Positions 1 to 64,000 of a stretch of 64,000 nt of DNA are shown one piece after another. This DNA comes from Bacteroidales bacterium (GTDB taxonomy: Bacteria; Bacteroidota; Bacteroidia; Bacteroidales; UBA932), in assembly GCA_016287875.1 (NCBI GenBank), contig JAEEXQ010000002.1, positions 24,756-88,755 of the forward strand, in the 5' to 3' direction. A model generated the notes under the pieces. It was not told where the DNA came from. It searched no databases and worked only from the letters and a program-made list of their open reading frames with translations. Both the position numbers and the translations under genes were made by a program. Numbering within the stretch: the first letter of the stretch is position 1; each line of letters opens with the position of its first letter.

Positions 1-525
1 CTCGGGAGGGTCCTGGTCGTACTGGCCGTGGTCCTGCTCCACCTTTTTCCATATGCGCCCGCGGCAGTAAGGGAATCCGAAACGGTCGATGAGGCCGCCG
101 CCGGCGCCGGCATATTCGAAGCGGCTGCTGCGTATCAGCAGGCCGTCCTGCCGCAGCAGCCCGTGGAGTTTGGGGCCGCAGATGCCACATTCCGGATGGC
201 TTTCCATCCAGTCCAGCAGCGGCTCCAGCCAGCCGTCTTCAACCTCTATGTCGGAGTTGATGAGCACGTAGTAGTCGTATCCCAGGCCGTCCAGGGCTTC
301 GAAGGCCCTGTTGTATCCACCGGTAAAGCCGTAGTTGCGGTCCAGAAGCACCGTGTGCACTTCCGGGAATTCCTGGGCCAGAACCTCGCGGGAACCATCG
401 TCCGAGCCGCTGTCGGCCACCACCAGTTCCGCCCCGGCAGCTATGCACGAATGCAGCAGCCCGGGGAGGAATCTCCTCAGGTAATCCTTTGTGTTCCAGT
501 TAAGTACTACTACGGCGGTCTTCAT
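1..525 (-). CDS. Glycosyltransferase family 2 (partial, runs off the window edge)
   Basis: Minus-strand translation MKTAVVVLNWNTKDYLRRFLPGLLHSC...VLINSDIEVEDGWLEPLLDWM is typical of GT2; not in the ORF list because no stop lies inside the window. Confidence 0.85.
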   Translation of the reverse strand, partial: MKTAVVVLNWNTKDYLRRFLPGLLHSCIAAGAELVVADSGSDDGSREVLAQEFPEVHTVLLDRNYGFTGGYNRAFEALDGLGYDYYVLINSDIEVEDGWLEPLLDWMESHPECGICGPKLHGLLRQDGLLIRSSRFEYAGAGGGLIDRFGFPYCRGRIWKKVEQDHGQYDQDPPE

Positions 526-527
526 CT

Positions 528-1118
528 TTACTTGTCTTCTTTGCAGCAGCACTCGTGCCCTTCTTCGCCCTCGTGCTTGTGGCAGTTGCCCTTGTTTTTG
601 CCGTGGCAGCAATGATGCTCTTCCTCCTCGAGGGGAAGATACTCTCCGTGCAGGCCTTCGTTAAGCTCCTTTTCTGTGGCATCGCGCACGGAAACGACCT
701 CTACCTCGAAGTCGAGGGTCTTGCCGGCGAGCTGGTGGTTGAAGTCCATGGTCACGGTATCTTCCTTGACCTCTGCAACTGTTCCCTGGACGACGTGTCC
801 TGTGCTGTTGAACATAGGGACCACGGTGCCTATCTTGAGGAGGTCTTCGCGGAGTACGCCTCCGACTTCGAAAGAACTCTTGGGAATGTCGATGCGGAGT
901 TTGGGATTGACGGTGCCGTAGCCTTCTTCGGGGCTTACGGTGATGCTGAATTTGTCGCCAGGTTCGTGGCCCTCGAGGCCCTTTTCGAAGCCGGCTATCA
1001 TCATATGCGTACCGTGGATGTACTCCAAGGGCTGTCCCTCAGGGGATTTGTCGATCTGTTTTCCTTCTACGGTCAGGCAGTATGCCACTGCGACCACTTT
1101 GTTCTGTTCAATTTTCAT
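528..1118 (-). CDS. slyD: FKBP-type peptidyl-prolyl isomerase, SlyD-like, with His/Cys-rich C-terminal tail
   Basis: GKQIDKSPEGQPLEYIHGTHMMIAGFEKGLEGHEPGDKFSITVSPEEGYG plus tail EEEEHHCCHGKNKGNCHKHEGEEGHECCCKEDK. Confidence 0.9.
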   Translation of the reverse strand: MKIEQNKVVAVAYCLTVEGKQIDKSPEGQPLEYIHGTHMMIAGFEKGLEGHEPGDKFSITVSPEEGYGTVNPKLRIDIPKSSFEVGGVLREDLLKIGTVVPMFNSTGHVVQGTVAEVKEDTVTMDFNHQLAGKTLDFEVEVVSVRDATEKELNEGLHGEYLPLEEEEHHCCHGKNKGNCHKHEGEEGHECCCKEDK

Positions 1119-1147
1119 ATCTTCTTCTTGAATGTTTCAGATTAATG

Positions 1148-2563
1148 TTATCCGCTGAAATCGACGTTGTCGAAAGCCAGGGTGGGGGTGAGTTTTGCCC
1201 GGCAGCGGCGGGCATCGTCGCCGGCCGCGAGCAGATTGCTCCAGAGTGTCACTATGTTGCCGGTGATCAGCATTTCGCGCACCGGATGGACTATCTTGCC
1301 GTCCTTGAAACGGTACCCCTGGATCGCGTAGGAAAAGTCTCCCGTCGCAGGGTTGCTGTTGCCTCCGCAGAAGTCCGTGATGAGTATGCCGGACCCGCAA
1401 AGCTTCATGATCTCTTCTCTGCTCCGTGCGCTTCCGAACCTGGGGATAAACGGCCTGGTAGCATCTTCAATCGTGGGGGTGATGCCGAGCTTGTTGGACA
1501 TATAGGTATTAACGAAATACTCCTGCACCACGCCATCTTTCACTATATAGTGATTGGACGTAGCTACGCCTTCGGAATCGAACATCTTTCCGCAGGCTTC
1601 CCCGGGTGTGCGGGGGATGTCCATTATGTCCAGCCCGGCGGGGAAAAGCTGCTTTCCGAGCGAATCCGTCAGGAAGGAGTTCTTCTGCTGGATGTTGAAT
1701 GCGTTCAGGGCACTCAGGATAGGATTCAGCACCTTCTGCGAGACTTCGCTGTCGATGACTGCACGGTACTTCCCGCTCCTGCAGCGCCTGGGGCCTATCT
1801 GCAGCACGGCCTCTTCCAGGGCCGCGTCCGCGACCTTTTCCGGATGGAAGCCGGCCAGGGTGGGGGATGCTTCCCACCATCCTCCGCTGTATTTGTGGCC
1901 GCGGGAATCCTCGATCGTGAGTTCGGTGAAGAATTCGAAGGAGGTCTCGCTGTGGAGGGCTTCGGTGCCCTGGGTGTCCACGACGTAGTTGTAGTACAGT
2001 GAATCGGAGTATTCTCCTTCCTCGGATATCAGCTTCCATTTCTTCGCGCACGTCGGCAGGGAGTTGTTGTCCCTGCTCGCTACCGCCACGCACGAGGCCC
2101 GCTCAAAAAACTTCGCAGGGGCAACACGTCCCTGCCGACGCTGCACGCTGTTATCGAGCGCGAAGGCTATGCGCTGTTCGGGGGTGACGGAATTCCAGGC
2201 GGGATCGCAGATTCCGAGTTCATCTCCCGAGACCGCATCCTTGGCAGTACGGGCCGGATCCGGAAGATCACGAGCTGCATCCTCCGCAAGCATCCTGGTA
2301 GTGTCCACCGCCTTCGAAATGAAGGCACGCAGGGACTCCCTGTCCAGCTTGTTGGTGGAGAAGGTGCCGTAGCGCCCGTCCACGTAGAGGTTCAGGCTGA
2401 TGCTGCGGTCCAGACAGCCGCTCACCTTGTCCACCTCGCCGTCCAGAGTCGCGACTATGCTCATCTCGTTCTTGCTGAGGCTGGCCCTGGCCTTGGAAGC
2501 ACCGGCTTCCAACGCCATCTTCAGACACTCGCGGGTCAACTTCAATTCTTCTTTTTCCAGCAT
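1148..2563 (-). CDS. pmbA: TldD/PmbA family protein, PmbA (TldE)-like, no HExxxH motif
   Basis: Family-like sequence and placement directly after TldD. Confidence 0.85.
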   Translation of the reverse strand: MLEKEELKLTRECLKMALEAGASKARASLSKNEMSIVATLDGEVDKVSGCLDRSISLNLYVDGRYGTFSTNKLDRESLRAFISKAVDTTRMLAEDAARDLPDPARTAKDAVSGDELGICDPAWNSVTPEQRIAFALDNSVQRRQGRVAPAKFFERASCVAVASRDNNSLPTCAKKWKLISEEGEYSDSLYYNYVVDTQGTEALHSETSFEFFTELTIEDSRGHKYSGGWWEASPTLAGFHPEKVADAALEEAVLQIGPRRCRSGKYRAVIDSEVSQKVLNPILSALNAFNIQQKNSFLTDSLGKQLFPAGLDIMDIPRTPGEACGKMFDSEGVATSNHYIVKDGVVQEYFVNTYMSNKLGITPTIEDATRPFIPRFGSARSREEIMKLCGSGILITDFCGGNSNPATGDFSYAIQGYRFKDGKIVHPVREMLITGNIVTLWSNLLAAGDDARRCRAKLTPTLAFDNVDFSG

Positions 2564-2564
2564 C

Positions 2565-3995
2565 TTATTCTCCTCCGACGGTCAGGCTCTTGACCAGCAC
2601 GCTGGGAATGCCGCAGCTCACAAGGGCGCTCTGCTCCTTGCCGCAGGTCCAGGTACTGTTGTCTATCTTGAGGTCCGAAGCCACCGCAACAATGTCCGCA
2701 AGCGCCTTCGGGCCGTTTCCTACAATGTTTATATCTTTCACCGGCATAGTCAGCCGGCCATTCTCTATCAGGCGTCCGCTCTTCACGTAGAAGGTGAAAT
2801 CTCCCTCTCCTATCTTGACCTCCCCGTTGCTGAACTGGTCCACGAAGATGCCTTTCCGGACGCCGGCGATCAGATCCGCGCAGCTGCCGTCGTGCCCGCT
2901 TTCCATATAGGTGCAGCGCATGCGGGGGATGGGGTTGTAGCGGAAGGATTCCCTGCGCCCGTTGCCAGTGGGGGATACTCCGTAGTAGGCCGCGCTGATG
3001 CGGTCGTGGAGATAGCTGCGCAGTATGCCGTCTTCCATCATATAGGTCTTCTGCCCGGCAACGCCCTCGTCATCCACGTTCACCGACCCGCGGTTTCCGG
3101 GGATGGTGGCGTCATCGATGATGTTGATGCCCGATGCGGCGACCCTGCAGCCCATCTTATCCGAGAAGATGCTCTGCCCCTTGCGGTTGAAATCCGCCTC
3201 GAATGCGTGGCCCATCGCTTCGTGCAGCAGTATTCCGGAAGCTCCTGCGGCCATCACCACGGGCATCTTCCCGCCCTTGGGCCTGCGGGCCTCGAAGCGC
3301 TCGTCCATTCCGCAGGTTACGGCCTCCGCCAGTTCCTCTATCAGGGAATCCCCGATCATCTCCACGCCGGAGCGGAAACTGCGGGAGGCGTTGTTCATTT
3401 CGGTGCGGCCTCCTCTTACGAAGATGACCGTGGCGGTGATGCTCCCTACCGGACGGGTGTCGGTGGTGGTCTCGTCGAGGGAGTTGTACATAAGTATGTC
3501 GCTGACCTGCCAGCTGAGGGCGGCTATCACCTTGTGGACGCTGGAATCTTTGGCCCGGATGGCGCTTTCGAGCTTCATCAGCACGGGCACGAAGCGGGCT
3601 GCTTCGGCCCTGCGCCAGTCATCATCCATATCATAGAAACTGCCGGGGGACAGGGCCCGGGTGGCAGCTCCGGCCGCTTTCGTGTCGGAAGAGGATGCCG
3701 CGGCAATCACGGACGCCTTGCGCGCAGCGGCCATCAGAGCGGCCTGGTCCGTGCTCTCGGCATATGCGTATCCCGTCTTTTCTCCTTTCAGGACGCGCAC
3801 TCCGCATCCGTAATCTATATGGGAACCTCCGGAACTGACCACGCCGTCCCGGAGCACAAGCTCGCCGTAGGAGGTATCTTCGAAGAACAGGTCGCACCAC
3901 TGTCCGCCACCTTTCATCCCTTCGGCAACCAAAGCCCGAAGCTGCGCGGTACTCACGCCGAACAGGTTCAGATAATCATTTTTCGTTTTCATCAA
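2565..3995 (-). CDS. tldD: TldD metalloprotease
   Basis: HEAMGHAFEADF (HExxxH) and general TldD similarity. Confidence 0.88.
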   Translation of the reverse strand: MMKTKNDYLNLFGVSTAQLRALVAEGMKGGGQWCDLFFEDTSYGELVLRDGVVSSGGSHIDYGCGVRVLKGEKTGYAYAESTDQAALMAAARKASVIAAASSSDTKAAGAATRALSPGSFYDMDDDWRRAEAARFVPVLMKLESAIRAKDSSVHKVIAALSWQVSDILMYNSLDETTTDTRPVGSITATVIFVRGGRTEMNNASRSFRSGVEMIGDSLIEELAEAVTCGMDERFEARRPKGGKMPVVMAAGASGILLHEAMGHAFEADFNRKGQSIFSDKMGCRVAASGINIIDDATIPGNRGSVNVDDEGVAGQKTYMMEDGILRSYLHDRISAAYYGVSPTGNGRRESFRYNPIPRMRCTYMESGHDGSCADLIAGVRKGIFVDQFSNGEVKIGEGDFTFYVKSGRLIENGRLTMPVKDINIVGNGPKALADIVAVASDLKIDNSTWTCGKEQSALVSCGIPSVLVKSLTVGGE

Positions 3996-4563
3996 GATAG
4001 GCCAGTTTGTAGATCAGGTCGTATTTCTCCTGATCCTTGATGTTGACTCCTTTTTCGGAACCTTCCGCGACTATCGTAAGCGGGTCCGAGGAGTTGTCGG
4101 CAAGCAGCCATCGGTCGCAGATGGGGGCGTAGGTCTCGAAGAAATAGTTGAGGCCCATATAATAACGCCTGCGCAGCACGTCTTCGGGGATGTTGTGCCC
4201 TCCGGCGGCGACGCGGTTCTTCACCCTGGCGATGGCCAGTTCGGGGGATTTCAGCCAGAAGTAGAGTATGCTCACCATATAGCCCCGGGACTTGGCATCG
4301 TTGATTATTCCAAGGAGGGACCTGGTGGCGAGGGTGGTTTCCACGCTGAAATCCATATTGTTTTCCAGTAGATAATATATCTTGCGCAGCATATAGCGGC
4401 TTGCCGTCACCGATGCTTCGGCCGGATTGAACGGGGAAAGGCTCTTCGCGAACTCGTCGGAATTCACGAACTGGCTGCACTCCAACATTTCGGGAAGGAG
4501 GGTATAGGAAGCTGTTGTCTTTCCGGAGCCGTTGCATCCGGAGATGATATACATTCTAGGCAT
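3976..4563 (-). CDS. Zeta-toxin-like P-loop kinase
   Basis: Walker A GCNGSGKTT at the N-terminus, then VNSDEFAKSLSPFNPAEASVTASR and FSVETTLATRS, the zeta/PezT-like pattern; overlaps tldD by 20 nt. Confidence 0.75.
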   Translation of the reverse strand: MPRMYIISGCNGSGKTTASYTLLPEMLECSQFVNSDEFAKSLSPFNPAEASVTASRYMLRKIYYLLENNMDFSVETTLATRSLLGIINDAKSRGYMVSILYFWLKSPELAIARVKNRVAAGGHNIPEDVLRRRYYMGLNYFFETYAPICDRWLLADNSSDPLTIVAEGSEKGVNIKDQEKYDLIYKLAYLDENEK

Positions 4564-5290
4564 TGTTCACTCCATATCCGAAGAGCGCGAAATCGCCCTT
4601 CGCAGGATCGTCCGGGAAAAGCTCCCGGAATGAATCGGTAATGTCGCGGGCCGTGACTATGTCCTTGGATTTACGGGAGGTAAGCCCCAGCTCCGCTGCC
4701 TGACGGTACACGTGTACGTCGAGGGGGATGACAAGCTCGCGCTTGTCGCTGTTTTTCCATAGTCCTAGATCCACGCGTCCGTCGTCCCTCACCATCCACC
4801 GGCGCATCATCCAGATTTTCTTGTCCGGGGCTTTGGGGTCGGCCTTCTGGCCGAAGATACGCACGCGGATTTCGGGTACGGAAAGGGATTCCAAGGACTC
4901 GTTCCCGGAGTAGAAATCCTTGAGCCTGCGGCAGATGGCGGCTATCTCGCTCCATTTCACGGTGCGGTGGATGGAGCTGGCGTCGTTGCGCCAGTCCCCG
5001 GCCATCACATAGTCGAAGGGATGCCACATCATCTCGTCGAAAAGACGGCTGCAGTCGCGCACTATCATCGCGCGCCTGCCCCAGGCCAGATGGGCGGCGA
5101 ACACCGCCGCAATCTCCACGTCCTGCAGGCTGGGCCGCCATTCCCCGCCCTCGAAGCCGAGCACGGGCTGTATGGTGGTCATCATACTGCAGAAGCGCCG
5201 GGGGAACGCTATCGGATCTTCCTCGAAATACTTCGGGTTGTTGTAGCGCTCCGCCCAGGCGAGAAGTTTGTCCTTTAATTCGTCCGTCAT
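4556..5290 (-). CDS. TIGR02757 family protein
   Basis: RYNNPKYFEEDPIAFPRRF...DVEIAAVFAAHLAWGRRAMI...IPLDVHVYR resembles the TIGR02757 family. Confidence 0.75.
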   Translation of the reverse strand: MTDELKDKLLAWAERYNNPKYFEEDPIAFPRRFCSMMTTIQPVLGFEGGEWRPSLQDVEIAAVFAAHLAWGRRAMIVRDCSRLFDEMMWHPFDYVMAGDWRNDASSIHRTVKWSEIAAICRRLKDFYSGNESLESLSVPEIRVRIFGQKADPKAPDKKIWMMRRWMVRDDGRVDLGLWKNSDKRELVIPLDVHVYRQAAELGLTSRKSKDIVTARDITDSFRELFPDDPAKGDFALFGYGVNNA

Positions 5291-6834
5291 TATTTGGTTA
5301 CTCTTTCAAGCCATTTCACCATTCCGAGCATTACGCCCATGGAGATGAGGCAGACTACCAGGAACACGGTCCAGCACTTCCAGATAGGCCAGGCATTGTA
5401 CATTACGGGGCCTATCCATATAAGGAGGTTGCCGACTGCGGTGGCGCCGAGCCAGAGACCCTGGCAGAGGCCGAGCATGCTCTTGGGGGCCACCTTCGAC
5501 ACGAACGACAGCCCGAGAGGGGAGATGAAGAGCTCGGCGACGGTCAGGAAGAAGTAGGTGACTATGAGCACCCACCAGTCTGCCTTCATTCCGGCTGCGA
5601 CACCCTCGTCAAGGGCGCGGAACTCGGTTCCGGAGGGATATCCGTTAGTAAATGAGAATACGGTCAGGAAGAGGTAGGCCATGCCTGCTATTCCCATACC
5701 TATGGCAATCTTGCGGGGGGTGGATACGTTCTTGCCCTTCCTTGCCAGTGCGGCGAAGAGCCACATGATGACAGGAGTAAGCACAATCACGAAGAAGGGA
5801 TTCACGGCCTGCCAGATTTCGGGGGCTATCTTGTCCGTCTTCACGAAGTCGCGGGCGAACACCGAAAGGGACTGCCCGTTCTGATGGAAGGAGAACCAGA
5901 AGAAAATGGCTATGCCGAGCACTGCGAACAGTGCATACATCCTCTGCTTGATTTCGGTAGCCATTGCCACCTTCTCTTCGGGAGTATAGCTGTCCGTGCT
6001 GGCAGCGGCCTTCTTTTCGGGGGTGGGGAACTTCTTCTTGTTGCAGAGGAAGATGACCAGCGAGATGATCATTGCGGCCACCGAGGCTATGAAGGAGAAG
6101 TGCACGCCCTGGTTGAATACTTCGAGGTATGCGGCAGGATCGAAGGATCCGCCGGCAAGGGTGACGGATTCCGAGAGGCTCTCGTATTTAGCCATCTGGT
6201 CCCCGATGTTGCCGTCGATGAACTTGTGGCAGAGCTCGGGAAGGTTGGCATTGTAGAGGAAGCCGTTGGCCTTGAGCCACCACTCGCGGAGCAGCGGGGC
6301 CACGAAAGGAGCGATGAGACCTCCGATGTTGATGAATACGTAGAAGATCTGGAAGCCCGAATCGCGTTTGCTTTTGGCAATGTTGAGGGCCTCCTCGCCT
6401 TTCTTGGCTTCTTCGGCCTCGTAATTGTCGTACATCTGCCCGACTATGGCCTGGAGGTTACCCTTGAAGAGGCCGTTGCCGAATGCGATGAATGTTAGGG
6501 CCAGGCAGGTGAAGGGCAGCAGCCAGATATGGTTGGCGGATGTGGCCGTGATGGGAATCGCGAGCAGGATATAGCCGAGAGCCATCACGAGCAGACCCTT
6601 CTGTATGGTCCCTTTGTAGTTCTGGCTGCGGTCGGCTATGATACCTCCGAGCAGCGAAAGCACATAGATTGCTGCATAGAAAACAGAGTAGATAACACCT
6701 GCGGTACCATCGCTGATACCAAACTTGGAGCAGAGGAAGAGCAGAAGGACGGCGTTCATTATGTAGTAGCCGAATCGCTCGCCCATATTGCTCAGTGCGG
6801 CTGCAAGCAGCCCTTTGGGATGTCCTTTGAACAT
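5290..6834 (-). CDS. POT/PTR family proton-dependent peptide transporter (MFS)
   Basis: GHPKGLLAAALSNMGERFGYYIMNAVLLLFL; multiple hydrophobic helices; 514 aa. Confidence 0.88.
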   Translation of the reverse strand: MFKGHPKGLLAAALSNMGERFGYYIMNAVLLLFLCSKFGISDGTAGVIYSVFYAAIYVLSLLGGIIADRSQNYKGTIQKGLLVMALGYILLAIPITATSANHIWLLPFTCLALTFIAFGNGLFKGNLQAIVGQMYDNYEAEEAKKGEEALNIAKSKRDSGFQIFYVFINIGGLIAPFVAPLLREWWLKANGFLYNANLPELCHKFIDGNIGDQMAKYESLSESVTLAGGSFDPAAYLEVFNQGVHFSFIASVAAMIISLVIFLCNKKKFPTPEKKAAASTDSYTPEEKVAMATEIKQRMYALFAVLGIAIFFWFSFHQNGQSLSVFARDFVKTDKIAPEIWQAVNPFFVIVLTPVIMWLFAALARKGKNVSTPRKIAIGMGIAGMAYLFLTVFSFTNGYPSGTEFRALDEGVAAGMKADWWVLIVTYFFLTVAELFISPLGLSFVSKVAPKSMLGLCQGLWLGATAVGNLLIWIGPVMYNAWPIWKCWTVFLVVCLISMGVMLGMVKWLERVTK

Positions 6835-6917
6835 ATTCTGAACTTTAAATAGATTTCAAATACTTACAAATATAATAAAAATAGGGGATTTCGGCAGCGC
6901 TTTTCCCCGAATTTGGC

Positions 6918-6925
6918 TATATTTG
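6918..6925 (+). promoter_or_regulatory. -7 box TATATTTG (TAnnTTTG), 6 nt before the ATG at 6932
   Basis: Direct sequence match to the Bacteroidetes -7 consensus. Confidence 0.6.
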
Positions 6926-6931
6926 TGAGTT

Positions 6932-7864
6932 ATGCAAAATGAGAAAAGATCCGTCGGTGTGGTGATTGTCGAGGCGATTCTCGGCCTTCTGTCCCGTCTT
7001 CCCCTGCGTTTTCATCTTAGGGTAGGGCGCTTCGTGAGCTGGTTCCTGCGCTCGGTGATTCACTACAGGCGCGACGTAGTTATAACCAACCTCTCCCGCA
7101 GTTTTCCCGAACTGAAATACAAGCAGATAACGGCCCTTGCCAGGCAGTTCTACGACCATCTCGGCGACATTTTCGCCGAAGCGATATGGTTCGGAGGCTG
7201 CAAGGGCGAGAAGGGCCGGAAACGCCTGAAGGATTCGCATCTTGCCGATGTGACCAATCCCGAAACCTATAACAAGCTCTACGACAACGGCCGCAGCATG
7301 ATGGTGCTTACCAGCCACGCCGGCAACTGGGAGCTTCTGGGGGGATGGTTCTGCTACAACCACGATGATTCCCATCCCTTCGATTCGGGATATGCTTCGA
7401 TGCGCGTCGTGTACCGGCGCCTGAAGAGCGCTGCCTGGGACAGGGTGATGGCCGACAACCGCTGCAACTGCCTGCAGGGAACGGGCTTCCACGGTTATCT
7501 GGAAGCTGGAGAAGTGCTCCGTTCCGCCCTGCGCGACCGCAATGAGCATCTTGTCTATGTTTTTCCCACGGATCAGTATCCCTACAAGATTGCCAGCAGC
7601 CACAATGTGGGCCGCTTCATGAACCAGGAGACCGTCGCGATGGGAGGCGGAGCAGCCCTTGCCTGCAAGCTGGGTATGAGCGTAAGCTATCTACGCTGGA
7701 CCGTGCTGGAACGTGGCAGATATGGTCTGGAATTTGTGCCTCTGTGCGAGGACGCGTCCCAGTCCACGCCTGAACAGATAATGGTAAAGTATTACGCGGA
7801 ACTGGAGAAAGATATACGGGAGCAACCCTGGAATTATCTCTGGACCCATAAAAGATGGAAATAG
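6932..7864 (+). CDS. Lysophospholipid/lipid A acyltransferase (LpxL/HtrB family)
   Basis: VVIVEAILGLLSRLPLRFHLRVGRFVSWFLR...VLTSHAGNWELLGG (HxxxxE-type motif HAGNWE). Confidence 0.88.
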   Translation: MQNEKRSVGVVIVEAILGLLSRLPLRFHLRVGRFVSWFLRSVIHYRRDVVITNLSRSFPELKYKQITALARQFYDHLGDIFAEAIWFGGCKGEKGRKRLKDSHLADVTNPETYNKLYDNGRSMMVLTSHAGNWELLGGWFCYNHDDSHPFDSGYASMRVVYRRLKSAAWDRVMADNRCNCLQGTGFHGYLEAGEVLRSALRDRNEHLVYVFPTDQYPYKIASSHNVGRFMNQETVAMGGGAALACKLGMSVSYLRWTVLERGRYGLEFVPLCEDASQSTPEQIMVKYYAELEKDIREQPWNYLWTHKRWK

Positions 7865-7866
7865 CC

Positions 7867-8862
7867 ATGAAAAAGTTATTGTTCTTCATCGCAGTGATGC
7901 TGATGCCCCAGCTCGTCCGCGCGCAGGGCACCGTATCGTATTCGATGCCCCAGACCGTGCTGGTCTTCAGCGTCGAAGCCCAGAAAGAAAGCTTTTATGC
8001 CGGCCCCTATGCCCGCTATGCGCAGAAGTATCTCGGCATTAGCGCCGAACTCTACGACAGGGTGTCGTACACCGTGACGTCCGTCAAGCTCTATCCTGCT
8101 GTGGAAGCCGACCAGAGCGTGCGTTATACTTATGTGCTCAACGGCCAGAGCCAGCCTCTCTTCCTGCAACTGACCAGCCAGGGCCTGGTGTCAGGTCCTG
8201 CCGGGGCCTACACCGCCGACAAGGGATGGAAGTATCCCGCCGGCAAGGGGACGGGCTTCTCCGGCAAGGGCATCCCCGCCAACCTGACCGAGCGTACCAA
8301 CACCCTCTACGAGGCCGACAACCACGCCGTGCGCCAGAAAGTGGTGGTGGAGAAGAGCACCGAGGACAAGGCCAAGGAAGTGGCCGACAAGATATTCGAG
8401 ATACGCGAGAACAAGTACAAGATATTGGTAGGGGATACCGACGCCACCTACAGCGGAGAGGCTATGAAGGCTACCATAGACGCCTTGAACAAGCTCGAGC
8501 AGGACTATCTCGCCCTCTTTACCGGAGTGAGCGAATTCGGCTCCCAGTCGGCATCCTTCGAGGTCATCCCTTCGGTGAAGAAGAATCAGACCTACGTTGC
8601 CTTCCGGCTTTCCGACGAGGAAGGTCTGGTGCCGGCCGACAATGTGTCCGGCAAGCCGTATTTCGTGACTCTTGCCGTCGAATCCGTTGCTCCGGCTCCT
8701 CCGGTGGAGAGCAAGTCCAAGCCCGCCCAGGTGGTCAACTACCGCATCCCCGCCGTATGCGGAGTGCGCCTGACCGACGGCATCAACACCTTGCTCCAGA
8801 CCCGGGTTCCGGTCTATCAGCTCGGTATCGTAGCAGCTTATCCTGTTTATAAAACAAAATAG
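7867..8862 (+). CDS. DUF4831 family secreted protein
   Basis: Signal peptide MKKLLFFIAVMLMPQLVRAQG; YAQKYLGI...SYTVTSVKLYPAVEAD; start placed at the second Met of the ORF. Confidence 0.7.
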   Translation: MKKLLFFIAVMLMPQLVRAQGTVSYSMPQTVLVFSVEAQKESFYAGPYARYAQKYLGISAELYDRVSYTVTSVKLYPAVEADQSVRYTYVLNGQSQPLFLQLTSQGLVSGPAGAYTADKGWKYPAGKGTGFSGKGIPANLTERTNTLYEADNHAVRQKVVVEKSTEDKAKEVADKIFEIRENKYKILVGDTDATYSGEAMKATIDALNKLEQDYLALFTGVSEFGSQSASFEVIPSVKKNQTYVAFRLSDEEGLVPADNVSGKPYFVTLAVESVAPAPPVESKSKPAQVVNYRIPAVCGVRLTDGINTLLQTRVPVYQLGIVAAYPVYKTK

Positions 8863-8870
8863 ATATAGTC

Positions 8871-10322
8871 ATGTCAAGTATTAAAGATCTCAAACCCGCA
8901 AACGTATGGAATAATTTCTACCAGCTCACACGTCAGCCCCGCCCCTCCAAGCACGAGGAGAAGGTCCGCGCCTTCCTTCTCGACTGGGGCAAGAGCCACG
9001 GTGTCGAGACTTTTGCGGATGCTACCGGCAATGTGATAATGAAGGTCCCCGCAACACCGGGATATGAGAATCGCAAGACCGTAATACTCCAGGGCCATAT
9101 GGATATGGTTCCCCAGAAGAACAACGACGTCAAGCACGATTTCCTCACCGATCCTATCGAAACCTGGATAGACGGCGAGTGGGTCAAGGCCAAGGGTACC
9201 ACCCTCGGAGCCGACGACGGTATGGGCGTTGCTATGGCAATGGCAGTCGCCGAGAGCAAGGATCTCAAGCACGGCCCTGTCGAAATCCTCATCACCTATG
9301 ACGAAGAAACCGGTATGACCGGTGCCAACGCCCTCCAGCCCGGCGTGCTGAAGGGAGATATACTCGTGAACCTCGATTCCGAGACCGAAGGCGAGCTTTA
9401 TGTGGGCTGCGCCGGAGGTATGGATACCGAAGGCAGCGGAAGATACACCCAGGTACGCCGTCCTGCAGGCTACGAGGCCTATTCCCTCCAGGTGAAGGGA
9501 TGCCAGGGAGGACATTCCGGAATGGATATCATCCTCTGCCGCGCAAATGCCAACCGCATCGCCGCCCGACTGACCGATGTGATCCTCGCCAAGACCGACA
9601 GCAAGCTCGTGGAGTTCGCCGGAGGAAATATGCGCAACGCCATCCCCCGCGAAGCCGATGTCCTGCTCTATGTCAAGGATCCTGCAAAGGTGGCACGCGT
9701 GGTGACCAAGGCCGGCCGCGAGATATTCGACGAGTTCCGCCACACCGATCCCGATATGAAGATACTCTTCACTCCCGCCGATTTCCGCAAGGGCTATGTG
9801 AAGGATGACGAGGCCCGCGCCATAATCAACGCCGTACTGGCCTGCCCCGACGGCGTGGAGCGTATGTCCCAGACCATGCCCGGCACCGTGGAGACTTCCA
9901 ACAACCTCGCCATCGTAAAGATCGCTGACGGCAAGGTCTCGGTCGTTACCCTGATGCGCAGCTTCATCGACAGCGCCAAGGTGGCCCTTTCCCGCAAGAT
10001 TGCGGCAGTTCTCAACAATGCCGGAATCCATACCCGCTTCGTAGGCGGATACTCGGGCTGGGCACCGGACGACAAGAGCCAGATACTGCGCGTGATGAAG
10101 GAGTCCTACAAGAAACTTTACGGCAAGGAGCCCGAGGTGATGGCCATACACGCCGGCCTGGAATGCGGCATCATAGGCGGCATCTATCCCGGTCTGGATA
10201 TGATTTCCTTCGGTCCTACCCTCAAGAGTCCCCACTCCCCGGACGAGCGCTGCTACATCCCTTCGGTGCAGAAGGCGTGGGACTTCCTCGTGGCCGTACT
10301 TGAGGCAATTCCTGAAAAATAG
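8871..10322 (+). CDS. pepD: Aminoacyl-histidine dipeptidase (M20 family)
   Basis: LQGHMDMVPQKN, LGADDGMGVAMAMA, YDEETGMTGA, GGHSGMDI. Confidence 0.93.
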   Translation: MSSIKDLKPANVWNNFYQLTRQPRPSKHEEKVRAFLLDWGKSHGVETFADATGNVIMKVPATPGYENRKTVILQGHMDMVPQKNNDVKHDFLTDPIETWIDGEWVKAKGTTLGADDGMGVAMAMAVAESKDLKHGPVEILITYDEETGMTGANALQPGVLKGDILVNLDSETEGELYVGCAGGMDTEGSGRYTQVRRPAGYEAYSLQVKGCQGGHSGMDIILCRANANRIAARLTDVILAKTDSKLVEFAGGNMRNAIPREADVLLYVKDPAKVARVVTKAGREIFDEFRHTDPDMKILFTPADFRKGYVKDDEARAIINAVLACPDGVERMSQTMPGTVETSNNLAIVKIADGKVSVVTLMRSFIDSAKVALSRKIAAVLNNAGIHTRFVGGYSGWAPDDKSQILRVMKESYKKLYGKEPEVMAIHAGLECGIIGGIYPGLDMISFGPTLKSPHSPDERCYIPSVQKAWDFLVAVLEAIPEK

Positions 10323-10336
10323 CGACACACAGTGAC

Positions 10337-10358
10337 CGAAACTTGATTGTTAGTTTCG
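10337..10358. promoter_or_regulatory. Inverted repeat CGAAACT-N8-AGTTTCG between pepD and nrdD
   Basis: Perfect 7-bp arms read directly. Confidence 0.5.
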
Positions 10359-10375
10359 TGTTGATAACTTTTCCC

Positions 10376-10408
10376 GAGGATGCATTGACAAAGTGCATCC
10401 TCTTTTGT
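10376..10408 (+). terminator. Intrinsic terminator after pepD: GAGGATGCA-TTGACAAAG-TGCATCCTC followed by TTTTG
   Basis: Perfect 9-bp stem followed by a T run. Confidence 0.7.
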
Positions 10409-10416
10409 TAACTTTG
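10385..10416 (+). promoter_or_regulatory. nrdD promoter: TTG(ACA) -33, 21-nt spacer, TAACTTTG -7
   Basis: Consensus match; the -33 lies in the loop of the preceding hairpin. Confidence 0.6.
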
Positions 10417-10458
10417 TAAGACAATAGCGTGTAAAAATCCCTTATAACCTATAAATCT

Positions 10459-12645
10459 ATGGACGTCAGGAAAACAAACGGAAGCATTGAGGAATTCGAC
10501 CTCGAAAAGCTGAAGAACGGTATACGGCAGACTTACTTAGCCACAGGCCAGCATTGCCCGGAGGAGATCGTGGTCTCCATTACCGACAATCTTTACATAT
10601 ATGACAAGATGACGAGTCAGGAGATCCGTCGTCAGGTAGTCGATTCCCTGATGTCCGTCAACAAGAAGGCCGCCCTCGAATACATCGAAAAGTTCGACGA
10701 CGGAAAGGACCTGCGCAAGAAACGCGACTTCATCAAGGACTATATCAAGGCTTCGAACGCCGCCACCGGTTCCAAGTTCGATGCTAATGCCAACGTCACC
10801 CGCAAGAACATCGTGACGCTCGGCCAGGAGCTCTATAAGGAGAACAATATCAAGCAGAACCGTTATATAATGCAGGACAAGATCAAGAACCTCTATGGTC
10901 ACGAGCTTGCCGACCAGTATATAAAGGATCTGGAATCCCACGTCCTCTACAAGCACGACGAGAGCGGTACTCCCGGCTATCCCTACTGCGTGGCAATCAC
11001 CATGTATCCTTTCCTGGTGAGCGGCCTGCGTGAGCTGGGCGGAGTTTCCGTGGCGCCTACCGACCTCAAGAGCTTCTGCGGCGAGTTCATCAACCTGGTG
11101 TACTCCATTTCTTCGCAGTTCATGGGTGCGGTGGCTACCCCTGAATTCCTCATCTATCTCGATTATTTCATCCGCAAGGATTACGGGGATAACTACCTCG
11201 ACAGGCTTGACGAGGTGGTGGAGAACAATGCCAAGCAGCGCACCCTCACGAAGGTTATCGACAACTGCTTCCAGCAGGTGGTCCATTCTATGAACATGCC
11301 CGCCGGCAACCGTGGCTATCAGACCGTTTTCTGGAATATCGGCTACTTCGACAAGCCCTATTTCGAAGGCGTGTTCGGCGATTTCCGCTTCCCTGACGGC
11401 ACTCCCGCCAAGTGGGAGACCCTGGACTGGCTCCAGAGGCATTTCATGAACTGGTTCAACGAGGAGCGCAATCACTACATCCTCACCTTCCCCGTGGAGA
11501 CCATGGCACTGCTTACCGACGGCGGGGACGATTTCGCCGACAAGGACTACGCCGACTTCACCGCCGAGATGTGGAGCAAGGGGCACAGCTTCTTCTGCTA
11601 TCTGTCCAACAGCCCCGACAGCCTTTCCAGCTGCTGCCGTCTGCGCAACTCCCTCAAGGACCTCGACAACGAGGACGAGGAGCACAACCATACCACCCAC
11701 CAGTATTCCATGGGTACCGCTTCGGTTTCCACCGGTTCCAAGTCGGTCATGACCATCAACCTGAACCGTCTTATCCAGGATGCCGCCCGCGCCTACTTCC
11801 AGGAAGAGAAGCACGAGGAGCTGGAGCCCGGCAAGCCGCTTCAGAAGGGAAGCTACGACAAGGCAGTCCTCTACAAGCGCATCAGCGATGCCATCACCGC
11901 TGAAACCGAGCGCGTGCACAAGTATCAGATCGCTTTCAACGAGATTATCAAGGACTTCCTCAAGGCCGAGATGCTGGATGTCTATCGTGCCGGCTTCATC
12001 GATATGAAGCGCCAGTACCTTACCATAGGCGTGAACGGCCTTACTGATGCCGCAGAGTTCCTGGGTCTGGAGATTTCTCCCAACGATGAGTATAAGGAGT
12101 TCGTGAACAACCTGCTCGAGACCATCAATATCTCCAACCGAAAGGACCGCACCAAGGAGGCTATGTTCAACACTGAGTTCGTGCCCGGCGAGAACCTTTC
12201 CGGAAAGAACTACAATTGGGACCGCAAGGACGGATACTTCGTCTCGCCCAATCACAATATGTATTCCTCCTACTTCTACAATCCCGAGGACGACAAGCTG
12301 AGCATGATAGACAAGTTCAAGCTTCACGGGGAGGAGTACGTCAAGTTCCTCGACGGTGGCTCCGCACTTCATATGAACATCGCGGAGCACCTCAGCAAGG
12401 AGCAGTACAGGCAGCTGCTCAACACGGCGGCCCACTACGGCACCAACTACTTCACCTTCAACTGCCGCAATACCGTCTGCAATGATTGCGGATACATCAG
12501 CAAGGATACCCTCACCGTGTGTCCCAAGTGCGGCAGCACCAACCTGGATTATCTCACCCGTGTCATCGGTTACCTGAAGAGGATATCTTCCTTCAGCGAG
12601 ATGCGCCAGGAGGAGGCCTTCCACCGCTTCTACACCAAGAAGTGA
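10459..12645 (+). CDS. nrdD: Anaerobic ribonucleoside-triphosphate reductase
   Basis: N-terminal ATP-cone, C-terminal zinc motif CNDCGYISKDTLTVCPKCGS and RVIGYL glycyl-radical site. Confidence 0.95.
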   Translation: MDVRKTNGSIEEFDLEKLKNGIRQTYLATGQHCPEEIVVSITDNLYIYDKMTSQEIRRQVVDSLMSVNKKAALEYIEKFDDGKDLRKKRDFIKDYIKASNAATGSKFDANANVTRKNIVTLGQELYKENNIKQNRYIMQDKIKNLYGHELADQYIKDLESHVLYKHDESGTPGYPYCVAITMYPFLVSGLRELGGVSVAPTDLKSFCGEFINLVYSISSQFMGAVATPEFLIYLDYFIRKDYGDNYLDRLDEVVENNAKQRTLTKVIDNCFQQVVHSMNMPAGNRGYQTVFWNIGYFDKPYFEGVFGDFRFPDGTPAKWETLDWLQRHFMNWFNEERNHYILTFPVETMALLTDGGDDFADKDYADFTAEMWSKGHSFFCYLSNSPDSLSSCCRLRNSLKDLDNEDEEHNHTTHQYSMGTASVSTGSKSVMTINLNRLIQDAARAYFQEEKHEELEPGKPLQKGSYDKAVLYKRISDAITAETERVHKYQIAFNEIIKDFLKAEMLDVYRAGFIDMKRQYLTIGVNGLTDAAEFLGLEISPNDEYKEFVNNLLETINISNRKDRTKEAMFNTEFVPGENLSGKNYNWDRKDGYFVSPNHNMYSSYFYNPEDDKLSMIDKFKLHGEEYVKFLDGGSALHMNIAEHLSKEQYRQLLNTAAHYGTNYFTFNCRNTVCNDCGYISKDTLTVCPKCGSTNLDYLTRVIGYLKRISSFSEMRQEEAFHRFYTKK

Positions 12646-12662
12646 TAAAGTACGTCCCTCAG

Positions 12663-13112
12663 ATGACATCCGTGGTCCTGGAAGAAATTCCGGACCGGGT
12701 TTCGCTGGCAGTAGATATCAGCAACTGCCGGGGGAACTGTGTCGGGTGCCATTCTCCTTTCCTTAAACTGGACATAGGCGAGGAACTTACCCCGGAAATA
12801 GCCGACGCTCTGATAGCGGACAATTTCGGAGTGAACTGTTTCCTTTTCCTGGGGGAGGGGCGCGATCCAGAGGCCCTGCTGGCCCTGGCAGCGCACATAC
12901 GCTCCGCCCATCCTGCCCTTGAGCTGGCGCTCTATTCCGGCAGGGAAGAGGTGGAAGCGGAGATATGGGATGCCTTCGATTATGTGAAGGTCGGCCCTTA
13001 TCGCCCGGAATGTGGGCCGCTCAACGAGCGCAGCACTAACCAGAGGCTTTACTATCATCGCGAGGACATCACCCATCGCTTCTGGCGCAAAGGAATCGAT
13101 CCAAATACATAA
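12663..13112 (+). CDS. nrdG: Anaerobic ribonucleotide reductase activating protein (radical SAM)
   Basis: CRGNCVGCHSP (CxxxCxxC), directly downstream of nrdD; start moved to ATG 12663 within the longer ORF. Confidence 0.88.
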   Translation: MTSVVLEEIPDRVSLAVDISNCRGNCVGCHSPFLKLDIGEELTPEIADALIADNFGVNCFLFLGEGRDPEALLALAAHIRSAHPALELALYSGREEVEAEIWDAFDYVKVGPYRPECGPLNERSTNQRLYYHREDITHRFWRKGIDPNT

Positions 13113-13115
13113 CGT

Positions 13116-13140
13116 TATTCGCTTTGCGAGTTCGGTTTTT
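13116..13140 (+). terminator. Probable weak terminator after nrdDG
   Basis: ATTCGC-TTT-GCGAGT with one wobble pair, followed by TCGGTTTTTG. Confidence 0.4.
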
Positions 13141-13174
13141 GTGAATCGCGAGTGGTGCGGACCACCAGGTGGCC

Positions 13175-13182
13175 TATCTTTG
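13175..13182 (+). promoter_or_regulatory. -7 box TATCTTTG
   Basis: TAnnTTTG match 18 nt upstream of the ATG at 13201. Confidence 0.5.
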
Positions 13183-13200
13183 TAATAAATTGATTTACAA

Positions 13201-14079
13201 ATGAAAAAGATTTATTGCATTTTGGCTATCTGCCTGGCCTCCTGCCTGGCATTGACTTCTTGTGAAAAAGAAAACCAGAGCTCCGGCGGATCCGGTGACG
13301 GCAGCGTAGTCGGCACCTGGCAGTTCAGGGGCGATGAGTACCACTATTTCGATGCCACCTTCAAAAAGGACGGCAATTATGAATGGATGTGGATCGGCGC
13401 CAGTGGCCGGATAAAGGATACGGGCTCCTACACCGTGTCGGGCAACGTCATTACCATGACTCCCAAGAAGCTCTATGAGGAGGACTACGATACCAAGGAA
13501 CTGGTCGAAACTTCTTTGAGCAGTTTCCAGTGGAACGGCCCCCGCAAGGTGACGGTGGTCAGGACGGGTGACGGAATTGCATATTGGAGATGGTCGGGCG
13601 ATTTCCTGATCGAGAATTCCGATTTCTTCCGCGGGAACGAAGGCGAGCCTTACCTTGTCTTCAAGCAGGGAGCCAATTTCAAATTCAAATCTTCCGACCT
13701 TGTGGGAACTTGGGAGTGCCAGTATGAGACTGGCGTGGTCGACCGCTATATCTTCACCAGCAAGGGCTATACTTATTATAGCGCCTGGCCTGAGGCTGAT
13801 GCCGCATGCGGCCTTTCCGTCCGCAAGGAAACCGGAGAATGGTCGCTGGATAAGAATGCCCTCACCATCAAGGAGAAAATGGACTACACTTCTTCCAAGT
13901 TCATAAAGTATAACCGGGAGACCGGAAAGAACGAATATGAATATGTAGATGTGGATCCTGTGACTTTCGAAACTGATAATTGGTTCAGTTATGAATCCGA
14001 ATACGAACACACCATCTACATTTATGTGGAAGATGGGAAACTTTATATGCCGGAAATGACGCTGACCAAGAAGAAATAA
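13201..14079 (+). CDS. Lipoprotein, lipocalin-like hypothetical
   Basis: Lipobox LALTSCEKE; repeated VGTWQF...DLVGTWECQYE motifs. Confidence 0.6.
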   Translation: MKKIYCILAICLASCLALTSCEKENQSSGGSGDGSVVGTWQFRGDEYHYFDATFKKDGNYEWMWIGASGRIKDTGSYTVSGNVITMTPKKLYEEDYDTKELVETSLSSFQWNGPRKVTVVRTGDGIAYWRWSGDFLIENSDFFRGNEGEPYLVFKQGANFKFKSSDLVGTWECQYETGVVDRYIFTSKGYTYYSAWPEADAACGLSVRKETGEWSLDKNALTIKEKMDYTSSKFIKYNRETGKNEYEYVDVDPVTFETDNWFSYESEYEHTIYIYVEDGKLYMPEMTLTKKK

Positions 14080-14102
14080 TTGCAATTCTGAGCAAAATTT
14101 CC

Positions 14103-14139
14103 TATATTTGCAGCCCTTTTGGGAAACTCCCTTAAGGGC
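14103..14139 (+). promoter_or_regulatory. rpsF promoter (-7 TATATTTG, 14103-14110) and 5' leader hairpin GCCCTT-TT-GGGA-AAC-TCCC-TT-AAGGGC (14113-14139)
   Basis: Consensus -7 and a symmetric two-segment stem. Confidence 0.55.
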
Positions 14140-14166
14140 TTAATTTATAACTAATTATTAATCAAA

Positions 14167-14604
14167 ATGTTAAAACAGTACGAAACCGTTTTCATTGCAA
14201 CTCCCGTTTTGTCTGACGCCCAGATGAAGGAAGCGGTTGCCAAGTACACTGACTTCATCAAGAGCAATGGTGGAGAAATCGTGTACGAAGAGGACTGGGG
14301 CCTGAAGCAGCTTGCTTACCCCATCCAGCACAAGACCTCAGGTTTCTATTACCTGATCGAGTTCAAGGCAGATCCTGAATTCGTAGCAAATCTCGAAATC
14401 CAGTACAAGCGTGACGAGCGTATCCTTCGCTTCCTCACCGTCGCTCTCGACAAAGATGCCATCGCATACGCCGAGCACCGCCGTGAGATGAAGGCTGCCA
14501 AGAAGAACGCTCCCGTCGAGGCTCCCGCCGAAGAGGCAAAGGCCGAGGATGTGGACGATGTCACCGAGTATGATGTTGAACCCGTAGATTCCAAGGAGGA
14601 ATAA
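14167..14604 (+). CDS. rpsF: 30S ribosomal protein S6
   Basis: MLKQYETVFIATPVLSDAQMKEAVAKYTDFI; followed by S18 and L9. Confidence 0.97.
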   Translation: MLKQYETVFIATPVLSDAQMKEAVAKYTDFIKSNGGEIVYEEDWGLKQLAYPIQHKTSGFYYLIEFKADPEFVANLEIQYKRDERILRFLTVALDKDAIAYAEHRREMKAAKKNAPVEAPAEEAKAEDVDDVTEYDVEPVDSKEE

Positions 14605-14607
14605 ACT

Positions 14608-14874
14608 ATGGCACAGAATGACAATGTACGCTATCTGAACCCTCCTACCGTAGAGGTTCGCAAGAAGAAATACTGCCGCTTCAAAAAGGCTGGCATCAAG
14701 TATGTCGATTACAAGGATCCTGAGTTCCTCAAGAAGTTCCTCAATGAGCAGGGTAAGATTCTTCCCCGCCGCATCACCGGAACCTCGCTCAAGTTCCAGC
14801 GCAAGGTTGCCCAGGCCGTCAAGCGCGCCCGCAGCCTCGCTCTTCTCCCTTATGTTACTGACCTCCTTAAATAA
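14608..14874 (+). CDS. rpsR: 30S ribosomal protein S18
   Basis: [49 protein letters not shown]. Confidence 0.98.
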
Positions 14875-14883
14875 TCCTGCCCT

Positions 14884-15333
14884 ATGAAGATCATTCTCAA
14901 GAAAGAAGTTGCAGGTCTCGGAGAGGCCGGAGAACTCGTGGAAGTAAAGAGCGGATACGCTCTCAACTATCTGATTCCTCAGGGATTCGCAGTGCTCGGA
15001 ACCAAGTCTGCCATCAAGCAGTACGAGGAGACCCAGCGCCAGCGCGCCCACAAAGAGGCCAAGCTTGTTGCCGATGCCGAGGCTAAGGCCGCCAAGATTG
15101 CCGCTACTCCCGTCAAGATCACCGTCAAGGTGGCCGAGAGCGGTAAGCTTTATGGTGCCGTCACTGCCGCAATGGTTGCCGACGCTCTTGTTGCAGCCGG
15201 TGTCGAGGTTGACAAGAAGGATGTTACCGTTCCTGAAATCAAGGAAGCCGGTAACTTCGAAGGCAAAGTCAAGGTTTACAAGAAGATCGTTGCCGACATC
15301 AACGTCGAAGTTGTTGCCGAAAGCGCTGAGTAA
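14884..15333 (+). CDS. rplI: 50S ribosomal protein L9
   Basis: MKIILKKEVAGLGEAGELVEVKSGYALNYLIPQGFA. Confidence 0.98.
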   Translation: MKIILKKEVAGLGEAGELVEVKSGYALNYLIPQGFAVLGTKSAIKQYEETQRQRAHKEAKLVADAEAKAAKIAATPVKITVKVAESGKLYGAVTAAMVADALVAAGVEVDKKDVTVPEIKEAGNFEGKVKVYKKIVADINVEVVAESAE

Positions 15334-15350
15334 TCTTAGGCTGAAAACAA

Positions 15351-15393
15351 TAAAGCCCTGCGAGCATTTTTCTGCGAGCAGGGCTTTTTTTTG
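15351..15393. terminator. Bidirectional intrinsic terminator between rplI and the convergent acyl-CoA ligase
   Basis: AAAGCCCTGC ... GCAGGGCTTTTTTTT; T run on + and A-rich flank usable on -. Confidence 0.8.
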
Positions 15394-15400
15394 TTTTCAG

Positions 15401-17098
15401 CTATTTCTTGTTCTTGTAAAGGAAACGTCTGATTTTCTGGGTGGCTGATTTCTCGAAGGGCTCCTTCATCGCGTCCACCTTGCTCACCTGGGAATTCTTG
15501 CCCAGCAGCCTGTTGATGCGCTCCTGCAGCGTCTTCTGCAGCGATTCGACCTTCTCGTAGAATCTCTCTTCTCCCTCCAGGTTCCAGTCCAGCACATTGT
15601 CCTCGAACTTCACCAGCGCCACGAGCTTGCCATCGCGTTCCACGACCAGGCTTTCGCTTACGCCCTCCTCGTTGTTGATCACCTGCTCGATCTCTTCCGG
15701 ATATATATTCTCGCCGGAGGGGCCGAGGATAGTGTTGTTCAGGCGTCCTTTGATATGGAAGTTGCCATATTTGTCCACGATGGCGACGTCGTTGGTGTGG
15801 AACCATCCGTCGTCGTCGATAACTTGCTGGGTGCGTTCGGGATCCTTGTAGTAGCCGAGCATCACGTTGTCGCCGCGGCAGACTATTTCTCCTTCTCCCG
15901 TCTCGGGGTTGACGTTGTCAAGCCGGACTTCTACCTTATAGGAAGGAATGCCTATGGAGCCCACTACCGTGCGCCCCACCATTGCATTGCACACCAGCGG
16001 TGCGCATTCCGTGAGGCCGTAGCCGATTGCGTAGGGGAAGTGGCATTTCTTGAGGAAGGCTTCCACCACGGGATCCAGTTTGCTTCCGCCGACGCCGAAG
16101 AAGTGCAGCTTGCCGCCGAAACTCTTGTAGAGCCGCCCTCCTACCAGGCGGTAGAAGAGCCAGGGAAGACTCTTCTGCATCCATTTAAGGGTGCGGCTGC
16201 TCTCCACGGTGGGAACTATGCTCTTGCGGTAAACTTTCTCTATAATCAGCGGCACGGAGCACATAACCGAAGGACGCACCTTCTTCATTGCTGACATCAG
16301 CACGCTGGGAGTAGGGGGCTTGGGGATATAGTACACGCAAGCGCCCACATATATGGGATAGAGGCATCCCAGGGCCATCTCGTAGGCGTGGGCCATGGGA
16401 AGTATGGACATAAAGCGGTCTTTTTTGAAACAGCGTTCCGCCTTGTGCGCTTCCATGATGTTCTGGCAGAGATTGCGATGGCTGAGCATCACGCCCTTGG
16501 CCTTTCCGGTGGTGCCGGAGGTATAGATTATGGCTGCCAGCTCGTCGGCGGAAGGGGTACGTACCCATCCGTCGCACTGGAAGGCATCCTTCTCTTTCTT
16601 GATTATCTCGAAGGTCTCTATGTCGATGACCAGAGTCAGCCTGTCAATGCACTCCTGGCTGAGTTTCGGCAGAAGCCTCTTGGAGATGAAGATGACCTTG
16701 CTCTCGGAGTGGGTGAGTATGTTGGTGATCTCGTTTTCCGAACTGTCGGGGAGTATGGGGATGGCCACGCGCCCGAAGGCGGTGGCGGTGAAGAATGCCA
16801 CGGTCCAGTTGGGCATATTCTGGGCGAGGATGGCGACTTTGTCCCCGGCGCTGATGCCGAAGCGCGACAGCCGCTGGGACTGACGGTCGCACATATAACG
16901 GAATCTGGAATAGGAGTAGGTCTGGGTCCCGTCTATGAAGCAGCTCAGCCTGCGTTTGGCGAACTTCTCCGTAGAACTTTCGAAGAGTTCCCTCAGGGTC
17001 GCAGGATAATGGTCCTGGTGATGCCCGGGAAGTAGGCGTACAGGATTCATCCGGATGAAGAACTTCCTTATCCTGTACGGGTGCTTGTGTTTTCGCAT
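15401..17098 (-). CDS. Long-chain acyl-CoA ligase (AMP-binding)
   Basis: IIYTSGTTGKAKGVMLSHRNL; GYGLTECAP. Confidence 0.88.
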   Translation of the reverse strand: MRKHKHPYRIRKFFIRMNPVRLLPGHHQDHYPATLRELFESSTEKFAKRRLSCFIDGTQTYSYSRFRYMCDRQSQRLSRFGISAGDKVAILAQNMPNWTVAFFTATAFGRVAIPILPDSSENEITNILTHSESKVIFISKRLLPKLSQECIDRLTLVIDIETFEIIKKEKDAFQCDGWVRTPSADELAAIIYTSGTTGKAKGVMLSHRNLCQNIMEAHKAERCFKKDRFMSILPMAHAYEMALGCLYPIYVGACVYYIPKPPTPSVLMSAMKKVRPSVMCSVPLIIEKVYRKSIVPTVESSRTLKWMQKSLPWLFYRLVGGRLYKSFGGKLHFFGVGGSKLDPVVEAFLKKCHFPYAIGYGLTECAPLVCNAMVGRTVVGSIGIPSYKVEVRLDNVNPETGEGEIVCRGDNVMLGYYKDPERTQQVIDDDGWFHTNDVAIVDKYGNFHIKGRLNNTILGPSGENIYPEEIEQVINNEEGVSESLVVERDGKLVALVKFEDNVLDWNLEGEERFYEKVESLQKTLQERINRLLGKNSQVSKVDAMKEPFEKSATQKIRRFLYKNKK

Positions 17099-17102
17099 AA
17101 GT

Positions 17103-17684
17103 TTATCCGGTTATATATTTTTCCTTGTGCTTTCCGGTAAGATGCAGGCCTTCATAGTACTTCTGTACCATTTCTAGGTCGGCCTGTATGTCACCGCTAA
17201 GCTGAAGTTTTTCTCCGCAGCCAATCCTCTTGGTCCCCCAGTCGAAGAAGCCTGCGTACACGGGGACGCCGGTTTCCTTGGCAATCTTCAGGGCGCCTGC
17301 TTTCCAGCGCTTTACCGGCTTGCGAGTCCCTTCCGGGGCTATCGCCAGCTTGAAGACCTCGTCCCTGTCCATATGTTCGATAAGGCTTCTGATAAGGTTG
17401 CTCGCATTGCTGCGGTCCACGGGGATGCATCCGCACGCGCGGAGTATGGCCCCCAGGGGCCAGAAGAACAGTTCGCGCTTGATCATCACGTGCGCGACCT
17501 CACCGAAACTGGTGTAGAACAGATATGCAATTACGAAATCCCAGAATGATGTATGGGGGACTCCCAGCACTATGACCTTCTTCTCCGGCATAGGACCACC
17601 GACGGCGGTCCAGCCCAGACGCTTGAGCATCCATCCGCAGAATCGGGCCCAGCCCTTGCTGTATGAAGTCTTGTTCCCTTTCAT
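17103..17684 (-). CDS. 1-acyl-sn-glycerol-3-phosphate acyltransferase-like protein
   Basis: VIVLGVPHTSFWDFVIAYLF...LAIAPEGTRKPVKRWKAG (HTSFWD, PEGTR). Confidence 0.8.
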   Translation of the reverse strand: MKGNKTSYSKGWARFCGWMLKRLGWTAVGGPMPEKKVIVLGVPHTSFWDFVIAYLFYTSFGEVAHVMIKRELFFWPLGAILRACGCIPVDRSNASNLIRSLIEHMDRDEVFKLAIAPEGTRKPVKRWKAGALKIAKETGVPVYAGFFDWGTKRIGCGEKLQLSGDIQADLEMVQKYYEGLHLTGKHKEKYITG

Positions 17685-19591
17685 CAGATATCCACGTCTT
17701 CGAGCTCCTTCTCGCTCTTTAGGTTGTGACGCAGCCAGTTCTGGCGCTCTATGGTGTTGTCGCCCATATAGAACTCCATTATTTCGGAGATGGACTCTTC
17801 GTCGGCCAGACGTACCTGGTCGAGGCGCATGTCCTCCCCGATGAAATCGGCGAATTCATCGGAGGATATCTCTCCCAGACCTTTGAAGCGGGTGATCTCC
17901 ACCTTGTTCTTGAGTTCCGCTATGGCCTGCTCCTTCTCTTCGGGGGAGTAGCAGTAGCGGTTGGCGGTCTTGTTCCTGACGCGGAACAGGGGAGTCTGGA
18001 GTATATGTACGTGCCCGCGACGGATGAGGTCGGGGTAGTATTTCATGAAGAAGGTGCAGACCAGCATACGGATGTGCATACCGTCGTTATCTGCATCGGT
18101 CGCGATGATGATGTTGTTGTAGCGGAGATTCTCGAGATCATCCTCCACGCCCAGGGCGGAAATCAGCAGGTTGAGCTCCTCGTTCTCCGCGACTTTCTTC
18201 CTGCTCTCCTTGTAGGAGTTGATAGGCTTGCCGCGCAGGCTGAATACGGCCTGGTAGCTGGCGTTGCGGGCCTTGGTGATGGTTCCGCTTGCGGAGTCAC
18301 CCTCGGTGATGAAGATGCTGCTGCGCTCAATGTCCTCCTGGGTCTTCTCGTTGGCCTTGTCGTTATAGTGGAAACGGCAGTCGCGCAGTTTCTTGTTATA
18401 GACGTTCGCCTTCTTGCTGCGCTCGCGGGTCTTCTTCTGTATTCCGGAAATCTCCTCGCGTTCGCGCTGTGAGTCCTTGATCTTCTCTTCGATTATGGGG
18501 ACTATCTCCTTGTGGATGCGCAGGTAGTTGTCCAGTTCCTGGGCCACGAAGGAATTCACGTAACTGCGGATGGTGGGGCCGGTGTCCAGATGGAGGGTGC
18601 CGTGCTCGTCGTGGGTCTGCTTTTCCCACATATAGTTGGAACCCAGCTTGGTCTTGGTCTGGCCTTCGAAGTTAGGCTCCTGTATCTGTATCGAAATGGC
18701 TCCCACGATGCCCTGGCGGCAGTCCTCGGGAGCATAGTTCTTCTTGAAGAAATCCTTCAGGGTCTTGGCGATGGCCTCGCGGTATGCGGCAAGATGGGTG
18801 CCGCCGTCGCGGGTGTTCTGGCCGTTCACGAAGGAGGAGATATTCTCGCCATAGTCGCGGCCGTGGCTCAGCACTATTTCTATGTCTTCGCCTTCGAGGT
18901 GGATGGGAGCGTAGAGGGGCTCCTCGGAGAGATTCTCGTTCACCAGGTCGAGAAGGCCGTTGTCGCTCTTGTAGGGAGTGCCGTTGAGCACGAGGGTGAG
19001 GCCTTTCTTGAGGTAGGAGTAGTTCTTCACCATCGTCTCGACGAAGCTCAGGTTGTAGGCGAACTTGCCGAACATCATAGGGTCGGGGTAGAAGTTCACC
19101 AGGGTGCCGTTCTTCTCTTTAGGAGCGGCTTCTTTGCCGCTGTCCTTGAGCTCGCCGCGCTCGAAGCGGGCCCAGGATGACTCGCCGTCACGATAGGAAC
19201 AGACGTAGAATGACTCGGAAAGTGCGTTGACGGCCTTGGTGCCGACGCCGTTGAGGCCTACGCTTTTCTTGAAGACCTTGTCGTCGAACTTGCCGCCGGT
19301 GTTCAGTATGCTCACGGCCTTGACCACCGAATCCAGGGGAATGCCGCGGCCGTAGTCGCGCACGGTCACGTGGTTGTCCTCGCTGATATCGACGGTGATC
19401 TGTTTGCCGTGTCCCATGGCGAATTCATCGACGGAGTTGTCGATGATTTCCTTAAGGAGCACATAGATGCCGTCCCCGGGGTTATTGCCGTTTCCGAGGC
19501 GCCCGATATACATACCCGGACGCATCCTGACGTGCTGTACGCCTTCCAGGGTGCGTATGTTGTCGTCTGTATAGTTCGTGTTCTGAGTCAT
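17684..19591 (-). CDS. parE: DNA topoisomerase IV subunit B (GyrB/ParE family)
   Basis: MRPGMYIGRLGNGNNPGDGIYVLLKEIIDNSVDEF; ITEGDSASGTI; 635 aa. Confidence 0.88.
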   Translation of the reverse strand: MTQNTNYTDDNIRTLEGVQHVRMRPGMYIGRLGNGNNPGDGIYVLLKEIIDNSVDEFAMGHGKQITVDISEDNHVTVRDYGRGIPLDSVVKAVSILNTGGKFDDKVFKKSVGLNGVGTKAVNALSESFYVCSYRDGESSWARFERGELKDSGKEAAPKEKNGTLVNFYPDPMMFGKFAYNLSFVETMVKNYSYLKKGLTLVLNGTPYKSDNGLLDLVNENLSEEPLYAPIHLEGEDIEIVLSHGRDYGENISSFVNGQNTRDGGTHLAAYREAIAKTLKDFFKKNYAPEDCRQGIVGAISIQIQEPNFEGQTKTKLGSNYMWEKQTHDEHGTLHLDTGPTIRSYVNSFVAQELDNYLRIHKEIVPIIEEKIKDSQREREEISGIQKKTRERSKKANVYNKKLRDCRFHYNDKANEKTQEDIERSSIFITEGDSASGTITKARNASYQAVFSLRGKPINSYKESRKKVAENEELNLLISALGVEDDLENLRYNNIIIATDADNDGMHIRMLVCTFFMKYYPDLIRRGHVHILQTPLFRVRNKTANRYCYSPEEKEQAIAELKNKVEITRFKGLGEISSDEFADFIGEDMRLDQVRLADEESISEIMEFYMGDNTIERQNWLRHNLKSEKELEDVDI

Positions 19592-19595
19592 CTTA

Positions 19596-19603
19596 CAAAG
19601 ATA
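19596..19603 (-). promoter_or_regulatory. -7 box TATCTTTG, 4 nt before the parE ATG
   Basis: CAAAGATA on +. Confidence 0.55.
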
Positions 19604-19615
19604 ACAAAAAATCGG

Positions 19616-19963
19616 CTATTTCACTACGCCCCGGAGGTGCAGGACCACAGGTTTCCTGATGTCGGAAAGATACACCGTGATGGTTTTGTCGAAGGGGTAG
19701 GGACCGTCCTCGTTAGTGTAGGTGGCCTCTATCTTTCCCTTTTCTCCCTTGGCGAGGCTGGTGCGGGTCCAGCGTACGTTGGTGCAGCCGCAGGAACTGA
19801 TGGCCGAAAGTATGGTAAGGGGTTCGTCACCCGTGTTGGTGACGGTGAAAACGCAGGTCTGAGGCCCGTCCGCCTGGGAGATGGTCCCGAAATCATATAC
19901 GGTCCTGTCGAACTGCGCGCGGCCCCCTATGAGCACTGTCAATAGTAACAGAAGTAATTTCAT
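19616..19963 (-). CDS. DUF1573 domain protein
   Basis: FDRTVYDFGTISQADGPQTCVFTVTNTGDEPLTILSAISSCGCTNVRWTRTSLAKGEKGKIEATY. Confidence 0.88.
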   Translation of the reverse strand: MKLLLLLLTVLIGGRAQFDRTVYDFGTISQADGPQTCVFTVTNTGDEPLTILSAISSCGCTNVRWTRTSLAKGEKGKIEATYTNEDGPYPFDKTITVYLSDIRKPVVLHLRGVVK

Positions 19964-19967
19964 ATTG

Positions 19968-19975
19968 CAAATTTA
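19968..19975 (-). promoter_or_regulatory. -7 box TAAATTTG, 4 nt before the ATG of the DUF1573 gene
   Basis: CAAATTTA on +. Confidence 0.5.
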
Positions 19976-20025
19976 TAACAAAAACCTTACCTTTGCGTCC
20001 GAGATATAAACTTTAAACTAAAGAT

Positions 20026-20196
20026 ATGGCTTACAAAATTTCCCCTGACAGCTGTGTTGCTTGTGGAACCTGCATGGGTGAGTGCCCTACCGGCGCAATC
20101 CACGAAGGAGATGTTTACACCATCGATCCCGATGTGTGCATTAGCTGCGGCACTTGTGCCGGAGCTTGCCCTATGGGAGCTATTTCCGAGGAGTAA
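20026..20196 (+). CDS. 2x[4Fe-4S] ferredoxin, 56 aa
   Basis: MAYKISPDSCVACGTCMGECPTGAIHEGDVYTIDPDVCISCGTCAGACPMGAISEE; too short for the ORF list. Confidence 0.95.
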   Translation: MAYKISPDSCVACGTCMGECPTGAIHEGDVYTIDPDVCISCGTCAGACPMGAISEE

Positions 20197-20220
20197 CGCT
20201 AATCCAACACAGTGTTTTGC

Positions 20221-20250
20221 AGTTCCGCGCAGCGCACGGAACTTTTTTTT
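20221..20250 (+). terminator. Intrinsic terminator after the ferredoxin
   Basis: AGTTCCG-CGCAGCGCA-CGGAACT followed by TTTTTTT. Confidence 0.75.
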
Positions 20251-20265
20251 GTATATGTATGCAGC

Positions 20266-20913
20266 CTAGAAGCTGTCGGGGATGGCGTCCACCAGGCGCT
20301 TGAGTATGTCGAAGGATTCGCTTCCTACCGTGGACCAGAAGTCCTCGAACTGCCCGAGGCGGTCTTCTTCCTCTGCGGTGTCGCTGATGACCCGCACGCT
20401 CAGGAAGGGCACCGAGTTGGCATAGCATACCTGGGAGATGGCGCCGGATTCCATATCGCAGGCCAGGGCTTCGGGGAAGTGGCCCAGTATTACCGCATTG
20501 TCGGCGGGGCCCGAGCAGAAACGATCCCCGCTGGCCATCAGCCCGAAACGGAGATGGGGATCGTCCAGGCTGCGGGCTGCGGAAAGAAGCACGGGATCGG
20601 CATCGAAACGGGCCGGGAAACCCTGTACCTGCCCATATTCGTTAGGCTCTCCGTACCAGCAATCGTGATAGGCCACCTGGGCTGCGACCACAACGTCAAG
20701 CAGATGCACGTCCTTGGCTACGCCGCCGGCGCATCCCGTGGAGATGATACAATCCGGATGATACCCGTTTATGAGCTTGTATGCATTGACTGCGGAATTG
20801 ACCTTCCCCCAGCCGCAATGTACGGGAATGATTTCGTGTCTGCTGTTGTTGGACAGGACCTTGCGAGCCATCTCGTACTCCCGGTCCATCGCTGTCATTA
20901 TGCCGATCTTCAT
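20266..20913 (-). CDS. 5'-methylthioadenosine/S-adenosylhomocysteine nucleosidase-like
   Basis: MKIGIMTAMDREYEMARKVL...IISTGCAGGV...ACDMESGAISQVCY; start set to CAT 20911-20913, not the longer ORF. Confidence 0.85.
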   Translation of the reverse strand: MKIGIMTAMDREYEMARKVLSNNSRHEIIPVHCGWGKVNSAVNAYKLINGYHPDCIISTGCAGGVAKDVHLLDVVVAAQVAYHDCWYGEPNEYGQVQGFPARFDADPVLLSAARSLDDPHLRFGLMASGDRFCSGPADNAVILGHFPEALACDMESGAISQVCYANSVPFLSVRVISDTAEEEDRLGQFEDFWSTVGSESFDILKRLVDAIPDSF

Positions 20914-20917
20914 AGCA

Positions 20918-20925
20918 CAAAGATA
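20918..20925 (-). promoter_or_regulatory. -7 box TATCTTTG, 4 nt before the nucleosidase ATG
   Basis: CAAAGATA on +. Confidence 0.55.
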
Positions 20926-20940
20926 GTAATAAATATTTCT

Positions 20941-20948
20941 TATATTTG
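20941..20948 (+). promoter_or_regulatory. -7 box TATATTTG, 4 nt before the ATG at 20953
   Basis: Direct match. Confidence 0.6.
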
Positions 20949-20952
20949 CGAT

Positions 20953-21321
20953 ATGCTTGAAGATACCAGAATCAAGATATTCCTGACCGTAATCGAGTGC
21001 GGAAGCTTCACGGCCGCCGCCAACAAGCTCGGCATCACTCAGCCGGCAGTCAGCCAGAACATCGCCGAACTCGAGAGATTGCTCGGCGTCCAGCTGATGG
21101 AGCGCGCCCGCGGAGAGATAAGCCTCACCGAAAACGGCCGCCTTTTCGAAGGCTATGCCCGTCAGATATCCCACTGGTATTCAGTGGCCGACAAGGCCTT
21201 CCATCCGGATCCTCTGGCCATACATCCCACTCCGGTCGCTCCCGCCCGCCTCAAGCTGGACGACGGGTCAGAAGCCTTCGTCTGGGCCTCGGGCCGCGAC
21301 ATCCACATCGAACTTGAATAG
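20953..21321 (+). CDS. HTH-only LysR-like transcriptional regulator (no effector domain), 122 aa
   Basis: MLEDTRIKIFLTVIECGSFTAAANKLGITQPAVSQNIAELERLLGVQLMERARGEISLTENGRLFEGYA; the LysR effector domain is absent. Confidence 0.85.
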   Translation: MLEDTRIKIFLTVIECGSFTAAANKLGITQPAVSQNIAELERLLGVQLMERARGEISLTENGRLFEGYARQISHWYSVADKAFHPDPLAIHPTPVAPARLKLDDGSEAFVWASGRDIHIELE

Positions 21322-21328
21322 AATGAAA

Positions 21329-21358
21329 GAGGGACCGGCCATCGATGGCCGGTCCCTC
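21329..21358. repeat. 30-nt perfect palindrome GAGGGACCGGCCATCGATGGCCGGTCCCTC
   Basis: Identical to its own reverse complement; lies between convergent genes. Confidence 0.9.
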
Positions 21359-21381
21359 CGGTATAAAGGCAATACAACGGT

Positions 21382-24300
21382 TTACTTGTTTGCGAGCCTC
21401 TTGTAGGTTTCGAGACGCACCTTGGCGAACTCTTCCGTCTTCTGCAGAAGTTCTTCTGCACGCTCGGGGAAGAGCTTGTAGAGGGATGCGAAACGGACCT
21501 CTCCCTTCAGGAAGTCCTGGAACTTGCTCCAGTCGGGTTCCTTGCTGTCGAGGCTGAAAGGATTCTTGTCGGTACCTTCAAGCATAGGGTTGTAGCGGTA
21601 CAGATGCCAGTAACCGCAGTCGACGGCGAGTTTCTCTTCCTTCTGGCTGAGACCCATGCCGGCCTTGAGACCGTGGTTGATACAAGGAGCGTAGGCGATG
21701 ATGAGTGAAGGCCCGTCATAAGCCTCGGCTTCCTTGATGGCGTTCATATACTGCACGGGGCTTGCTCCCATTGCCACCTGGGCGACATACACATAGCCGT
21801 AGCTCATCGCCATCATTCCGAGATCCTTCTTGCGGATCTTCTTGCCGCTGGCGGCGAACTTGGCGATGGCACCTGCAGGGGTGGCCTTGGAGGACTGGCC
21901 GCCGGTGTTGGAGTAAACCTCGGTGTCGAGCACGAGTATGTTCACATTCTCGCCGCTGGCAAGCACGTGGTCGAGTCCGCCGTAACCGATGTCGTAGGAG
22001 GCACCGTCACCGCCGATGATCCACTGGCTGCGGGAAGGAATGTAGTTCTTGAGCTCGAGTATCTTCTTGCAGCAGTCGCAGCCGCACTTCTCCATCATAG
22101 GAACGAGCTCGTCGGCAACCTTGCGGGTGACGGCGTAGCTGTTGCGGTCGGCGAGCCACTCTTTCATAAGGGCCTTCATTTCCTCGGAGCAGCTCTCGCA
22201 CTCGAGGGCCTTCTCCATAAGGGCGGCGACGGTCTCGCGGATGCGGTCGGAACCGAGATGCATACCGAGGCCGAACTCGCAGAAGTCCTCAAACAAGGAG
22301 TTGGCCCAGGCGGGGCCGTGACCCTTGTCGTTGGTGCAGTAAGGGGATGCGGGGAAGGAGGCACCGTAGATCGAAGAGCATCCGGTAGCGTTGGCAATCA
22401 TCATATGGTCGCCGAAGAGCTGGGTGATGTTCTTGATGTAAGGGGTCTCGCCGCAACCTGCGCAGGCACCGGAGAACTCGAACAGAGGCTGGCTGAACTG
22501 GGCGGCCTTGAGGTTGCTCTTAGGATCGAGCGGGGTCTTGTAACCGACCTTGGTGTTCAGGTAGTCGTAAACTTCCTGATCGGCCACGTGGTCGATGTAG
22601 GGCTTCATGCTGAGGCTCTTCTCGGGCTTGGTAGGGCAGACATCCACGCAGTTGCCGCAACCGGTACAGTCGGCTACGGAAACTCCCATCACGAACTTGT
22701 AGTCCTTGAGGTTGGCCTTGCCTTCGACGAACTTGACGCCGGCTGCCTCTGCGGCCTCGGCCTCTTCTGCGCTGAGAAGGAAAGGACGGATGGCTGCGTG
22801 AGGGCAGACGAATGCGCAGTTGTTGCACTGGATACAGGTCTCGCCGTTCCATACAGGGACGCTGACGGCGACGCCGCGCTTCTCGTATGCGGAAGTGCCT
22901 GCGGGCATAGTGCCGTCGGCATAGGGGAGGAATGCGCTGACGGGCAGCGTGTCACCTTCCTGGGCATTCACCACGTCGGCGATTTCCTTCACGAAGGAAG
23001 GTGCCAGGCGGTTCTTGCCGGGATTCTCGAACTTGGCGCTGATGTTGGCCCATTCTGCAGGAACCTTGACCTCGATGTACTCGCCACCGCGGTCGATAGC
23101 GGCATAGTTCATATTGACGACATTCTCGCCCTTCTTGCCATAGCTCTTGAGGGCGGCATCCTTCATATATTTCACTGCATCCTCTGCGGGGATGATGCCG
23201 GTGATGCGGAAGAATGCGCTCTGGAGGATGGTGTTGGTACGCCCGCCGAGGCCGATTTCGGCCGCGATCTTGGTGGCGTTGATTATGTATAGCTTGATGT
23301 GCTTCTTGCCGATGACGCTCTTCACGTTGTCGGGGATGCGCTCGAGGGTCTCCGCCTCATCCCAGAGGGAGTTGAGAAGGAGGCTGCCGCCTTCCTTGAT
23401 GCCCTTGAGCACGTCATACTTCTCGAGATAGGAAGGAACGTGGCAGGCGACGAAGTCGGGGGTGGACACGAGATAAGGGGCACGGATGGGCTCCTTGCCG
23501 AAACGGAGGTGAGAGCAGGTGTATCCGCCGGACTTCTTGGAGTCGTAATCGAAGTAAGCCTGGGAATACAGGTCGGTATGGGAACCGATGATCTTGATGG
23601 TGTTCTTGTTGGCACCCACGGTACCGTCGGAACCGAGACCGAAGAACTTGCACTCGGTGGTGCCGGGCTTCACGATGGAGATTTCTCCCTTGGTAGGAAG
23701 GCTCTTGAAGGTGACATCGTCCACGATGCCGATGGTGAAGTCGTTCTTGGGGCTCTTGAGCTCGAGGTTGTCGTAAACTGCGATGATCTGTGCAGGGGTG
23801 GTATCCTTGCTGGAAAGACCATAACGCCCGCCTACGATGACGGGGGCATCGGCTACGCCCTGGTAGGCGGCCTTGATGTCCAGGTAGAGAGGCTCTCCGA
23901 GGGAACCGGGCTCCTTCGTACGGTCGAGCACCGCAATCTTCTTGACGGAGGCGGGAATGGCCTTCATAAGGTATTTGGTGCTGAAAGGACGATAGAGGTG
24001 TACGGAAACGAGACCGTACTTGCGGCCCTTGGCGGCAAGGTAATCGATGGTCTCGCGAATGGTCTCGGTGACGGAGCCCATTGCGATGATGACGTTCTCG
24101 GCATCAGGGGCGCCGTAGTAGTCGAAGGGACGGTAGATGCGTCCGGTGGCTTCGCCTATCTCGCCCATATAGCGGGCTACCACGTCGGGAACCTTGTCGT
24201 ATATCTTGTTGCGGGATTCCACGGCCTGGAAATAGACGTCTCCGTTCTGGGCGGTGCCGCGGGTGACGGGAGCCTCGGGGTTGAGGGCCCTGTCGCGGAA

Positions 24301-24912
24301 CTGCTGGAGCGACTTGGTGCTGACCATGGCGCGGAGGTCATCCTCGTCGATGGCCTCGATCTTCTGGATTTCGTGAGATGTACGGAATCCGTCGAAGAAG
24401 TGCAGGAAAGGAATGCTGCTCTTGATTGCGGAGAGATGTGCCACCGCAGCGAGATCCTGGGCTTCCTGTACGGAGCCGGATGCCAGCATTGCGAAACCGG
24501 TCTGGCGGCAGGCCATCACATCCTGGTGGTCACCGAAAATGGAAAGTGCGTGCGAAGCGAGCGCGCGGGCCGACACGTGGAAGACGGCGGGGAGCATCTC
24601 GCCTGCAATCTTGTACATGTTCGGAATCATCAACAGAAGGCCCTGGGAGGCGGTGTAGGTGGTAGTGAGGGCACCTGCCTGAAGGGAACCGTGCACTGTT
24701 CCCGATGCACCTGCCTCACTCTGCAATTCGGTGACCTTTACGGTCTCCCCCCAAAGGTTCTTCTTTCCGTGGGCAGCCCATTCGTCGATGTTCTCTGCCA
24801 TCGGAGATGAAGGTGTGATCGGATAGATCGCCGCGTGCTCGCTGAAAAGATATGCGATACCGGCCACGGCGGTGTTACCGTCACAAGTAATGAATTTTTT
24901 CTCTTTTGCCAT
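21382..24912 (-). CDS. nifJ: Pyruvate:ferredoxin (flavodoxin) oxidoreductase, single chain
   Basis: 1176 aa; ITCDGNTAVAGIAYLFSEHAAIYPITPSSPMAE; two 4Fe-4S motifs CIQCNNCAFVCPH and CTGCGNCVDVCP; GGDGASYDIGYGGLDH TPP site. Confidence 0.97.
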   Translation of the reverse strand: MAKEKKFITCDGNTAVAGIAYLFSEHAAIYPITPSSPMAENIDEWAAHGKKNLWGETVKVTELQSEAGASGTVHGSLQAGALTTTYTASQGLLLMIPNMYKIAGEMLPAVFHVSARALASHALSIFGDHQDVMACRQTGFAMLASGSVQEAQDLAAVAHLSAIKSSIPFLHFFDGFRTSHEIQKIEAIDEDDLRAMVSTKSLQQFRDRALNPEAPVTRGTAQNGDVYFQAVESRNKIYDKVPDVVARYMGEIGEATGRIYRPFDYYGAPDAENVIIAMGSVTETIRETIDYLAAKGRKYGLVSVHLYRPFSTKYLMKAIPASVKKIAVLDRTKEPGSLGEPLYLDIKAAYQGVADAPVIVGGRYGLSSKDTTPAQIIAVYDNLELKSPKNDFTIGIVDDVTFKSLPTKGEISIVKPGTTECKFFGLGSDGTVGANKNTIKIIGSHTDLYSQAYFDYDSKKSGGYTCSHLRFGKEPIRAPYLVSTPDFVACHVPSYLEKYDVLKGIKEGGSLLLNSLWDEAETLERIPDNVKSVIGKKHIKLYIINATKIAAEIGLGGRTNTILQSAFFRITGIIPAEDAVKYMKDAALKSYGKKGENVVNMNYAAIDRGGEYIEVKVPAEWANISAKFENPGKNRLAPSFVKEIADVVNAQEGDTLPVSAFLPYADGTMPAGTSAYEKRGVAVSVPVWNGETCIQCNNCAFVCPHAAIRPFLLSAEEAEAAEAAGVKFVEGKANLKDYKFVMGVSVADCTGCGNCVDVCPTKPEKSLSMKPYIDHVADQEVYDYLNTKVGYKTPLDPKSNLKAAQFSQPLFEFSGACAGCGETPYIKNITQLFGDHMMIANATGCSSIYGASFPASPYCTNDKGHGPAWANSLFEDFCEFGLGMHLGSDRIRETVAALMEKALECESCSEEMKALMKEWLADRNSYAVTRKVADELVPMMEKCGCDCCKKILELKNYIPSRSQWIIGGDGASYDIGYGGLDHVLASGENVNILVLDTEVYSNTGGQSSKATPAGAIAKFAASGKKIRKKDLGMMAMSYGYVYVAQVAMGASPVQYMNAIKEAEAYDGPSLIIAYAPCINHGLKAGMGLSQKEEKLAVDCGYWHLYRYNPMLEGTDKNPFSLDSKEPDWSKFQDFLKGEVRFASLYKLFPERAEELLQKTEEFAKVRLETYKRLANK

Positions 24913-24941
24913 ATTATATCGATATATTATGTAGTTGTTCG

Positions 24942-25832
24942 CTAGCTGATGCCGCTGATGGCGACCTCCTTGCCTTCCGCGCCGCTGATTCTCTTGACAA
25001 GGCCCTGGAGTACGGTCCCGGGGCCGAGTTCGAGGAACTCGTCGGCGCCGTCCGAGAGCATATTCTTGACGCTCTGGGTCCAGCGCACGGGGCTGGTAAG
25101 CTGCTTGAGGAGGTTGTCCTTTATGCGGACGGGGTCGGTTTCAGGCTGCGCGGTCACATTCTGGTAGATGGGGCAGCGCGGGGCCTTGACCTCGGTGGCT
25201 TCGATTGCTTTTGCGAGTTCGGCGCGGGCCGGCTCCATAAGGGGGGAGTGGAAAGCTCCGCTCACCGCGAGGGGAAGGGCGCGCTTTGCTCCTGCGGCCT
25301 TGCAGGCCTCGCAGGCGGCGAGCACGGCGTCGTTTTCGCCGGATATCACTATCTGTCCGTCGCAGTTATAGTTGGCTGCGATGACTATGCCTTCGGTGCT
25401 CTCGCAAATCTGTTCGACGGTTTCGGTGGGAAGGCCGATGATGGCGGCCATTGTGCCGGGCACCTTCTCGCAGCATTTCTGCATTTCGTTGGCACGCACG
25501 GAGACGAGCTTAAGGCCGTCCTCGAAGCTGACGGCACCGGCGGCGACGAGCGCGGAGAACTCACCGAGGGAGTGACCTCCGGTCATGTCCGGGGCGCCCA
25601 GCCCTTCAGAGCAGAGTGCCAATGCTACCGAGTGTATGAAAATAGCGGGCTGAGTAACCTTGGTGGCCTTCAGCTCTTCGGGTGTTCCGTTGAACATTAT
25701 ATCTGTAATCCTGAATCCCAGGATATCATTTGCCTTGTCCATCAAAGCCTTTGCTTCGGGACTTTTCTCGTAAAGGTCTTTTCCCATTCCGGGGAATTGG
25801 GCCCCCTGTCCGGGGAATACGTATGCTTTCAT
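24942..25832 (-). CDS. fabD: Malonyl-CoA-ACP transacylase
   Basis: MKAYVFPGQGAQFPGMGKDLYE; GGHSLGEFSALVAAG; SGAFHSPLM. Confidence 0.95.
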   Translation of the reverse strand: MKAYVFPGQGAQFPGMGKDLYEKSPEAKALMDKANDILGFRITDIMFNGTPEELKATKVTQPAIFIHSVALALCSEGLGAPDMTGGHSLGEFSALVAAGAVSFEDGLKLVSVRANEMQKCCEKVPGTMAAIIGLPTETVEQICESTEGIVIAANYNCDGQIVISGENDAVLAACEACKAAGAKRALPLAVSGAFHSPLMEPARAELAKAIEATEVKAPRCPIYQNVTAQPETDPVRIKDNLLKQLTSPVRWTQSVKNMLSDGADEFLELGPGTVLQGLVKRISGAEGKEVAISGIS

Positions 25833-25853
25833 AGTGATTCGGGTTTTAGTTCA

Positions 25854-25882
25854 CAAATATAACAAAAAAAATGGTATATTTG
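25854..25882. promoter_or_regulatory. Overlapping divergent promoters: fabD -7 (CAAATATA, 25854-25861, minus) and tRNA-Arg -7 (TATATTTG, 25875-25882, plus)
   Basis: Both boxes match TAnnTTTG; 13 nt between them. Confidence 0.6.
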
Positions 25883-25894
25883 CGGTCCATTCTC

Positions 25895-25969
25895 GCCCCT
25901 GTAGTTTAATGGATAGAATTTCGGATTCCGGTTCCGACGATAGGCGTTCGATTCGCCTCGGGGGTACCA
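25895..25969 (+). tRNA. tRNA-Arg(CCG), CCA encoded
   Basis: Acceptor GCCCCTG/CGGGGGT, anticodon arm TCGGA-TTCCGGT-TCCGA, T arm AGGCG-TTCGATT-CGCCT, terminal ACCA. Confidence 0.9.
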
Positions 25970-25972
25970 GCC

Positions 25973-26659
25973 ATGAAAATAACCAGTGCAGAGGCCATGC
26001 TTTCCGCAATACAGGAGGCTGGCCTCATCCCTTTCTTCTCAAATAAGATCCCCGGATATTCCATCGAGGAACTTACGCCCGCCGAATTCTGGTTCGACGG
26101 GGGAGATTCGCTGGGCCCCTGGGACTGGAAGATAGACTGCGTGCAGAGCGGGGATATAGCCTACGGCAAGTTCGTCTGGGGAGGAAAGGCTGCGTTTGCT
26201 ACCTTCGAGGTATATCGCGAACTGGTGAACTGGCGCCGCAGCCGCAAGGCCTGCATTCCCAGTGCTGAAGAGCAGAAGGTGCTGGATCTGATGGCTGAGC
26301 GCGGTTCGGTGGAAATGCGCGACATACGGCATCTGCTCGGCATCAAGAAAAGCGCCGCGGATGCCCTGATGGCCCGCCTGCAGATGAAAACCCTGGCGGT
26401 CACCGGCGACATCACCCGGGTTTACCGCGGTCAGGACCTGCACTATGTGGGCTGGCAGGTCAGCACTTTCTGCCCGCCGGAATCCCTCTTCGAGGATAGC
26501 CGGTCCGGCTCTTCCGGCTTCCCCTTCGCCGCCTTCATGGAAGAGCGCAGCCTGCGTTCTTCCCTGACACCGGAAGAATCCTACCGCTTCCTGTCGGAAG
26601 TAATACGCAAGAACGCACCCGATGCTACGGATGCGCTCATTGCCAAGATGCTGGGTTGA
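25973..26659 (+). CDS. AlkZ-related winged-helix protein (putative)
   Basis: EAGLIPFFSNKIPGYSIEELTPAEFWF...GPWDWK...YGKFVWGGKAAF resembles Bacteroidales AlkZ-related proteins. Confidence 0.55.
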   Translation: MKITSAEAMLSAIQEAGLIPFFSNKIPGYSIEELTPAEFWFDGGDSLGPWDWKIDCVQSGDIAYGKFVWGGKAAFATFEVYRELVNWRRSRKACIPSAEEQKVLDLMAERGSVEMRDIRHLLGIKKSAADALMARLQMKTLAVTGDITRVYRGQDLHYVGWQVSTFCPPESLFEDSRSGSSGFPFAAFMEERSLRSSLTPEESYRFLSEVIRKNAPDATDALIAKMLG

Positions 26660-26662
26660 CAG

Positions 26663-28318
26663 CTATTTCCTGGAGTCCTTATCCCTTATTTCCACGTGGC
26701 GTATCTTGCCGCTGATGGTCTTGGGCAGAGCGTCTGCGAATTCGATGACGCGGGGATACTTGTAGGGTGCGGTGATGCGCTTGACGAAGCTCTGTATGTC
26801 CTTGATCAGGGCCTTGCGGCTGGCTTCTTCTGCCACCTGCTTCTTGTATTCCGCAGCTACCACGATGGTCGCCTTGACCACGGTCCCGCGCACTTCTTCG
26901 GGGTCGGGGATGCCGGTTACGGCGCATTCCACCACGGCGGGATGGCCCATCACAGCGCTTTCCACCTCGAACGGGCTCACACGGTAACCGGAGGTCTTTA
27001 TGAGGTCGTCGTTGCGGCCCTCGAACCAGAAGTATCCGTCCTCGTCGCGGTAAGCGACATCTCCCGTATAGTACACTCCGTCGTGCCAGGCTTTGCGGGT
27101 GAGCTTGGGATTCCTGTAATAGCCCAGGAATAGGCCTATGGGGCGTTTCTTGTCCGTGCGTATGACTATGACTCCGCGCTCTCCGATTCCGGCTGAACGG
27201 CCGTCGGGAGTGAGGATGTCGATGTCATAGGCGGGGGAGGGCTTCCCCATAGAACCGGGGCGCGGCTCTACCCAGGGGAAGGTGCCCAGGGTAAGGGTGG
27301 TTTCCGTCTGCCCGAAAGCTTCGTGTATCCAGAGGCCCGTGCGGCGGTGGAATTCCTCGAATACCGAAGGGTTGAGGGCCTCGCCGGCGGTGGTGCAGTG
27401 CTTCAGCGAACTCAGGTCGAAGCAGTTGAAATGCTCCTTGATCAGGAAGCGGTAGATGGTGGGAGGTGCGCAGAAGGATGTGATGCGGTATTTGCCTATC
27501 AGCGCCAGCAACTCGGCGGGAACGAATTTTTCGTGGTCATAGACGAAGACTGTCGCTCCCACTATCCACTGCCCGTAGAGCTTGCCCCAGACAGCCTTTC
27601 CCCATCCGGTATCGGAGTAGGTGAAGTGGATGCTGTCGGGAGTCAGCTGATGCCAGTATGCGGCCGTAACCAGATGGCTGAGGGCATAGGTGTGCGAGTG
27701 CATCACCATCTTGGGCTCGTCCGAAGTCCCGGAGGTAAAATACATCAGCATCGGATCCTCGCTGTCATTCTGCCATCCGCCCCTCTCCCAAGGCGTTGCG
27801 GCAGCGACTCCGGCTTCGAAATCCTCGAATCCTTCGGGGACCTCGGGGCCGATGCTGATAAGCCGCTCGAGGTAGGGGCACTTGGGCTCCGCGTCGGCGA
27901 CTTTCTGCAGTATGTCTTCATCTCCGCAGCAGATGATGGCCTTGATTTCGGCGGATTTGCAGCGGTAGATTATATCGTGTGCGGTAAGGAGGAAGGTGGC
28001 GGGGATGGCCACGGCACCTATCTTTTCGAGGGCCAGCATGGTGGTCCAGAAGGGGAGCCGGCGCTTGAGTATGAGCATTACGAAGTCGCCCCGCCCTATT
28101 CCGAGCCCGCTGAGGTATCCCGCGACCTTGTCGCTTTCGCGTTTGAGATCGGCGAAACTCATGCGCCTCTCGGGCTCGGTGTCGCTGGTCCATATAAGTG
28201 CGGTTTTGTCCGGAGCCTCCTGGGCCCAGACATCCACTACGTCGTATGCGAAATTGAAATGATCGGGAACATTGAATTCCAGTTCCTTCCCTTGTTTGCG
28301 GAGAAATCTTTCCAACAT
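26663..28318 (-). CDS. AMP-dependent synthetase / medium-chain acyl-CoA synthetase-like ligase
   Basis: LMYFTSGTSDEPKMVMHSHTYALSH; AFGQTETTLT; GRNDDLIKTSGYRVSPFEVES; start set at CAT 28316-28318. Confidence 0.88.
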   Translation of the reverse strand: MLERFLRKQGKELEFNVPDHFNFAYDVVDVWAQEAPDKTALIWTSDTEPERRMSFADLKRESDKVAGYLSGLGIGRGDFVMLILKRRLPFWTTMLALEKIGAVAIPATFLLTAHDIIYRCKSAEIKAIICCGDEDILQKVADAEPKCPYLERLISIGPEVPEGFEDFEAGVAAATPWERGGWQNDSEDPMLMYFTSGTSDEPKMVMHSHTYALSHLVTAAYWHQLTPDSIHFTYSDTGWGKAVWGKLYGQWIVGATVFVYDHEKFVPAELLALIGKYRITSFCAPPTIYRFLIKEHFNCFDLSSLKHCTTAGEALNPSVFEEFHRRTGLWIHEAFGQTETTLTLGTFPWVEPRPGSMGKPSPAYDIDILTPDGRSAGIGERGVIVIRTDKKRPIGLFLGYYRNPKLTRKAWHDGVYYTGDVAYRDEDGYFWFEGRNDDLIKTSGYRVSPFEVESAVMGHPAVVECAVTGIPDPEEVRGTVVKATIVVAAEYKKQVAEEASRKALIKDIQSFVKRITAPYKYPRVIEFADALPKTISGKIRHVEIRDKDSRK

Positions 28319-28401
28319 AGTAAGTTTAAGTTTAGTGCTGCAAATATAAAAAAAATCAGGGACCTGATGCACAGGCCCCCGACTTTTTTATGTGTCAGAC
28401 A

Positions 28402-31302
28402 CTAGAATCCGAAGATTTCCTCGAGGGAGACGGTCTTCACGGGACCGAGGGTCTTGAGGAAGTCCTGGTCGATGTTTGCAGGATCGCCGAGTATTCCGTA
28501 ATAGTAATTGTTCCCGTTCAGCCATTTTTCCTTGAAGGCCTTGACATCCTCGAGAGTCATATTGCTGATGGCTTCGAAGATGGCCTTGTCTTCCGGCTCG
28601 GAAATGCCCAGACGGCGGCAGGAGCGGTATTTTTCGAGGACTCTCAGGCCGGTGACGCGCTCGGTGCGCAGGCGGGAAAGAATGCCTTCCTTGGCAATCT
28701 CGAATGCCGATTCGCTTTCGGGGAGATTGTCGATGATGTCCTGGAACGCCAGTGCGGCATCGCGGAGTTTGTCGTTCTGGCTGGCTATGAAGGCGAGGAA
28801 AGCATAGTTGTCGTCCTTGAAATTGGGGCTGATGACGAAGGCGTAGGCAGTGTAAGCCAGTCCGCGGGCTTCCCTCATCTCCTGGAAGACTATGCTGTTC
28901 ATTCCTCCGCCGAAATACTCGTTGAACATCTCCAGGCCGGGGGCGTTGCCGCTCTCGTAATTCCCGCCAAGATTGGTGTACTGCATGAACTGGAACTGCT
29001 TCGAGTCGTAAGGGGCGAGGAATACCTTGGATGCGGGTGTGGGCTGGATGCGGGTGAAACTTTCTTCCAGGACTTCCGGAGCATCTCCCACCTTATGTAC
29101 GGCAGCGAGCATCTTCTTGACCTCGGACTGGCTCCTGGGGCCGTAGTAGAGTATTTCGTGTCCCTTGGATACCAGGTCCCTGGCGGCAGCGAGAAGCTCT
29201 TCCGAACTCATGGCCATCAGGGCGTCGTTGCTCATTGTGGCGTTCTTCACGAATTCGGGGCCCAGTATCACGTAGCGGCGCAGATAGCTGCTGCAGGCAG
29301 ACTGGCTGGTCTTGGCGTTGGCGCGGGTCCGGAGCAGGTCATACTTGAGGTTGGTAAGTATGGCCTCGTCGGGAACGGCATTGGCTATGAGGTCTTCCAG
29401 TATGCCCATTGCTTCGGGAATGTTGTCGCTGAGGCCGCTTATGCTGATGGAGGTATTCTTGGCGGTGGCTCCCATCTCGAAACTGCAGGCAAGGTCGTAC
29501 ATCTTGCGGGCTATCTCCTCCTGCGAACTCTCGGAAGTGCCCAGGTAGGAGATGTAGTTGAACGCGTGGTTGAGCGCGGGAACGTCGTCAGTGCCCTTGT
29601 TGAAGATGAATTTTACCGTTTCGATGTCGTTGATGTCGTTGTGCTTGTAGAGCACGTCGACTCCGTCGCAAAGGCTGAATTTCGCCATATCCTTATCGAA
29701 ATCGATGAATACGGGCTCGATAGGCTTGACCTCGCTCTTGGAAATTTCGTCAAGGAAGGCGCTGCGCTTGTCGCGGTTGGTCGCGATTGGAGTGATGGCG
29801 GGAGCTTCGATCTTCTTCTGGTTCTCGTCTATGCCCTGACGCTTGTATATGACGGCGCAGCTGTTCTCAGCAAGGAATTCGTTGGCAAAGGCTACAACGT
29901 CAGCCTTGCTTATCTTGCTGTAGGTCTCCAGTTCCTTGGCGGCATCTTTCCAATCGACTCCGGCGATGAATGCGTTCACGAAAGCGTGGGCGCGGGCCTC
30001 GTTGCTTTCGAGCTGGCGCATCTTCTCGAGGCGTATGTTGTTGACCGTTGCGTCGATGAGCTTCTCGTCGAATTCTCCGTTACGGAGTTTTGCCACTTCT
30101 TCGAGCAAGATGGCCTTGAGCTCGTCCAGTGTCTGGCCGGGTCTGGGCCTGCCGAAGGTGTAGAGCATGCTGTAATCGACATTGTCTTCGGTGGCGGCAA
30201 AGAGGAGCAGGCACTTCTGCTGCTGGATGACATCGAGGTCGATCAGGCCTGCCTGCCCGTTGTAGAGTATGCGGGTCGCGATATCTGCGATGGCGGAATT
30301 CTTGAGGTCGGAGGAGCCGGGAAGGCGCCATGCGACGGAGATCAGGTCGGCTTCGGGACCTTTCACTTCCTTGACTACGGGCTCGGTGATGGGCTCCTCG
30401 GGCTGGAATTCGAATTTGGGGATGTCAGGGTTGGCCTCCCATCCTCCGAAATACTTCTCGATTATCTTGATGGCCTGGGCGGGATTGAAATCTCCGGAAA
30501 GGCAGATTGCGGCATTGTTCGGACGGTAGTAGGTGTCGAAGGTGCGCTTTATGTTGACTATGGAAGGATTCTTCAGTTGCTCCTGGGTGCCGAGCACGGT
30601 CTGCGTCCCGTAGGGATGGTGGGGGAAGAGGCAGGAATAGAGGGCGTCGAAGGTCTTGCGGAAGTCGTTTGCGAGGCTCCTGTTGTATTCCTCGTAGACT
30701 GCTTCCAGCTCAGTGTGGAATCCGCGGATGACATTGTTCTTGAAGCGGTCCGACTGGATCTTGGCCCAGTTCTCCAGCTGGTTGGAGGGAATGTCTTCCA
30801 TATAGACGGTCTCGTCGAAGGAGGTCCAGGCGTTGGAACCGCGGCTGCCAATCATATTCATCAGCTTGTCGTATTCGTTGGGGATTCCGAGCAGGGAAGC
30901 CTGGTAGCTGACGGAGTCGATCTTATGGTAGTGAGCTTTGCGCTCCTCGGGATCGGTGATGCCCCTGTACTCCTCGAAGAGGCGTTCGATTTCATCGAGA
31001 TAGGGTTTTTCGGCCTCGTAGTCCTGGGTGCCGTACTGCTGGGTGCCCTTGAACATCAGATGCTCGAAATAGTGGGCGAGCCCCGTGGTTTCCTTGGGGT
31101 CGTTCTTTCCGCCGACGCGTACTGCGATGAAAGTCTGCAGACGGGGCTCTTCTTTGTTGACGGTCATATAGACTTTCAGACCGTTGTCCAGGGTGTAGAT
31201 CCTGGAGTGCATAGGATCTCCTTTTACGCTTTCGTAACGGTTGCAGGAGACAGCCAGGGAGGCGACGATGGCTGTAAGAATCAGAGTGGCAATTCTTTTC
31301 AT
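28402..31302 (-). CDS. M16 family zinc metallopeptidase (two-domain lipoprotein)
   Basis: GLAHYFEHLMFKGT (HxxEH); lipobox VASLAVSCNR. Confidence 0.93.
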   Translation of the reverse strand: MKRIATLILTAIVASLAVSCNRYESVKGDPMHSRIYTLDNGLKVYMTVNKEEPRLQTFIAVRVGGKNDPKETTGLAHYFEHLMFKGTQQYGTQDYEAEKPYLDEIERLFEEYRGITDPEERKAHYHKIDSVSYQASLLGIPNEYDKLMNMIGSRGSNAWTSFDETVYMEDIPSNQLENWAKIQSDRFKNNVIRGFHTELEAVYEEYNRSLANDFRKTFDALYSCLFPHHPYGTQTVLGTQEQLKNPSIVNIKRTFDTYYRPNNAAICLSGDFNPAQAIKIIEKYFGGWEANPDIPKFEFQPEEPITEPVVKEVKGPEADLISVAWRLPGSSDLKNSAIADIATRILYNGQAGLIDLDVIQQQKCLLLFAATEDNVDYSMLYTFGRPRPGQTLDELKAILLEEVAKLRNGEFDEKLIDATVNNIRLEKMRQLESNEARAHAFVNAFIAGVDWKDAAKELETYSKISKADVVAFANEFLAENSCAVIYKRQGIDENQKKIEAPAITPIATNRDKRSAFLDEISKSEVKPIEPVFIDFDKDMAKFSLCDGVDVLYKHNDINDIETVKFIFNKGTDDVPALNHAFNYISYLGTSESSQEEIARKMYDLACSFEMGATAKNTSISISGLSDNIPEAMGILEDLIANAVPDEAILTNLKYDLLRTRANAKTSQSACSSYLRRYVILGPEFVKNATMSNDALMAMSSEELLAAARDLVSKGHEILYYGPRSQSEVKKMLAAVHKVGDAPEVLEESFTRIQPTPASKVFLAPYDSKQFQFMQYTNLGGNYESGNAPGLEMFNEYFGGGMNSIVFQEMREARGLAYTAYAFVISPNFKDDNYAFLAFIASQNDKLRDAALAFQDIIDNLPESESAFEIAKEGILSRLRTERVTGLRVLEKYRSCRRLGISEPEDKAIFEAISNMTLEDVKAFKEKWLNGNNYYYGILGDPANIDQDFLKTLGPVKTVSLEEIFGF

Positions 31303-31319
31303 TTTAAACAAGTTTGCGA

Positions 31320-31327
31320 CAAAATTA
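31320..31327 (-). promoter_or_regulatory. -7 box TAATTTTG for the M16 gene
   Basis: CAAAATTA on +. Confidence 0.5.
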
Positions 31328-31345
31328 CTGCTTAATTCAAAAATA

Positions 31346-31378
31346 TTGTACAATTAAAAAAAATATTCATTAAATTTG
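31346..31378 (+). promoter_or_regulatory. Orphan promoter: TTG -33 (31346-31348), 22-nt spacer, TAAATTTG -7 (31371-31378)
   Basis: Consensus match on +, not followed by an ORF before the terminator. Confidence 0.5.
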
Positions 31379-31381
31379 CCG

Positions 31382-31457
31382 TGAAGTTTTTCATAGTTTA
31401 AGTTTAGGTTAAGTAGCGGGGTGCTCGCAGTGATGCGGGTCCCCGTGAATTTTTTTT
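31382..31457 (+). ncRNA. Candidate small RNA, about 76 nt, ending in an intrinsic terminator
   Basis: Promoter immediately upstream; GC-rich hairpin with GTGA loop followed by T8. Confidence 0.4.
31417..31457 (+). terminator. Intrinsic terminator CGGGG-TG-CTCGCA-GTGA-TGCGGG-T-CCCCG + TGAA + T8
   Basis: 11 paired positions (one G-T), GNRA-type loop, U tract 31450-31457. Confidence 0.8.
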
Positions 31458-31534
31458 ATGTTTCCGTATCCTGAAACTTAAAAAATCGTGTTTCTTATAT
31501 ATGTTTCAGGGGGGTCTTTTCCGTTTCCTTGCTA

Positions 31535-31542
31535 TACTTTTG
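31535..31542 (+). promoter_or_regulatory. -7 box TACTTTTG for the downstream lipoprotein
   Basis: TAnnTTTG match, ATG at 31559. Confidence 0.5.
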
Positions 31543-31558
31543 TCGGAAAAAGAGCCTT

Positions 31559-32644
31559 ATGAAAACAAAAACCAATCTTCTGTGCGCCTTTGCCGCGCTT
31601 TCGCTTTTTTCCGTCGTTTCCTGTGTTTCCCCTGTCAAAGAGGCTGCCGAACCCGCGACGCTACGTCTGCGTTTCGATGCCTCCACCCGCTCTTCGGGAG
31701 CTCCGTCCGATGCGGCCTTCTATACTCTGGACATCTCCGCCAGCGATGGAAGTTCCATTTTCCGCGGGCCTTGGAGCGACCGTCCTTCTGAATTCAAACT
31801 TTATGCCGACACCTATACGGTATCCGTATATTCTTCGGAGTTCGAGGATCCGTGCTTCGACGACCCTCAGTTCGGCGACAGCAAGAGCGTGGTCCTTGCC
31901 GACGGGCAGGTGGCCGAAGTGCAGCTCGTGGCATCGCAGATGAACGCCGGCATCAGGGTACTTTTCAGCGAGAAGTTCATCGCCAGCTACAAGGAGGGAG
32001 CGGTGTTCCTCAGGAGCAGCGAAGGCACGCTCGCGCTAGGGTATTCCGAGACAAGGACGGCCTTTTTCAAGCCCGGCCCCGTGGTCATCCTCCTGAATTA
32101 CAAGGGGAAAACCTATACCGTGCATTCCATGGTGCTGAATGCCGGGGAGATAATGTGCCTGAGCCTTACGGTGTCGGAAGAAATGCCCAAGGCCCTGTCC
32201 GTATCGCTCTTGGACTGCAGCGTGAGGGTGGATACCTCCAGGGTATGGAAAGAAGAGAGTTTGGCCTGGAACGGGTCATCTTCCGGAACGGGACCTGTGG
32301 ACAATCCGGGCGAGGTGCTGAGTGTTTCGGAGGCCAGAGACAAAGCCGGTTCCAAGGATGTCTGGGTGTGCGGATACATAGTCGGGGGAGACCTGAGTTC
32401 GTCATCCTGCTCTTTCTCCTCGCCCTTTTCGGCCCGCACGAATATGATGATAGCAGACGATGTTTCCTGCCGGGAAAGGGAAGAATGTATGAGCGTGCAA
32501 TTGTCCCAGGGGGATATAAGGAATGCTCTGAACCTGGTGGATAATCCTGCGGTGCTGGGTAGGAAAGTCTGGCTCCGCGGAGACGTGGTGGCGGCCTACT
32601 ATAAATTGCCGGGCCTGCAGAATCTGAAGGAATACAGATTGTAA
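31559..32644 (+). CDS. Lipoprotein, DUF4493-like N-terminus and DUF6359-like C-terminus
   Basis: Lipobox LFSVVSCVSP; LSVSEARDKAGSKDVWVCGYIVGGDLSS. Confidence 0.6.
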   Translation: MKTKTNLLCAFAALSLFSVVSCVSPVKEAAEPATLRLRFDASTRSSGAPSDAAFYTLDISASDGSSIFRGPWSDRPSEFKLYADTYTVSVYSSEFEDPCFDDPQFGDSKSVVLADGQVAEVQLVASQMNAGIRVLFSEKFIASYKEGAVFLRSSEGTLALGYSETRTAFFKPGPVVILLNYKGKTYTVHSMVLNAGEIMCLSLTVSEEMPKALSVSLLDCSVRVDTSRVWKEESLAWNGSSSGTGPVDNPGEVLSVSEARDKAGSKDVWVCGYIVGGDLSSSSCSFSSPFSARTNMMIADDVSCREREECMSVQLSQGDIRNALNLVDNPAVLGRKVWLRGDVVAAYYKLPGLQNLKEYRL

Positions 32645-32647
32645 TCG

Positions 32648-32718
32648 AGCAGGATAAGGGAGTCGAACCCTCCTCCTTGGCTTGGGAAGCCAATGCACTA
32701 CCGATGTGCTAATCCTGC
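32648..32718 (-). tRNA. tRNA-Gly(CCC), CCA not encoded
   Basis: GCAGGAT acceptor, anticodon arm TTGGC-TTCCCAA-GCCAA, T arm GAGGG-TTCGACT-CCCTT. Confidence 0.9.
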
Positions 32719-32729
32719 TTAAAGTGGTG

Positions 32730-32737
32730 CAAACATA
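32730..32737 (-). promoter_or_regulatory. -7 box TATGTTTG for tRNA-Gly
   Basis: CAAACATA on +, 11 nt before the tRNA 5' end. Confidence 0.5.
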
Positions 32738-32799
32738 GGCAAAATTTTTGTAATAGCCAATATTTAGTTAAATTTGCAGACTACACTTATTTATTATTT

Positions 32800-35700
32800 A
32801 TGGCATTAGCAGACATCATCAAAGCTCTGTTCGGTTCAAAGGCAGATCGCGACTACAAGGCAGTCAAGCCGCTCCTGAACAAGATCCTTTCATCATACGA
32901 AGAAATTGACAAATTGTCAGCGGACGAGCTCCGCGCACATTCGGCGAAATTACGTGCATATCTGCGCGAGGTCGAGAAGCCTTTCGAGGACCGTATAGCC
33001 CAGATCCGTCTCGAGCTCGACAAGGACATCCCCGTCTCCGAAAAGGAGAAGCTCGCCACAGAGTCCGACAAACTCGTCAAGGATGAAGATGAGGCCATAG
33101 AGAAGGCTCTCAACGAGATTCTTCCCGAAGCTTTCGCCATAGTGAAGTCCACCGCCCGCCGCCTCGCCCAGAACGAGAGCATCACCGTCGTTGCCAACGA
33201 TTTCGACCGCAACCTCGCCGCCACTCACGACTTCGTGACCATCGATGGCGACAAAGCCATCTACCGCAACAAATGGATGGCCGGAGGCAACGAAATCACC
33301 TGGGATATGGTGCACTACGACGTGCAGCTCATCGGCGGTATAGCCCTCCACGAGGGCAAGATTGCGGAAATGGCCACCGGTGAAGGTAAGACCCTGGTCG
33401 CAACCCTCCCGGTTTTCCTGAACGCGCTTGCAGGCAAGGGCGTCCACGTGGTCACCGTCAACGACTACCTGTCGAAGCGTGACTCCGAGTGGATGGGGCC
33501 CCTCTATATGTTCCACGGTCTCAGCGTGGACTGTATCGACAAGCACCAGCCCAACTCCGACGCACGCCGCCGTGCCTATGAATGCGATATCACCTTCGGT
33601 ACCAACAACGAGTTCGGTTTCGACTATCTGCGCGACAATATGGCCATCAACACCGATGACCTCGTGCAGCGCAAGCACCACTATGCCATCGTGGACGAGG
33701 TCGACTCCGTGCTCATCGACGATGCCCGTACCCCGCTCATCATCTCCGGCCCCGTGGCCAAGGCCGAGGACGACGGCCAGTATATGGAATTCCGTCCCTA
33801 TGTTGAAAGGCTCTACCAGGCCCAGCGTACCTTGGTGAACCAGGTGCTGAACGATGCCAAGAAAGCTATCGCGGCCGGTGACGAGGAAGAGGGAGGAAAG
33901 CTCCTCCTGCGTGCCCACAAGGGCCTTCCCAAATATTCCCCGCTTATCAAGTTCCTCAGCGAGCAGGGTATGAAAGTGCTGCTGCAGAAGGCCGAGAACT
34001 ACTATATGCAGGATAACGAAAGGGAGATGCCTGTGGTTACCGACCCTCTGTACTTCGTGATCAACGAGCAGCTCCACTCCGTCGATATGACCGACAAGGG
34101 CCACGAGGTCCTGGCCAACGCCGTTGGGGACGATGATTTCTTCGTCATCCCCGACGTGGGCAGCGGAATCGCCACCATACAGAATGCCGGCGGACTCTCC
34201 CTGGAAGAGAAGCAGCGCCGCAAGGATGCCCTGATGGAGGATTTCTCCCTCAAGAGCGAGCGTATCCATACCGTAAACCAGCTGCTCAAGGCCTACACGA
34301 TGTTCGAGAAGGATATCGACTACATCATCGTGGACGGCAAGATCAAGATCGTCGACGAGCAGACCGGACGCGTTATGGAAGGCCGCCGCTGGAGCGACGG
34401 TCTGCACCAGGCCGTAGAAGCCAAGGAAAACGTCAAGGTCGAGGCTGCAACCCAGACCTTTGCGACCATCACCCTGCAGAACTACTTCAGGATGTATCAC
34501 AAGCTTTCCGGTATGACCGGTACGGCCGAGACCGAGGCAGGTGAGTTCTGGAGCATCTACAAGCTGGACGTGATGGTGATCCCGACCAACCGTCCGGTTA
34601 TCCGCGACGACCAGGACGACCTCATCTACAAGACTAAGAAAGCCAAATATGCAGCCGTCATCAACCGCATAGTGGAACTCTCTTCCGCCGGGCGTCCGGT
34701 GCTGGTGGGTACCACCGATGTCGAGACTTCCGAACTGCTGAGCCGCATGCTCAAGATGCGTGGCATACGTCATAACGTCTTGAATGCGAAGGAGAATGCC
34801 AGGGAGGCGGAAATCGTCGCCCAGGCCGGCCAGAGCAGCACAGTTACCATCGCCACCAATATGGCCGGCCGTGGTACCGACATCAAGCTTTCGCCCGAGG
34901 TGAAGGCCGCCGGCGGCCTTGCCATCATCGGTACCGAGCGTCACGACAGCCGCCGTGTCGACCGTCAGCTCCGAGGCCGAAGCGGCCGTCAGGGAGATCC
35001 CGGTTCTTCGGTGTTCTACATTTCCCTCGAAGATAAGCTGATGCGGCTTTTCGGTTCCGAGCGCATAGCCAGCGTGGTTGACCGTCTGGGAATGAAGGAT
35101 GACGAGGCCCTCGAGAGCTCAATGCTGTCCTCCACCATCGAACGCGCCCAGAAGAAGGTCGAAGAGAACAACTTCGGCATACGTAAGCGCCTGCTCGAAT
35201 ATGACGATGTGATGAACTATCAGCGCGAGGCCATCTACTCCCGCCGCCGCAATGCTATCAGCGGCGAGAAGATCGAGATCGACCTCAGCAATATGATGAT
35301 AGATACCGCATCCCTTATCGTGGACCAGTGCAAGGGAATGGAATTCGACGAGTTCCAGGAGACCTTGATGGCCAAGCTTTCGATAGATGCCGGTTTCGAC
35401 GCCGACTTCTACTCCCACGCCAAGGATGACGAGATAGTGAATGCCCTCATCAAGCATATGCAGGAGGTTTACGGCCGCAGGATGTCCGTGCTGGTCGAGA
35501 AGCTTTCTCCTATCATCAAGAATGTCTATGAGAAGCAGGGACAGATGTACCAGAACATCGCCATTCCCGTTTCCGACGGCCGTAAGACTATGACGGTGTC
35601 GGTGAACCTCGAGAAGGCCTACAACAGCGAGGGCCGCGAGGTCGGCAAGACTCTCAGCAAGAACATCATACTATATCAGATCGACGAGCATTGGAAGCAG

Positions 35701-36078
35701 CATCTGCGCGATATGGACGACCTCAAGCAGAGCGTCCAGAATGCTTCCTACGAGCAGAAGGATCCTATAGTGGTGTACAAGCTGGAGAGCTACAACCTCT
35801 TTGCCTCGATGCTTGAATCCCTGAACCAGGATGTGCTCAGTTTCCTCTTGCGTGCCTTCGTGCCGCTGCGCGATGCTTCCGAGGCGGGCAACCGCCCTGC
35901 TATGCGTCCCCGCCAGGATATGTCCACCCTGCAGGCAGGCCGCCAGGACCTCACGACCAACGGCGAGCAGAGGCCCAACGGCCCCGTGAAGGTCGAGAAG
36001 AAGATAGGGCGCAACGAGCCTTGCCCTTGCGGCAGCGGCCTCAAGTACAAGAATTGCCACGGAAAGGGCCTAGTGTAG
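32800..36078 (+). CDS. secA: Preprotein translocase ATPase SecA
   Basis: [14 protein letters not shown]-terminal [19 protein letters not shown]. Confidence 0.98.
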
Positions 36079-36099
36079 AAATCAAATAACACCGCACAT

Positions 36100-36516
36100 A
36101 TGATTAACAACAACAAACCATCAGCTCCCGTAGTGGACGCAAACATTGTCAGCCACATCTCTTCTGGAACCATAGTCAAAGGAGAGATTTCGTCGGTTGC
36201 CGACATCCGCGTCGACGGGGCGGTCCAGGGAAAGGTCTTCTCCAAAGGCCGCGTGGTAGTGGGAGAGGAAGCCTGCCTCACCGGGACCCTGGCTTGCAAC
36301 AATGTCGATTTCTGGGGAAAAATCGAAGGGGATGTCTATGTCAAGGACACTTTCTCCCTTAAAGGTACTGCGGCAGTCAACGGTAACATTCACGTACGCC
36401 GTCTCCAGGTGGAGATGGGCGCACAGATCAATGGCACCTGCAGCATGATTACCGAAGAGGATTACGATACATTCGTCAAGGACGTAATCACCACCGACGC
36501 ACCCGAGATCGACTAA
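36100..36516 (+). CDS. Bactofilin family protein
   Basis: SGTIVKGEISSVADIRVDGAVQGKVFSKGRVVVGEEACLTGTLACNNVDFWGKIEGDV. Confidence 0.92.
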   Translation: MINNNKPSAPVVDANIVSHISSGTIVKGEISSVADIRVDGAVQGKVFSKGRVVVGEEACLTGTLACNNVDFWGKIEGDVYVKDTFSLKGTAAVNGNIHVRRLQVEMGAQINGTCSMITEEDYDTFVKDVITTDAPEID

Positions 36517-36524
36517 GCCATTGC

Positions 36525-36902
36525 TCAGCCGAATTCCGGAGCCCGCCTGAGATTGTACAGGCGGGCTTCGGTTTTATTGTAGCTGATGTCGAAGCAGCGG
36601 TACTCGTGACGTCCGTTGCGACGTTTGCAGAATCCTGTCACATATTCGTCGCGGAATCCCATCTCGCCCAGAGCCAGTATTTCCGGGGCTTTCTCTTTGG
36701 AGTCCAGCATCATTTCCAGAATCTTGTAATTCCTCCACAAGGCGCCGAAAACCCTTTCCTTTCGGCGTTTCTCGGAGAGGGTTATATGATTGTGCCACTC
36801 GTTCTTGCATCTGCCGCAGCAGAATATCTTGTCCGTCCTTCCGGACAATGGGGCACCGCAGTTTATGCAGCGCTTCTGCTCGTATTTGTCCTTGTTGTCC
36901 AT
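36525..36902 (-). CDS. Small zinc-ribbon protein, hypothetical
   Basis: KRCINCGAPLSGRTDKIFCCGRCKNEWHN. Confidence 0.65.
   Translation of the reverse strand: MDNKDKYEQKRCINCGAPLSGRTDKIFCCGRCKNEWHNHITLSEKRRKERVFGALWRNYKILEMMLDSKEKAPEILALGEMGFRDEYVTGFCKRRNGRHEYRCFDISYNKTEARLYNLRRAPEFG
36540..36578 (+). terminator. Terminator-like hairpin AGCCCGCCTG-AGATTGTA-CAGGCGGGCT + TCGGTTTTATT, inside the 3' end of the convergent CDS
   Basis: Perfect 10-bp GC-rich stem plus a T-rich tail on +. Confidence 0.65.
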
Positions 36903-37128
36903 CGCTTTTTTTTTGTTCCTAATATGGGAATCATCCGTGTAAAAGAAAAAAATATCGGCCAAACTTAAATTATTTAAAGTTTTGGCGGACAATCAATTAT
37001 TTCTTATGCACCGTTTAAAACTTAAATAATACCGTCGCAAACAGCTAAAATGAGAATTGTTTCCGATGATTCTTTGGTCCGGGCCGGACGATGCGGTTCC
37101 TTTGCATCGGACAAATAAACCAAAGATT

Positions 37129-37476
37129 ATGGAACAGATCAACAAAATCGAATTGCGCGGCCTCGTGGGGACAGTGAAGCTCCAGGTGGTCGGAGAGAAG
37201 AAGGTGGCGCGTTTCACGGTGGCCACCAGCCTGGCGTACAACGACAAGACCGGCGCCGCCGTCATCGAGACACAGTGGCACAATGTCAATGCCTGGGAAG
37301 GTAAGTATATTAATTGTCTGGAGCGCCTGCGCAAGGGCGACAAGGTTGGCCTGATAGGCAGGCTGCGCTACACCAAGTTCACCGGCTCCGACGGCCAGGA
37401 ACACAACTCCACCGAAATCCTCGCCAACAGGCTTATAATAATAGAGGACGAAGATGTGCTTCAGTGCGAAATGTAG
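37129..37476 (+). CDS. ssb: Single-stranded DNA-binding protein, short form without the acidic C-terminal tip
   Basis: MEQINKIELRGLVGTVKLQVVGEKKVARFTVATS...ETQWHNVNAWEGK; ends IIIEDEDVLQCEM. Confidence 0.85.
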   Translation: MEQINKIELRGLVGTVKLQVVGEKKVARFTVATSLAYNDKTGAAVIETQWHNVNAWEGKYINCLERLRKGDKVGLIGRLRYTKFTGSDGQEHNSTEILANRLIIIEDEDVLQCEM

Positions 37477-39322
37477 TCTGCTGCTGCTCTTCTGTGCCGC
37501 GCTCGCAGGGTGCGCCGGGGCACGGAAAGCGCAGACGGCCAGGTCCGGGGCCTATGTCCCGGGGCTGGCCTTGGCAGACGATGCACAAATGCCCGACGTG
37601 CCGGCCGGAAAGCTCGTAAGCGATACGATGGTGGTAAAGGATTCCGAAGGGAGATATCTGTCCGTGATGAGAGCGGTGCGTGATGAAAATGGAGATATGG
37701 TTGCCAGCGACGTGATTTTACCGTCGATAGTCGTAGCATCTTTCAGGAATGTGGCGGAAAGGCAGGGAGTCGTGGACCTGAGATTCGATATAGAAGTTCC
37801 GGCGGAACTGACCGACAGCCGTTGGCAGATCAGGCTCACTCCGGTGATGCATATAGGAGGGGACAGCGTTCCGCTGGATCCTGTGTTCATAACGGGAAAG
37901 CATTACCGCGCAGCGCAGCTTAGAGGATATGAGAGATACTCGCGATTCGAAGGAAAGATTGTGACGGATAGCTCCCTTTTTATACATACGAGGGAACTGG
38001 AACTCTTCCTAAGCAGGAATGTGCCCGGGCTTTACGGGCGCTCCGCCTTCGGGATAAGCGACAGGGAGGCCGCCGAGCACTACACCGACCAATTCCGCAA
38101 GAGACTCAACAGCAGGAGGGTAGGGCGACGGGAGAAGATGTTCCGCAGATATGTGAAATCCCCCATACGGACCGAGGCTCTAAGGCTGGATACCGTGGTG
38201 GCTGCCGACGGAGGAAACATACGTTACAGCTACGTGCAGACCTTGGGCGCGGGTCCGGATCTGAAGAAAGTCGAACTGGACCTGTCCGGCAGTATCTACG
38301 AAGAGGACAAGGTGCTGTGCGAACTGCCTAAATCCGGGCTGCTCACCTTCTATATCAGTTCTCTGTCGTCTTTCGCGGACACCAGGGAGAAGTTCCTTAC
38401 CAAGGTCGTGGAAAGGTCGGTCAGCGACCGGAACAGCTGTTATATCGAGTTCCGGGCCGGGAAATCCGACATTAAGGAGGAACTTGGGTCCAATTTCGGC
38501 GAGATGGCGCGCATCAAGCGCAGCATACGCCAGATACTCGGCGACGACAGGTTCGACCTTGATTCCGTGGTGATAACGGCCTACGCGTCCCCGGAAGGGT
38601 CGTCTGCGGCCAACGCAAGCCTGGCCTTGCGCCGCGCCGGGGCCGCTTCGGCCTTCTTCTCCGACTACACCCGCTTCCTTTCGGACAGCCTGTCTTCCGG
38701 AGGGCCTCCTCCCGAAGTGCGCTTCGTCTCCCACGGCGGAGGCGAGAACTGGGAACTGCTCGGCAAGCTGGTGAAGAACGACACCGTGCTGGGCCCCCGC
38801 GACAGGAAAGCCTGCCTCGAACGTATGGAAATCAAGGATCCGGATGCCCGGGAAAGGGCCCTGCACGGCCTGGCGTGCTATCCCTACCTGCGTCGCAGAC
38901 TCTACCCCAAGCTGCGTATGGTGCGCTTCGACTTCAGCCTCCACCGCAAGGGTCAGCAGAAAGACACCATCCACACCACGATCCCGGACACGCTCTACCG
39001 CCGGGGGGTGAAGGCCCTCTGCGAAAGGAAGTACGAGGAAGCCCTGGCCCTGCTGCTGCCTTACCGCGACTACAACACCGCGCTGGCCTTCCTTTCGCTT
39101 GGCAAGAACCATAATGCGATGCAGATACTCCGCAGCCTGACGCCCAGCCCGGATACCAACTATATGATGGCCATAGTCTATTCCCGTTTCGGCGACGACC
39201 GCAATGCCGTGCGGCATTATCTGGACGCCTGCGCCGAAGACCACAACTACGTGTTCCGGGGAAGCCTCGACCCTGAGATCGGCCGTCTGCTCAACAAGTA
39301 TGACCTGAAGCTTTACGATTGA
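37454..39322 (+). CDS. DUF3868/OmpA-like lipoprotein of fimbrial locus
   Basis: Lipobox ALAGCAG; OmpA-like YIEFRAGKSDIKEELGSN...VVITAYASPEGSSAANASLALRRA; TPR-like C-terminus. Confidence 0.7.
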   Translation: MCFSAKCSLLLLFCAALAGCAGARKAQTARSGAYVPGLALADDAQMPDVPAGKLVSDTMVVKDSEGRYLSVMRAVRDENGDMVASDVILPSIVVASFRNVAERQGVVDLRFDIEVPAELTDSRWQIRLTPVMHIGGDSVPLDPVFITGKHYRAAQLRGYERYSRFEGKIVTDSSLFIHTRELELFLSRNVPGLYGRSAFGISDREAAEHYTDQFRKRLNSRRVGRREKMFRRYVKSPIRTEALRLDTVVAADGGNIRYSYVQTLGAGPDLKKVELDLSGSIYEEDKVLCELPKSGLLTFYISSLSSFADTREKFLTKVVERSVSDRNSCYIEFRAGKSDIKEELGSNFGEMARIKRSIRQILGDDRFDLDSVVITAYASPEGSSAANASLALRRAGAASAFFSDYTRFLSDSLSSGGPPPEVRFVSHGGGENWELLGKLVKNDTVLGPRDRKACLERMEIKDPDARERALHGLACYPYLRRRLYPKLRMVRFDFSLHRKGQQKDTIHTTIPDTLYRRGVKALCERKYEEALALLLPYRDYNTALAFLSLGKNHNAMQILRSLTPSPDTNYMMAIVYSRFGDDRNAVRHYLDACAEDHNYVFRGSLDPEIGRLLNKYDLKLYD

Positions 39323-39323
39323 T

Positions 39324-40121
39324 ATGAGAACCCTGAGCATATGTATGCTGGCCGTTCTTGCGGCGGCTTGCACGGTGAAGGAAGACAGGAACTGGTGTCC
39401 TGCCTTGTGCGTGGTGTATTCCGATGGCTATGTGGCCGAGGGCTGTCCCGGGGAACTTACCTGCAGCATCTCCTCCGAGTCGCACGGGAAGCTGGATTCG
39501 GGCACAGGAAGCATTTCCAGCTTCTCCGAAAAGGGAAATATGGTTTTCGAGGTGCCCCGCAACGAGAATGTGTTCGTGGACGTGTTCTGTGGGGTCAGCT
39601 CGATGACACTGACGGAGTCCGCGCTCCGTATCCCTATGGGATTCTGCTGCGACGGCATCTATTCCGGGCACGGCAGCCTGATGATCACCGGCGAGGTGGG
39701 GGAGGCCGGACTCCCTATCCATAAGGACTATGCGCGCCTGACCTTGGTGCTGGATGCCGGCCAGGACGACGGAGACCCGCTGTATCTGCGTATCCTCGGG
39801 AACGTGGACGGATACACCCTCCCTGGCGGCCGTCCGCACAGGGGCGAGTTCGATTACCGCCCTCCGGAAATAGGCTCCGGGGTATTCCGGGCGCTGATTC
39901 CACGTCAGTCCGATGATTCCCTGACCCTGGAAATATGCCGCCGGGACGACGGCTCCAGGGTGGCTCTCTGCTATCTTGGGAAAAGCATACTGGACCTGGG
40001 CTATGACTGGGAGCGCCCGGACCTAATGGACCTGGATGTGACCATAAGTATGAACGAACTGAGTTTCGGCATCGAAATAGTCCCCTGGGAAGAAAACGAC
40101 GACAACAATATCACTTTATAA
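39324..40121 (+). CDS. FimB/Mfa2-like fimbrial anchor subunit
   Basis: Lipobox VLAAACTVKEDRNWCP; position in the fimbrial operon. Confidence 0.7.
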   Translation: MRTLSICMLAVLAAACTVKEDRNWCPALCVVYSDGYVAEGCPGELTCSISSESHGKLDSGTGSISSFSEKGNMVFEVPRNENVFVDVFCGVSSMTLTESALRIPMGFCCDGIYSGHGSLMITGEVGEAGLPIHKDYARLTLVLDAGQDDGDPLYLRILGNVDGYTLPGGRPHRGEFDYRPPEIGSGVFRALIPRQSDDSLTLEICRRDDGSRVALCYLGKSILDLGYDWERPDLMDLDVTISMNELSFGIEIVPWEENDDNNITL

Positions 40122-40133
40122 ACATTCAATACA

Positions 40134-40943
40134 ATGAAAAAGACATTTTTTATCGTGTCTGCGGTACTGGCCGCAGCAGTGCTTCCTTCGTGCAAGAAGG
40201 AAGACTCTCCATCAGTTTCAGAAATCCGTTTCAAGGTGCACGACACCGACATTTCCACCAAGGTGAGCGCAGTTACCGAACTAAGCTCATTCAACGTGCT
40301 GGCCACTACTGGAAGCGCCGGCAGCGAGACCAGGAAATGGGATGCCGTGGCTACCAAGTCCGGCAGCAGCTACGGGACTCAGAAATACTGGCCCGCCACC
40401 AATCCTTCCTACCATTTCTACGCCAGCAACGCCGCCATCACCTTCGCTCAGGCAGGTGCCACCGTGCAGGCGAACGGCAACGGCGACCTGGTCTGCGCCT
40501 ATCTGGAAACGTCCACGCACAATGCACCCAATACGCTGAACTTCATACATCCCCAGGCCCGGGTGGGAAGCGTCACCACCAGCGTAGGCAACGGCTATAC
40601 CGTGTCCGGAGTGAGCATGTATCTGGCCAATGTCAAGGAATCCGGAAAATACAACATACGCACCGCCGAGTGGTCGGATTGTGCCAATACCGAGAAGATC
40701 ACCCTGGCCAGCGGCAGCAACGACAAATACCTTGTGCCCGGGTCGTACGTGATGTATGTGACATACACTCTCGCCAAAGGGGATTATAGCGGCACTTTCA
40801 CCAAGAACGGCACCATACAGCTCAGCCAGGGAAAGATCAACAACATCACCGTCACCTTCGCCAACGATCCGGCAGTGTCCGTGGGCTTCAGCGTGAGCGT
40901 GACGCCTTGGGAAGCCAAACCAGTCAGCCTCACCCTTTCATAA
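40134..40943 (+). CDS. Fimbrillin family protein (putative major subunit)
   Basis: Lipobox AVLPSCKKED; fimbrillin-like sequence ending VTPWEAKPVSLTLS. Confidence 0.75.
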   Translation: MKKTFFIVSAVLAAAVLPSCKKEDSPSVSEIRFKVHDTDISTKVSAVTELSSFNVLATTGSAGSETRKWDAVATKSGSSYGTQKYWPATNPSYHFYASNAAITFAQAGATVQANGNGDLVCAYLETSTHNAPNTLNFIHPQARVGSVTTSVGNGYTVSGVSMYLANVKESGKYNIRTAEWSDCANTEKITLASGSNDKYLVPGSYVMYVTYTLAKGDYSGTFTKNGTIQLSQGKINNITVTFANDPAVSVGFSVSVTPWEAKPVSLTLS

Positions 40944-40946
40944 GCT

Positions 40947-41927
40947 ATGGAAAGGCCGACTATACTGCTGATGATTTTGCTCCTGTGCGGATGCGATCCT
41001 TCACAGGTGCAGGTCCCGGACCACGGGTTTCCGGGGGATGCCCCGCCTTTGGCCTTCGCCGTCAGCAAGGCAGGCGGCGCCTGGCCTGATGCGGCTATGT
41101 CGGAATTCCATTATCTGACATACGACTACAACCTGGGCAGCTGGAGCGGGGAACTGGGCGGCACGGCCGTGCTGGACGAAGAGAGGGGAAGCTTCCATCC
41201 CTCCGATGCAATGAACATCTACTGGCCCGAGGGCAAGCGTTACGCCTTCTTCGCCGCCGGGTATAACGAGAATCTGCCTGTAAGCCCGTCCGTGGTGGAA
41301 TTCGGCTCGGGGATGATGCTCTACAGTTCGGGTTCATCCGCCCTCCTTAGCCTGCGTAATCCGGGCCACGATGTGGACTGGCTGGCAGGCAAAGCCCTGC
41401 AGCAGGCAAGTTCCGAAGAAGTGCCCCTGTGCTTCCGGCATATACTGTCCCGCATAAGCGGACTGCGCTTCGACCTCTCGGACTACAAGGCCTGGATGCG
41501 GGAAAAGGAACTGGAAACATTGAGGATAGAGTCGATGGGCTGCTCTCTTAGCGACGTGGATGAGCAGGTGTTCATATTCACTATGGACGATGGCAATCTC
41601 TTCCTCAAAGAAAGCTGGGATTATACGGCCGCCGCACTGCATACGCTGGATGGCCGGCGCCGGCTCGACCAGACAAGCGGCGCGGTGCCGGTGGAATACT
41701 ACGCTTTCCCCGGAACGCACTGCTTCCGGATGCGCTTCTGCCTGCTGAACAGGTCTGGCAACCAGGTGGTGGACGACAGGATGCTCAGCGGCAATCTTAC
41801 CCTGCCTATGGGCAGCGACTGCGAACTAAGAATCAAGATAGTCCCCGACGACGGCCCCCTCCGTATTGAAGTGGCTGCCAGCCTTCCGGGCTGGAACCAG
41901 GGCGGAGAGGGGACGGTGTCCGAATAA
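40947..41927 (+). CDS. Fimbrillin family protein (accessory subunit)
   Basis: Lipobox LLLCGCDPS; NIYWPEGKRYAFFAAGYNENL typical of fimbrillin-like domains. Confidence 0.65.
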   Translation: MERPTILLMILLLCGCDPSQVQVPDHGFPGDAPPLAFAVSKAGGAWPDAAMSEFHYLTYDYNLGSWSGELGGTAVLDEERGSFHPSDAMNIYWPEGKRYAFFAAGYNENLPVSPSVVEFGSGMMLYSSGSSALLSLRNPGHDVDWLAGKALQQASSEEVPLCFRHILSRISGLRFDLSDYKAWMREKELETLRIESMGCSLSDVDEQVFIFTMDDGNLFLKESWDYTAAALHTLDGRRRLDQTSGAVPVEYYAFPGTHCFRMRFCLLNRSGNQVVDDRMLSGNLTLPMGSDCELRIKIVPDDGPLRIEVAASLPGWNQGGEGTVSE

Positions 41928-41938
41928 CAATGCTGAAA

Positions 41939-44500
41939 ATGAAAAAGAATCTGATACAGGCCGTCCTGCTGCTTTGCTGCCTGGCAGGATGTTCCAGGGA
42001 AGAAGCCCTTGTGGAGCTTCCCGAAGGAACGGTGCAGCTGTCGCTGACCCTTGAAGAAGGCCCCGGGGCCAAGAGCAGCGCCATAGCCGACGAGAATCTC
42101 CTGACGGATCTCAATATATGGATATTCTCATCTTCCGGAACTCTGAGGGACTCCCATTATCTGAAGAACCTTTCCATCAGAAGTTCGGGAAAGCTGAGTT
42201 TCAGTTCCGAGGCCGGAAGCAGGAGCCGTATCGTGCTGATAGGCAATGCCGGACGACGCTTGACGGCGCCCGAGGACGGGACGCAGAGCATGAGTTTGGG
42301 CGTGGACCTGCCACACGACGGCAGCGGAAGGATTCTTTTCGTGGGAGAGGGCTTCCTGGTTATGCAGGCCGAAGGCTTCTCATCTTCCGTCACCCTCTTC
42401 AGGGCGATGGCCCGGATCGCTCTAGGCGTGTGCCTGTCGGAATCCCTGACGGCCGCCGGAGCGGTGCTGGGGAGGGACGTGCGCATATCTTCGGTGCGCC
42501 TGCGGAACTGTCCGCAGAGCATCTCTTTCGTGCCTATGTCCGCCAGCAACAGCATCCGTTCGTTCAAGGCCGGCCCCGGAACGGTACTCTGCGACGGGGA
42601 TTATCTAAGTCCCGCCGACATCTCCCGCCTGCACGCGGGGAAGAATGTCTATCTGTACAGCCTCCCGAATTTCAGCGACCTGCCCTATTCGGACGGCCCG
42701 GGCGGGCAGAGGGACTATGCCAGCTATGTGGAGATGTGTTTCGAAAGCGATGCCCTGCCCGATGCCGGCCCGGGGACCACCCTGTGCCGTTTCTACGCCA
42801 GCGACGGTGCCAGGATAGGCCTGTACGGAGGGAACAGCTACGGCTGTCTGGTGACCTTCTCGAATAATGCCGCCCGGAACGAATGGCGTAAGGAGGATTA
42901 TCGTTTTACCCCTCCCGGGACCATCCTTGCCGGTACCAGGAAGGAAGTGGAACTGCTGGGAAGCGGGTATGATCCCGATTCCCTGAGTTTCTCGCTATCT
43001 TCCGAGCCGGGGGTGTTTTCCGACGGCTGTTTCCGCCTGGGCTCCAAACTGGTGTCCGGGGGATGTTGCCGCGGGGTAGAAGTGGTCGCCACGGGCGTAG
43101 GGGAGGCAAGCCTGTACGTATTCGGCCCGGACGGGCATCCCCGGGGACAGCTCTCGCTGGTGTCGGAATATCCCCTTTTCCGGGTGGCTGACGTGTGTGC
43201 GGATGTCTGCGGCACGGAGCATTCCTTAGAATTGCTCGGCCTGGAAGAAGCCTATGCCGACAGGGCCTCTGACGAACTGTTCAACTCCCTCTACTCCGTA
43301 AGCGACATAGCCCCGGAAGGGGAGGACGGTCGCTATTTCCCAGGGCAGTTCATCTACGTCGACCTGCCCTGGCGCAGGTTGCACGTCAAGCAGCTGAGCT
43401 GGGATTATGACGGAATCACTTACTGGTGGGACTCGGTACTCGGGCAGGACTTCGGCTACAGGGCCACCCTTGCCTGCGGCATCAGCAGCACTTTCAATGT
43501 AAAGGTGGTGGACGGAATAGTGGGGCCCCTGGCTTCCTCGCTTTCCTTCGGGGAAGTGGTGAATACCTCGGAGGTGCCCTCGCCCCTTCCCGCGGTAAGC
43601 GCCCTGGACGGCCGCGATATTGTCATAGAACGCAGCTACCCGAGCCTGCCCGAGGGCTTGGACGGAGAATGGCCCTGGAACGGCTGGGCAAGCTGGTACG
43701 GCGGCAGCATCCTGATGGGAGGCACGCCGGCCGACGACTATCTGACCGTGTCCGGCAACACCCTCAGGTGGGAATTCGACGGGAGCGTGACCCAGCGCCA
43801 ATATGGCGGGGACATCCCCGTTTACATAGGCAAGTTGAATCCCTGGTGTTACAAATACGTCCGCGCCTGCGTGGGCACCTATTCTTCTTCGAAATATATC
43901 CCTGTGGGGATGGAATACGGCTTCTACCAGTATGCCTTCAACGCATACGGCGGCCTGTATGCCGGAATGGACGGATATATGGAAGTGTGTTCGCTGCTGG
44001 TTTTCCGCGAGCACGATTCCCGTACCAGGCTCTCGGTCGGCGAAGGCCTGAGGGGAGATACATTCAGCCATTATGTAGATAGTGAACTGCATATGGACCA
44101 CGGCAGCGTGAACTGGGTGGAAAACGGACGCAGATGCTATGCCATAGCCTATAGCGGTGACATTTACTACCGTTTCAACCCCATATTCGACGATTCCAGG
44201 GACATTGCCTCTTCGTATGCTTTCGCATCCGCCCTGATCTGGCAGACGGAGAGCCGGACCGAGCCCTGGAATAAATATGCTGCCACTGCTTACGGGGGCA
44301 ATGGCAGCTATAACAGATGGATTTATCTCTACTGTCCTTACAATTCGGTCGGCGTGTATGCCGCGGGACCGGACGGAAGGGTTTCAGCCAAAGGAGAGGT
44401 TTACGTGCACCTGTGGAGCGTATCGCAGAAGGCCGTTTTCGATTACCATCAGGGATACGACTGGACTACGGGAGGCAGTTTTACTCCGCCTTGGCGCTGA
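41939..44500 (+). CDS. DUF4906-like large fimbrial (tip?) lipoprotein
   Basis: Lipobox LCCLAGCSRE; LNIWIFSSSGTLRDSHYLK...IVLIGNAG; last gene of the fimbrial operon. Confidence 0.65.
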   Translation: MKKNLIQAVLLLCCLAGCSREEALVELPEGTVQLSLTLEEGPGAKSSAIADENLLTDLNIWIFSSSGTLRDSHYLKNLSIRSSGKLSFSSEAGSRSRIVLIGNAGRRLTAPEDGTQSMSLGVDLPHDGSGRILFVGEGFLVMQAEGFSSSVTLFRAMARIALGVCLSESLTAAGAVLGRDVRISSVRLRNCPQSISFVPMSASNSIRSFKAGPGTVLCDGDYLSPADISRLHAGKNVYLYSLPNFSDLPYSDGPGGQRDYASYVEMCFESDALPDAGPGTTLCRFYASDGARIGLYGGNSYGCLVTFSNNAARNEWRKEDYRFTPPGTILAGTRKEVELLGSGYDPDSLSFSLSSEPGVFSDGCFRLGSKLVSGGCCRGVEVVATGVGEASLYVFGPDGHPRGQLSLVSEYPLFRVADVCADVCGTEHSLELLGLEEAYADRASDELFNSLYSVSDIAPEGEDGRYFPGQFIYVDLPWRRLHVKQLSWDYDGITYWWDSVLGQDFGYRATLACGISSTFNVKVVDGIVGPLASSLSFGEVVNTSEVPSPLPAVSALDGRDIVIERSYPSLPEGLDGEWPWNGWASWYGGSILMGGTPADDYLTVSGNTLRWEFDGSVTQRQYGGDIPVYIGKLNPWCYKYVRACVGTYSSSKYIPVGMEYGFYQYAFNAYGGLYAGMDGYMEVCSLLVFREHDSRTRLSVGEGLRGDTFSHYVDSELHMDHGSVNWVENGRRCYAIAYSGDIYYRFNPIFDDSRDIASSYAFASALIWQTESRTEPWNKYAATAYGGNGSYNRWIYLYCPYNSVGVYAAGPDGRVSAKGEVYVHLWSVSQKAVFDYHQGYDWTTGGSFTPPWR

Positions 44501-45764
44501 GCTTCTTCTGAGGATCCTTGAAGAGTATCGCGAAGAGCACTCCCACGACTGCGGCATAGGCTGCGAAGATATACCAGGCCTGAGCCCAGTTGGCGGGGGT
44601 GTTGAACACGTCGCAGGCTTCCACGACCTTTCCGGCGGCAAGGGTGCCGATGGTGGCTCCCAGGCCGTTGGTCATAAGCATGAATACGCCCTGTGCGCTG
44701 GAACGGATGTCGGAAGAGGTGTTCTCGTTGACATAGAGCGAACCGGAGATGTTGAAGAAGTCGAATGCCACACCGTAAACTATGCAGCTAAGCACGAAGA
44801 GCAGTACGCCGGGCATGGCGGGGTTACCGGCTCCGAAGAAGCCGAAGCGGAACACCCAGGCGAACATAGCTATGAGCATCACTTTCTTGATGCCGAACTT
44901 CTTCATACAGATGGGAATCAGCAGTATGCAGAGGGTTTCGGATGCCTGGCTGATGGCTATCAGCGCATTGGAATTCTTGACCGCGAAGGTGTGTGCTAGG
45001 GAAGGATCGGCGGCGAATGAACCCAGGAAGGTGTTGGCATAGCCGTTGGTAATCTGGAGCGAGGCTCCGAGCAGCATCGAGAATATGAAGAAGATGGCGA
45101 ACTGCGGATCCTTGAAGAGCGAGAAGGCCTTGAGGCCGAAGGCTTCGGCGAGGGTCTTGGATTCGCCGCGGTTGATCTCGCAGGCCGGCATCGTGAGGGC
45201 GTAGGCGCAGAGCACCAGGGATATGATTCCGGAAGAAATCAGCTGGGTGAAACTGTCCTGCAGGGCAACTCCCTTGATGTGCAGGAAGTTGGTGAGCAGC
45301 ATGCTGCATATGAAACCGACGGTTCCGAAGACGCGTATGGGCGGGAAGTCCTTCACGGGATCCATTCCTGCCTTGCCGAGGGCATTGTATGCAACGGAGT
45401 TGGAAATGGCTATGGTGGGCATATAGAATGCCACGCTGATACTGTAAAGTACGAAGAGAGGCGTGAACGATATGGCGGCTCCTGCACTCTGGCAGTAAAG
45501 GCCTGCTCCCAGCATGAAAAGGCCGGCGAGGCCGTGGCAGAGGGAGAGGGTTTTCTGTGCCTGGAGGTAACGGTCGGCCAGTATGCCCATAAGGGTAGGC
45601 ATAAAGATGGAAACTATGCCCTGCATGGCGAAGAACCATTTGATCTGAGGGCCGAGACCGACATTGCCAAGATAACGCCCGAGAGAGGTAAGATATGCGC
45701 CCCAGGCTGCGTACTGAAGGAAGTTCATCAGGATGAGCCTGATGGTCAGCTGTCTGTTTTTCAT
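44481..45764 (-). CDS. MFS nucleoside:H+ symporter-like transporter
   Basis: MKNRQLTIRLILMNFLQYAAWGAYLTSLGRYLG; 12-TM pattern. Confidence 0.8.
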   Translation of the reverse strand: MKNRQLTIRLILMNFLQYAAWGAYLTSLGRYLGNVGLGPQIKWFFAMQGIVSIFMPTLMGILADRYLQAQKTLSLCHGLAGLFMLGAGLYCQSAGAAISFTPLFVLYSISVAFYMPTIAISNSVAYNALGKAGMDPVKDFPPIRVFGTVGFICSMLLTNFLHIKGVALQDSFTQLISSGIISLVLCAYALTMPACEINRGESKTLAEAFGLKAFSLFKDPQFAIFFIFSMLLGASLQITNGYANTFLGSFAADPSLAHTFAVKNSNALIAISQASETLCILLIPICMKKFGIKKVMLIAMFAWVFRFGFFGAGNPAMPGVLLFVLSCIVYGVAFDFFNISGSLYVNENTSSDIRSSAQGVFMLMTNGLGATIGTLAAGKVVEACDVFNTPANWAQAWYIFAAYAAVVGVLFAILFKDPQKKLSAKAE

Positions 45765-45791
45765 TATATTGTGGTTTGTATGTTCAGCTAA

Positions 45792-45829
45792 CAAATTTAG
45801 CAGAATTTCTTCTATTTTGATTATCTTTG
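45792..45829. promoter_or_regulatory. Divergent -7 boxes: MFS gene (CAAATTTA, 45792-45799, minus) and tgt (TATCTTTG, 45822-45829, plus)
   Basis: Both match TAnnTTTG. Confidence 0.55.
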
Positions 45830-45833
45830 AAAG

Positions 45834-46964
45834 ATGAAATTCGAAAAGATACATAACGACCCTCATTCATCGGCCCGTTGTGGCATCCTGCATACCGACC
45901 ACGGGGACATACGCACCCCAATCTTTATGCCTGTAGGTACCGTGGGCTCCGTGAAGGGGGTTTACCATAAAGACCTTGAAGACGATGTGAAAGCCGAAAT
46001 AATACTCGGCAACACCTATCATCTTTATCTGCGTCCCGGCCTGGACATACTGCGCGCCGCAGGCGGACTGCACCGCTTCGAGAACTGGAACCATCCGATT
46101 CTTACCGACAGCGGAGGATTCCAGGTTTTCAGCCTCAGCCCCATACGCAAGCTTACCCCTGAGGGATGCACTTTCCAGAGCCATATCGACGGCAGCCGGC
46201 ACACTTTCACGCCCGAAAACAATGTCGATACCCAGCGCATCATCGGGGCCGACATAATGATGGCCCTCGACGAGTGCTGCCCCGGCGACGCCGACCATTC
46301 CTATGCCCGCAAGAGCCTGAACCTGACCAAGAGCTGGCTGGAGCGCTATGCCAAGCGCTTCCGCGAAACCGAGCCCCTCTACGGCTACAGCCAGTGCTTT
46401 TTCCCCATAGTGCAGGGCTGCGTCTATCCCGACCTGCGCAGGGAAGCGGTCGACCACGCCACCCAGTTCGATGCCGACGGCTATGCCATAGGCGGCCTGG
46501 CAGTGGGCGAGCCTACCGAGAAGATGTACGAGATGCTGGAACTGGTCTGCCCGCTGCTGCCTGACGACAGGCCCCGCTACCTTATGGGAGTGGGAACCCC
46601 CGCCAACATACTCGAAGGTATCGCCAGGGGAGTGGATATGTTCGACTGCGTGATGCCTACCCGCAACGGCCGCAACGGCATGCTCTTCACCTGGAACGGC
46701 ATAATGAACATGCGCAACGAGAAATGGAAGGACGATTTCGGCCCCCTCGATCCTTCGGGCACGTCTTTTGTCGACCATACATACAGCAGGGCCTACCTCA
46801 GGCACCTGTTCGTGGCCGGGGAGATGTTCGCCGGAATGATAGCCAGCGAGCACAACCTCGCCTTCTACCTCGACCTGGTACGCCAGGCCCGCGCCCATAT
46901 CGAGGCGGGGGACTTCGCCGCCTGGAAGGATGAGGCCGTAGAGAGAATCACGCGCAGATTATGA
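45834..46964 (+). CDS. tgt: tRNA-guanine transglycosylase
   Basis: TPIFMPVGTVGSVKGV; LTDSGGFQVFSL; DCVMPTRNGRNG. Confidence 0.97.
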   Translation: MKFEKIHNDPHSSARCGILHTDHGDIRTPIFMPVGTVGSVKGVYHKDLEDDVKAEIILGNTYHLYLRPGLDILRAAGGLHRFENWNHPILTDSGGFQVFSLSPIRKLTPEGCTFQSHIDGSRHTFTPENNVDTQRIIGADIMMALDECCPGDADHSYARKSLNLTKSWLERYAKRFRETEPLYGYSQCFFPIVQGCVYPDLRREAVDHATQFDADGYAIGGLAVGEPTEKMYEMLELVCPLLPDDRPRYLMGVGTPANILEGIARGVDMFDCVMPTRNGRNGMLFTWNGIMNMRNEKWKDDFGPLDPSGTSFVDHTYSRAYLRHLFVAGEMFAGMIASEHNLAFYLDLVRQARAHIEAGDFAAWKDEAVERITRRL

Positions 46965-48037
46965 GAAAACTCGACCTTTACATATCGAAGAAATTCATCA
47001 CGACCTTCTTTATGGCGTTGCTGCTCATAATCGGCATCGTCATCATCTTCGACATATCCGAGAAGGTGGATTATTTCGTGAAGAACGAGGCGCCCCTCAA
47101 GGCCATAGTCTTCGACTACTACCTGAACTTCATCCCGTACTTCATAAATATGTTCAGCCCGCTGTTCGTGTTCATCACGGTGATATTCTTCACCTCCAGG
47201 ATGGCCGCGAACTCCGAGTTCATAGCAATGCTCTCCGGGGGAATAAGCTACATACGCATACTGGTGCCCTATGTGGCCTGCGCCATTCTTATCGCGCTGC
47301 TCTCCCTGAGCCTGAACCTCTACATAATCCCCAGGTCGAACATAGACCGGACCCAGTTCGAAGAGAAGTACATCAAGGCCAAGAGTGCCAAGTTCCATAA
47401 CGTGCATTACCAGATAGCTCCCGGTCAGTTCGTGTTCGTGGAGTCCTTCAGCCGCTGGAACAACACTGCCTACAAGTTCACCCTCGAAACCATAGAGAAC
47501 AACAAGCTCAAGAGCAAGCTGGAGGCTGATTCCGCAGTCTGGGACAGCACCAAGGAATGCTGGCGACTGCGCAACTGGTTCATCCGCGACTATGCTACCG
47601 GACTGGAGGACCACATCACCAGCGGTGCCAAGAAAGACACGGTCATAGAGCTGACCATTACGGACTTCTACCGCAACGACAAGACGGTGGAGACGCTTCA
47701 GATAAAGGATCTCAATCAGTTGATAGCCACCCAGAACATGAGGGGGGATGCCAACGTGATGTTTGCCGAGATCGAGTTGCACAACCGTTTCGCCATGCCT
47801 TTCTCCGCCATAATCCTTACCATAATGGGCGTCTGCCTGTCGTCGAGGAAGAGGAGGGGAGGAACCGGCTGGAACCTGGGCATAGGCATAGCCCTGGCCT
47901 TCTCGTACATACTTTTCCAGAGGTTCGCCCAGATGTTCGTATATACCGGTGCAATGCCGGCATCGATAGCGCTGTGGATACCTAACTTCCTTTTTGCGCT
48001 GATAACCGTTTTCCTGTACACCAAAGCTCAGAAATAA
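46961..48037 (+). CDS. LptF/LptG family permease
   Basis: [50 protein letters not shown]. Confidence 0.88.
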
Positions 48038-48471
48038 TGACAGTAAAAGTCGTGAACAAGGGCGGAAACGCCCTCCCGCAGTATTCCACCCTCGCATCCG
48101 CTGGGATGGACGTACGTGCTTCGCTTGAATCTCCCGTAGTGCTGGCCCCCCTCCAGAGGGCGATGATTCCCACGGGCCTCTATCTCGAGATTCCCGTTGG
48201 ATATGAGGTGCAGGTGCGCCCCCGCAGCGGCCTGGCCGCCAAGAAGGGGATCACGGTTCTGAACACTCCAGGCACCATCGACGCCGACTACAGGGGCGAA
48301 GTGAACGTGATACTGGTCAACCTTTCCGACCAGCCTTTCACCGTGGAACCCGGCGAGAGGATTGCCCAGCTCGTGCTTGCCAGGCACGAGAAGATAGAAT
48401 GGGAAGAGGTGGAGGTGCTGGGTGCCACCGAGCGTGGGGAAGGAGGATTCGGAAGCACTGGGACGAAATGA
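48037..48471 (+). CDS. dut: dUTP diphosphatase
   Basis: [51 protein letters not shown]. Confidence 0.97.
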
Positions 48472-49799
48472 GTACCGAAGAGCTATACAAACTGTATCTG
48501 GAGTGTGGCTGCAAGGTGAGTACGGACAGCCGCACTATACCTGCCGGGGCAATCTTTTTTGCCCTCCGGGGAGAGAATTTCGATGGTAATAAGTATGCGC
48601 AGAAGGCTCTGGAAGCCGGAGCTGCGTATGCCGTCGTGAATGAAGATTCCGCATCCGTCACGCCCGACCTGATCGGGCGTCTGATTCCGGTGAAGGATCC
48701 TTTCACCGTGCTGCAGGAGCTGGCAATCCATCATCGCAAGGCCTTGGGCATACCCGTGATAGGGCTGACCGGAACTAATGGGAAGACTACCACGAAGGAG
48801 CTGATTGCGGCGGCGCTGGGGGCCAAGTTCAAGGTCGCGGCCACCAAGGGCAATCTCAATAACGATATAGGCGTGCCTCTGACCCTGCTTTCCATACCTC
48901 AGGATGCGGAGATTGCAGTGGTGGAGATGGGCGCCAACCATCCCGACGACATCGCCAAGCTGGTGAAGGTAAGCCAGCCTGATTACGGATATATTACCAA
49001 TGTAGGGAAAGCCCATCTGCTGGGTTTCGGCTCCTACGAGGGCGTGCTCGCTGCAAAGACCGAGCTCTACAAGTGGCTGGGCAGCCGCAAGGGGAGCGTC
49101 ATATTCGTTAATACCGGCCATCCCGACCTGGCGGCTGCCGCACGTGCGCAGGCCTGCCACCAGTGGGAGTTCAGCCGGGAATCCCTCGCAGCGGAGATAC
49201 TTCCCGCCACCGCCGGCAATCCCTTCCTCTCCCTAAGGCTGGGGAGGGATGAGGTGCATACCAGATTGGTAGGGTCCTACAATACCGACAATGTGCTCGC
49301 GGCCATATCGATTGCCGAGTATTTCGGAGTGAAGCGCTCCGATGCCATCGCCGCGATAGAGGCTTACACTCCCTCGAACAACCGTTCCCAGTTGGAGAAG
49401 ACGGCCCGCAATACCCTGATAGTCGATGCCTACAACGCGAATCCCAGTTCTATGGGTCTTGCAATAGACAACCTTGCATCCATCCAAGCCGAGGGCAAGC
49501 TGGCCCTGCTGGGGGATATGAGGGAGCTGGGAGATGCTTCCGTCGAGGAGCACGAAGCCATTGTCCGCAAGCTGACGGCCGCCGGACTGCCCGCCTTCCT
49601 GGTGGGAGAGGAATTCGGCAAGGCTCTCCACGCCCTGGGCATAGTCCCCGGTGATGGCGGCATTATCGGAGGAATCTTCCCCGCTTCGGAAGATCTCGCC
49701 GCGTATATATCCGCGCACAGAGAAGGATTCAGCGGCAGGACCATTCTTGTGAAAGGGTCCAGAGGTATTATGATGGAGAAGGTCCTTCCCGAGCTATAG
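48468..49799 (+). CDS. murF: UDP-N-acetylmuramoyl-tripeptide-D-alanyl-D-alanine ligase
   Basis: [38 protein letters not shown]; start set to the inner Met. Confidence 0.95.
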
Positions 49800-51380
49800 G
49801 CGCAGGAAGTACTGTATCCTGAAGTCTTTCAGGCTAGCCCGCAGATCCAGCTGGTGGCGCGAACGCTTCCCTCTGTATTTGATGCTGGCTACGGCCGAAA
49901 TCCCGTACATATCCCCATACCAGGCCGGCACGTTGAAACGCCCCGGCAGATCCCTCTCGTAGGCATAGATGCGCGAGGCCCATCCGTCCGTACGGCAGAC
50001 GGTTCCCCTGAGGTGCATGGATATCCGCAGCCGGGCGGTGTCGGAGGGGGTGGCATATCCTGCTTCCAGGTAGGCCAGAGCGCCGGGGCGGTGTTTCCCG
50101 CTCTGAAGGCCGTTCAGCCTCAGGGCGCCTTCCAGCCCGTTTTTGGAGGTCTTCAGGTCTAAACGCAGGTCGTGCCTCCATTCCGGCAGGGCCTTGCCCG
50201 CTGCAGGGCTCAGCTGCATCCTCTCCGTCCATCTCAGGGAAGGGGACAGTATCCAGCTTCCCGCGCTGAACTGCGGGGATGCTCCCAGCACCGAACGGAA
50301 CTGCTGGTAGTTCTTCTTGCCCTTTTTCCATCTTTCCGGATGGAAGGCCATATCGGCGGTGGCACTGAACCATCGTATGCGCAGCCCGGCGCTGATTCCG
50401 GCCTCGTCCCCGGTCTTGCTTCCGCTGCGGACGGCCCCTGCCATAGGGGCCTGGTAGTCCGAGGGATAATATCTTGCCAGCAGTACCCCGGAAAGCTCGT
50501 ATGCCGGATCCCAGCTGCAGCCGGCCAGGAATGCCGCGCTGCCTGCCAGGGCCGCTTCTCCGAAGAGGGAAAGATGCCCGAAAGACTTCTTCCAGTCTGC
50601 CGAGACGCCTTTGCATCCGGGCCCGTAGATGAAGTTGGCCGCCACGCTGCCGCTGCTTCCGAGGGCGGACAGCGTCCCCAGCAGGTGCCCGTCCGCGGCC
50701 GCCGCCAGCGAAGCCTGCCAGGACCGTCCGCCGTAGCCGGCAGCCATCCCCCTCCACGAAGGGCTCCAGGAGCCTGTTGCGGAGAAAGCCGAGGCGTTCT
50801 TGCTGAAGCCGGAGGTCGATGAAAAGCCGCTCAGCGAGAAGCCGCTCCATACCAGCAGCCCCTGGCCCAGCCTGGCATTGAAGTCGCCCAGGACCAGTTT
50901 CCAGGGGCGTTTCCCGTATATGGCCAGGCTGCCGGTGAGGCGTTCCCTGCTGCTTAGCCACAATTCCGCTCTCTCGCCGGCCTCGGCGTGATATTTCCCG
51001 GACAGGGAACTGCCGCTGCTGCGTATCATTACGTCTTGTCTGAGTCTCTTCCTTTTCCTGGCGCCTGCGGGGGAATGGCTTTCGAGTGAGACGAAATACG
51101 ACAGAGCATCCACCAGCTCCGGAGTGAAGCCGGGAACGGTGCCCAGTTCGCTTATGGACAGTATGTCGCCGGATTCTTCGATGTAGTGCTGAAGGCTGGC
51201 TACCTGGTAGTCGCTGAATAGCCCGCAGGAGCGCAGCCTGGCCGCGCTTGCGAGGTTCAGGCAGACGGGCCTGTCCGCCAGCGAACAGTAGCGTTCATAT
51301 TCGTCCGGGCCTAATTCTTCCAGGCTGCCGGCCCCGCTGAGCAGGAGCATCGCTCCGGTAAGTGATACAAGTATGTTCAT
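49794..51380 (-). CDS. Helix-hairpin-helix N-terminus plus predicted beta-barrel, secreted hypothetical
   Basis: Signal-like N-terminus, ComEA-like LNLASAARLRSCGLFSDYQVASLQHYIEESGDILSISELGTVPGF, then repetitive amphipathic segment. Confidence 0.6.
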   Translation of the reverse strand: MNILVSLTGAMLLLSGAGSLEELGPDEYERYCSLADRPVCLNLASAARLRSCGLFSDYQVASLQHYIEESGDILSISELGTVPGFTPELVDALSYFVSLESHSPAGARKRKRLRQDVMIRSSGSSLSGKYHAEAGERAELWLSSRERLTGSLAIYGKRPWKLVLGDFNARLGQGLLVWSGFSLSGFSSTSGFSKNASAFSATGSWSPSWRGMAAGYGGRSWQASLAAAADGHLLGTLSALGSSGSVAANFIYGPGCKGVSADWKKSFGHLSLFGEAALAGSAAFLAGCSWDPAYELSGVLLARYYPSDYQAPMAGAVRSGSKTGDEAGISAGLRIRWFSATADMAFHPERWKKGKKNYQQFRSVLGASPQFSAGSWILSPSLRWTERMQLSPAAGKALPEWRHDLRLDLKTSKNGLEGALRLNGLQSGKHRPGALAYLEAGYATPSDTARLRISMHLRGTVCRTDGWASRIYAYERDLPGRFNVPAWYGDMYGISAVASIKYRGKRSRHQLDLRASLKDFRIQYFLRL

Positions 51381-51494
51381 TCCGAAATATAGTGCCGGCA
51401 AACTTGAAAGACAATCAGATAAATGCATATCCGAAACATTTTTTCTGTTTCCGTATCGGAAATATTTGTAACTTTATGCATTGAATCTTTCGAT

Positions 51495-52061
51495 ATGGAT
51501 AAAGTTTATATTCATGACAAGGTCTTCGTACCTTTCATTCCCTACGAGAAAATCTCGCAAATCATTGATGGTGTGGCAGATAAGCTTAATGGAGATTTTT
51601 GTACCCCCGACCATTCCTATTCCCGCCGCTGCGAAGAGGACATCCCTGTGCTCCTCTGCATCCTGCACGGTTCGGTAATGTTCACGGGTGAGCTTATGCA
51701 GCGCCTTGAATTCCCTGTGGAGCTGGCTTCCATGAAGCTTTCGTCGTATGTGGGGACTTCTTCCACCGGCGTGGTGAAGGAGGTGATGCCTCTCAGCACC
51801 GACATACAGGGCCGTACGGTGATCGTTTGCGAAGACATCGTGGATACGGGCAATACCATCGTCGAACTCAAGAAAAAGCTGCTTGCAAAAGGCGCCAAGG
51901 ACGTACGCATCTGCACCATGCTTCTCAAGCCCGAGGTTTTCCAGGGCCGCGACAAGCTGGATTACGTGGGTGCGGAGATCCCCAACCGTTTCATAGTGGG
52001 CTTCGGCCTCGACTACGACGAACTGGGGCGCAATCTCAAGGATATTTACGTATTGGAATAA
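51495..52061 (+). CDS. hpt: Hypoxanthine phosphoribosyltransferase
   Basis: VLLCILHGSVMFTGELM; VIVCEDIVDTGNTI. Confidence 0.93.
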   Translation: MDKVYIHDKVFVPFIPYEKISQIIDGVADKLNGDFCTPDHSYSRRCEEDIPVLLCILHGSVMFTGELMQRLEFPVELASMKLSSYVGTSSTGVVKEVMPLSTDIQGRTVIVCEDIVDTGNTIVELKKKLLAKGAKDVRICTMLLKPEVFQGRDKLDYVGAEIPNRFIVGFGLDYDELGRNLKDIYVLE

Positions 52062-52062
52062 T

Positions 52063-52638
52063 ATGCAGAAGTATTTTATTATGTTCGGCCCTCCCGGGGC
52101 CGGCAAGGGCACGCACGCTGCCCCGATGGTGAAGCGTTACCATCTGAAGCACATCTCGACCGGAGAACTGCTGCGCAGTGAAATCGCTGCGGGCACCGAG
52201 CTCGGCAAACAGGCCAAGGCCCTGATAGAGAAGGGCGAGCTTGTTCCCGATGAGGTCGTGGAGGGTATGATCGCCGGCGTTTTCGCCGCGAACCCTGATG
52301 TGAAAGGCTTCCTTCTCGACGGCTTCCCCCGCACCGTGCAGCAGGCCATAGACCTGGACGAGATGCTGGAGTCCCGCGATGAATATGTCACAGGAGTCAT
52401 TTCTCTGATGATTCCCGACGAGGTCATCAAGGAGCGTATCAAGGGCCGCGCCCTAATCGAAGGCCGTGCCGACGATGCCAACGACGAGACCATCGCCAAC
52501 CGCATCCGCACCTATCACGCCAAGACCGAACCCCTTATCGAGGTCTATAAGCAGAAAGGCATATATCACGAAGTTGACGCCGTGGGGACCATCCCCGAGG
52601 TCGAGGCCCGCGTGATGGCGCTTATGGATACGTTCTAG
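52063..52638 (+). CDS. adk: Adenylate kinase
   Basis: FGPPGAGKGTHA; HISTGELLRSEI; GFLLDGFPRT. Confidence 0.97.
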   Translation: MQKYFIMFGPPGAGKGTHAAPMVKRYHLKHISTGELLRSEIAAGTELGKQAKALIEKGELVPDEVVEGMIAGVFAANPDVKGFLLDGFPRTVQQAIDLDEMLESRDEYVTGVISLMIPDEVIKERIKGRALIEGRADDANDETIANRIRTYHAKTEPLIEVYKQKGIYHEVDAVGTIPEVEARVMALMDTF

Positions 52639-54506
52639 GCGTAACTGTGCATTCCTCCCAGGAGCAGGTTGACTCCGAAGTAGGTTATCAGCACGCACAG
52701 GAAAGCGATTATACAATAGGCGTGGAAGACCTTGCCCTTCTTCAGGAAGGGCAGTGAGTTTCCGTGCAGGGCGGCGGCATACACCATAAGGGTGATGAGC
52801 GCCCAGGTTTCTTTAGGATCCCAGGTCCAGTAACTTCCCCAGGAAATGTTCGCCCATACTGCCCCGATAAAGGTCCCGGCGGTGAGCAGGAACACGGCGG
52901 GGTACAGTATCACCAGGCTGATGTCCTTGAGTTTCTCCGAGGCCTCTCCGGGAATTGCCATACCCATTATTCCGTTCAGCGCCGCCAGCCCGAAGAGGGT
53001 GTAGGACAGCATCATGCTCAGCACGTGGACCGACAGCAGCGGGCTCTGCAATACGGGCATTATAGGCGTTATCTTTGGAATCGGGCCGGAGAGCGATGCC
53101 ATCAGCATCGTGAATCCAGCAAGAAGCAGGGTAAGCGGCCCGGTAAGCGGCATTTTCTTCGACAGCAGCAGATGGGCCAGGCACGACATCCAGGCCATCA
53201 GCATCATTATGTTGTAGCCTCCGCTTAACGGCACGTGCCCGGATATGAACCAGCGCAGCCCGATGGCCAGGCTGAGATAGCATAGCAATAAGCCCGAATA
53301 GCATACAAGCCCTTTCCGCACGGGCTCCGGTGCGGCTTTTCCCTTGGCCATACGTATGCCGAAGAGCACGAAGAATATCAGTCCCAAAGTAATGGTGGCC
53401 ATGAATGGCACCGAGGGGCGGGAGATGCAGTTGTAGAACTTCTCGGCCTTGAAGGCGCTGTCGGATGGGATTACTTCAGCAGCCTTTTTCCTTTGGTACT
53501 GGCGTATCTTCCCTATGAGTTCTTCCGCCGAATCCGTATTTCCGTTCTTTATTTCTGTACGCAGCAGGTCCAGGGACTTGCGCACGAAGAGCCACTCTTC
53601 ATAGTCCAGATCGGCGGGAAGTTCGTCGTCGCAGGCGTACCAGCTGACCTTTCCGAGGCTGTCGGCTATGGGAAAGATCTTCAGGGCCGCTCTGTTTTCG
53701 AGCAGTTCATCGGTGCCATAATGCCTGGAGAGGGTCTGCAAAGGGCAAATACGGTCGCCGTAATAAAGATACAGGTCTCCCAGGTCCTGAGCGGACATAC
53801 CCGGAACGAAGAGCAGCAGCAGGGCGGCGGATGAAAGCAGGCGGCGCAGGGCAGCCTTGAAGGCGCTGTTCTTCTGGAAGAAGAAGCCGACCATACAGAT
53901 GAGCAGGAGCAGGTAGCCGGTATAGCTTATGCCTATACCCCAGGGGTCGTGGCTGAATGCCAGGGTGGAGCTGCCGTTCTTTTTGTCGTAATCCGCCTGG
54001 TAAAGCCTCCATCCGTCCACCTTTCCTATCTTGTTCATCGATATTACCAGATTCTTTTTTTCCGTACCATTATCAATCGTCACTTCGCTTACGAAGTCCG
54101 ACGGAGCCTCGGACCCCGGGTGATACTCTACCCTGAACCTGTCGAGGGTTATGCTGAAGGGCAGTTCTTCACAATCCGTCTTCACCCCCGGCAGCAGGCA
54201 TACCGAGCCGCTCTCCGCGCTCAGGTGGGTGACCAGGGCTCCGGCAAGAATGACGGCGAGGGCCAGGTGCAGGCCCAGCGTGAAAGGACTCTTACGCATC
54301 TTCCGCGAAAAGATGTAAACCAGCCCGCAAATGGCCGCAAGACCCCAGAGGGCGATGAACAAAGGGGAATGGTAGAAGTGCTCCATCGCATAATCAGTCC
54401 CCTTGAGCTTTTCAAGGACCGTGGCAGCCATCATCATCACGACGAGGGCTGCCACACTTATTAATGAGATATTCTTAAATGGAATCGACGAATTTGATAA
54501 TCGCAT
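52635..54506 (-). CDS. CcsBA-type cytochrome c biogenesis protein (ResB/CcsB fused to CcsA)
   Basis: CcsA WxWDP motif WGSYWTWDPKETWALITLMVYAAALH; ResB-like N-terminal half. Confidence 0.88.
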   Translation of the reverse strand: MRLSNSSIPFKNISLISVAALVVMMMAATVLEKLKGTDYAMEHFYHSPLFIALWGLAAICGLVYIFSRKMRKSPFTLGLHLALAVILAGALVTHLSAESGSVCLLPGVKTDCEELPFSITLDRFRVEYHPGSEAPSDFVSEVTIDNGTEKKNLVISMNKIGKVDGWRLYQADYDKKNGSSTLAFSHDPWGIGISYTGYLLLLICMVGFFFQKNSAFKAALRRLLSSAALLLLFVPGMSAQDLGDLYLYYGDRICPLQTLSRHYGTDELLENRAALKIFPIADSLGKVSWYACDDELPADLDYEEWLFVRKSLDLLRTEIKNGNTDSAEELIGKIRQYQRKKAAEVIPSDSAFKAEKFYNCISRPSVPFMATITLGLIFFVLFGIRMAKGKAAPEPVRKGLVCYSGLLLCYLSLAIGLRWFISGHVPLSGGYNIMMLMAWMSCLAHLLLSKKMPLTGPLTLLLAGFTMLMASLSGPIPKITPIMPVLQSPLLSVHVLSMMLSYTLFGLAALNGIMGMAIPGEASEKLKDISLVILYPAVFLLTAGTFIGAVWANISWGSYWTWDPKETWALITLMVYAAALHGNSLPFLKKGKVFHAYCIIAFLCVLITYFGVNLLLGGMHSYA

Positions 54507-56262
54507 CTCTTTCTTCTTTAGAGAGTTTGGTGAATCTTTCAGTTGCCTTGTAGGCATCGCTTTCCTTGCTGTATCCGTGCCACATTATTGCCTCCATCGT
54601 ATTGCGGGCCCGGCAGTCGTGCAGGCGGTCGGATGCCCCGGTGTTTGCCTGGCTTAGCCCACGCCCCCAGAGAGGTGTGGTGCGACACCAGGAACCGTGT
54701 ATGTCGTTGACCATATGGAGCTTGTGCTGGATGAAGTCGGAGTACGGGTATATCGTCTGGTTGGCATAGCGGGGGAGCGGTTTCCCTCCGTTCAAGGCAG
54801 GGGACCAGTAGTTGTCGTCGCGGGTCTGCCACTTCGGACGGTGGCAGCTGGCGCATCCTATTTCCGTGAAGAGCTTCTTCCCTTTCTGTACTTCGGCCTG
54901 GTGGAGGTTCCTTGCCCGGGGGATGGCCAAGCCGCGGTGCCAGACCATGAAACTGTAGAACTCATCGGCCGACATCTCGGGGGTGAAGTTGTGGTACTTG
55001 TTGTCGAACTGGTTGGTCTTGGGACTGAGCAGGGCCCTGACAGCCTCGCTGATCTCGGCATCGGTCACTTTGCCGTCCCGGTCGACGTCGCAGTAGTAGG
55101 GGGAAGCATCTCCCGAAGCCCTTATCTTGGAAATGACCTCCGGATTTCCGCTCATTGCCTTAGCCCAGGCTTCGGTAGTGTAAAGAAATGGACGGTCGGG
55201 GCGGCTCACGTTGGTTATGTTCCAAATGGCGTTTGCCCCGGCACCGTCCTGCAACGTGCCTCGGGTCATTGCGTAAGTGAACTTCTTCAGTAGTTTACCA
55301 TCGCGGTAGGTGTCTCTCTTGTAAAACCTGCCGTTTGCATCGTAACCATCACCTAAGGCTCCTGCCTGCCAGTTATGGTAATAGGCCGATGCGGCGTAGT
55401 CGTTCGCTTCTTTGTCCCAGAATGCAGGATTCAATTCCACATAGGGAGCCTCGGCACGATATTGTTCGCGTATGTCTTCCTGGTCGATGGCATCGATGAT
55501 GCCTGAGCCTATCACGCCTATGGTGGACTCCAGCCTGTAGCCTATAGGCTTGCCCGACGCCTGGGGGGTGGGGTCGGTATTGAAGGCGCTTTCAGGAATG
55601 GAAACTTCAGGATAAATCAGTTCGACGTTGTCTCCTCCGCTCAATTTAAGCGGGAGCCCGGAAGGAAGGGAGGCGACTTTATGCCAGACTATGCTGATCT
55701 GGCTTTCGTCGATAGGGGGGAGGAAGGGCTCCATCGCCATAGTCTGGGGCATTCCCGTCACTTCGGCTACGTAGGGCCCGTCGTTGGTGTAGTCACCGTA
55801 GGGGTTGTTGTCGCTGCCGGTCGCCTGATACACCACGAGCAGATAACCATTGCCCATAGAGCGGGCGTCGTTTGCTACGTATTCATTCTGGCGTTTGCCG
55901 TGACCATAGCCGGGATGGCAGTCCAGGCAGCTTTTACGCACCGACGCCGGCCCCAGGCCCTTGAAAGGTGCAGTGTTTTCGGTAAAGTTCCTCTCGAAGA
56001 AGAACTCGCCGTGGTTGAATGCAGAAATAAGCCCCTGTGCGTTTACGGCAGGTGCTTCGTCCTCGTAGCATCCGGCAAGGACGTTGTCGGTAGTGCCAAG
56101 TTCGCCTCCGGGGTACCATTCGGATGCCTCGAAGTTGCCTACGGCCTGACCGATATAGTGGCTTTCTCCGTTCGGAGTCGGATTCTCATTTTTGGAATCC
56201 TTGCAGGAGGCCAGAAGGCCTGCTGCAAGGATGAGTAAAATGACGCTATGTAGTTTTCCCAT
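54475..56262 (-). CDS. Di-heme oxidoreductase family lipoprotein with EF-hand-like loop
   Basis: CLDCH and CASCH heme motifs; lipobox GLLASCKDS; loop DVDRDGKVTDAE. Confidence 0.88.
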   Translation of the reverse strand: MGKLHSVILLILAAGLLASCKDSKNENPTPNGESHYIGQAVGNFEASEWYPGGELGTTDNVLAGCYEDEAPAVNAQGLISAFNHGEFFFERNFTENTAPFKGLGPASVRKSCLDCHPGYGHGKRQNEYVANDARSMGNGYLLVVYQATGSDNNPYGDYTNDGPYVAEVTGMPQTMAMEPFLPPIDESQISIVWHKVASLPSGLPLKLSGGDNVELIYPEVSIPESAFNTDPTPQASGKPIGYRLESTIGVIGSGIIDAIDQEDIREQYRAEAPYVELNPAFWDKEANDYAASAYYHNWQAGALGDGYDANGRFYKRDTYRDGKLLKKFTYAMTRGTLQDGAGANAIWNITNVSRPDRPFLYTTEAWAKAMSGNPEVISKIRASGDASPYYCDVDRDGKVTDAEISEAVRALLSPKTNQFDNKYHNFTPEMSADEFYSFMVWHRGLAIPRARNLHQAEVQKGKKLFTEIGCASCHRPKWQTRDDNYWSPALNGGKPLPRYANQTIYPYSDFIQHKLHMVNDIHGSWCRTTPLWGRGLSQANTGASDRLHDCRARNTMEAIMWHGYSKESDAYKATERFTKLSKEERDAIIKFVDSI

Positions 56263-56283
56263 TTTAAGTCAGAATTTCTTTCT

Positions 56284-57495
56284 TTAGTCTTTTATCGCCG
56301 CCGCAGCTTCTTCAAGCGCATCGTTCAGATCAGAGATGGCGTCGATGGCTTTCTTGACGTTGGCGGATTTAGGATTATCGACGAAAGCGACTTTGCCGTC
56401 GATGCAGGCCTGGATGGCAGCAAGCGCTGCTGAAAGGGTGCTCTCGAGTTTCTTGGCTTCGTTTTCGTGATGTTTCTTAAGGAATGTAAGGAAGGAATCG
56501 GCCTTGGCGCTCCTGGCTTCGCGATAACCATAGAGGCTGTTCTGGATGGAAAGCAGGTTGTCTTTGAAGTCATTGAAGGATTTCTTGCTGTAGGGGCTCT
56601 CGATATAGCTTTCGTCCTCACCGCTGTAAGCCTGGCCCATCTTGGAAGAGAATACCTCGTTGGCGATGTTGGCGCAGCCTGCGCTAAGCACGGTCTTGGC
56701 AACTTCCTGCCAGGTTGCATAGGTGCTTCCTTTCTCGGAGGCCCCAAGCAGATTCTCGCCGTAGGTCTTGTCAGTTCCGTTCACCGTGCAGTTGAGCTCC
56801 GCTTCTTCCACCGCGGCCTGCTGAGCCTCGGGAGCATTGGGGTTCCAGCTGACATTGAGTTCGTACAGGTGTATCATCAAGTCTTCGGCGACAGCGGCGG
56901 CGAAAATGAGCTCTTCCTTGCCGGTCACGTTCTTTCCCTGGAATTCGGCTGCATCTTCAGCGGCCTGGAGTGCTGCTGCGCTGCGGTTGGCGCCGTCGCG
57001 GAAAAGTATGAATTCGATTCCGTGGAATCCTAGTGCGGAGGCTCCTACAAGGTCGATGGCACCGGCGCCTTCTTCTTTAAGCTGCGCGACAACATCTTTG
57101 TTGGAGAGGTTGATGGCGAGCCTTTTGCGGTCCAGAGGCCAGGAGTCGATGTGGGGATCGATACCGAAGTCGGTGGCGGCTCCGAAGAGGAAGGCTTCGC
57201 TCTGCTCCCAGAGTTTGCGTGCTGCGAGGAAGTCGGAGCAGGCTTTGTCGATGTCGGCCTGGCTGAGGTTTTCGGCATCTCGGAGTGCGGTAAGGTCGTC
57301 GAACAGCACGGTTCCGGCTTCGGCAAGTTGGCCGTAAGTGGCATAGACTACGTCGTCCAGATACTTGCCGGAAGCGGCCTGGATTTCTTTTTCGTACGAA
57401 GAGAGTCCTTCGTCTTTGTTTCCGTCTTTTTCGCAGGCGGTGAATGCAAGTGCGGCGCTGGCCGCTACTGCAAGGAGTTTGATTATCTTTTTCAT
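56284..57495 (-). CDS. Imelysin family lipoprotein
   Basis: FGIDPHIDSWPLDRKRL; GFHGIEFILFRDG (GxHxxE imelysin signature). Confidence 0.9.
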   Translation of the reverse strand: MKKIIKLLAVAASAALAFTACEKDGNKDEGLSSYEKEIQAASGKYLDDVVYATYGQLAEAGTVLFDDLTALRDAENLSQADIDKACSDFLAARKLWEQSEAFLFGAATDFGIDPHIDSWPLDRKRLAINLSNKDVVAQLKEEGAGAIDLVGASALGFHGIEFILFRDGANRSAAALQAAEDAAEFQGKNVTGKEELIFAAAVAEDLMIHLYELNVSWNPNAPEAQQAAVEEAELNCTVNGTDKTYGENLLGASEKGSTYATWQEVAKTVLSAGCANIANEVFSSKMGQAYSGEDESYIESPYSKKSFNDFKDNLLSIQNSLYGYREARSAKADSFLTFLKKHHENEAKKLESTLSAALAAIQACIDGKVAFVDNPKSANVKKAIDAISDLNDALEEAAAAIKD

Positions 57496-57512
57496 GGTAA
57501 TATATTAACTAA

Positions 57513-58793
57513 CTAGTGCTTGAAAAATCCCATATATACTATTCCCAGCGATACGGAGGGCTCGTCGTAATATCCGCTCCCCAGGAAACGCCGCGAATAC
57601 TCGCATTTGACGGCTATTTCCGGAATGGGAATCCAGTTTAGGCCAACAGCCTGGCGTATCTTCTCCGTGTAGGTCGCACTGGTCTGTCCCTTGGCGGGGA
57701 TATATGGATTGTAGGCCTCCGTGCGGCCGAATACATAGAGTTTCTGGCTTTTGTCCTTAAGGTTGAACCAGGGAAGTATGTCATAGCCTGCCTCAAACCC
57801 GAAAGCATAGGCGGCACGTCCCACCGGTTCCTTCGAATAGGGGGAATCGTTCGCGGCCCGTACGGCCTTGGCTTTGCTGATCTCGGCAGAGTCGTCCAGG
57901 GTGGCATAATCCGCATTGCCCCTGACCGTAAGGCGTGAGGAGACATATTCGAAGTCGAAGGAAGCGATAAGTACGGTTCCCCTGCATTTGTCGTATTTGA
58001 GTCCGTCGCCCTTGAGGTCGTTCGGGTAGGTGTTGTGCATCGAATTGCCGAACCATCCGCTCAGGCCAAGGCGGAGATTCCTGAACGACGTGTTGTCTAT
58101 ACGCCCCGCAAATCCATAGGTGTTGGCCACCTTGAATTCATAAGGCGAGACCGCTCCCTTCTTGATGAAATTGTCGGTATTGAACATAAAGGCATCCAGA
58201 CCTGCCACCATCAAGGCTTCATAGTGCCAGTCCCCGGCATCGCCCCAGATGTTTATTCCCGTGTCGTGCCAGGTGGAAGGGAAGATGGTGTACTCTCCCT
58301 CCGGGCGGTACACCGTGAAATAATTCATCGGTTCGTGCGAATTGTTGAGGGCGCCCACGGGCACTACGATATGGCCCACGCGCACGTTCAGGCAGTTGGA
58401 GAAGCTTTTCTGAATCCAGAATTGTTCCAGCGCCACTTCTCCTCCTTTCTCGATTTCCTGCTCGAACTCGCCGGCTTCTTCATATTCCCTCTCTATCGTC
58501 GCACCTGTACCGAGGTGCTCGAATTCTATCTCGCTCTGCATGGTCCATCCTTTGCCGAAATCATATCCTATGGCAAAGGTGGCGTGGGGGATGTCGAAAC
58601 GGCCGTGACCGGGAGCATCTTTGTAATTATCGGGTTTCGCGTAGATATATGGGCTGTCAGTATAAAAATTGCGGGTCATCGCAATTTCCCCATAGCCGCC
58701 TATGGTAAGAGCTTTTCTATCGTGAGTCTGGGCATTCAGGCTTATGCTGCCGAGAAGAATGGCCAGAGCGGCCGTATATATCGAAGATTTCAT
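57513..58793 (-). CDS. Outer-membrane porin-like protein
   Basis: Signal peptide MKSSIYTAALAILLGSISLNAQ; IGGYGEIAMTRNFYTD; C-terminal aromatic beta-strand SLGIVYMGFFKH. Confidence 0.75.
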   Translation of the reverse strand: MKSSIYTAALAILLGSISLNAQTHDRKALTIGGYGEIAMTRNFYTDSPYIYAKPDNYKDAPGHGRFDIPHATFAIGYDFGKGWTMQSEIEFEHLGTGATIEREYEEAGEFEQEIEKGGEVALEQFWIQKSFSNCLNVRVGHIVVPVGALNNSHEPMNYFTVYRPEGEYTIFPSTWHDTGINIWGDAGDWHYEALMVAGLDAFMFNTDNFIKKGAVSPYEFKVANTYGFAGRIDNTSFRNLRLGLSGWFGNSMHNTYPNDLKGDGLKYDKCRGTVLIASFDFEYVSSRLTVRGNADYATLDDSAEISKAKAVRAANDSPYSKEPVGRAAYAFGFEAGYDILPWFNLKDKSQKLYVFGRTEAYNPYIPAKGQTSATYTEKIRQAVGLNWIPIPEIAVKCEYSRRFLGSGYYDEPSVSLGIVYMGFFKH

Positions 58794-58799
58794 TGTCTG

Positions 58800-58872
58800 T
58801 TTACCATTTTGTGGTGCAAAATTAGCTTGCAGTCCGTTATCGGTCAATCGCCAATAATGGTTAAATGGTAAA
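58800..58872. promoter_or_regulatory. Inverted pair TTTACCATTT (58800-58809) / AAATGGTAAA (58863-58872) flanking a minus-strand promoter with -7 TAATTTTG
   Basis: Perfect 10-bp arms, centres 63 bp apart. Confidence 0.6.
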
Positions 58873-58892
58873 TCACAATAAATGATGAGTGG

Positions 58893-60335
58893 CTATTTCT
58901 TGAATATCTTGTAGCCCAGGGCGGCAACCAGCACGCTCATCAGCGGGCTAAGTATGTTGAAGAAGCAATAAGGCAGATAAACCAGCGTCGGAGTGCTGAG
59001 TATGGTCGCCTGCGTCATTCCGCAGGTGTTCCAGGGCACCAGTACGGAGGTTACGGTGGCGGAATCCTCCACCGAACGGCTCAGGAGCCTGTTCTCGTAA
59101 CCGGAATCTTCGTAGATATCCTTGAAGATGTTTGCCGTCAGCATTATGGCCAGGTACTGGTCGCATACGAAGGTATTCAGAGTGGCTCCGGTTCCGACCG
59201 TGGATGCCACCAGCCCGGTGCGGTTGCCGGTGAACTTGCGCATAGCCTTCATCAGGGCATCTATCATTCCGCCGGCCCTCATACAGGCGCCGAAGCACAT
59301 CGCGCAGATGATAAGATAGACGGTATTCAGCATTCCGGTCATCCCTCGGGACATTACCAGTTCGTTCACCTGGGCATTCCCAGTATCCAGGGACACCGTG
59401 TTGTAGATGCTTTCGACCGTGCCCGCCAGCATTATCTTCCAATCGCTGAGAGGGCCCTCGATCCCGTGGGCCAGGGCTGCGCCGCGGCCTATTCCCCGGA
59501 TGATGTCCGGCTGGAAGAGTATGGCGGCGACGGAGGCCATCACTATCGAAAGCGCCAGCACTATAAGGGCGGGAGTCCTGCGGGCTATCAGCACGCCGGT
59601 GACCAGCGGGACCAGCAGCAGCCATGGGCTGATGCGGAATTTCGAAGACAGCACATCCGTGAAGGCGCTCATATCCGCCGGAGTGTCCGGAGCCCCGTTT
59701 AGCCCGATGACGGTAAAGGCGATCAGGGCGATGACGAAGGACGGCACGGTGGTAATCAGCATATACCTTATATGGGTGAAGAGCGGGGTGTTCACTATGG
59801 AAGATGCCAGCACGGTGGTATCCGAGAGGGGAGATATCTTGTCGCCGAAATATGCGCCCGAGATGATTGCACCGGCAATCAGCCCGTCGCTGAAGCCTTC
59901 AGCCTTGCCAATTCCCAGCAGGGCCACGCCTACTGTGGCGATGGTGGTCCAGGAGCTGCCCAGCATAAGGGAAACAGCCGCGCAGATCAGGCAGGCGGCA
60001 GGGAGGAAGAAGGAGGGGGAGAGCACCTTCACTCCATAGCATATCATCGTAGGCACTATCCCGCTCATAGTCCAGGTGCCGGAGATGGCACCGATCAGCA
60101 ACAGTATCACTATCGCCGAGGTAACATTGCCTATGTTGCTCTTGATTCCCTCTTCGAAGGCCGACCAGCGCACCTTGAACAGCCACATCGACAGCCAGAC
60201 GGCTATGCCCGTGGCCAGCAGCAGGGCTACCTGGCTGGCGCCTTGTATGGAGTCGCTGCCGAGAATGCTTACGTTGAACGCCAGCATGGCGATCAGCACG
60301 ACTATTGGAATAAGGGATATGAGGGCCTTTTTCAT
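58893..60335 (-). CDS. nhaC: NhaC-type Na+/H+ antiporter
   Basis: 480 aa; GAYFGDKISPLSDTTVLAS; LMLGSSWTTIATVGVALLGIG. Confidence 0.92.
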   Translation of the reverse strand: MKKALISLIPIVVLIAMLAFNVSILGSDSIQGASQVALLLATGIAVWLSMWLFKVRWSAFEEGIKSNIGNVTSAIVILLLIGAISGTWTMSGIVPTMICYGVKVLSPSFFLPAACLICAAVSLMLGSSWTTIATVGVALLGIGKAEGFSDGLIAGAIISGAYFGDKISPLSDTTVLASSIVNTPLFTHIRYMLITTVPSFVIALIAFTVIGLNGAPDTPADMSAFTDVLSSKFRISPWLLLVPLVTGVLIARRTPALIVLALSIVMASVAAILFQPDIIRGIGRGAALAHGIEGPLSDWKIMLAGTVESIYNTVSLDTGNAQVNELVMSRGMTGMLNTVYLIICAMCFGACMRAGGMIDALMKAMRKFTGNRTGLVASTVGTGATLNTFVCDQYLAIMLTANIFKDIYEDSGYENRLLSRSVEDSATVTSVLVPWNTCGMTQATILSTPTLVYLPYCFFNILSPLMSVLVAALGYKIFKK

Positions 60336-63241
60336 AGCTTGATGACGGCTTTCCCGGTACGTCCGTCAACACAGGCCTTCAAGGGGGAATCCAGTTCTAT
60401 ATGCCGTATGAAAGTTCCTTCTTCCGCAGCGGGGAGCTTTTCCAGCGCTTCGAAATCCAGGAAATCGGCGGCGCGGCTGAACTCGTCCACGTTGATGTAG
60501 CCGGCATTGAAGGAAGTAAGGTTCTGGAAGAAGTGGGAGCCCTGGCTGGGATCCACCCGGAAATCGCTCAGCGAGCACTCCACTATGGCCCTGGCCTCGG
60601 AGATGTCGCTCCATACCACGGGTATGCCGAGGGTGGGGATGCTGGATCCCCAGCGTCCGTAGCCTATCAGGAGATAGCTGCGGCCGGCATCGCGCAGGCG
60701 GGCGTTGAGGTTGCGGACTTCTTCCGCGATCTGGGTGGTGCGCATCTTGTCGAAACTCTCTTTCCTGACATACACTATGTCTTTTATGTCGGGAATCCAG
60801 CCAGTCCCGAGGGCGCAGGAGGAGCGTACCAGCGCTCCGTTTTCGTCGATGGTCTTCCAGTCCACCTCGGTCTTCATGCTGTCGGACGAGATCGGCCGTA
60901 TCTGCAGCAGATGGAAGGTGCGGGATTCGAGGTCGGCCGCGAATTCTATCTCCACGCTGCATTTCATTTCGTCGTCCGCGATCTTCATCAGCTCCCTGAG
61001 TATGTCGGCGAGGGGGAAGGTGTCGTAGCGCAGCACGTGCGCGAAGGTCACTACCTTGGGCCCGACGGCGGAAGGGGAGTCCACCATGCGCTGGTTCTCG
61101 TAGTCGTAGGTGGAAACAACCTTGGAGAACTCCCGGAACTTGCCGCAGTCCACTATGGGAATGCGTTCCAGGTTCACGGCGTCGTCTACCGAGGTCTTGA
61201 ATTTGCCCGGCTGGAGGTTGAGGGCGTACATGGTCTGCTGGGTGTCCCTCATCGCCAGTTCGGGAGTGGATGTCTGGAGCACGTTCCTCGGATAGCAGGG
61301 CGAGAAACGCAGCACCTGGTCCCCGTCCACGACGGATTTGCCCAGGCCGAAGGCTATCTTGGCTATGCCTTCCTCAGGTTTTTCGTATCCTACGGGATAG
61401 AAGTTCACCGAACGGACTACTCCCGAGATGGTAGGGAAGAAGTATCCTCCGTCTTCGCTGCCGCAGATTTCCTGGAGGATGATGCCCATCTTCTCTTCGG
61501 AGATGACGTTGGCAGTTGCGGTGATATAGCCTCTGGAAGAAGCGTAGTACACCGAGGCATAGACGCTCTTGATGGCGTTCGAGAGCAGGCGGAGCTGCTG
61601 GTCCTCGTTCTCGGTGCGGGGAATCATATAGGTGGAGTAGACTCCTGCGAACGGCTGGTAGTAGGAATCTTCCAGTTTCGAAGATGAGCGTACCGCCAGC
61701 GGCTTGTCGATGTGCCGGATGAATATGCGCAGGTAACTCATCAGGTCGGCAGGGAGGGTGGACGAGACGAACTGGGTGAGCAGCTCGCTGTCGGAAAGGT
61801 CGGCGTTGATTACATACTGCAGGCCGTTCTCGAGAATGAAGCGGTCGAAGTATTCGGTGGAAATGACCAGGGTGCGGGGTACCATCACCCGCACGTCCTC
61901 CCAGCGGTCGTAGAGCTTGTGCTTGTAGAGCAGATGGCTCAGGAAGGCGAGTCCGCGGGCCTTTCCTCCGGTGGAACCCTCACCTATGCGGGCGAAACCT
62001 ATGGTGTCGTTGTAGGTGTCGGGGTTGAATCTGGCCACTACGCCCAGGCTCTGGGTGGTGCGGTACTCGTGGATAAGCTTTACGGCGGTGGTGCGCAGCT
62101 CGTCCACATCCTTCGAAGTGATGTTCTTGAGCTTGTTGCCCGCCGAGAAAATACCCCTGGCAAGCAGCCAGCGGGAAATATAGTTCTTGGAACGCAGCAC
62201 CTCCAGCAGGCTGTCCTGCACGGTGGAGATGATGTGTTCGGCGCCTTGCAGGTCGGATGCCCTGGCAACCTGGCGGAGCTTGCTGTCGGTGACAACGAAG
62301 TCGCCGAAGCCGAACTCCCGGCCTATGTATTCGCCAAGTTCGTGGGTGAGGGTCTTGGACCTCTTCATCAGGAAGCCGACCTTCATCTGCTCGGCCACGC
62401 TGCGCATGCTTTCCTGCGAAGACTGCATCAGGATGGGCATCTTTGGCATCTGCTCGCGTATGAGCCTGCATAAGTCGATGCCGGCATCCAGTTTCTCTTC
62501 CGACGACTTGTCGCCCCTGTGGAGCACGAAGCCTATGTCGGAGATGACTCCGAGCATCTGGCCTTTGTAGCGCTCGAACAGGGAAACGGCGTCGTCGTAA
62601 TTGGTTGCCATCAGTATCTTGGGGCGGGCCCTCTTTCGGAAGATCTGCTGCTCTTCGTTGAGGGCATCCTTGAGGGCGGCGACATTCTGCTGGAGAACCA
62701 GCTTGTACAGCAGGGGAAGATAGGTGGAGTAGTATCTCACTGAATCTTCCACCAGCAAAATGCATTGTACACCGCCTTCGAGAATGTCTTCTTCGGCATT
62801 GAGGGAGTCCTCAAGCAGTTTGATGATGGCGATTATAAGGTCGGTCGAACCGCTCCAGCAGAAGGCGTAGTCGATGTTGCTGCGGTCCTGCTCCTGCATC
62901 CTGCGCCAGACCTCCTTCGAATAGGAGGTAAGCAGCACGATGGGAGTTTCGGGCGCGACGGCCTTCATCTTGCCGGAGAAATCGAACACATCGATGGAAC
63001 CGACATTGTACATCGTGATTACAAGGTCGAAACTCTCGCCTTCTTCCACCAGACGGAGCGCGTCCGCGGTGGTCTCCACCCTCACGAACTGGGGCGGATT
63101 GGAAAGGTTCAGCTCGGAATACTCGCGCGAGATGCGCATATCCAGCCTGCCGTCCTCTTCCAGCGAGAAGTTGTCGTAGTTGTTGCACACCAGCAGGATC
63201 CTGCGGATGCGTCGGCTCATCAATGCTACGTTGTCGGCCAT
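60332..63241 (-). CDS. Two receiver-like domains + PPDK_N (PEP/pyruvate-binding ATP-grasp) + uncharacterised C-terminal domain; no phosphohistidine or PEP TIM-barrel domain
   Basis: N-terminal IRRILLVCNNYD... and VQCILLVEDSV...VISDIGF...MKRS; GGKARGLAFLSHLL, PLAVRSSSKLEDSYYQPFAGVYST, FHLLQIRPI; no GGxTSHxAIxAR motif. Confidence 0.85.
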   Translation of the reverse strand: MADNVALMSRRIRRILLVCNNYDNFSLEEDGRLDMRISREYSELNLSNPPQFVRVETTADALRLVEEGESFDLVITMYNVGSIDVFDFSGKMKAVAPETPIVLLTSYSKEVWRRMQEQDRSNIDYAFCWSGSTDLIIAIIKLLEDSLNAEEDILEGGVQCILLVEDSVRYYSTYLPLLYKLVLQQNVAALKDALNEEQQIFRKRARPKILMATNYDDAVSLFERYKGQMLGVISDIGFVLHRGDKSSEEKLDAGIDLCRLIREQMPKMPILMQSSQESMRSVAEQMKVGFLMKRSKTLTHELGEYIGREFGFGDFVVTDSKLRQVARASDLQGAEHIISTVQDSLLEVLRSKNYISRWLLARGIFSAGNKLKNITSKDVDELRTTAVKLIHEYRTTQSLGVVARFNPDTYNDTIGFARIGEGSTGGKARGLAFLSHLLYKHKLYDRWEDVRVMVPRTLVISTEYFDRFILENGLQYVINADLSDSELLTQFVSSTLPADLMSYLRIFIRHIDKPLAVRSSSKLEDSYYQPFAGVYSTYMIPRTENEDQQLRLLSNAIKSVYASVYYASSRGYITATANVISEEKMGIILQEICGSEDGGYFFPTISGVVRSVNFYPVGYEKPEEGIAKIAFGLGKSVVDGDQVLRFSPCYPRNVLQTSTPELAMRDTQQTMYALNLQPGKFKTSVDDAVNLERIPIVDCGKFREFSKVVSTYDYENQRMVDSPSAVGPKVVTFAHVLRYDTFPLADILRELMKIADDEMKCSVEIEFAADLESRTFHLLQIRPISSDSMKTEVDWKTIDENGALVRSSCALGTGWIPDIKDIVYVRKESFDKMRTTQIAEEVRNLNARLRDAGRSYLLIGYGRWGSSIPTLGIPVVWSDISEARAIVECSLSDFRVDPSQGSHFFQNLTSFNAGYINVDEFSRAADFLDFEALEKLPAAEEGTFIRHIELDSPLKACVDGRTGKAVIKL

Positions 63242-63253
63242 CGTGTCCGGTGA

Positions 63254-64000
63254 TTAGACTATACCCTGATCTATCATTGCGTTTGCAACCTTGATGAATC
63301 CGGCAAGGTTCGCACCCTTTACGTAGTTGACGTGCCCGTCAGCTTCGGTGCCGTATTTCAGGCAGGCTGCGTGGATGTCGGACATTATGCGGTGCAGCTG
63401 TGCATCGACTTCTTCGGCGGTCCAGTGCAGACGCATCGAGTTCTGGCTCATCTCTAGTCCGGAAGTGGCCACGCCGCCGGCGTTGGAAGCCTTTCCGGGG
63501 GAGTAGAGTATCCTGGCCTGCTGGAAGACCTCGATAGCCTCGGGGGTGGAGGGCATGTTGGCACCTTCCGCCACGCAGTAGCATCCGCCCTTTACGAGGG
63601 CCTCTGCATCAGCTTTGTCGATTTCGTTCTGGGTGGCGCAGGGGAGTGCGATGTCGCAGGGGATGCCCCAAGGACGCTCTCCGGGATAGTACTTCGCTGA
63701 AGGATACTTCTCCGCGTACTCCTTGATGCGGCCGCGGCGTATGTTCTTGAGCTGCTTGACGTATGCTACCTTCTCCTCGTCGAAGCCGTCGGGATCGTGG
63801 ATGAAGCCGTCGGAGTCGGAGAAGGTGACCACCTTTGCACCGAGGCGCATGGCCTTCTCGGCGGCGTGCTGGGCTACGTTGCCGGAGCCGGAAACGAGCA
63901 CCGTCTGGCCCTCGAAGCTCTTGCCCTGGGTGGCGAGCATCTGCTCTGCGAAGTAGCACAGGCCGTAACCGGTGGCTTCGGGGCGCAGTATGGAGCCGCC
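63254..64000 (-). CDS. gdhA: NADP-type glutamate dehydrogenase (partial, 5' end outside the window)
   Basis: GGSILRPEATGYGLCYFAEQML; VLVSGSGNVAQHAAEKA; PCATQNEID; EGANMPST. Confidence 0.95.
   Translation of the reverse strand, partial: GGSILRPEATGYGLCYFAEQMLATQGKSFEGQTVLVSGSGNVAQHAAEKAMRLGAKVVTFSDSDGFIHDPDGFDEEKVAYVKQLKNIRRGRIKEYAEKYPSAKYYPGERPWGIPCDIALPCATQNEIDKADAEALVKGGCYCVAEGANMPSTPEAIEVFQQARILYSPGKASNAGGVATSGLEMSQNSMRLHWTAEEVDAQLHRIMSDIHAACLKYGTEADGHVNYVKGANLAGFIKVANAMIDQGIV

Follow-up and report, generated by a model that had tools for sequence, protein, structure and literature searches.

A gene for a 969-aa protein with two receiver domains and an ATP-grasp domain lies directly beside gdhA, encoding an NADP-type glutamate dehydrogenase (GDH), in the 64,000-nucleotide stretch of Bacteroidales DNA analyzed here (the window). 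The computational analysis established the domain order of this protein, the retention of the residues of its second receiver and ATP-grasp domain, and a specific, duplicated and phylum-wide pairing with GDH. Since it is adjacent to GDH far more often than chance would allow, the protein is, judging from sequence and gene order, probably the missing factor that controls the GDH of ammonia assimilation. Bacteroidota rank among the gut's major assimilators of ammonia, and nitrogen enters them mainly through GDH; how the activity of this enzyme is controlled in the phylum has, to our knowledge, yet to be established. The findings single out a conserved protein, found in almost every Bacteroidales family sampled, as the likely cognate partner of GDH.

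Gene and Domain Organization

The open reading frame contains no internal stop codon, as listed in Table 1. It begins with an ATG 12 nt past the stop codon of the upstream gdhA, and its own stop codon overlaps the start of nhaC by 4 nt (ATGA). Both junctions were confirmed as described in an earlier sequence-only reading of the window, and all motifs quoted there are present in the gene, the strand of which had been left unstated. The portion of gdhA within the window has an identical copy on contig G000:C21. Homologues were found in 103 of 119 Bacteroidales genomes, a sample of nearly one genome per family, and the reading frame is therefore not a chance one.

Table 1. Positions in the window of the gene, its domains, two key codons and the neighboring genes.
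Feature	Positions	Strand	Basis
Receiver-receiver-DUF5752-like-ATP-grasp protein	60332..63241	minus	ORF, Pfam, AlphaFold2 model, start and stop junctions
Receiver domain 1, pseudo-receiver, residues ~14-130	62852..63202	minus	Pfam Response_reg; Met77 at phosphoacceptor position
Receiver domain 2, intact set E165, D166, D235, S274, K293, residues ~158-312	62306..62770	minus	Invariance, model
D235 codon, predicted phosphoacceptor	62537..62539	minus	Invariance among 150 relatives
Helical DUF5752-like segment, residues 313-410	62012..62305	minus	PF19027 in aligned members
PPDK_N ATP-grasp domain, residues 423-799	60845..61975	minus	Pfam, Foldseek, invariant residues
C-terminal domain, residues 800-969 (about 165-170 aa)	60335..60844	minus	AlphaFold2 pLDDT 89.6, no Foldseek match
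H903 codon	60533..60535	minus	150/150 sequences
gdhA, NADP-type glutamate dehydrogenase, 3' part	63254..64000	minus	Contig ends inside gdhA
nhaC, 4-nt overlap with the 969-aa ORF	58893..60335	minus	Same strand

The Response_reg profile of Pfam matched the whole protein with E = 1.6e-7, the best stretch (residues 54-110) corresponding to receiver 1. The phosphoacceptor position of this domain is occupied by Met here and in 139 of 150 relatives, in agreement with its earlier description as degenerate and devoid of the phosphoacceptor Asp. In receiver 2, E165, D235, S274 and K293 are invariant among the 150 relatives, and the AlphaFold2 model displays the elements in receiver-like order, as the motifs had already suggested. 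The acidic pocket, phosphoacceptor Asp, Ser/Thr and Lys that characterize a response regulator are all present in receiver 2, whereas receiver 1 lacks the Asp. For the helical segment that follows, PF19027 matched 11 of 15 aligned family members but not the 969-aa protein itself. The model of the protein (pLDDT 87.5, pTM 0.79) gave Foldseek matches that include the tandem-receiver protein PleD.

The PPDK_N profile (PF01326) matched the ATP-grasp domain with E = 1.6e-36. Within it, K427, R518, E524, D525, E583, E764, E766 and Q780 are invariant among the 150 relatives; K427, R518, E764, E766 and Q780 represent the catalytic set by motif position. The catalytic Lys, Arg, acidic pair and Gln of PPDK_N domains are accordingly all found in the 969-aa protein, so that the complete ATP-grasp proposed from the sequence has kept its residues rather than lost them. 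In Foldseek, the domain matched the ATP-grasp of rifampin phosphotransferase, PEP synthase and PPDK.

The C-Terminal Domain and H903

The protein ends 170 residues past the ATP-grasp domain, and the TIM barrel (PF02896) is absent. Neither the swivel domain PF00391 nor the PEP/pyruvate barrel PF02896 was detected by Pfam in the 969-aa protein even at E ≤ 1, and the search with PF01326, PF00072, PF00391 and PF02896 bears out the receiver-receiver-ATP-grasp organization without swivel or barrel that had been read from the sequence. The C-terminal domain, which carries the motifs G862-R863-W864-G865 and (S/T)HFFxN, gave no family, profile or fold match; Foldseek returned nothing at E ≤ 1e-3 and no swivel domain among the best 50 listed. 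A stand-alone PEP-utilizer swivel domain, for which a genome search had been proposed, is likewise absent, PPDK itself being the only PF00391 match in the genome. A regulator of GDH would have to work through a PPDK_N-type ATP-grasp without the help of a swivel domain, which counts against that role.

H903, located in this domain, is the sole invariant His of the family (150/150 sequences), and every architecture inspected retains it. In the AlphaFold2 model this His, part of the (S/T)HFF motif, stands where a helix begins, following a strand. Together with its location past the ATP-grasp, as in PEP synthase, this would be consistent with a diverged phosphohistidine swivel in which H903 is the carrier; the protein would then be a hidden dikinase, phosphorylating itself and handing the phosphate on to an acceptor. 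Against this, hhalign with approximately 30 swivel sequences gave a probability of 0.4%, and the Foldseek and PF00391 results are those described above; we consider such a dikinase possible but unlikely. Its proposal concerns the chemistry of the protein, and GDH as the target is compatible with it. Regarding the cryptic phosphohistidine domain that was to be looked for in the C-terminus, profile and fold searches were negative, although the sole invariant His is located there. The C-terminal domain was rejected as a plain swivel: the order of motifs appears similar by eye, but hhalign, Foldseek and a PDB profile search provided no support.

Association with Glutamate Dehydrogenase

The link to gdhA seen in the window was followed across the order and beyond it. 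Of 102 Bacteroidales genomes, 38 have a GDH gene no more than 6 kb from one of two paralogues; several arrangements and orientations occur, and the link is seen for each paralogue. In the phylum's other classes, 13 of 20 unselected loci have GDH as the very next gene, and 23 of 31 full-length copies have it directly upstream on the same strand, while the adjacency expected by chance is well under 1% at about 3,500 genes per genome. The computed link is deep and phylum-wide, includes gut Bacteroides, and is far above chance.

The association is both specific and recurrent. It reappears in several separate clades of the GDH tree, and where the GDH is of another type, the protein beside it is another version of this core. 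Genomes with two GDHs contain GDH-partner-GDH-partner arrays, which form two matched pairs. Distances among partners correlate with those among GDHs (r = 0.65; 0 of 5000 shuffles). When partners were swapped within genomes, the real pairing ranked first of 32, ahead of the other 31. At three loci, a REC-less copy of 572-583 aa and a copy of about 1060 aa with a nucleotidyltransferase domain are found beside GDH. One GDH-partner array encloses genes for a PAS/HisKA_3 kinase and a LuxR-type regulator, and two further arrays contain genes of matching size; a kinase gene within a GDH array was seen solely in genomes other than that of the window. At 7 of the 20 loci outside Bacteroidales there is no adjacent GDH. 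The protein was also not found in genomes (loci L187 and L188, where an assembly gap is possible) with GDHs closely related to linked ones, so not every such GDH needs the partner; an obligate need of a GDH subtype for it is unsupported by the GDH tree. korAB, encoding 2-oxoglutarate:ferredoxin oxidoreductase, was rejected as a second partner, being within 6 kb of 5 of 61 long and 5 of 84 short paralogues, as judged with a partial kor list.

The protein might instead be a metabolic ATP-grasp ligase or small-molecule kinase acting on glutamate, 2-oxoglutarate or a derivative, with the receivers tuning it and GDH not being the target. Small molecules are the substrates of most known PPDK_N enzymes, the PigC and RedH ligases are among the profile relatives of the protein, and a class I aminotransferase-like gene is next door at two non-GDH loci. 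However, the one-to-one matching with each GDH type, tandem pairs included, fits a GDH-specific partner better, and no further gene of the pathway shows constant linkage, which makes a metabolic enzyme rather unlikely.

A trans-acting factor for GdhA of Bacteroides thetaiotaomicron is announced in the title of Baggio & Morrison 1996 (PMID 8955404), as given in PMC4539542. In G453, a sister of this species, the gene order is gdhA, catalase, the homologue (convergent) and gdhB (divergent); BT_1971 is a catalase. The likeness to the 1996 factor, as far as its title describes it, lies in this position of the homologue downstream of gdhA, which offers a candidate identity that is suggestive only. 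The catalase, nearer to gdhA in G453, or another neighbor could instead have been the factor, with the homologue co-located with GDH simply for shared expression. In G225 and G511, however, the homologue directly follows gdhA with no catalase between, and across the phylum GDH is accompanied by the REC-PPDK protein and not by catalase, so this explanation is improbable. The literature search found no paper on the function of the REC-PPDK gene or of BT_1972, its predicted counterpart in B. thetaiotaomicron.

On the other side of the gene, nhaC is next door only in L056, the closest complete relative found (81% identity), and was not directly downstream at any further locus examined, among them loci of 60-78% identity where the downstream region was in view. 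A unit of gdhA, the 969-aa gene and nhaC that joins nitrogen assimilation with sodium/proton homeostasis, as the 12-nt and 4-nt junctions and the recurrence in L056 might suggest, is refuted as a general rule and most improbable. The link to ion homeostasis drawn in the sequence-only reading is accordingly abandoned, and nhaC was rejected as a member of the conserved unit, its linkage being confined to the nearest relative.

Proposed Role

On balance, we favor the 969-aa protein as a dedicated ATP-dependent regulator of GDH under a two-component-type signal. A histidine kinase would phosphorylate D235 of receiver 2, which would change the state of the ATP-grasp domain. By way of the H903-bearing C-terminal domain, and at the expense of ATP, the ATP-grasp domain may then modify either GDH itself or a ligand bound to it. 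GDH activity would thereby be switched, most likely activated if the 1996 B. thetaiotaomicron result, as its title presents it, is a guide, and would be matched to the supply of ammonia and 2-oxoglutarate.

A more specific form of the regulator is put forward tentatively, and is itself unlikely: a response regulator with an ATP-grasp phosphotransferase output, the H903 domain of which covalently and reversibly modifies GDH, with one modifier per isoform in Bacteroidota. If true, an ATP-grasp response regulator that modifies GDH would represent a new mode of metabolic control. Reversible inactivation of GDH in B. fragilis was reportedly observed by Yamamoto et al. in 1987.

Comparison with Known Systems

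The architecture is not undescribed, as had been supposed: REC+PPDK proteins are catalogued as 'Bacteroides-like' in PMC5847659, and Asp-less receivers are enriched on PPDK effectors in PMC4395418. Very probably, from the passages concerned, these REC-PPDK proteins of the two-component censuses have the same architecture as the 969-aa protein; the same passages provide neither a function nor a link to GDH. The GDH partnership is what is new relative to the catalogued architecture.

PEP synthase and PPDK resemble the protein in having PPDK_N with polar catalytic residues, followed here by a small C-terminal domain. In contrast to them, it carries two receivers and then a DUF5752-like segment ahead of the ATP-grasp, lacks the PF00391 swivel and the PF02896 barrel, and ends in a domain with no fold match. 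For the ATP-grasp domain, rifampin phosphotransferase ranked first in both Foldseek and profile searches, but the 969-aa protein possesses no rifampin-binding or recognizable phosphohistidine domain, and NCBIfam RIF_Ptrans_rph scored 13.7 bits against a cut-off of 999, with the ATP-grasp aligned in part only.

In GlnE/GlnD-type control, a regulatory enzyme is dedicated to an enzyme of nitrogen assimilation, glutamine synthetase. The likeness extends to a GDH-linked relative that carries a Pol-beta-type nucleotidyltransferase domain, whereas the core of the 969-aa protein is an ATP-grasp and its partner is GDH rather than glutamine synthetase.

Architecture and conserved residues of the partner protein

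The partner gene starts 12 nt after the stop codon of gdhA, which lies upstream, and its own stop overlaps the nhaC start as ATGA. No match to PF00391 (phosphohistidine swivel) or PF02896 (PEP/pyruvate barrel) was obtained in the Pfam search of the partner protein, bearing out the sequence-only reading that both domains are absent. The AlphaFold2 model, for which 69 sequences served as input, gave pLDDT 87.5 and pTM 0.79; its best Foldseek matches were proteins with tandem receivers (PleD) and, for the ATP-grasp, rifampin phosphotransferase, PEP synthase and PPDK, in agreement with the domains first read from the sequence. The stretch between receivers and ATP-grasp matched DUF5752 in 11 of the 15 sequences that make up one alignment.

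Residue conservation was counted in 150 full-length relatives. Receiver 1 carries Met at the phosphoacceptor position in 139 of them, whereas E165, D235, S274 and K293 of receiver 2 are invariant, as expected had the first receiver degenerated and the second been kept. The ATP-grasp residues K427, R518, E524, D525, E583, E764, E766 and Q780 are likewise invariant, the opposite of the loss that would have spoken against a catalytic role. This pattern points to an ATP-grasp that looks functional, combined with a pseudo-receiver and an intact one. Within the C-terminal domain the invariant positions are GRWG (862-865), E888, S899, G901, H903, F904, F905 and N907; no histidine of the protein other than H903 is conserved in at least 90% of the relatives.

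Modelled alone, the C-terminal domain adopts a confident fold (pLDDT 89.6) with H903 at a helix start. Its position and (S/T)H motif had raised the suspicion of a diverged phosphohistidine domain. Such homology, which would have undermined the original proposal, was unsupported: hhalign against about 30 swivel sequences gave a probability of 0.4%, Foldseek against the PDB gave no match at E<=1e-3, and a PDB profile search gave no credible match. A phospho-carrier role of H903 would remain compatible with these searches.

Coordinates of the partner gene, its domains, relatives and neighbouring genes
Feature	Location	Strand	Detail
Partner-protein ORF	window 60332-63241	-	969 codons
PPDK_N	residues 423-799		Pfam E 1.6e-36
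Response_reg	partner protein		Pfam E 1.6e-7
gdhA, cut by contig end	window 63254-64000
Porin-like ORF	window 57513-58847		444 codons
Second GDH, genome G000	G000:C7:15370-16050
Relatives beside second GDH type	L225:4805-7987, L226:4960-8157, L227:9024-12218, L229:5840-8581, L230:5641-8811		913-1065 aa
Long paralogues, tandem modules	L051:3711-8387, L052:3220-7830, L049:4373-8590
Receiver-less proteins	L228:5599-7935, L234:5799-8129		776-778 aa
Kinase and regulator genes	L231:9785-11858
Aminotransferase-like genes	L238:9368-10591, L252:4864-6087

Distribution

Of 119 Bacteroidales genomes, sampled at close to one per family, 103 encode the partner protein; for the genus containing Bacteroides the figure is 108 of 111. 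A longer paralogue, also encoded by many Bacteroidales, has up to four N-terminal modules of ~145 aa in tandem, perhaps sensory, which had no strong Pfam family match; three examples (see table) show 'SERLKELxAINxTSxIL...WQYP...'. In a phylum-wide draw matches occurred in 42 of 248 genomes, a count including a few Bacteroidales; among them are REC-less copies of ~580 aa and ~1060-aa copies with a C-terminal nucleotidyltransferase domain bearing a GS...SDIDL motif. The L228 and L234 proteins combine PPDK_N with the GRWG/THFF C-terminal domain, lack receivers and nucleotidyltransferase, and have no GDH nearby, so this core may have other partners too.

Association with glutamate dehydrogenase

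Linkage to GDH recurs across Bacteroidales: at least 38 of 102 genomes have a GDH gene no more than 6 kb from one of the paralogues, a lower bound since the genomes are drafts and only GDHs among the matches listed were counted. The placement of GDH varies: downstream or upstream on the same strand, upstream and divergent, or convergent. In the window's own clade it directly precedes the partner gene, often with a gap of ~4 nt as measured between the ORF limits applied. Linked GDHs fall into several distinct clades of the GDH tree; scattered among them are some unlinked GDHs, whose genomes yielded no match to the partner protein. The proposed tie to ion homeostasis did not hold, nhaC being directly downstream only in L056, the closest complete relative found, among the relatives' loci examined.

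The window's gdhA is truncated by the contig end; contig C21 of genome G000 bears a 100% identical gdhA stretch, and a second GDH of G000 lies ~1.7 kb from a korA-like gene. korAB-like genes (2-oxoglutarate:ferredoxin oxidoreductase, another 2-oxoglutarate-node enzyme) stand upstream of the long paralogue in the L040, L041, L042, L131 and L109 neighbourhoods. The ORF downstream of nhaC resembles an outer-membrane porin by look, with no Pfam or NCBIfam match.

Outside Bacteroidales, 20 loci were fetched without regard to neighbours and 11 more were chosen for architecture. GDH is the immediate neighbour in 13 of the 20 unselected loci, with one gene between in 1 more; across both sets it is directly upstream on the same strand of 23 of 31 full-length copies (gaps 26-443 nt). 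Partner-family and GDH distances correlate (r 0.65, reached in 0 of 5000 shuffles). In five two-pair loci the observed pairing scored best of all 32 swaps, which both co-adaptation and duplication of the two genes as a unit fit. In five loci a further GDH type, of 428 aa, has as neighbour a REC-less relative, one bearing a nucleotidyltransferase domain, or both. Those with the nucleotidyltransferase (L225-L227, L229, L230) comprise PPDK_N, the GRWG/THFF domain and a Pol-beta-type nucleotidyltransferase (PF01909) whose GS...SDIDL motif looks intact; in L225-L227 a REC-less copy of 572-583 aa is directly upstream. Between two GDH-partner pairs, L231 encodes a PAS/HisKA_3 histidine kinase and a LuxR-type response regulator, both Pfam-confirmed, and L232 and L241 hold genes matching them in size; the kinase is a candidate for the receivers' cognate kinase. 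Copies away from GDH in L238 and L252 adjoin aminotransferase-like genes, of alanine/aspartate type by the look of their sequences.

Bacteroides loci and proposed mechanism

In a 1996 study of B. thetaiotaomicron, a ~3-kb downstream segment supplied in trans reportedly brought back GdhA activity in E. coli while gdhA transcription stayed unchanged, and insertions in it are said to have been unobtainable in the native host. Here, Bacteroides was located by a 16S fragment, and gdhA and gdhB were named by length and sequence likeness. B. thetaiotaomicron itself is seemingly absent from the genomes searched; its close relative G453 (one-mismatch 16S 50-mer) has the order gdhB (445 aa), partner gene (990 aa), catalase (486 aa) and gdhA (444 aa), the partner gene being divergent from gdhB and convergent with gdhA. 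The catalase was identified by the first part of its sequence together with the annotation of BT_1971. Since BT_1971 is named a catalase in two papers, BT_1972 is suggested to be the partner gene. In two further genomes, G225 and G511, the partner gene directly follows gdhA, convergent, with ~85-90 bp between, and in G532 it is divergent from gdhB.

Beside the observed domains, residues and GDH association, the most likely overall reading is that a two-component signal at receiver 2 would gate an ATP-dependent activity, which would act on the cognate GDH. The target is presumably GDH itself, not a small molecule, the effect is probably activation, and H903 may act as a carrier.

The system had been put forward as undescribed. 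That stands for function and the GDH link, which no paper found in the literature searched provides, most subscription journals lying outside its coverage; it does not stand for the architecture, REC+PPDK proteins being listed as 'Bacteroides-like' in PMC5847659. Asp-less receivers are described as enriched on PPDK effectors in PMC4395418.
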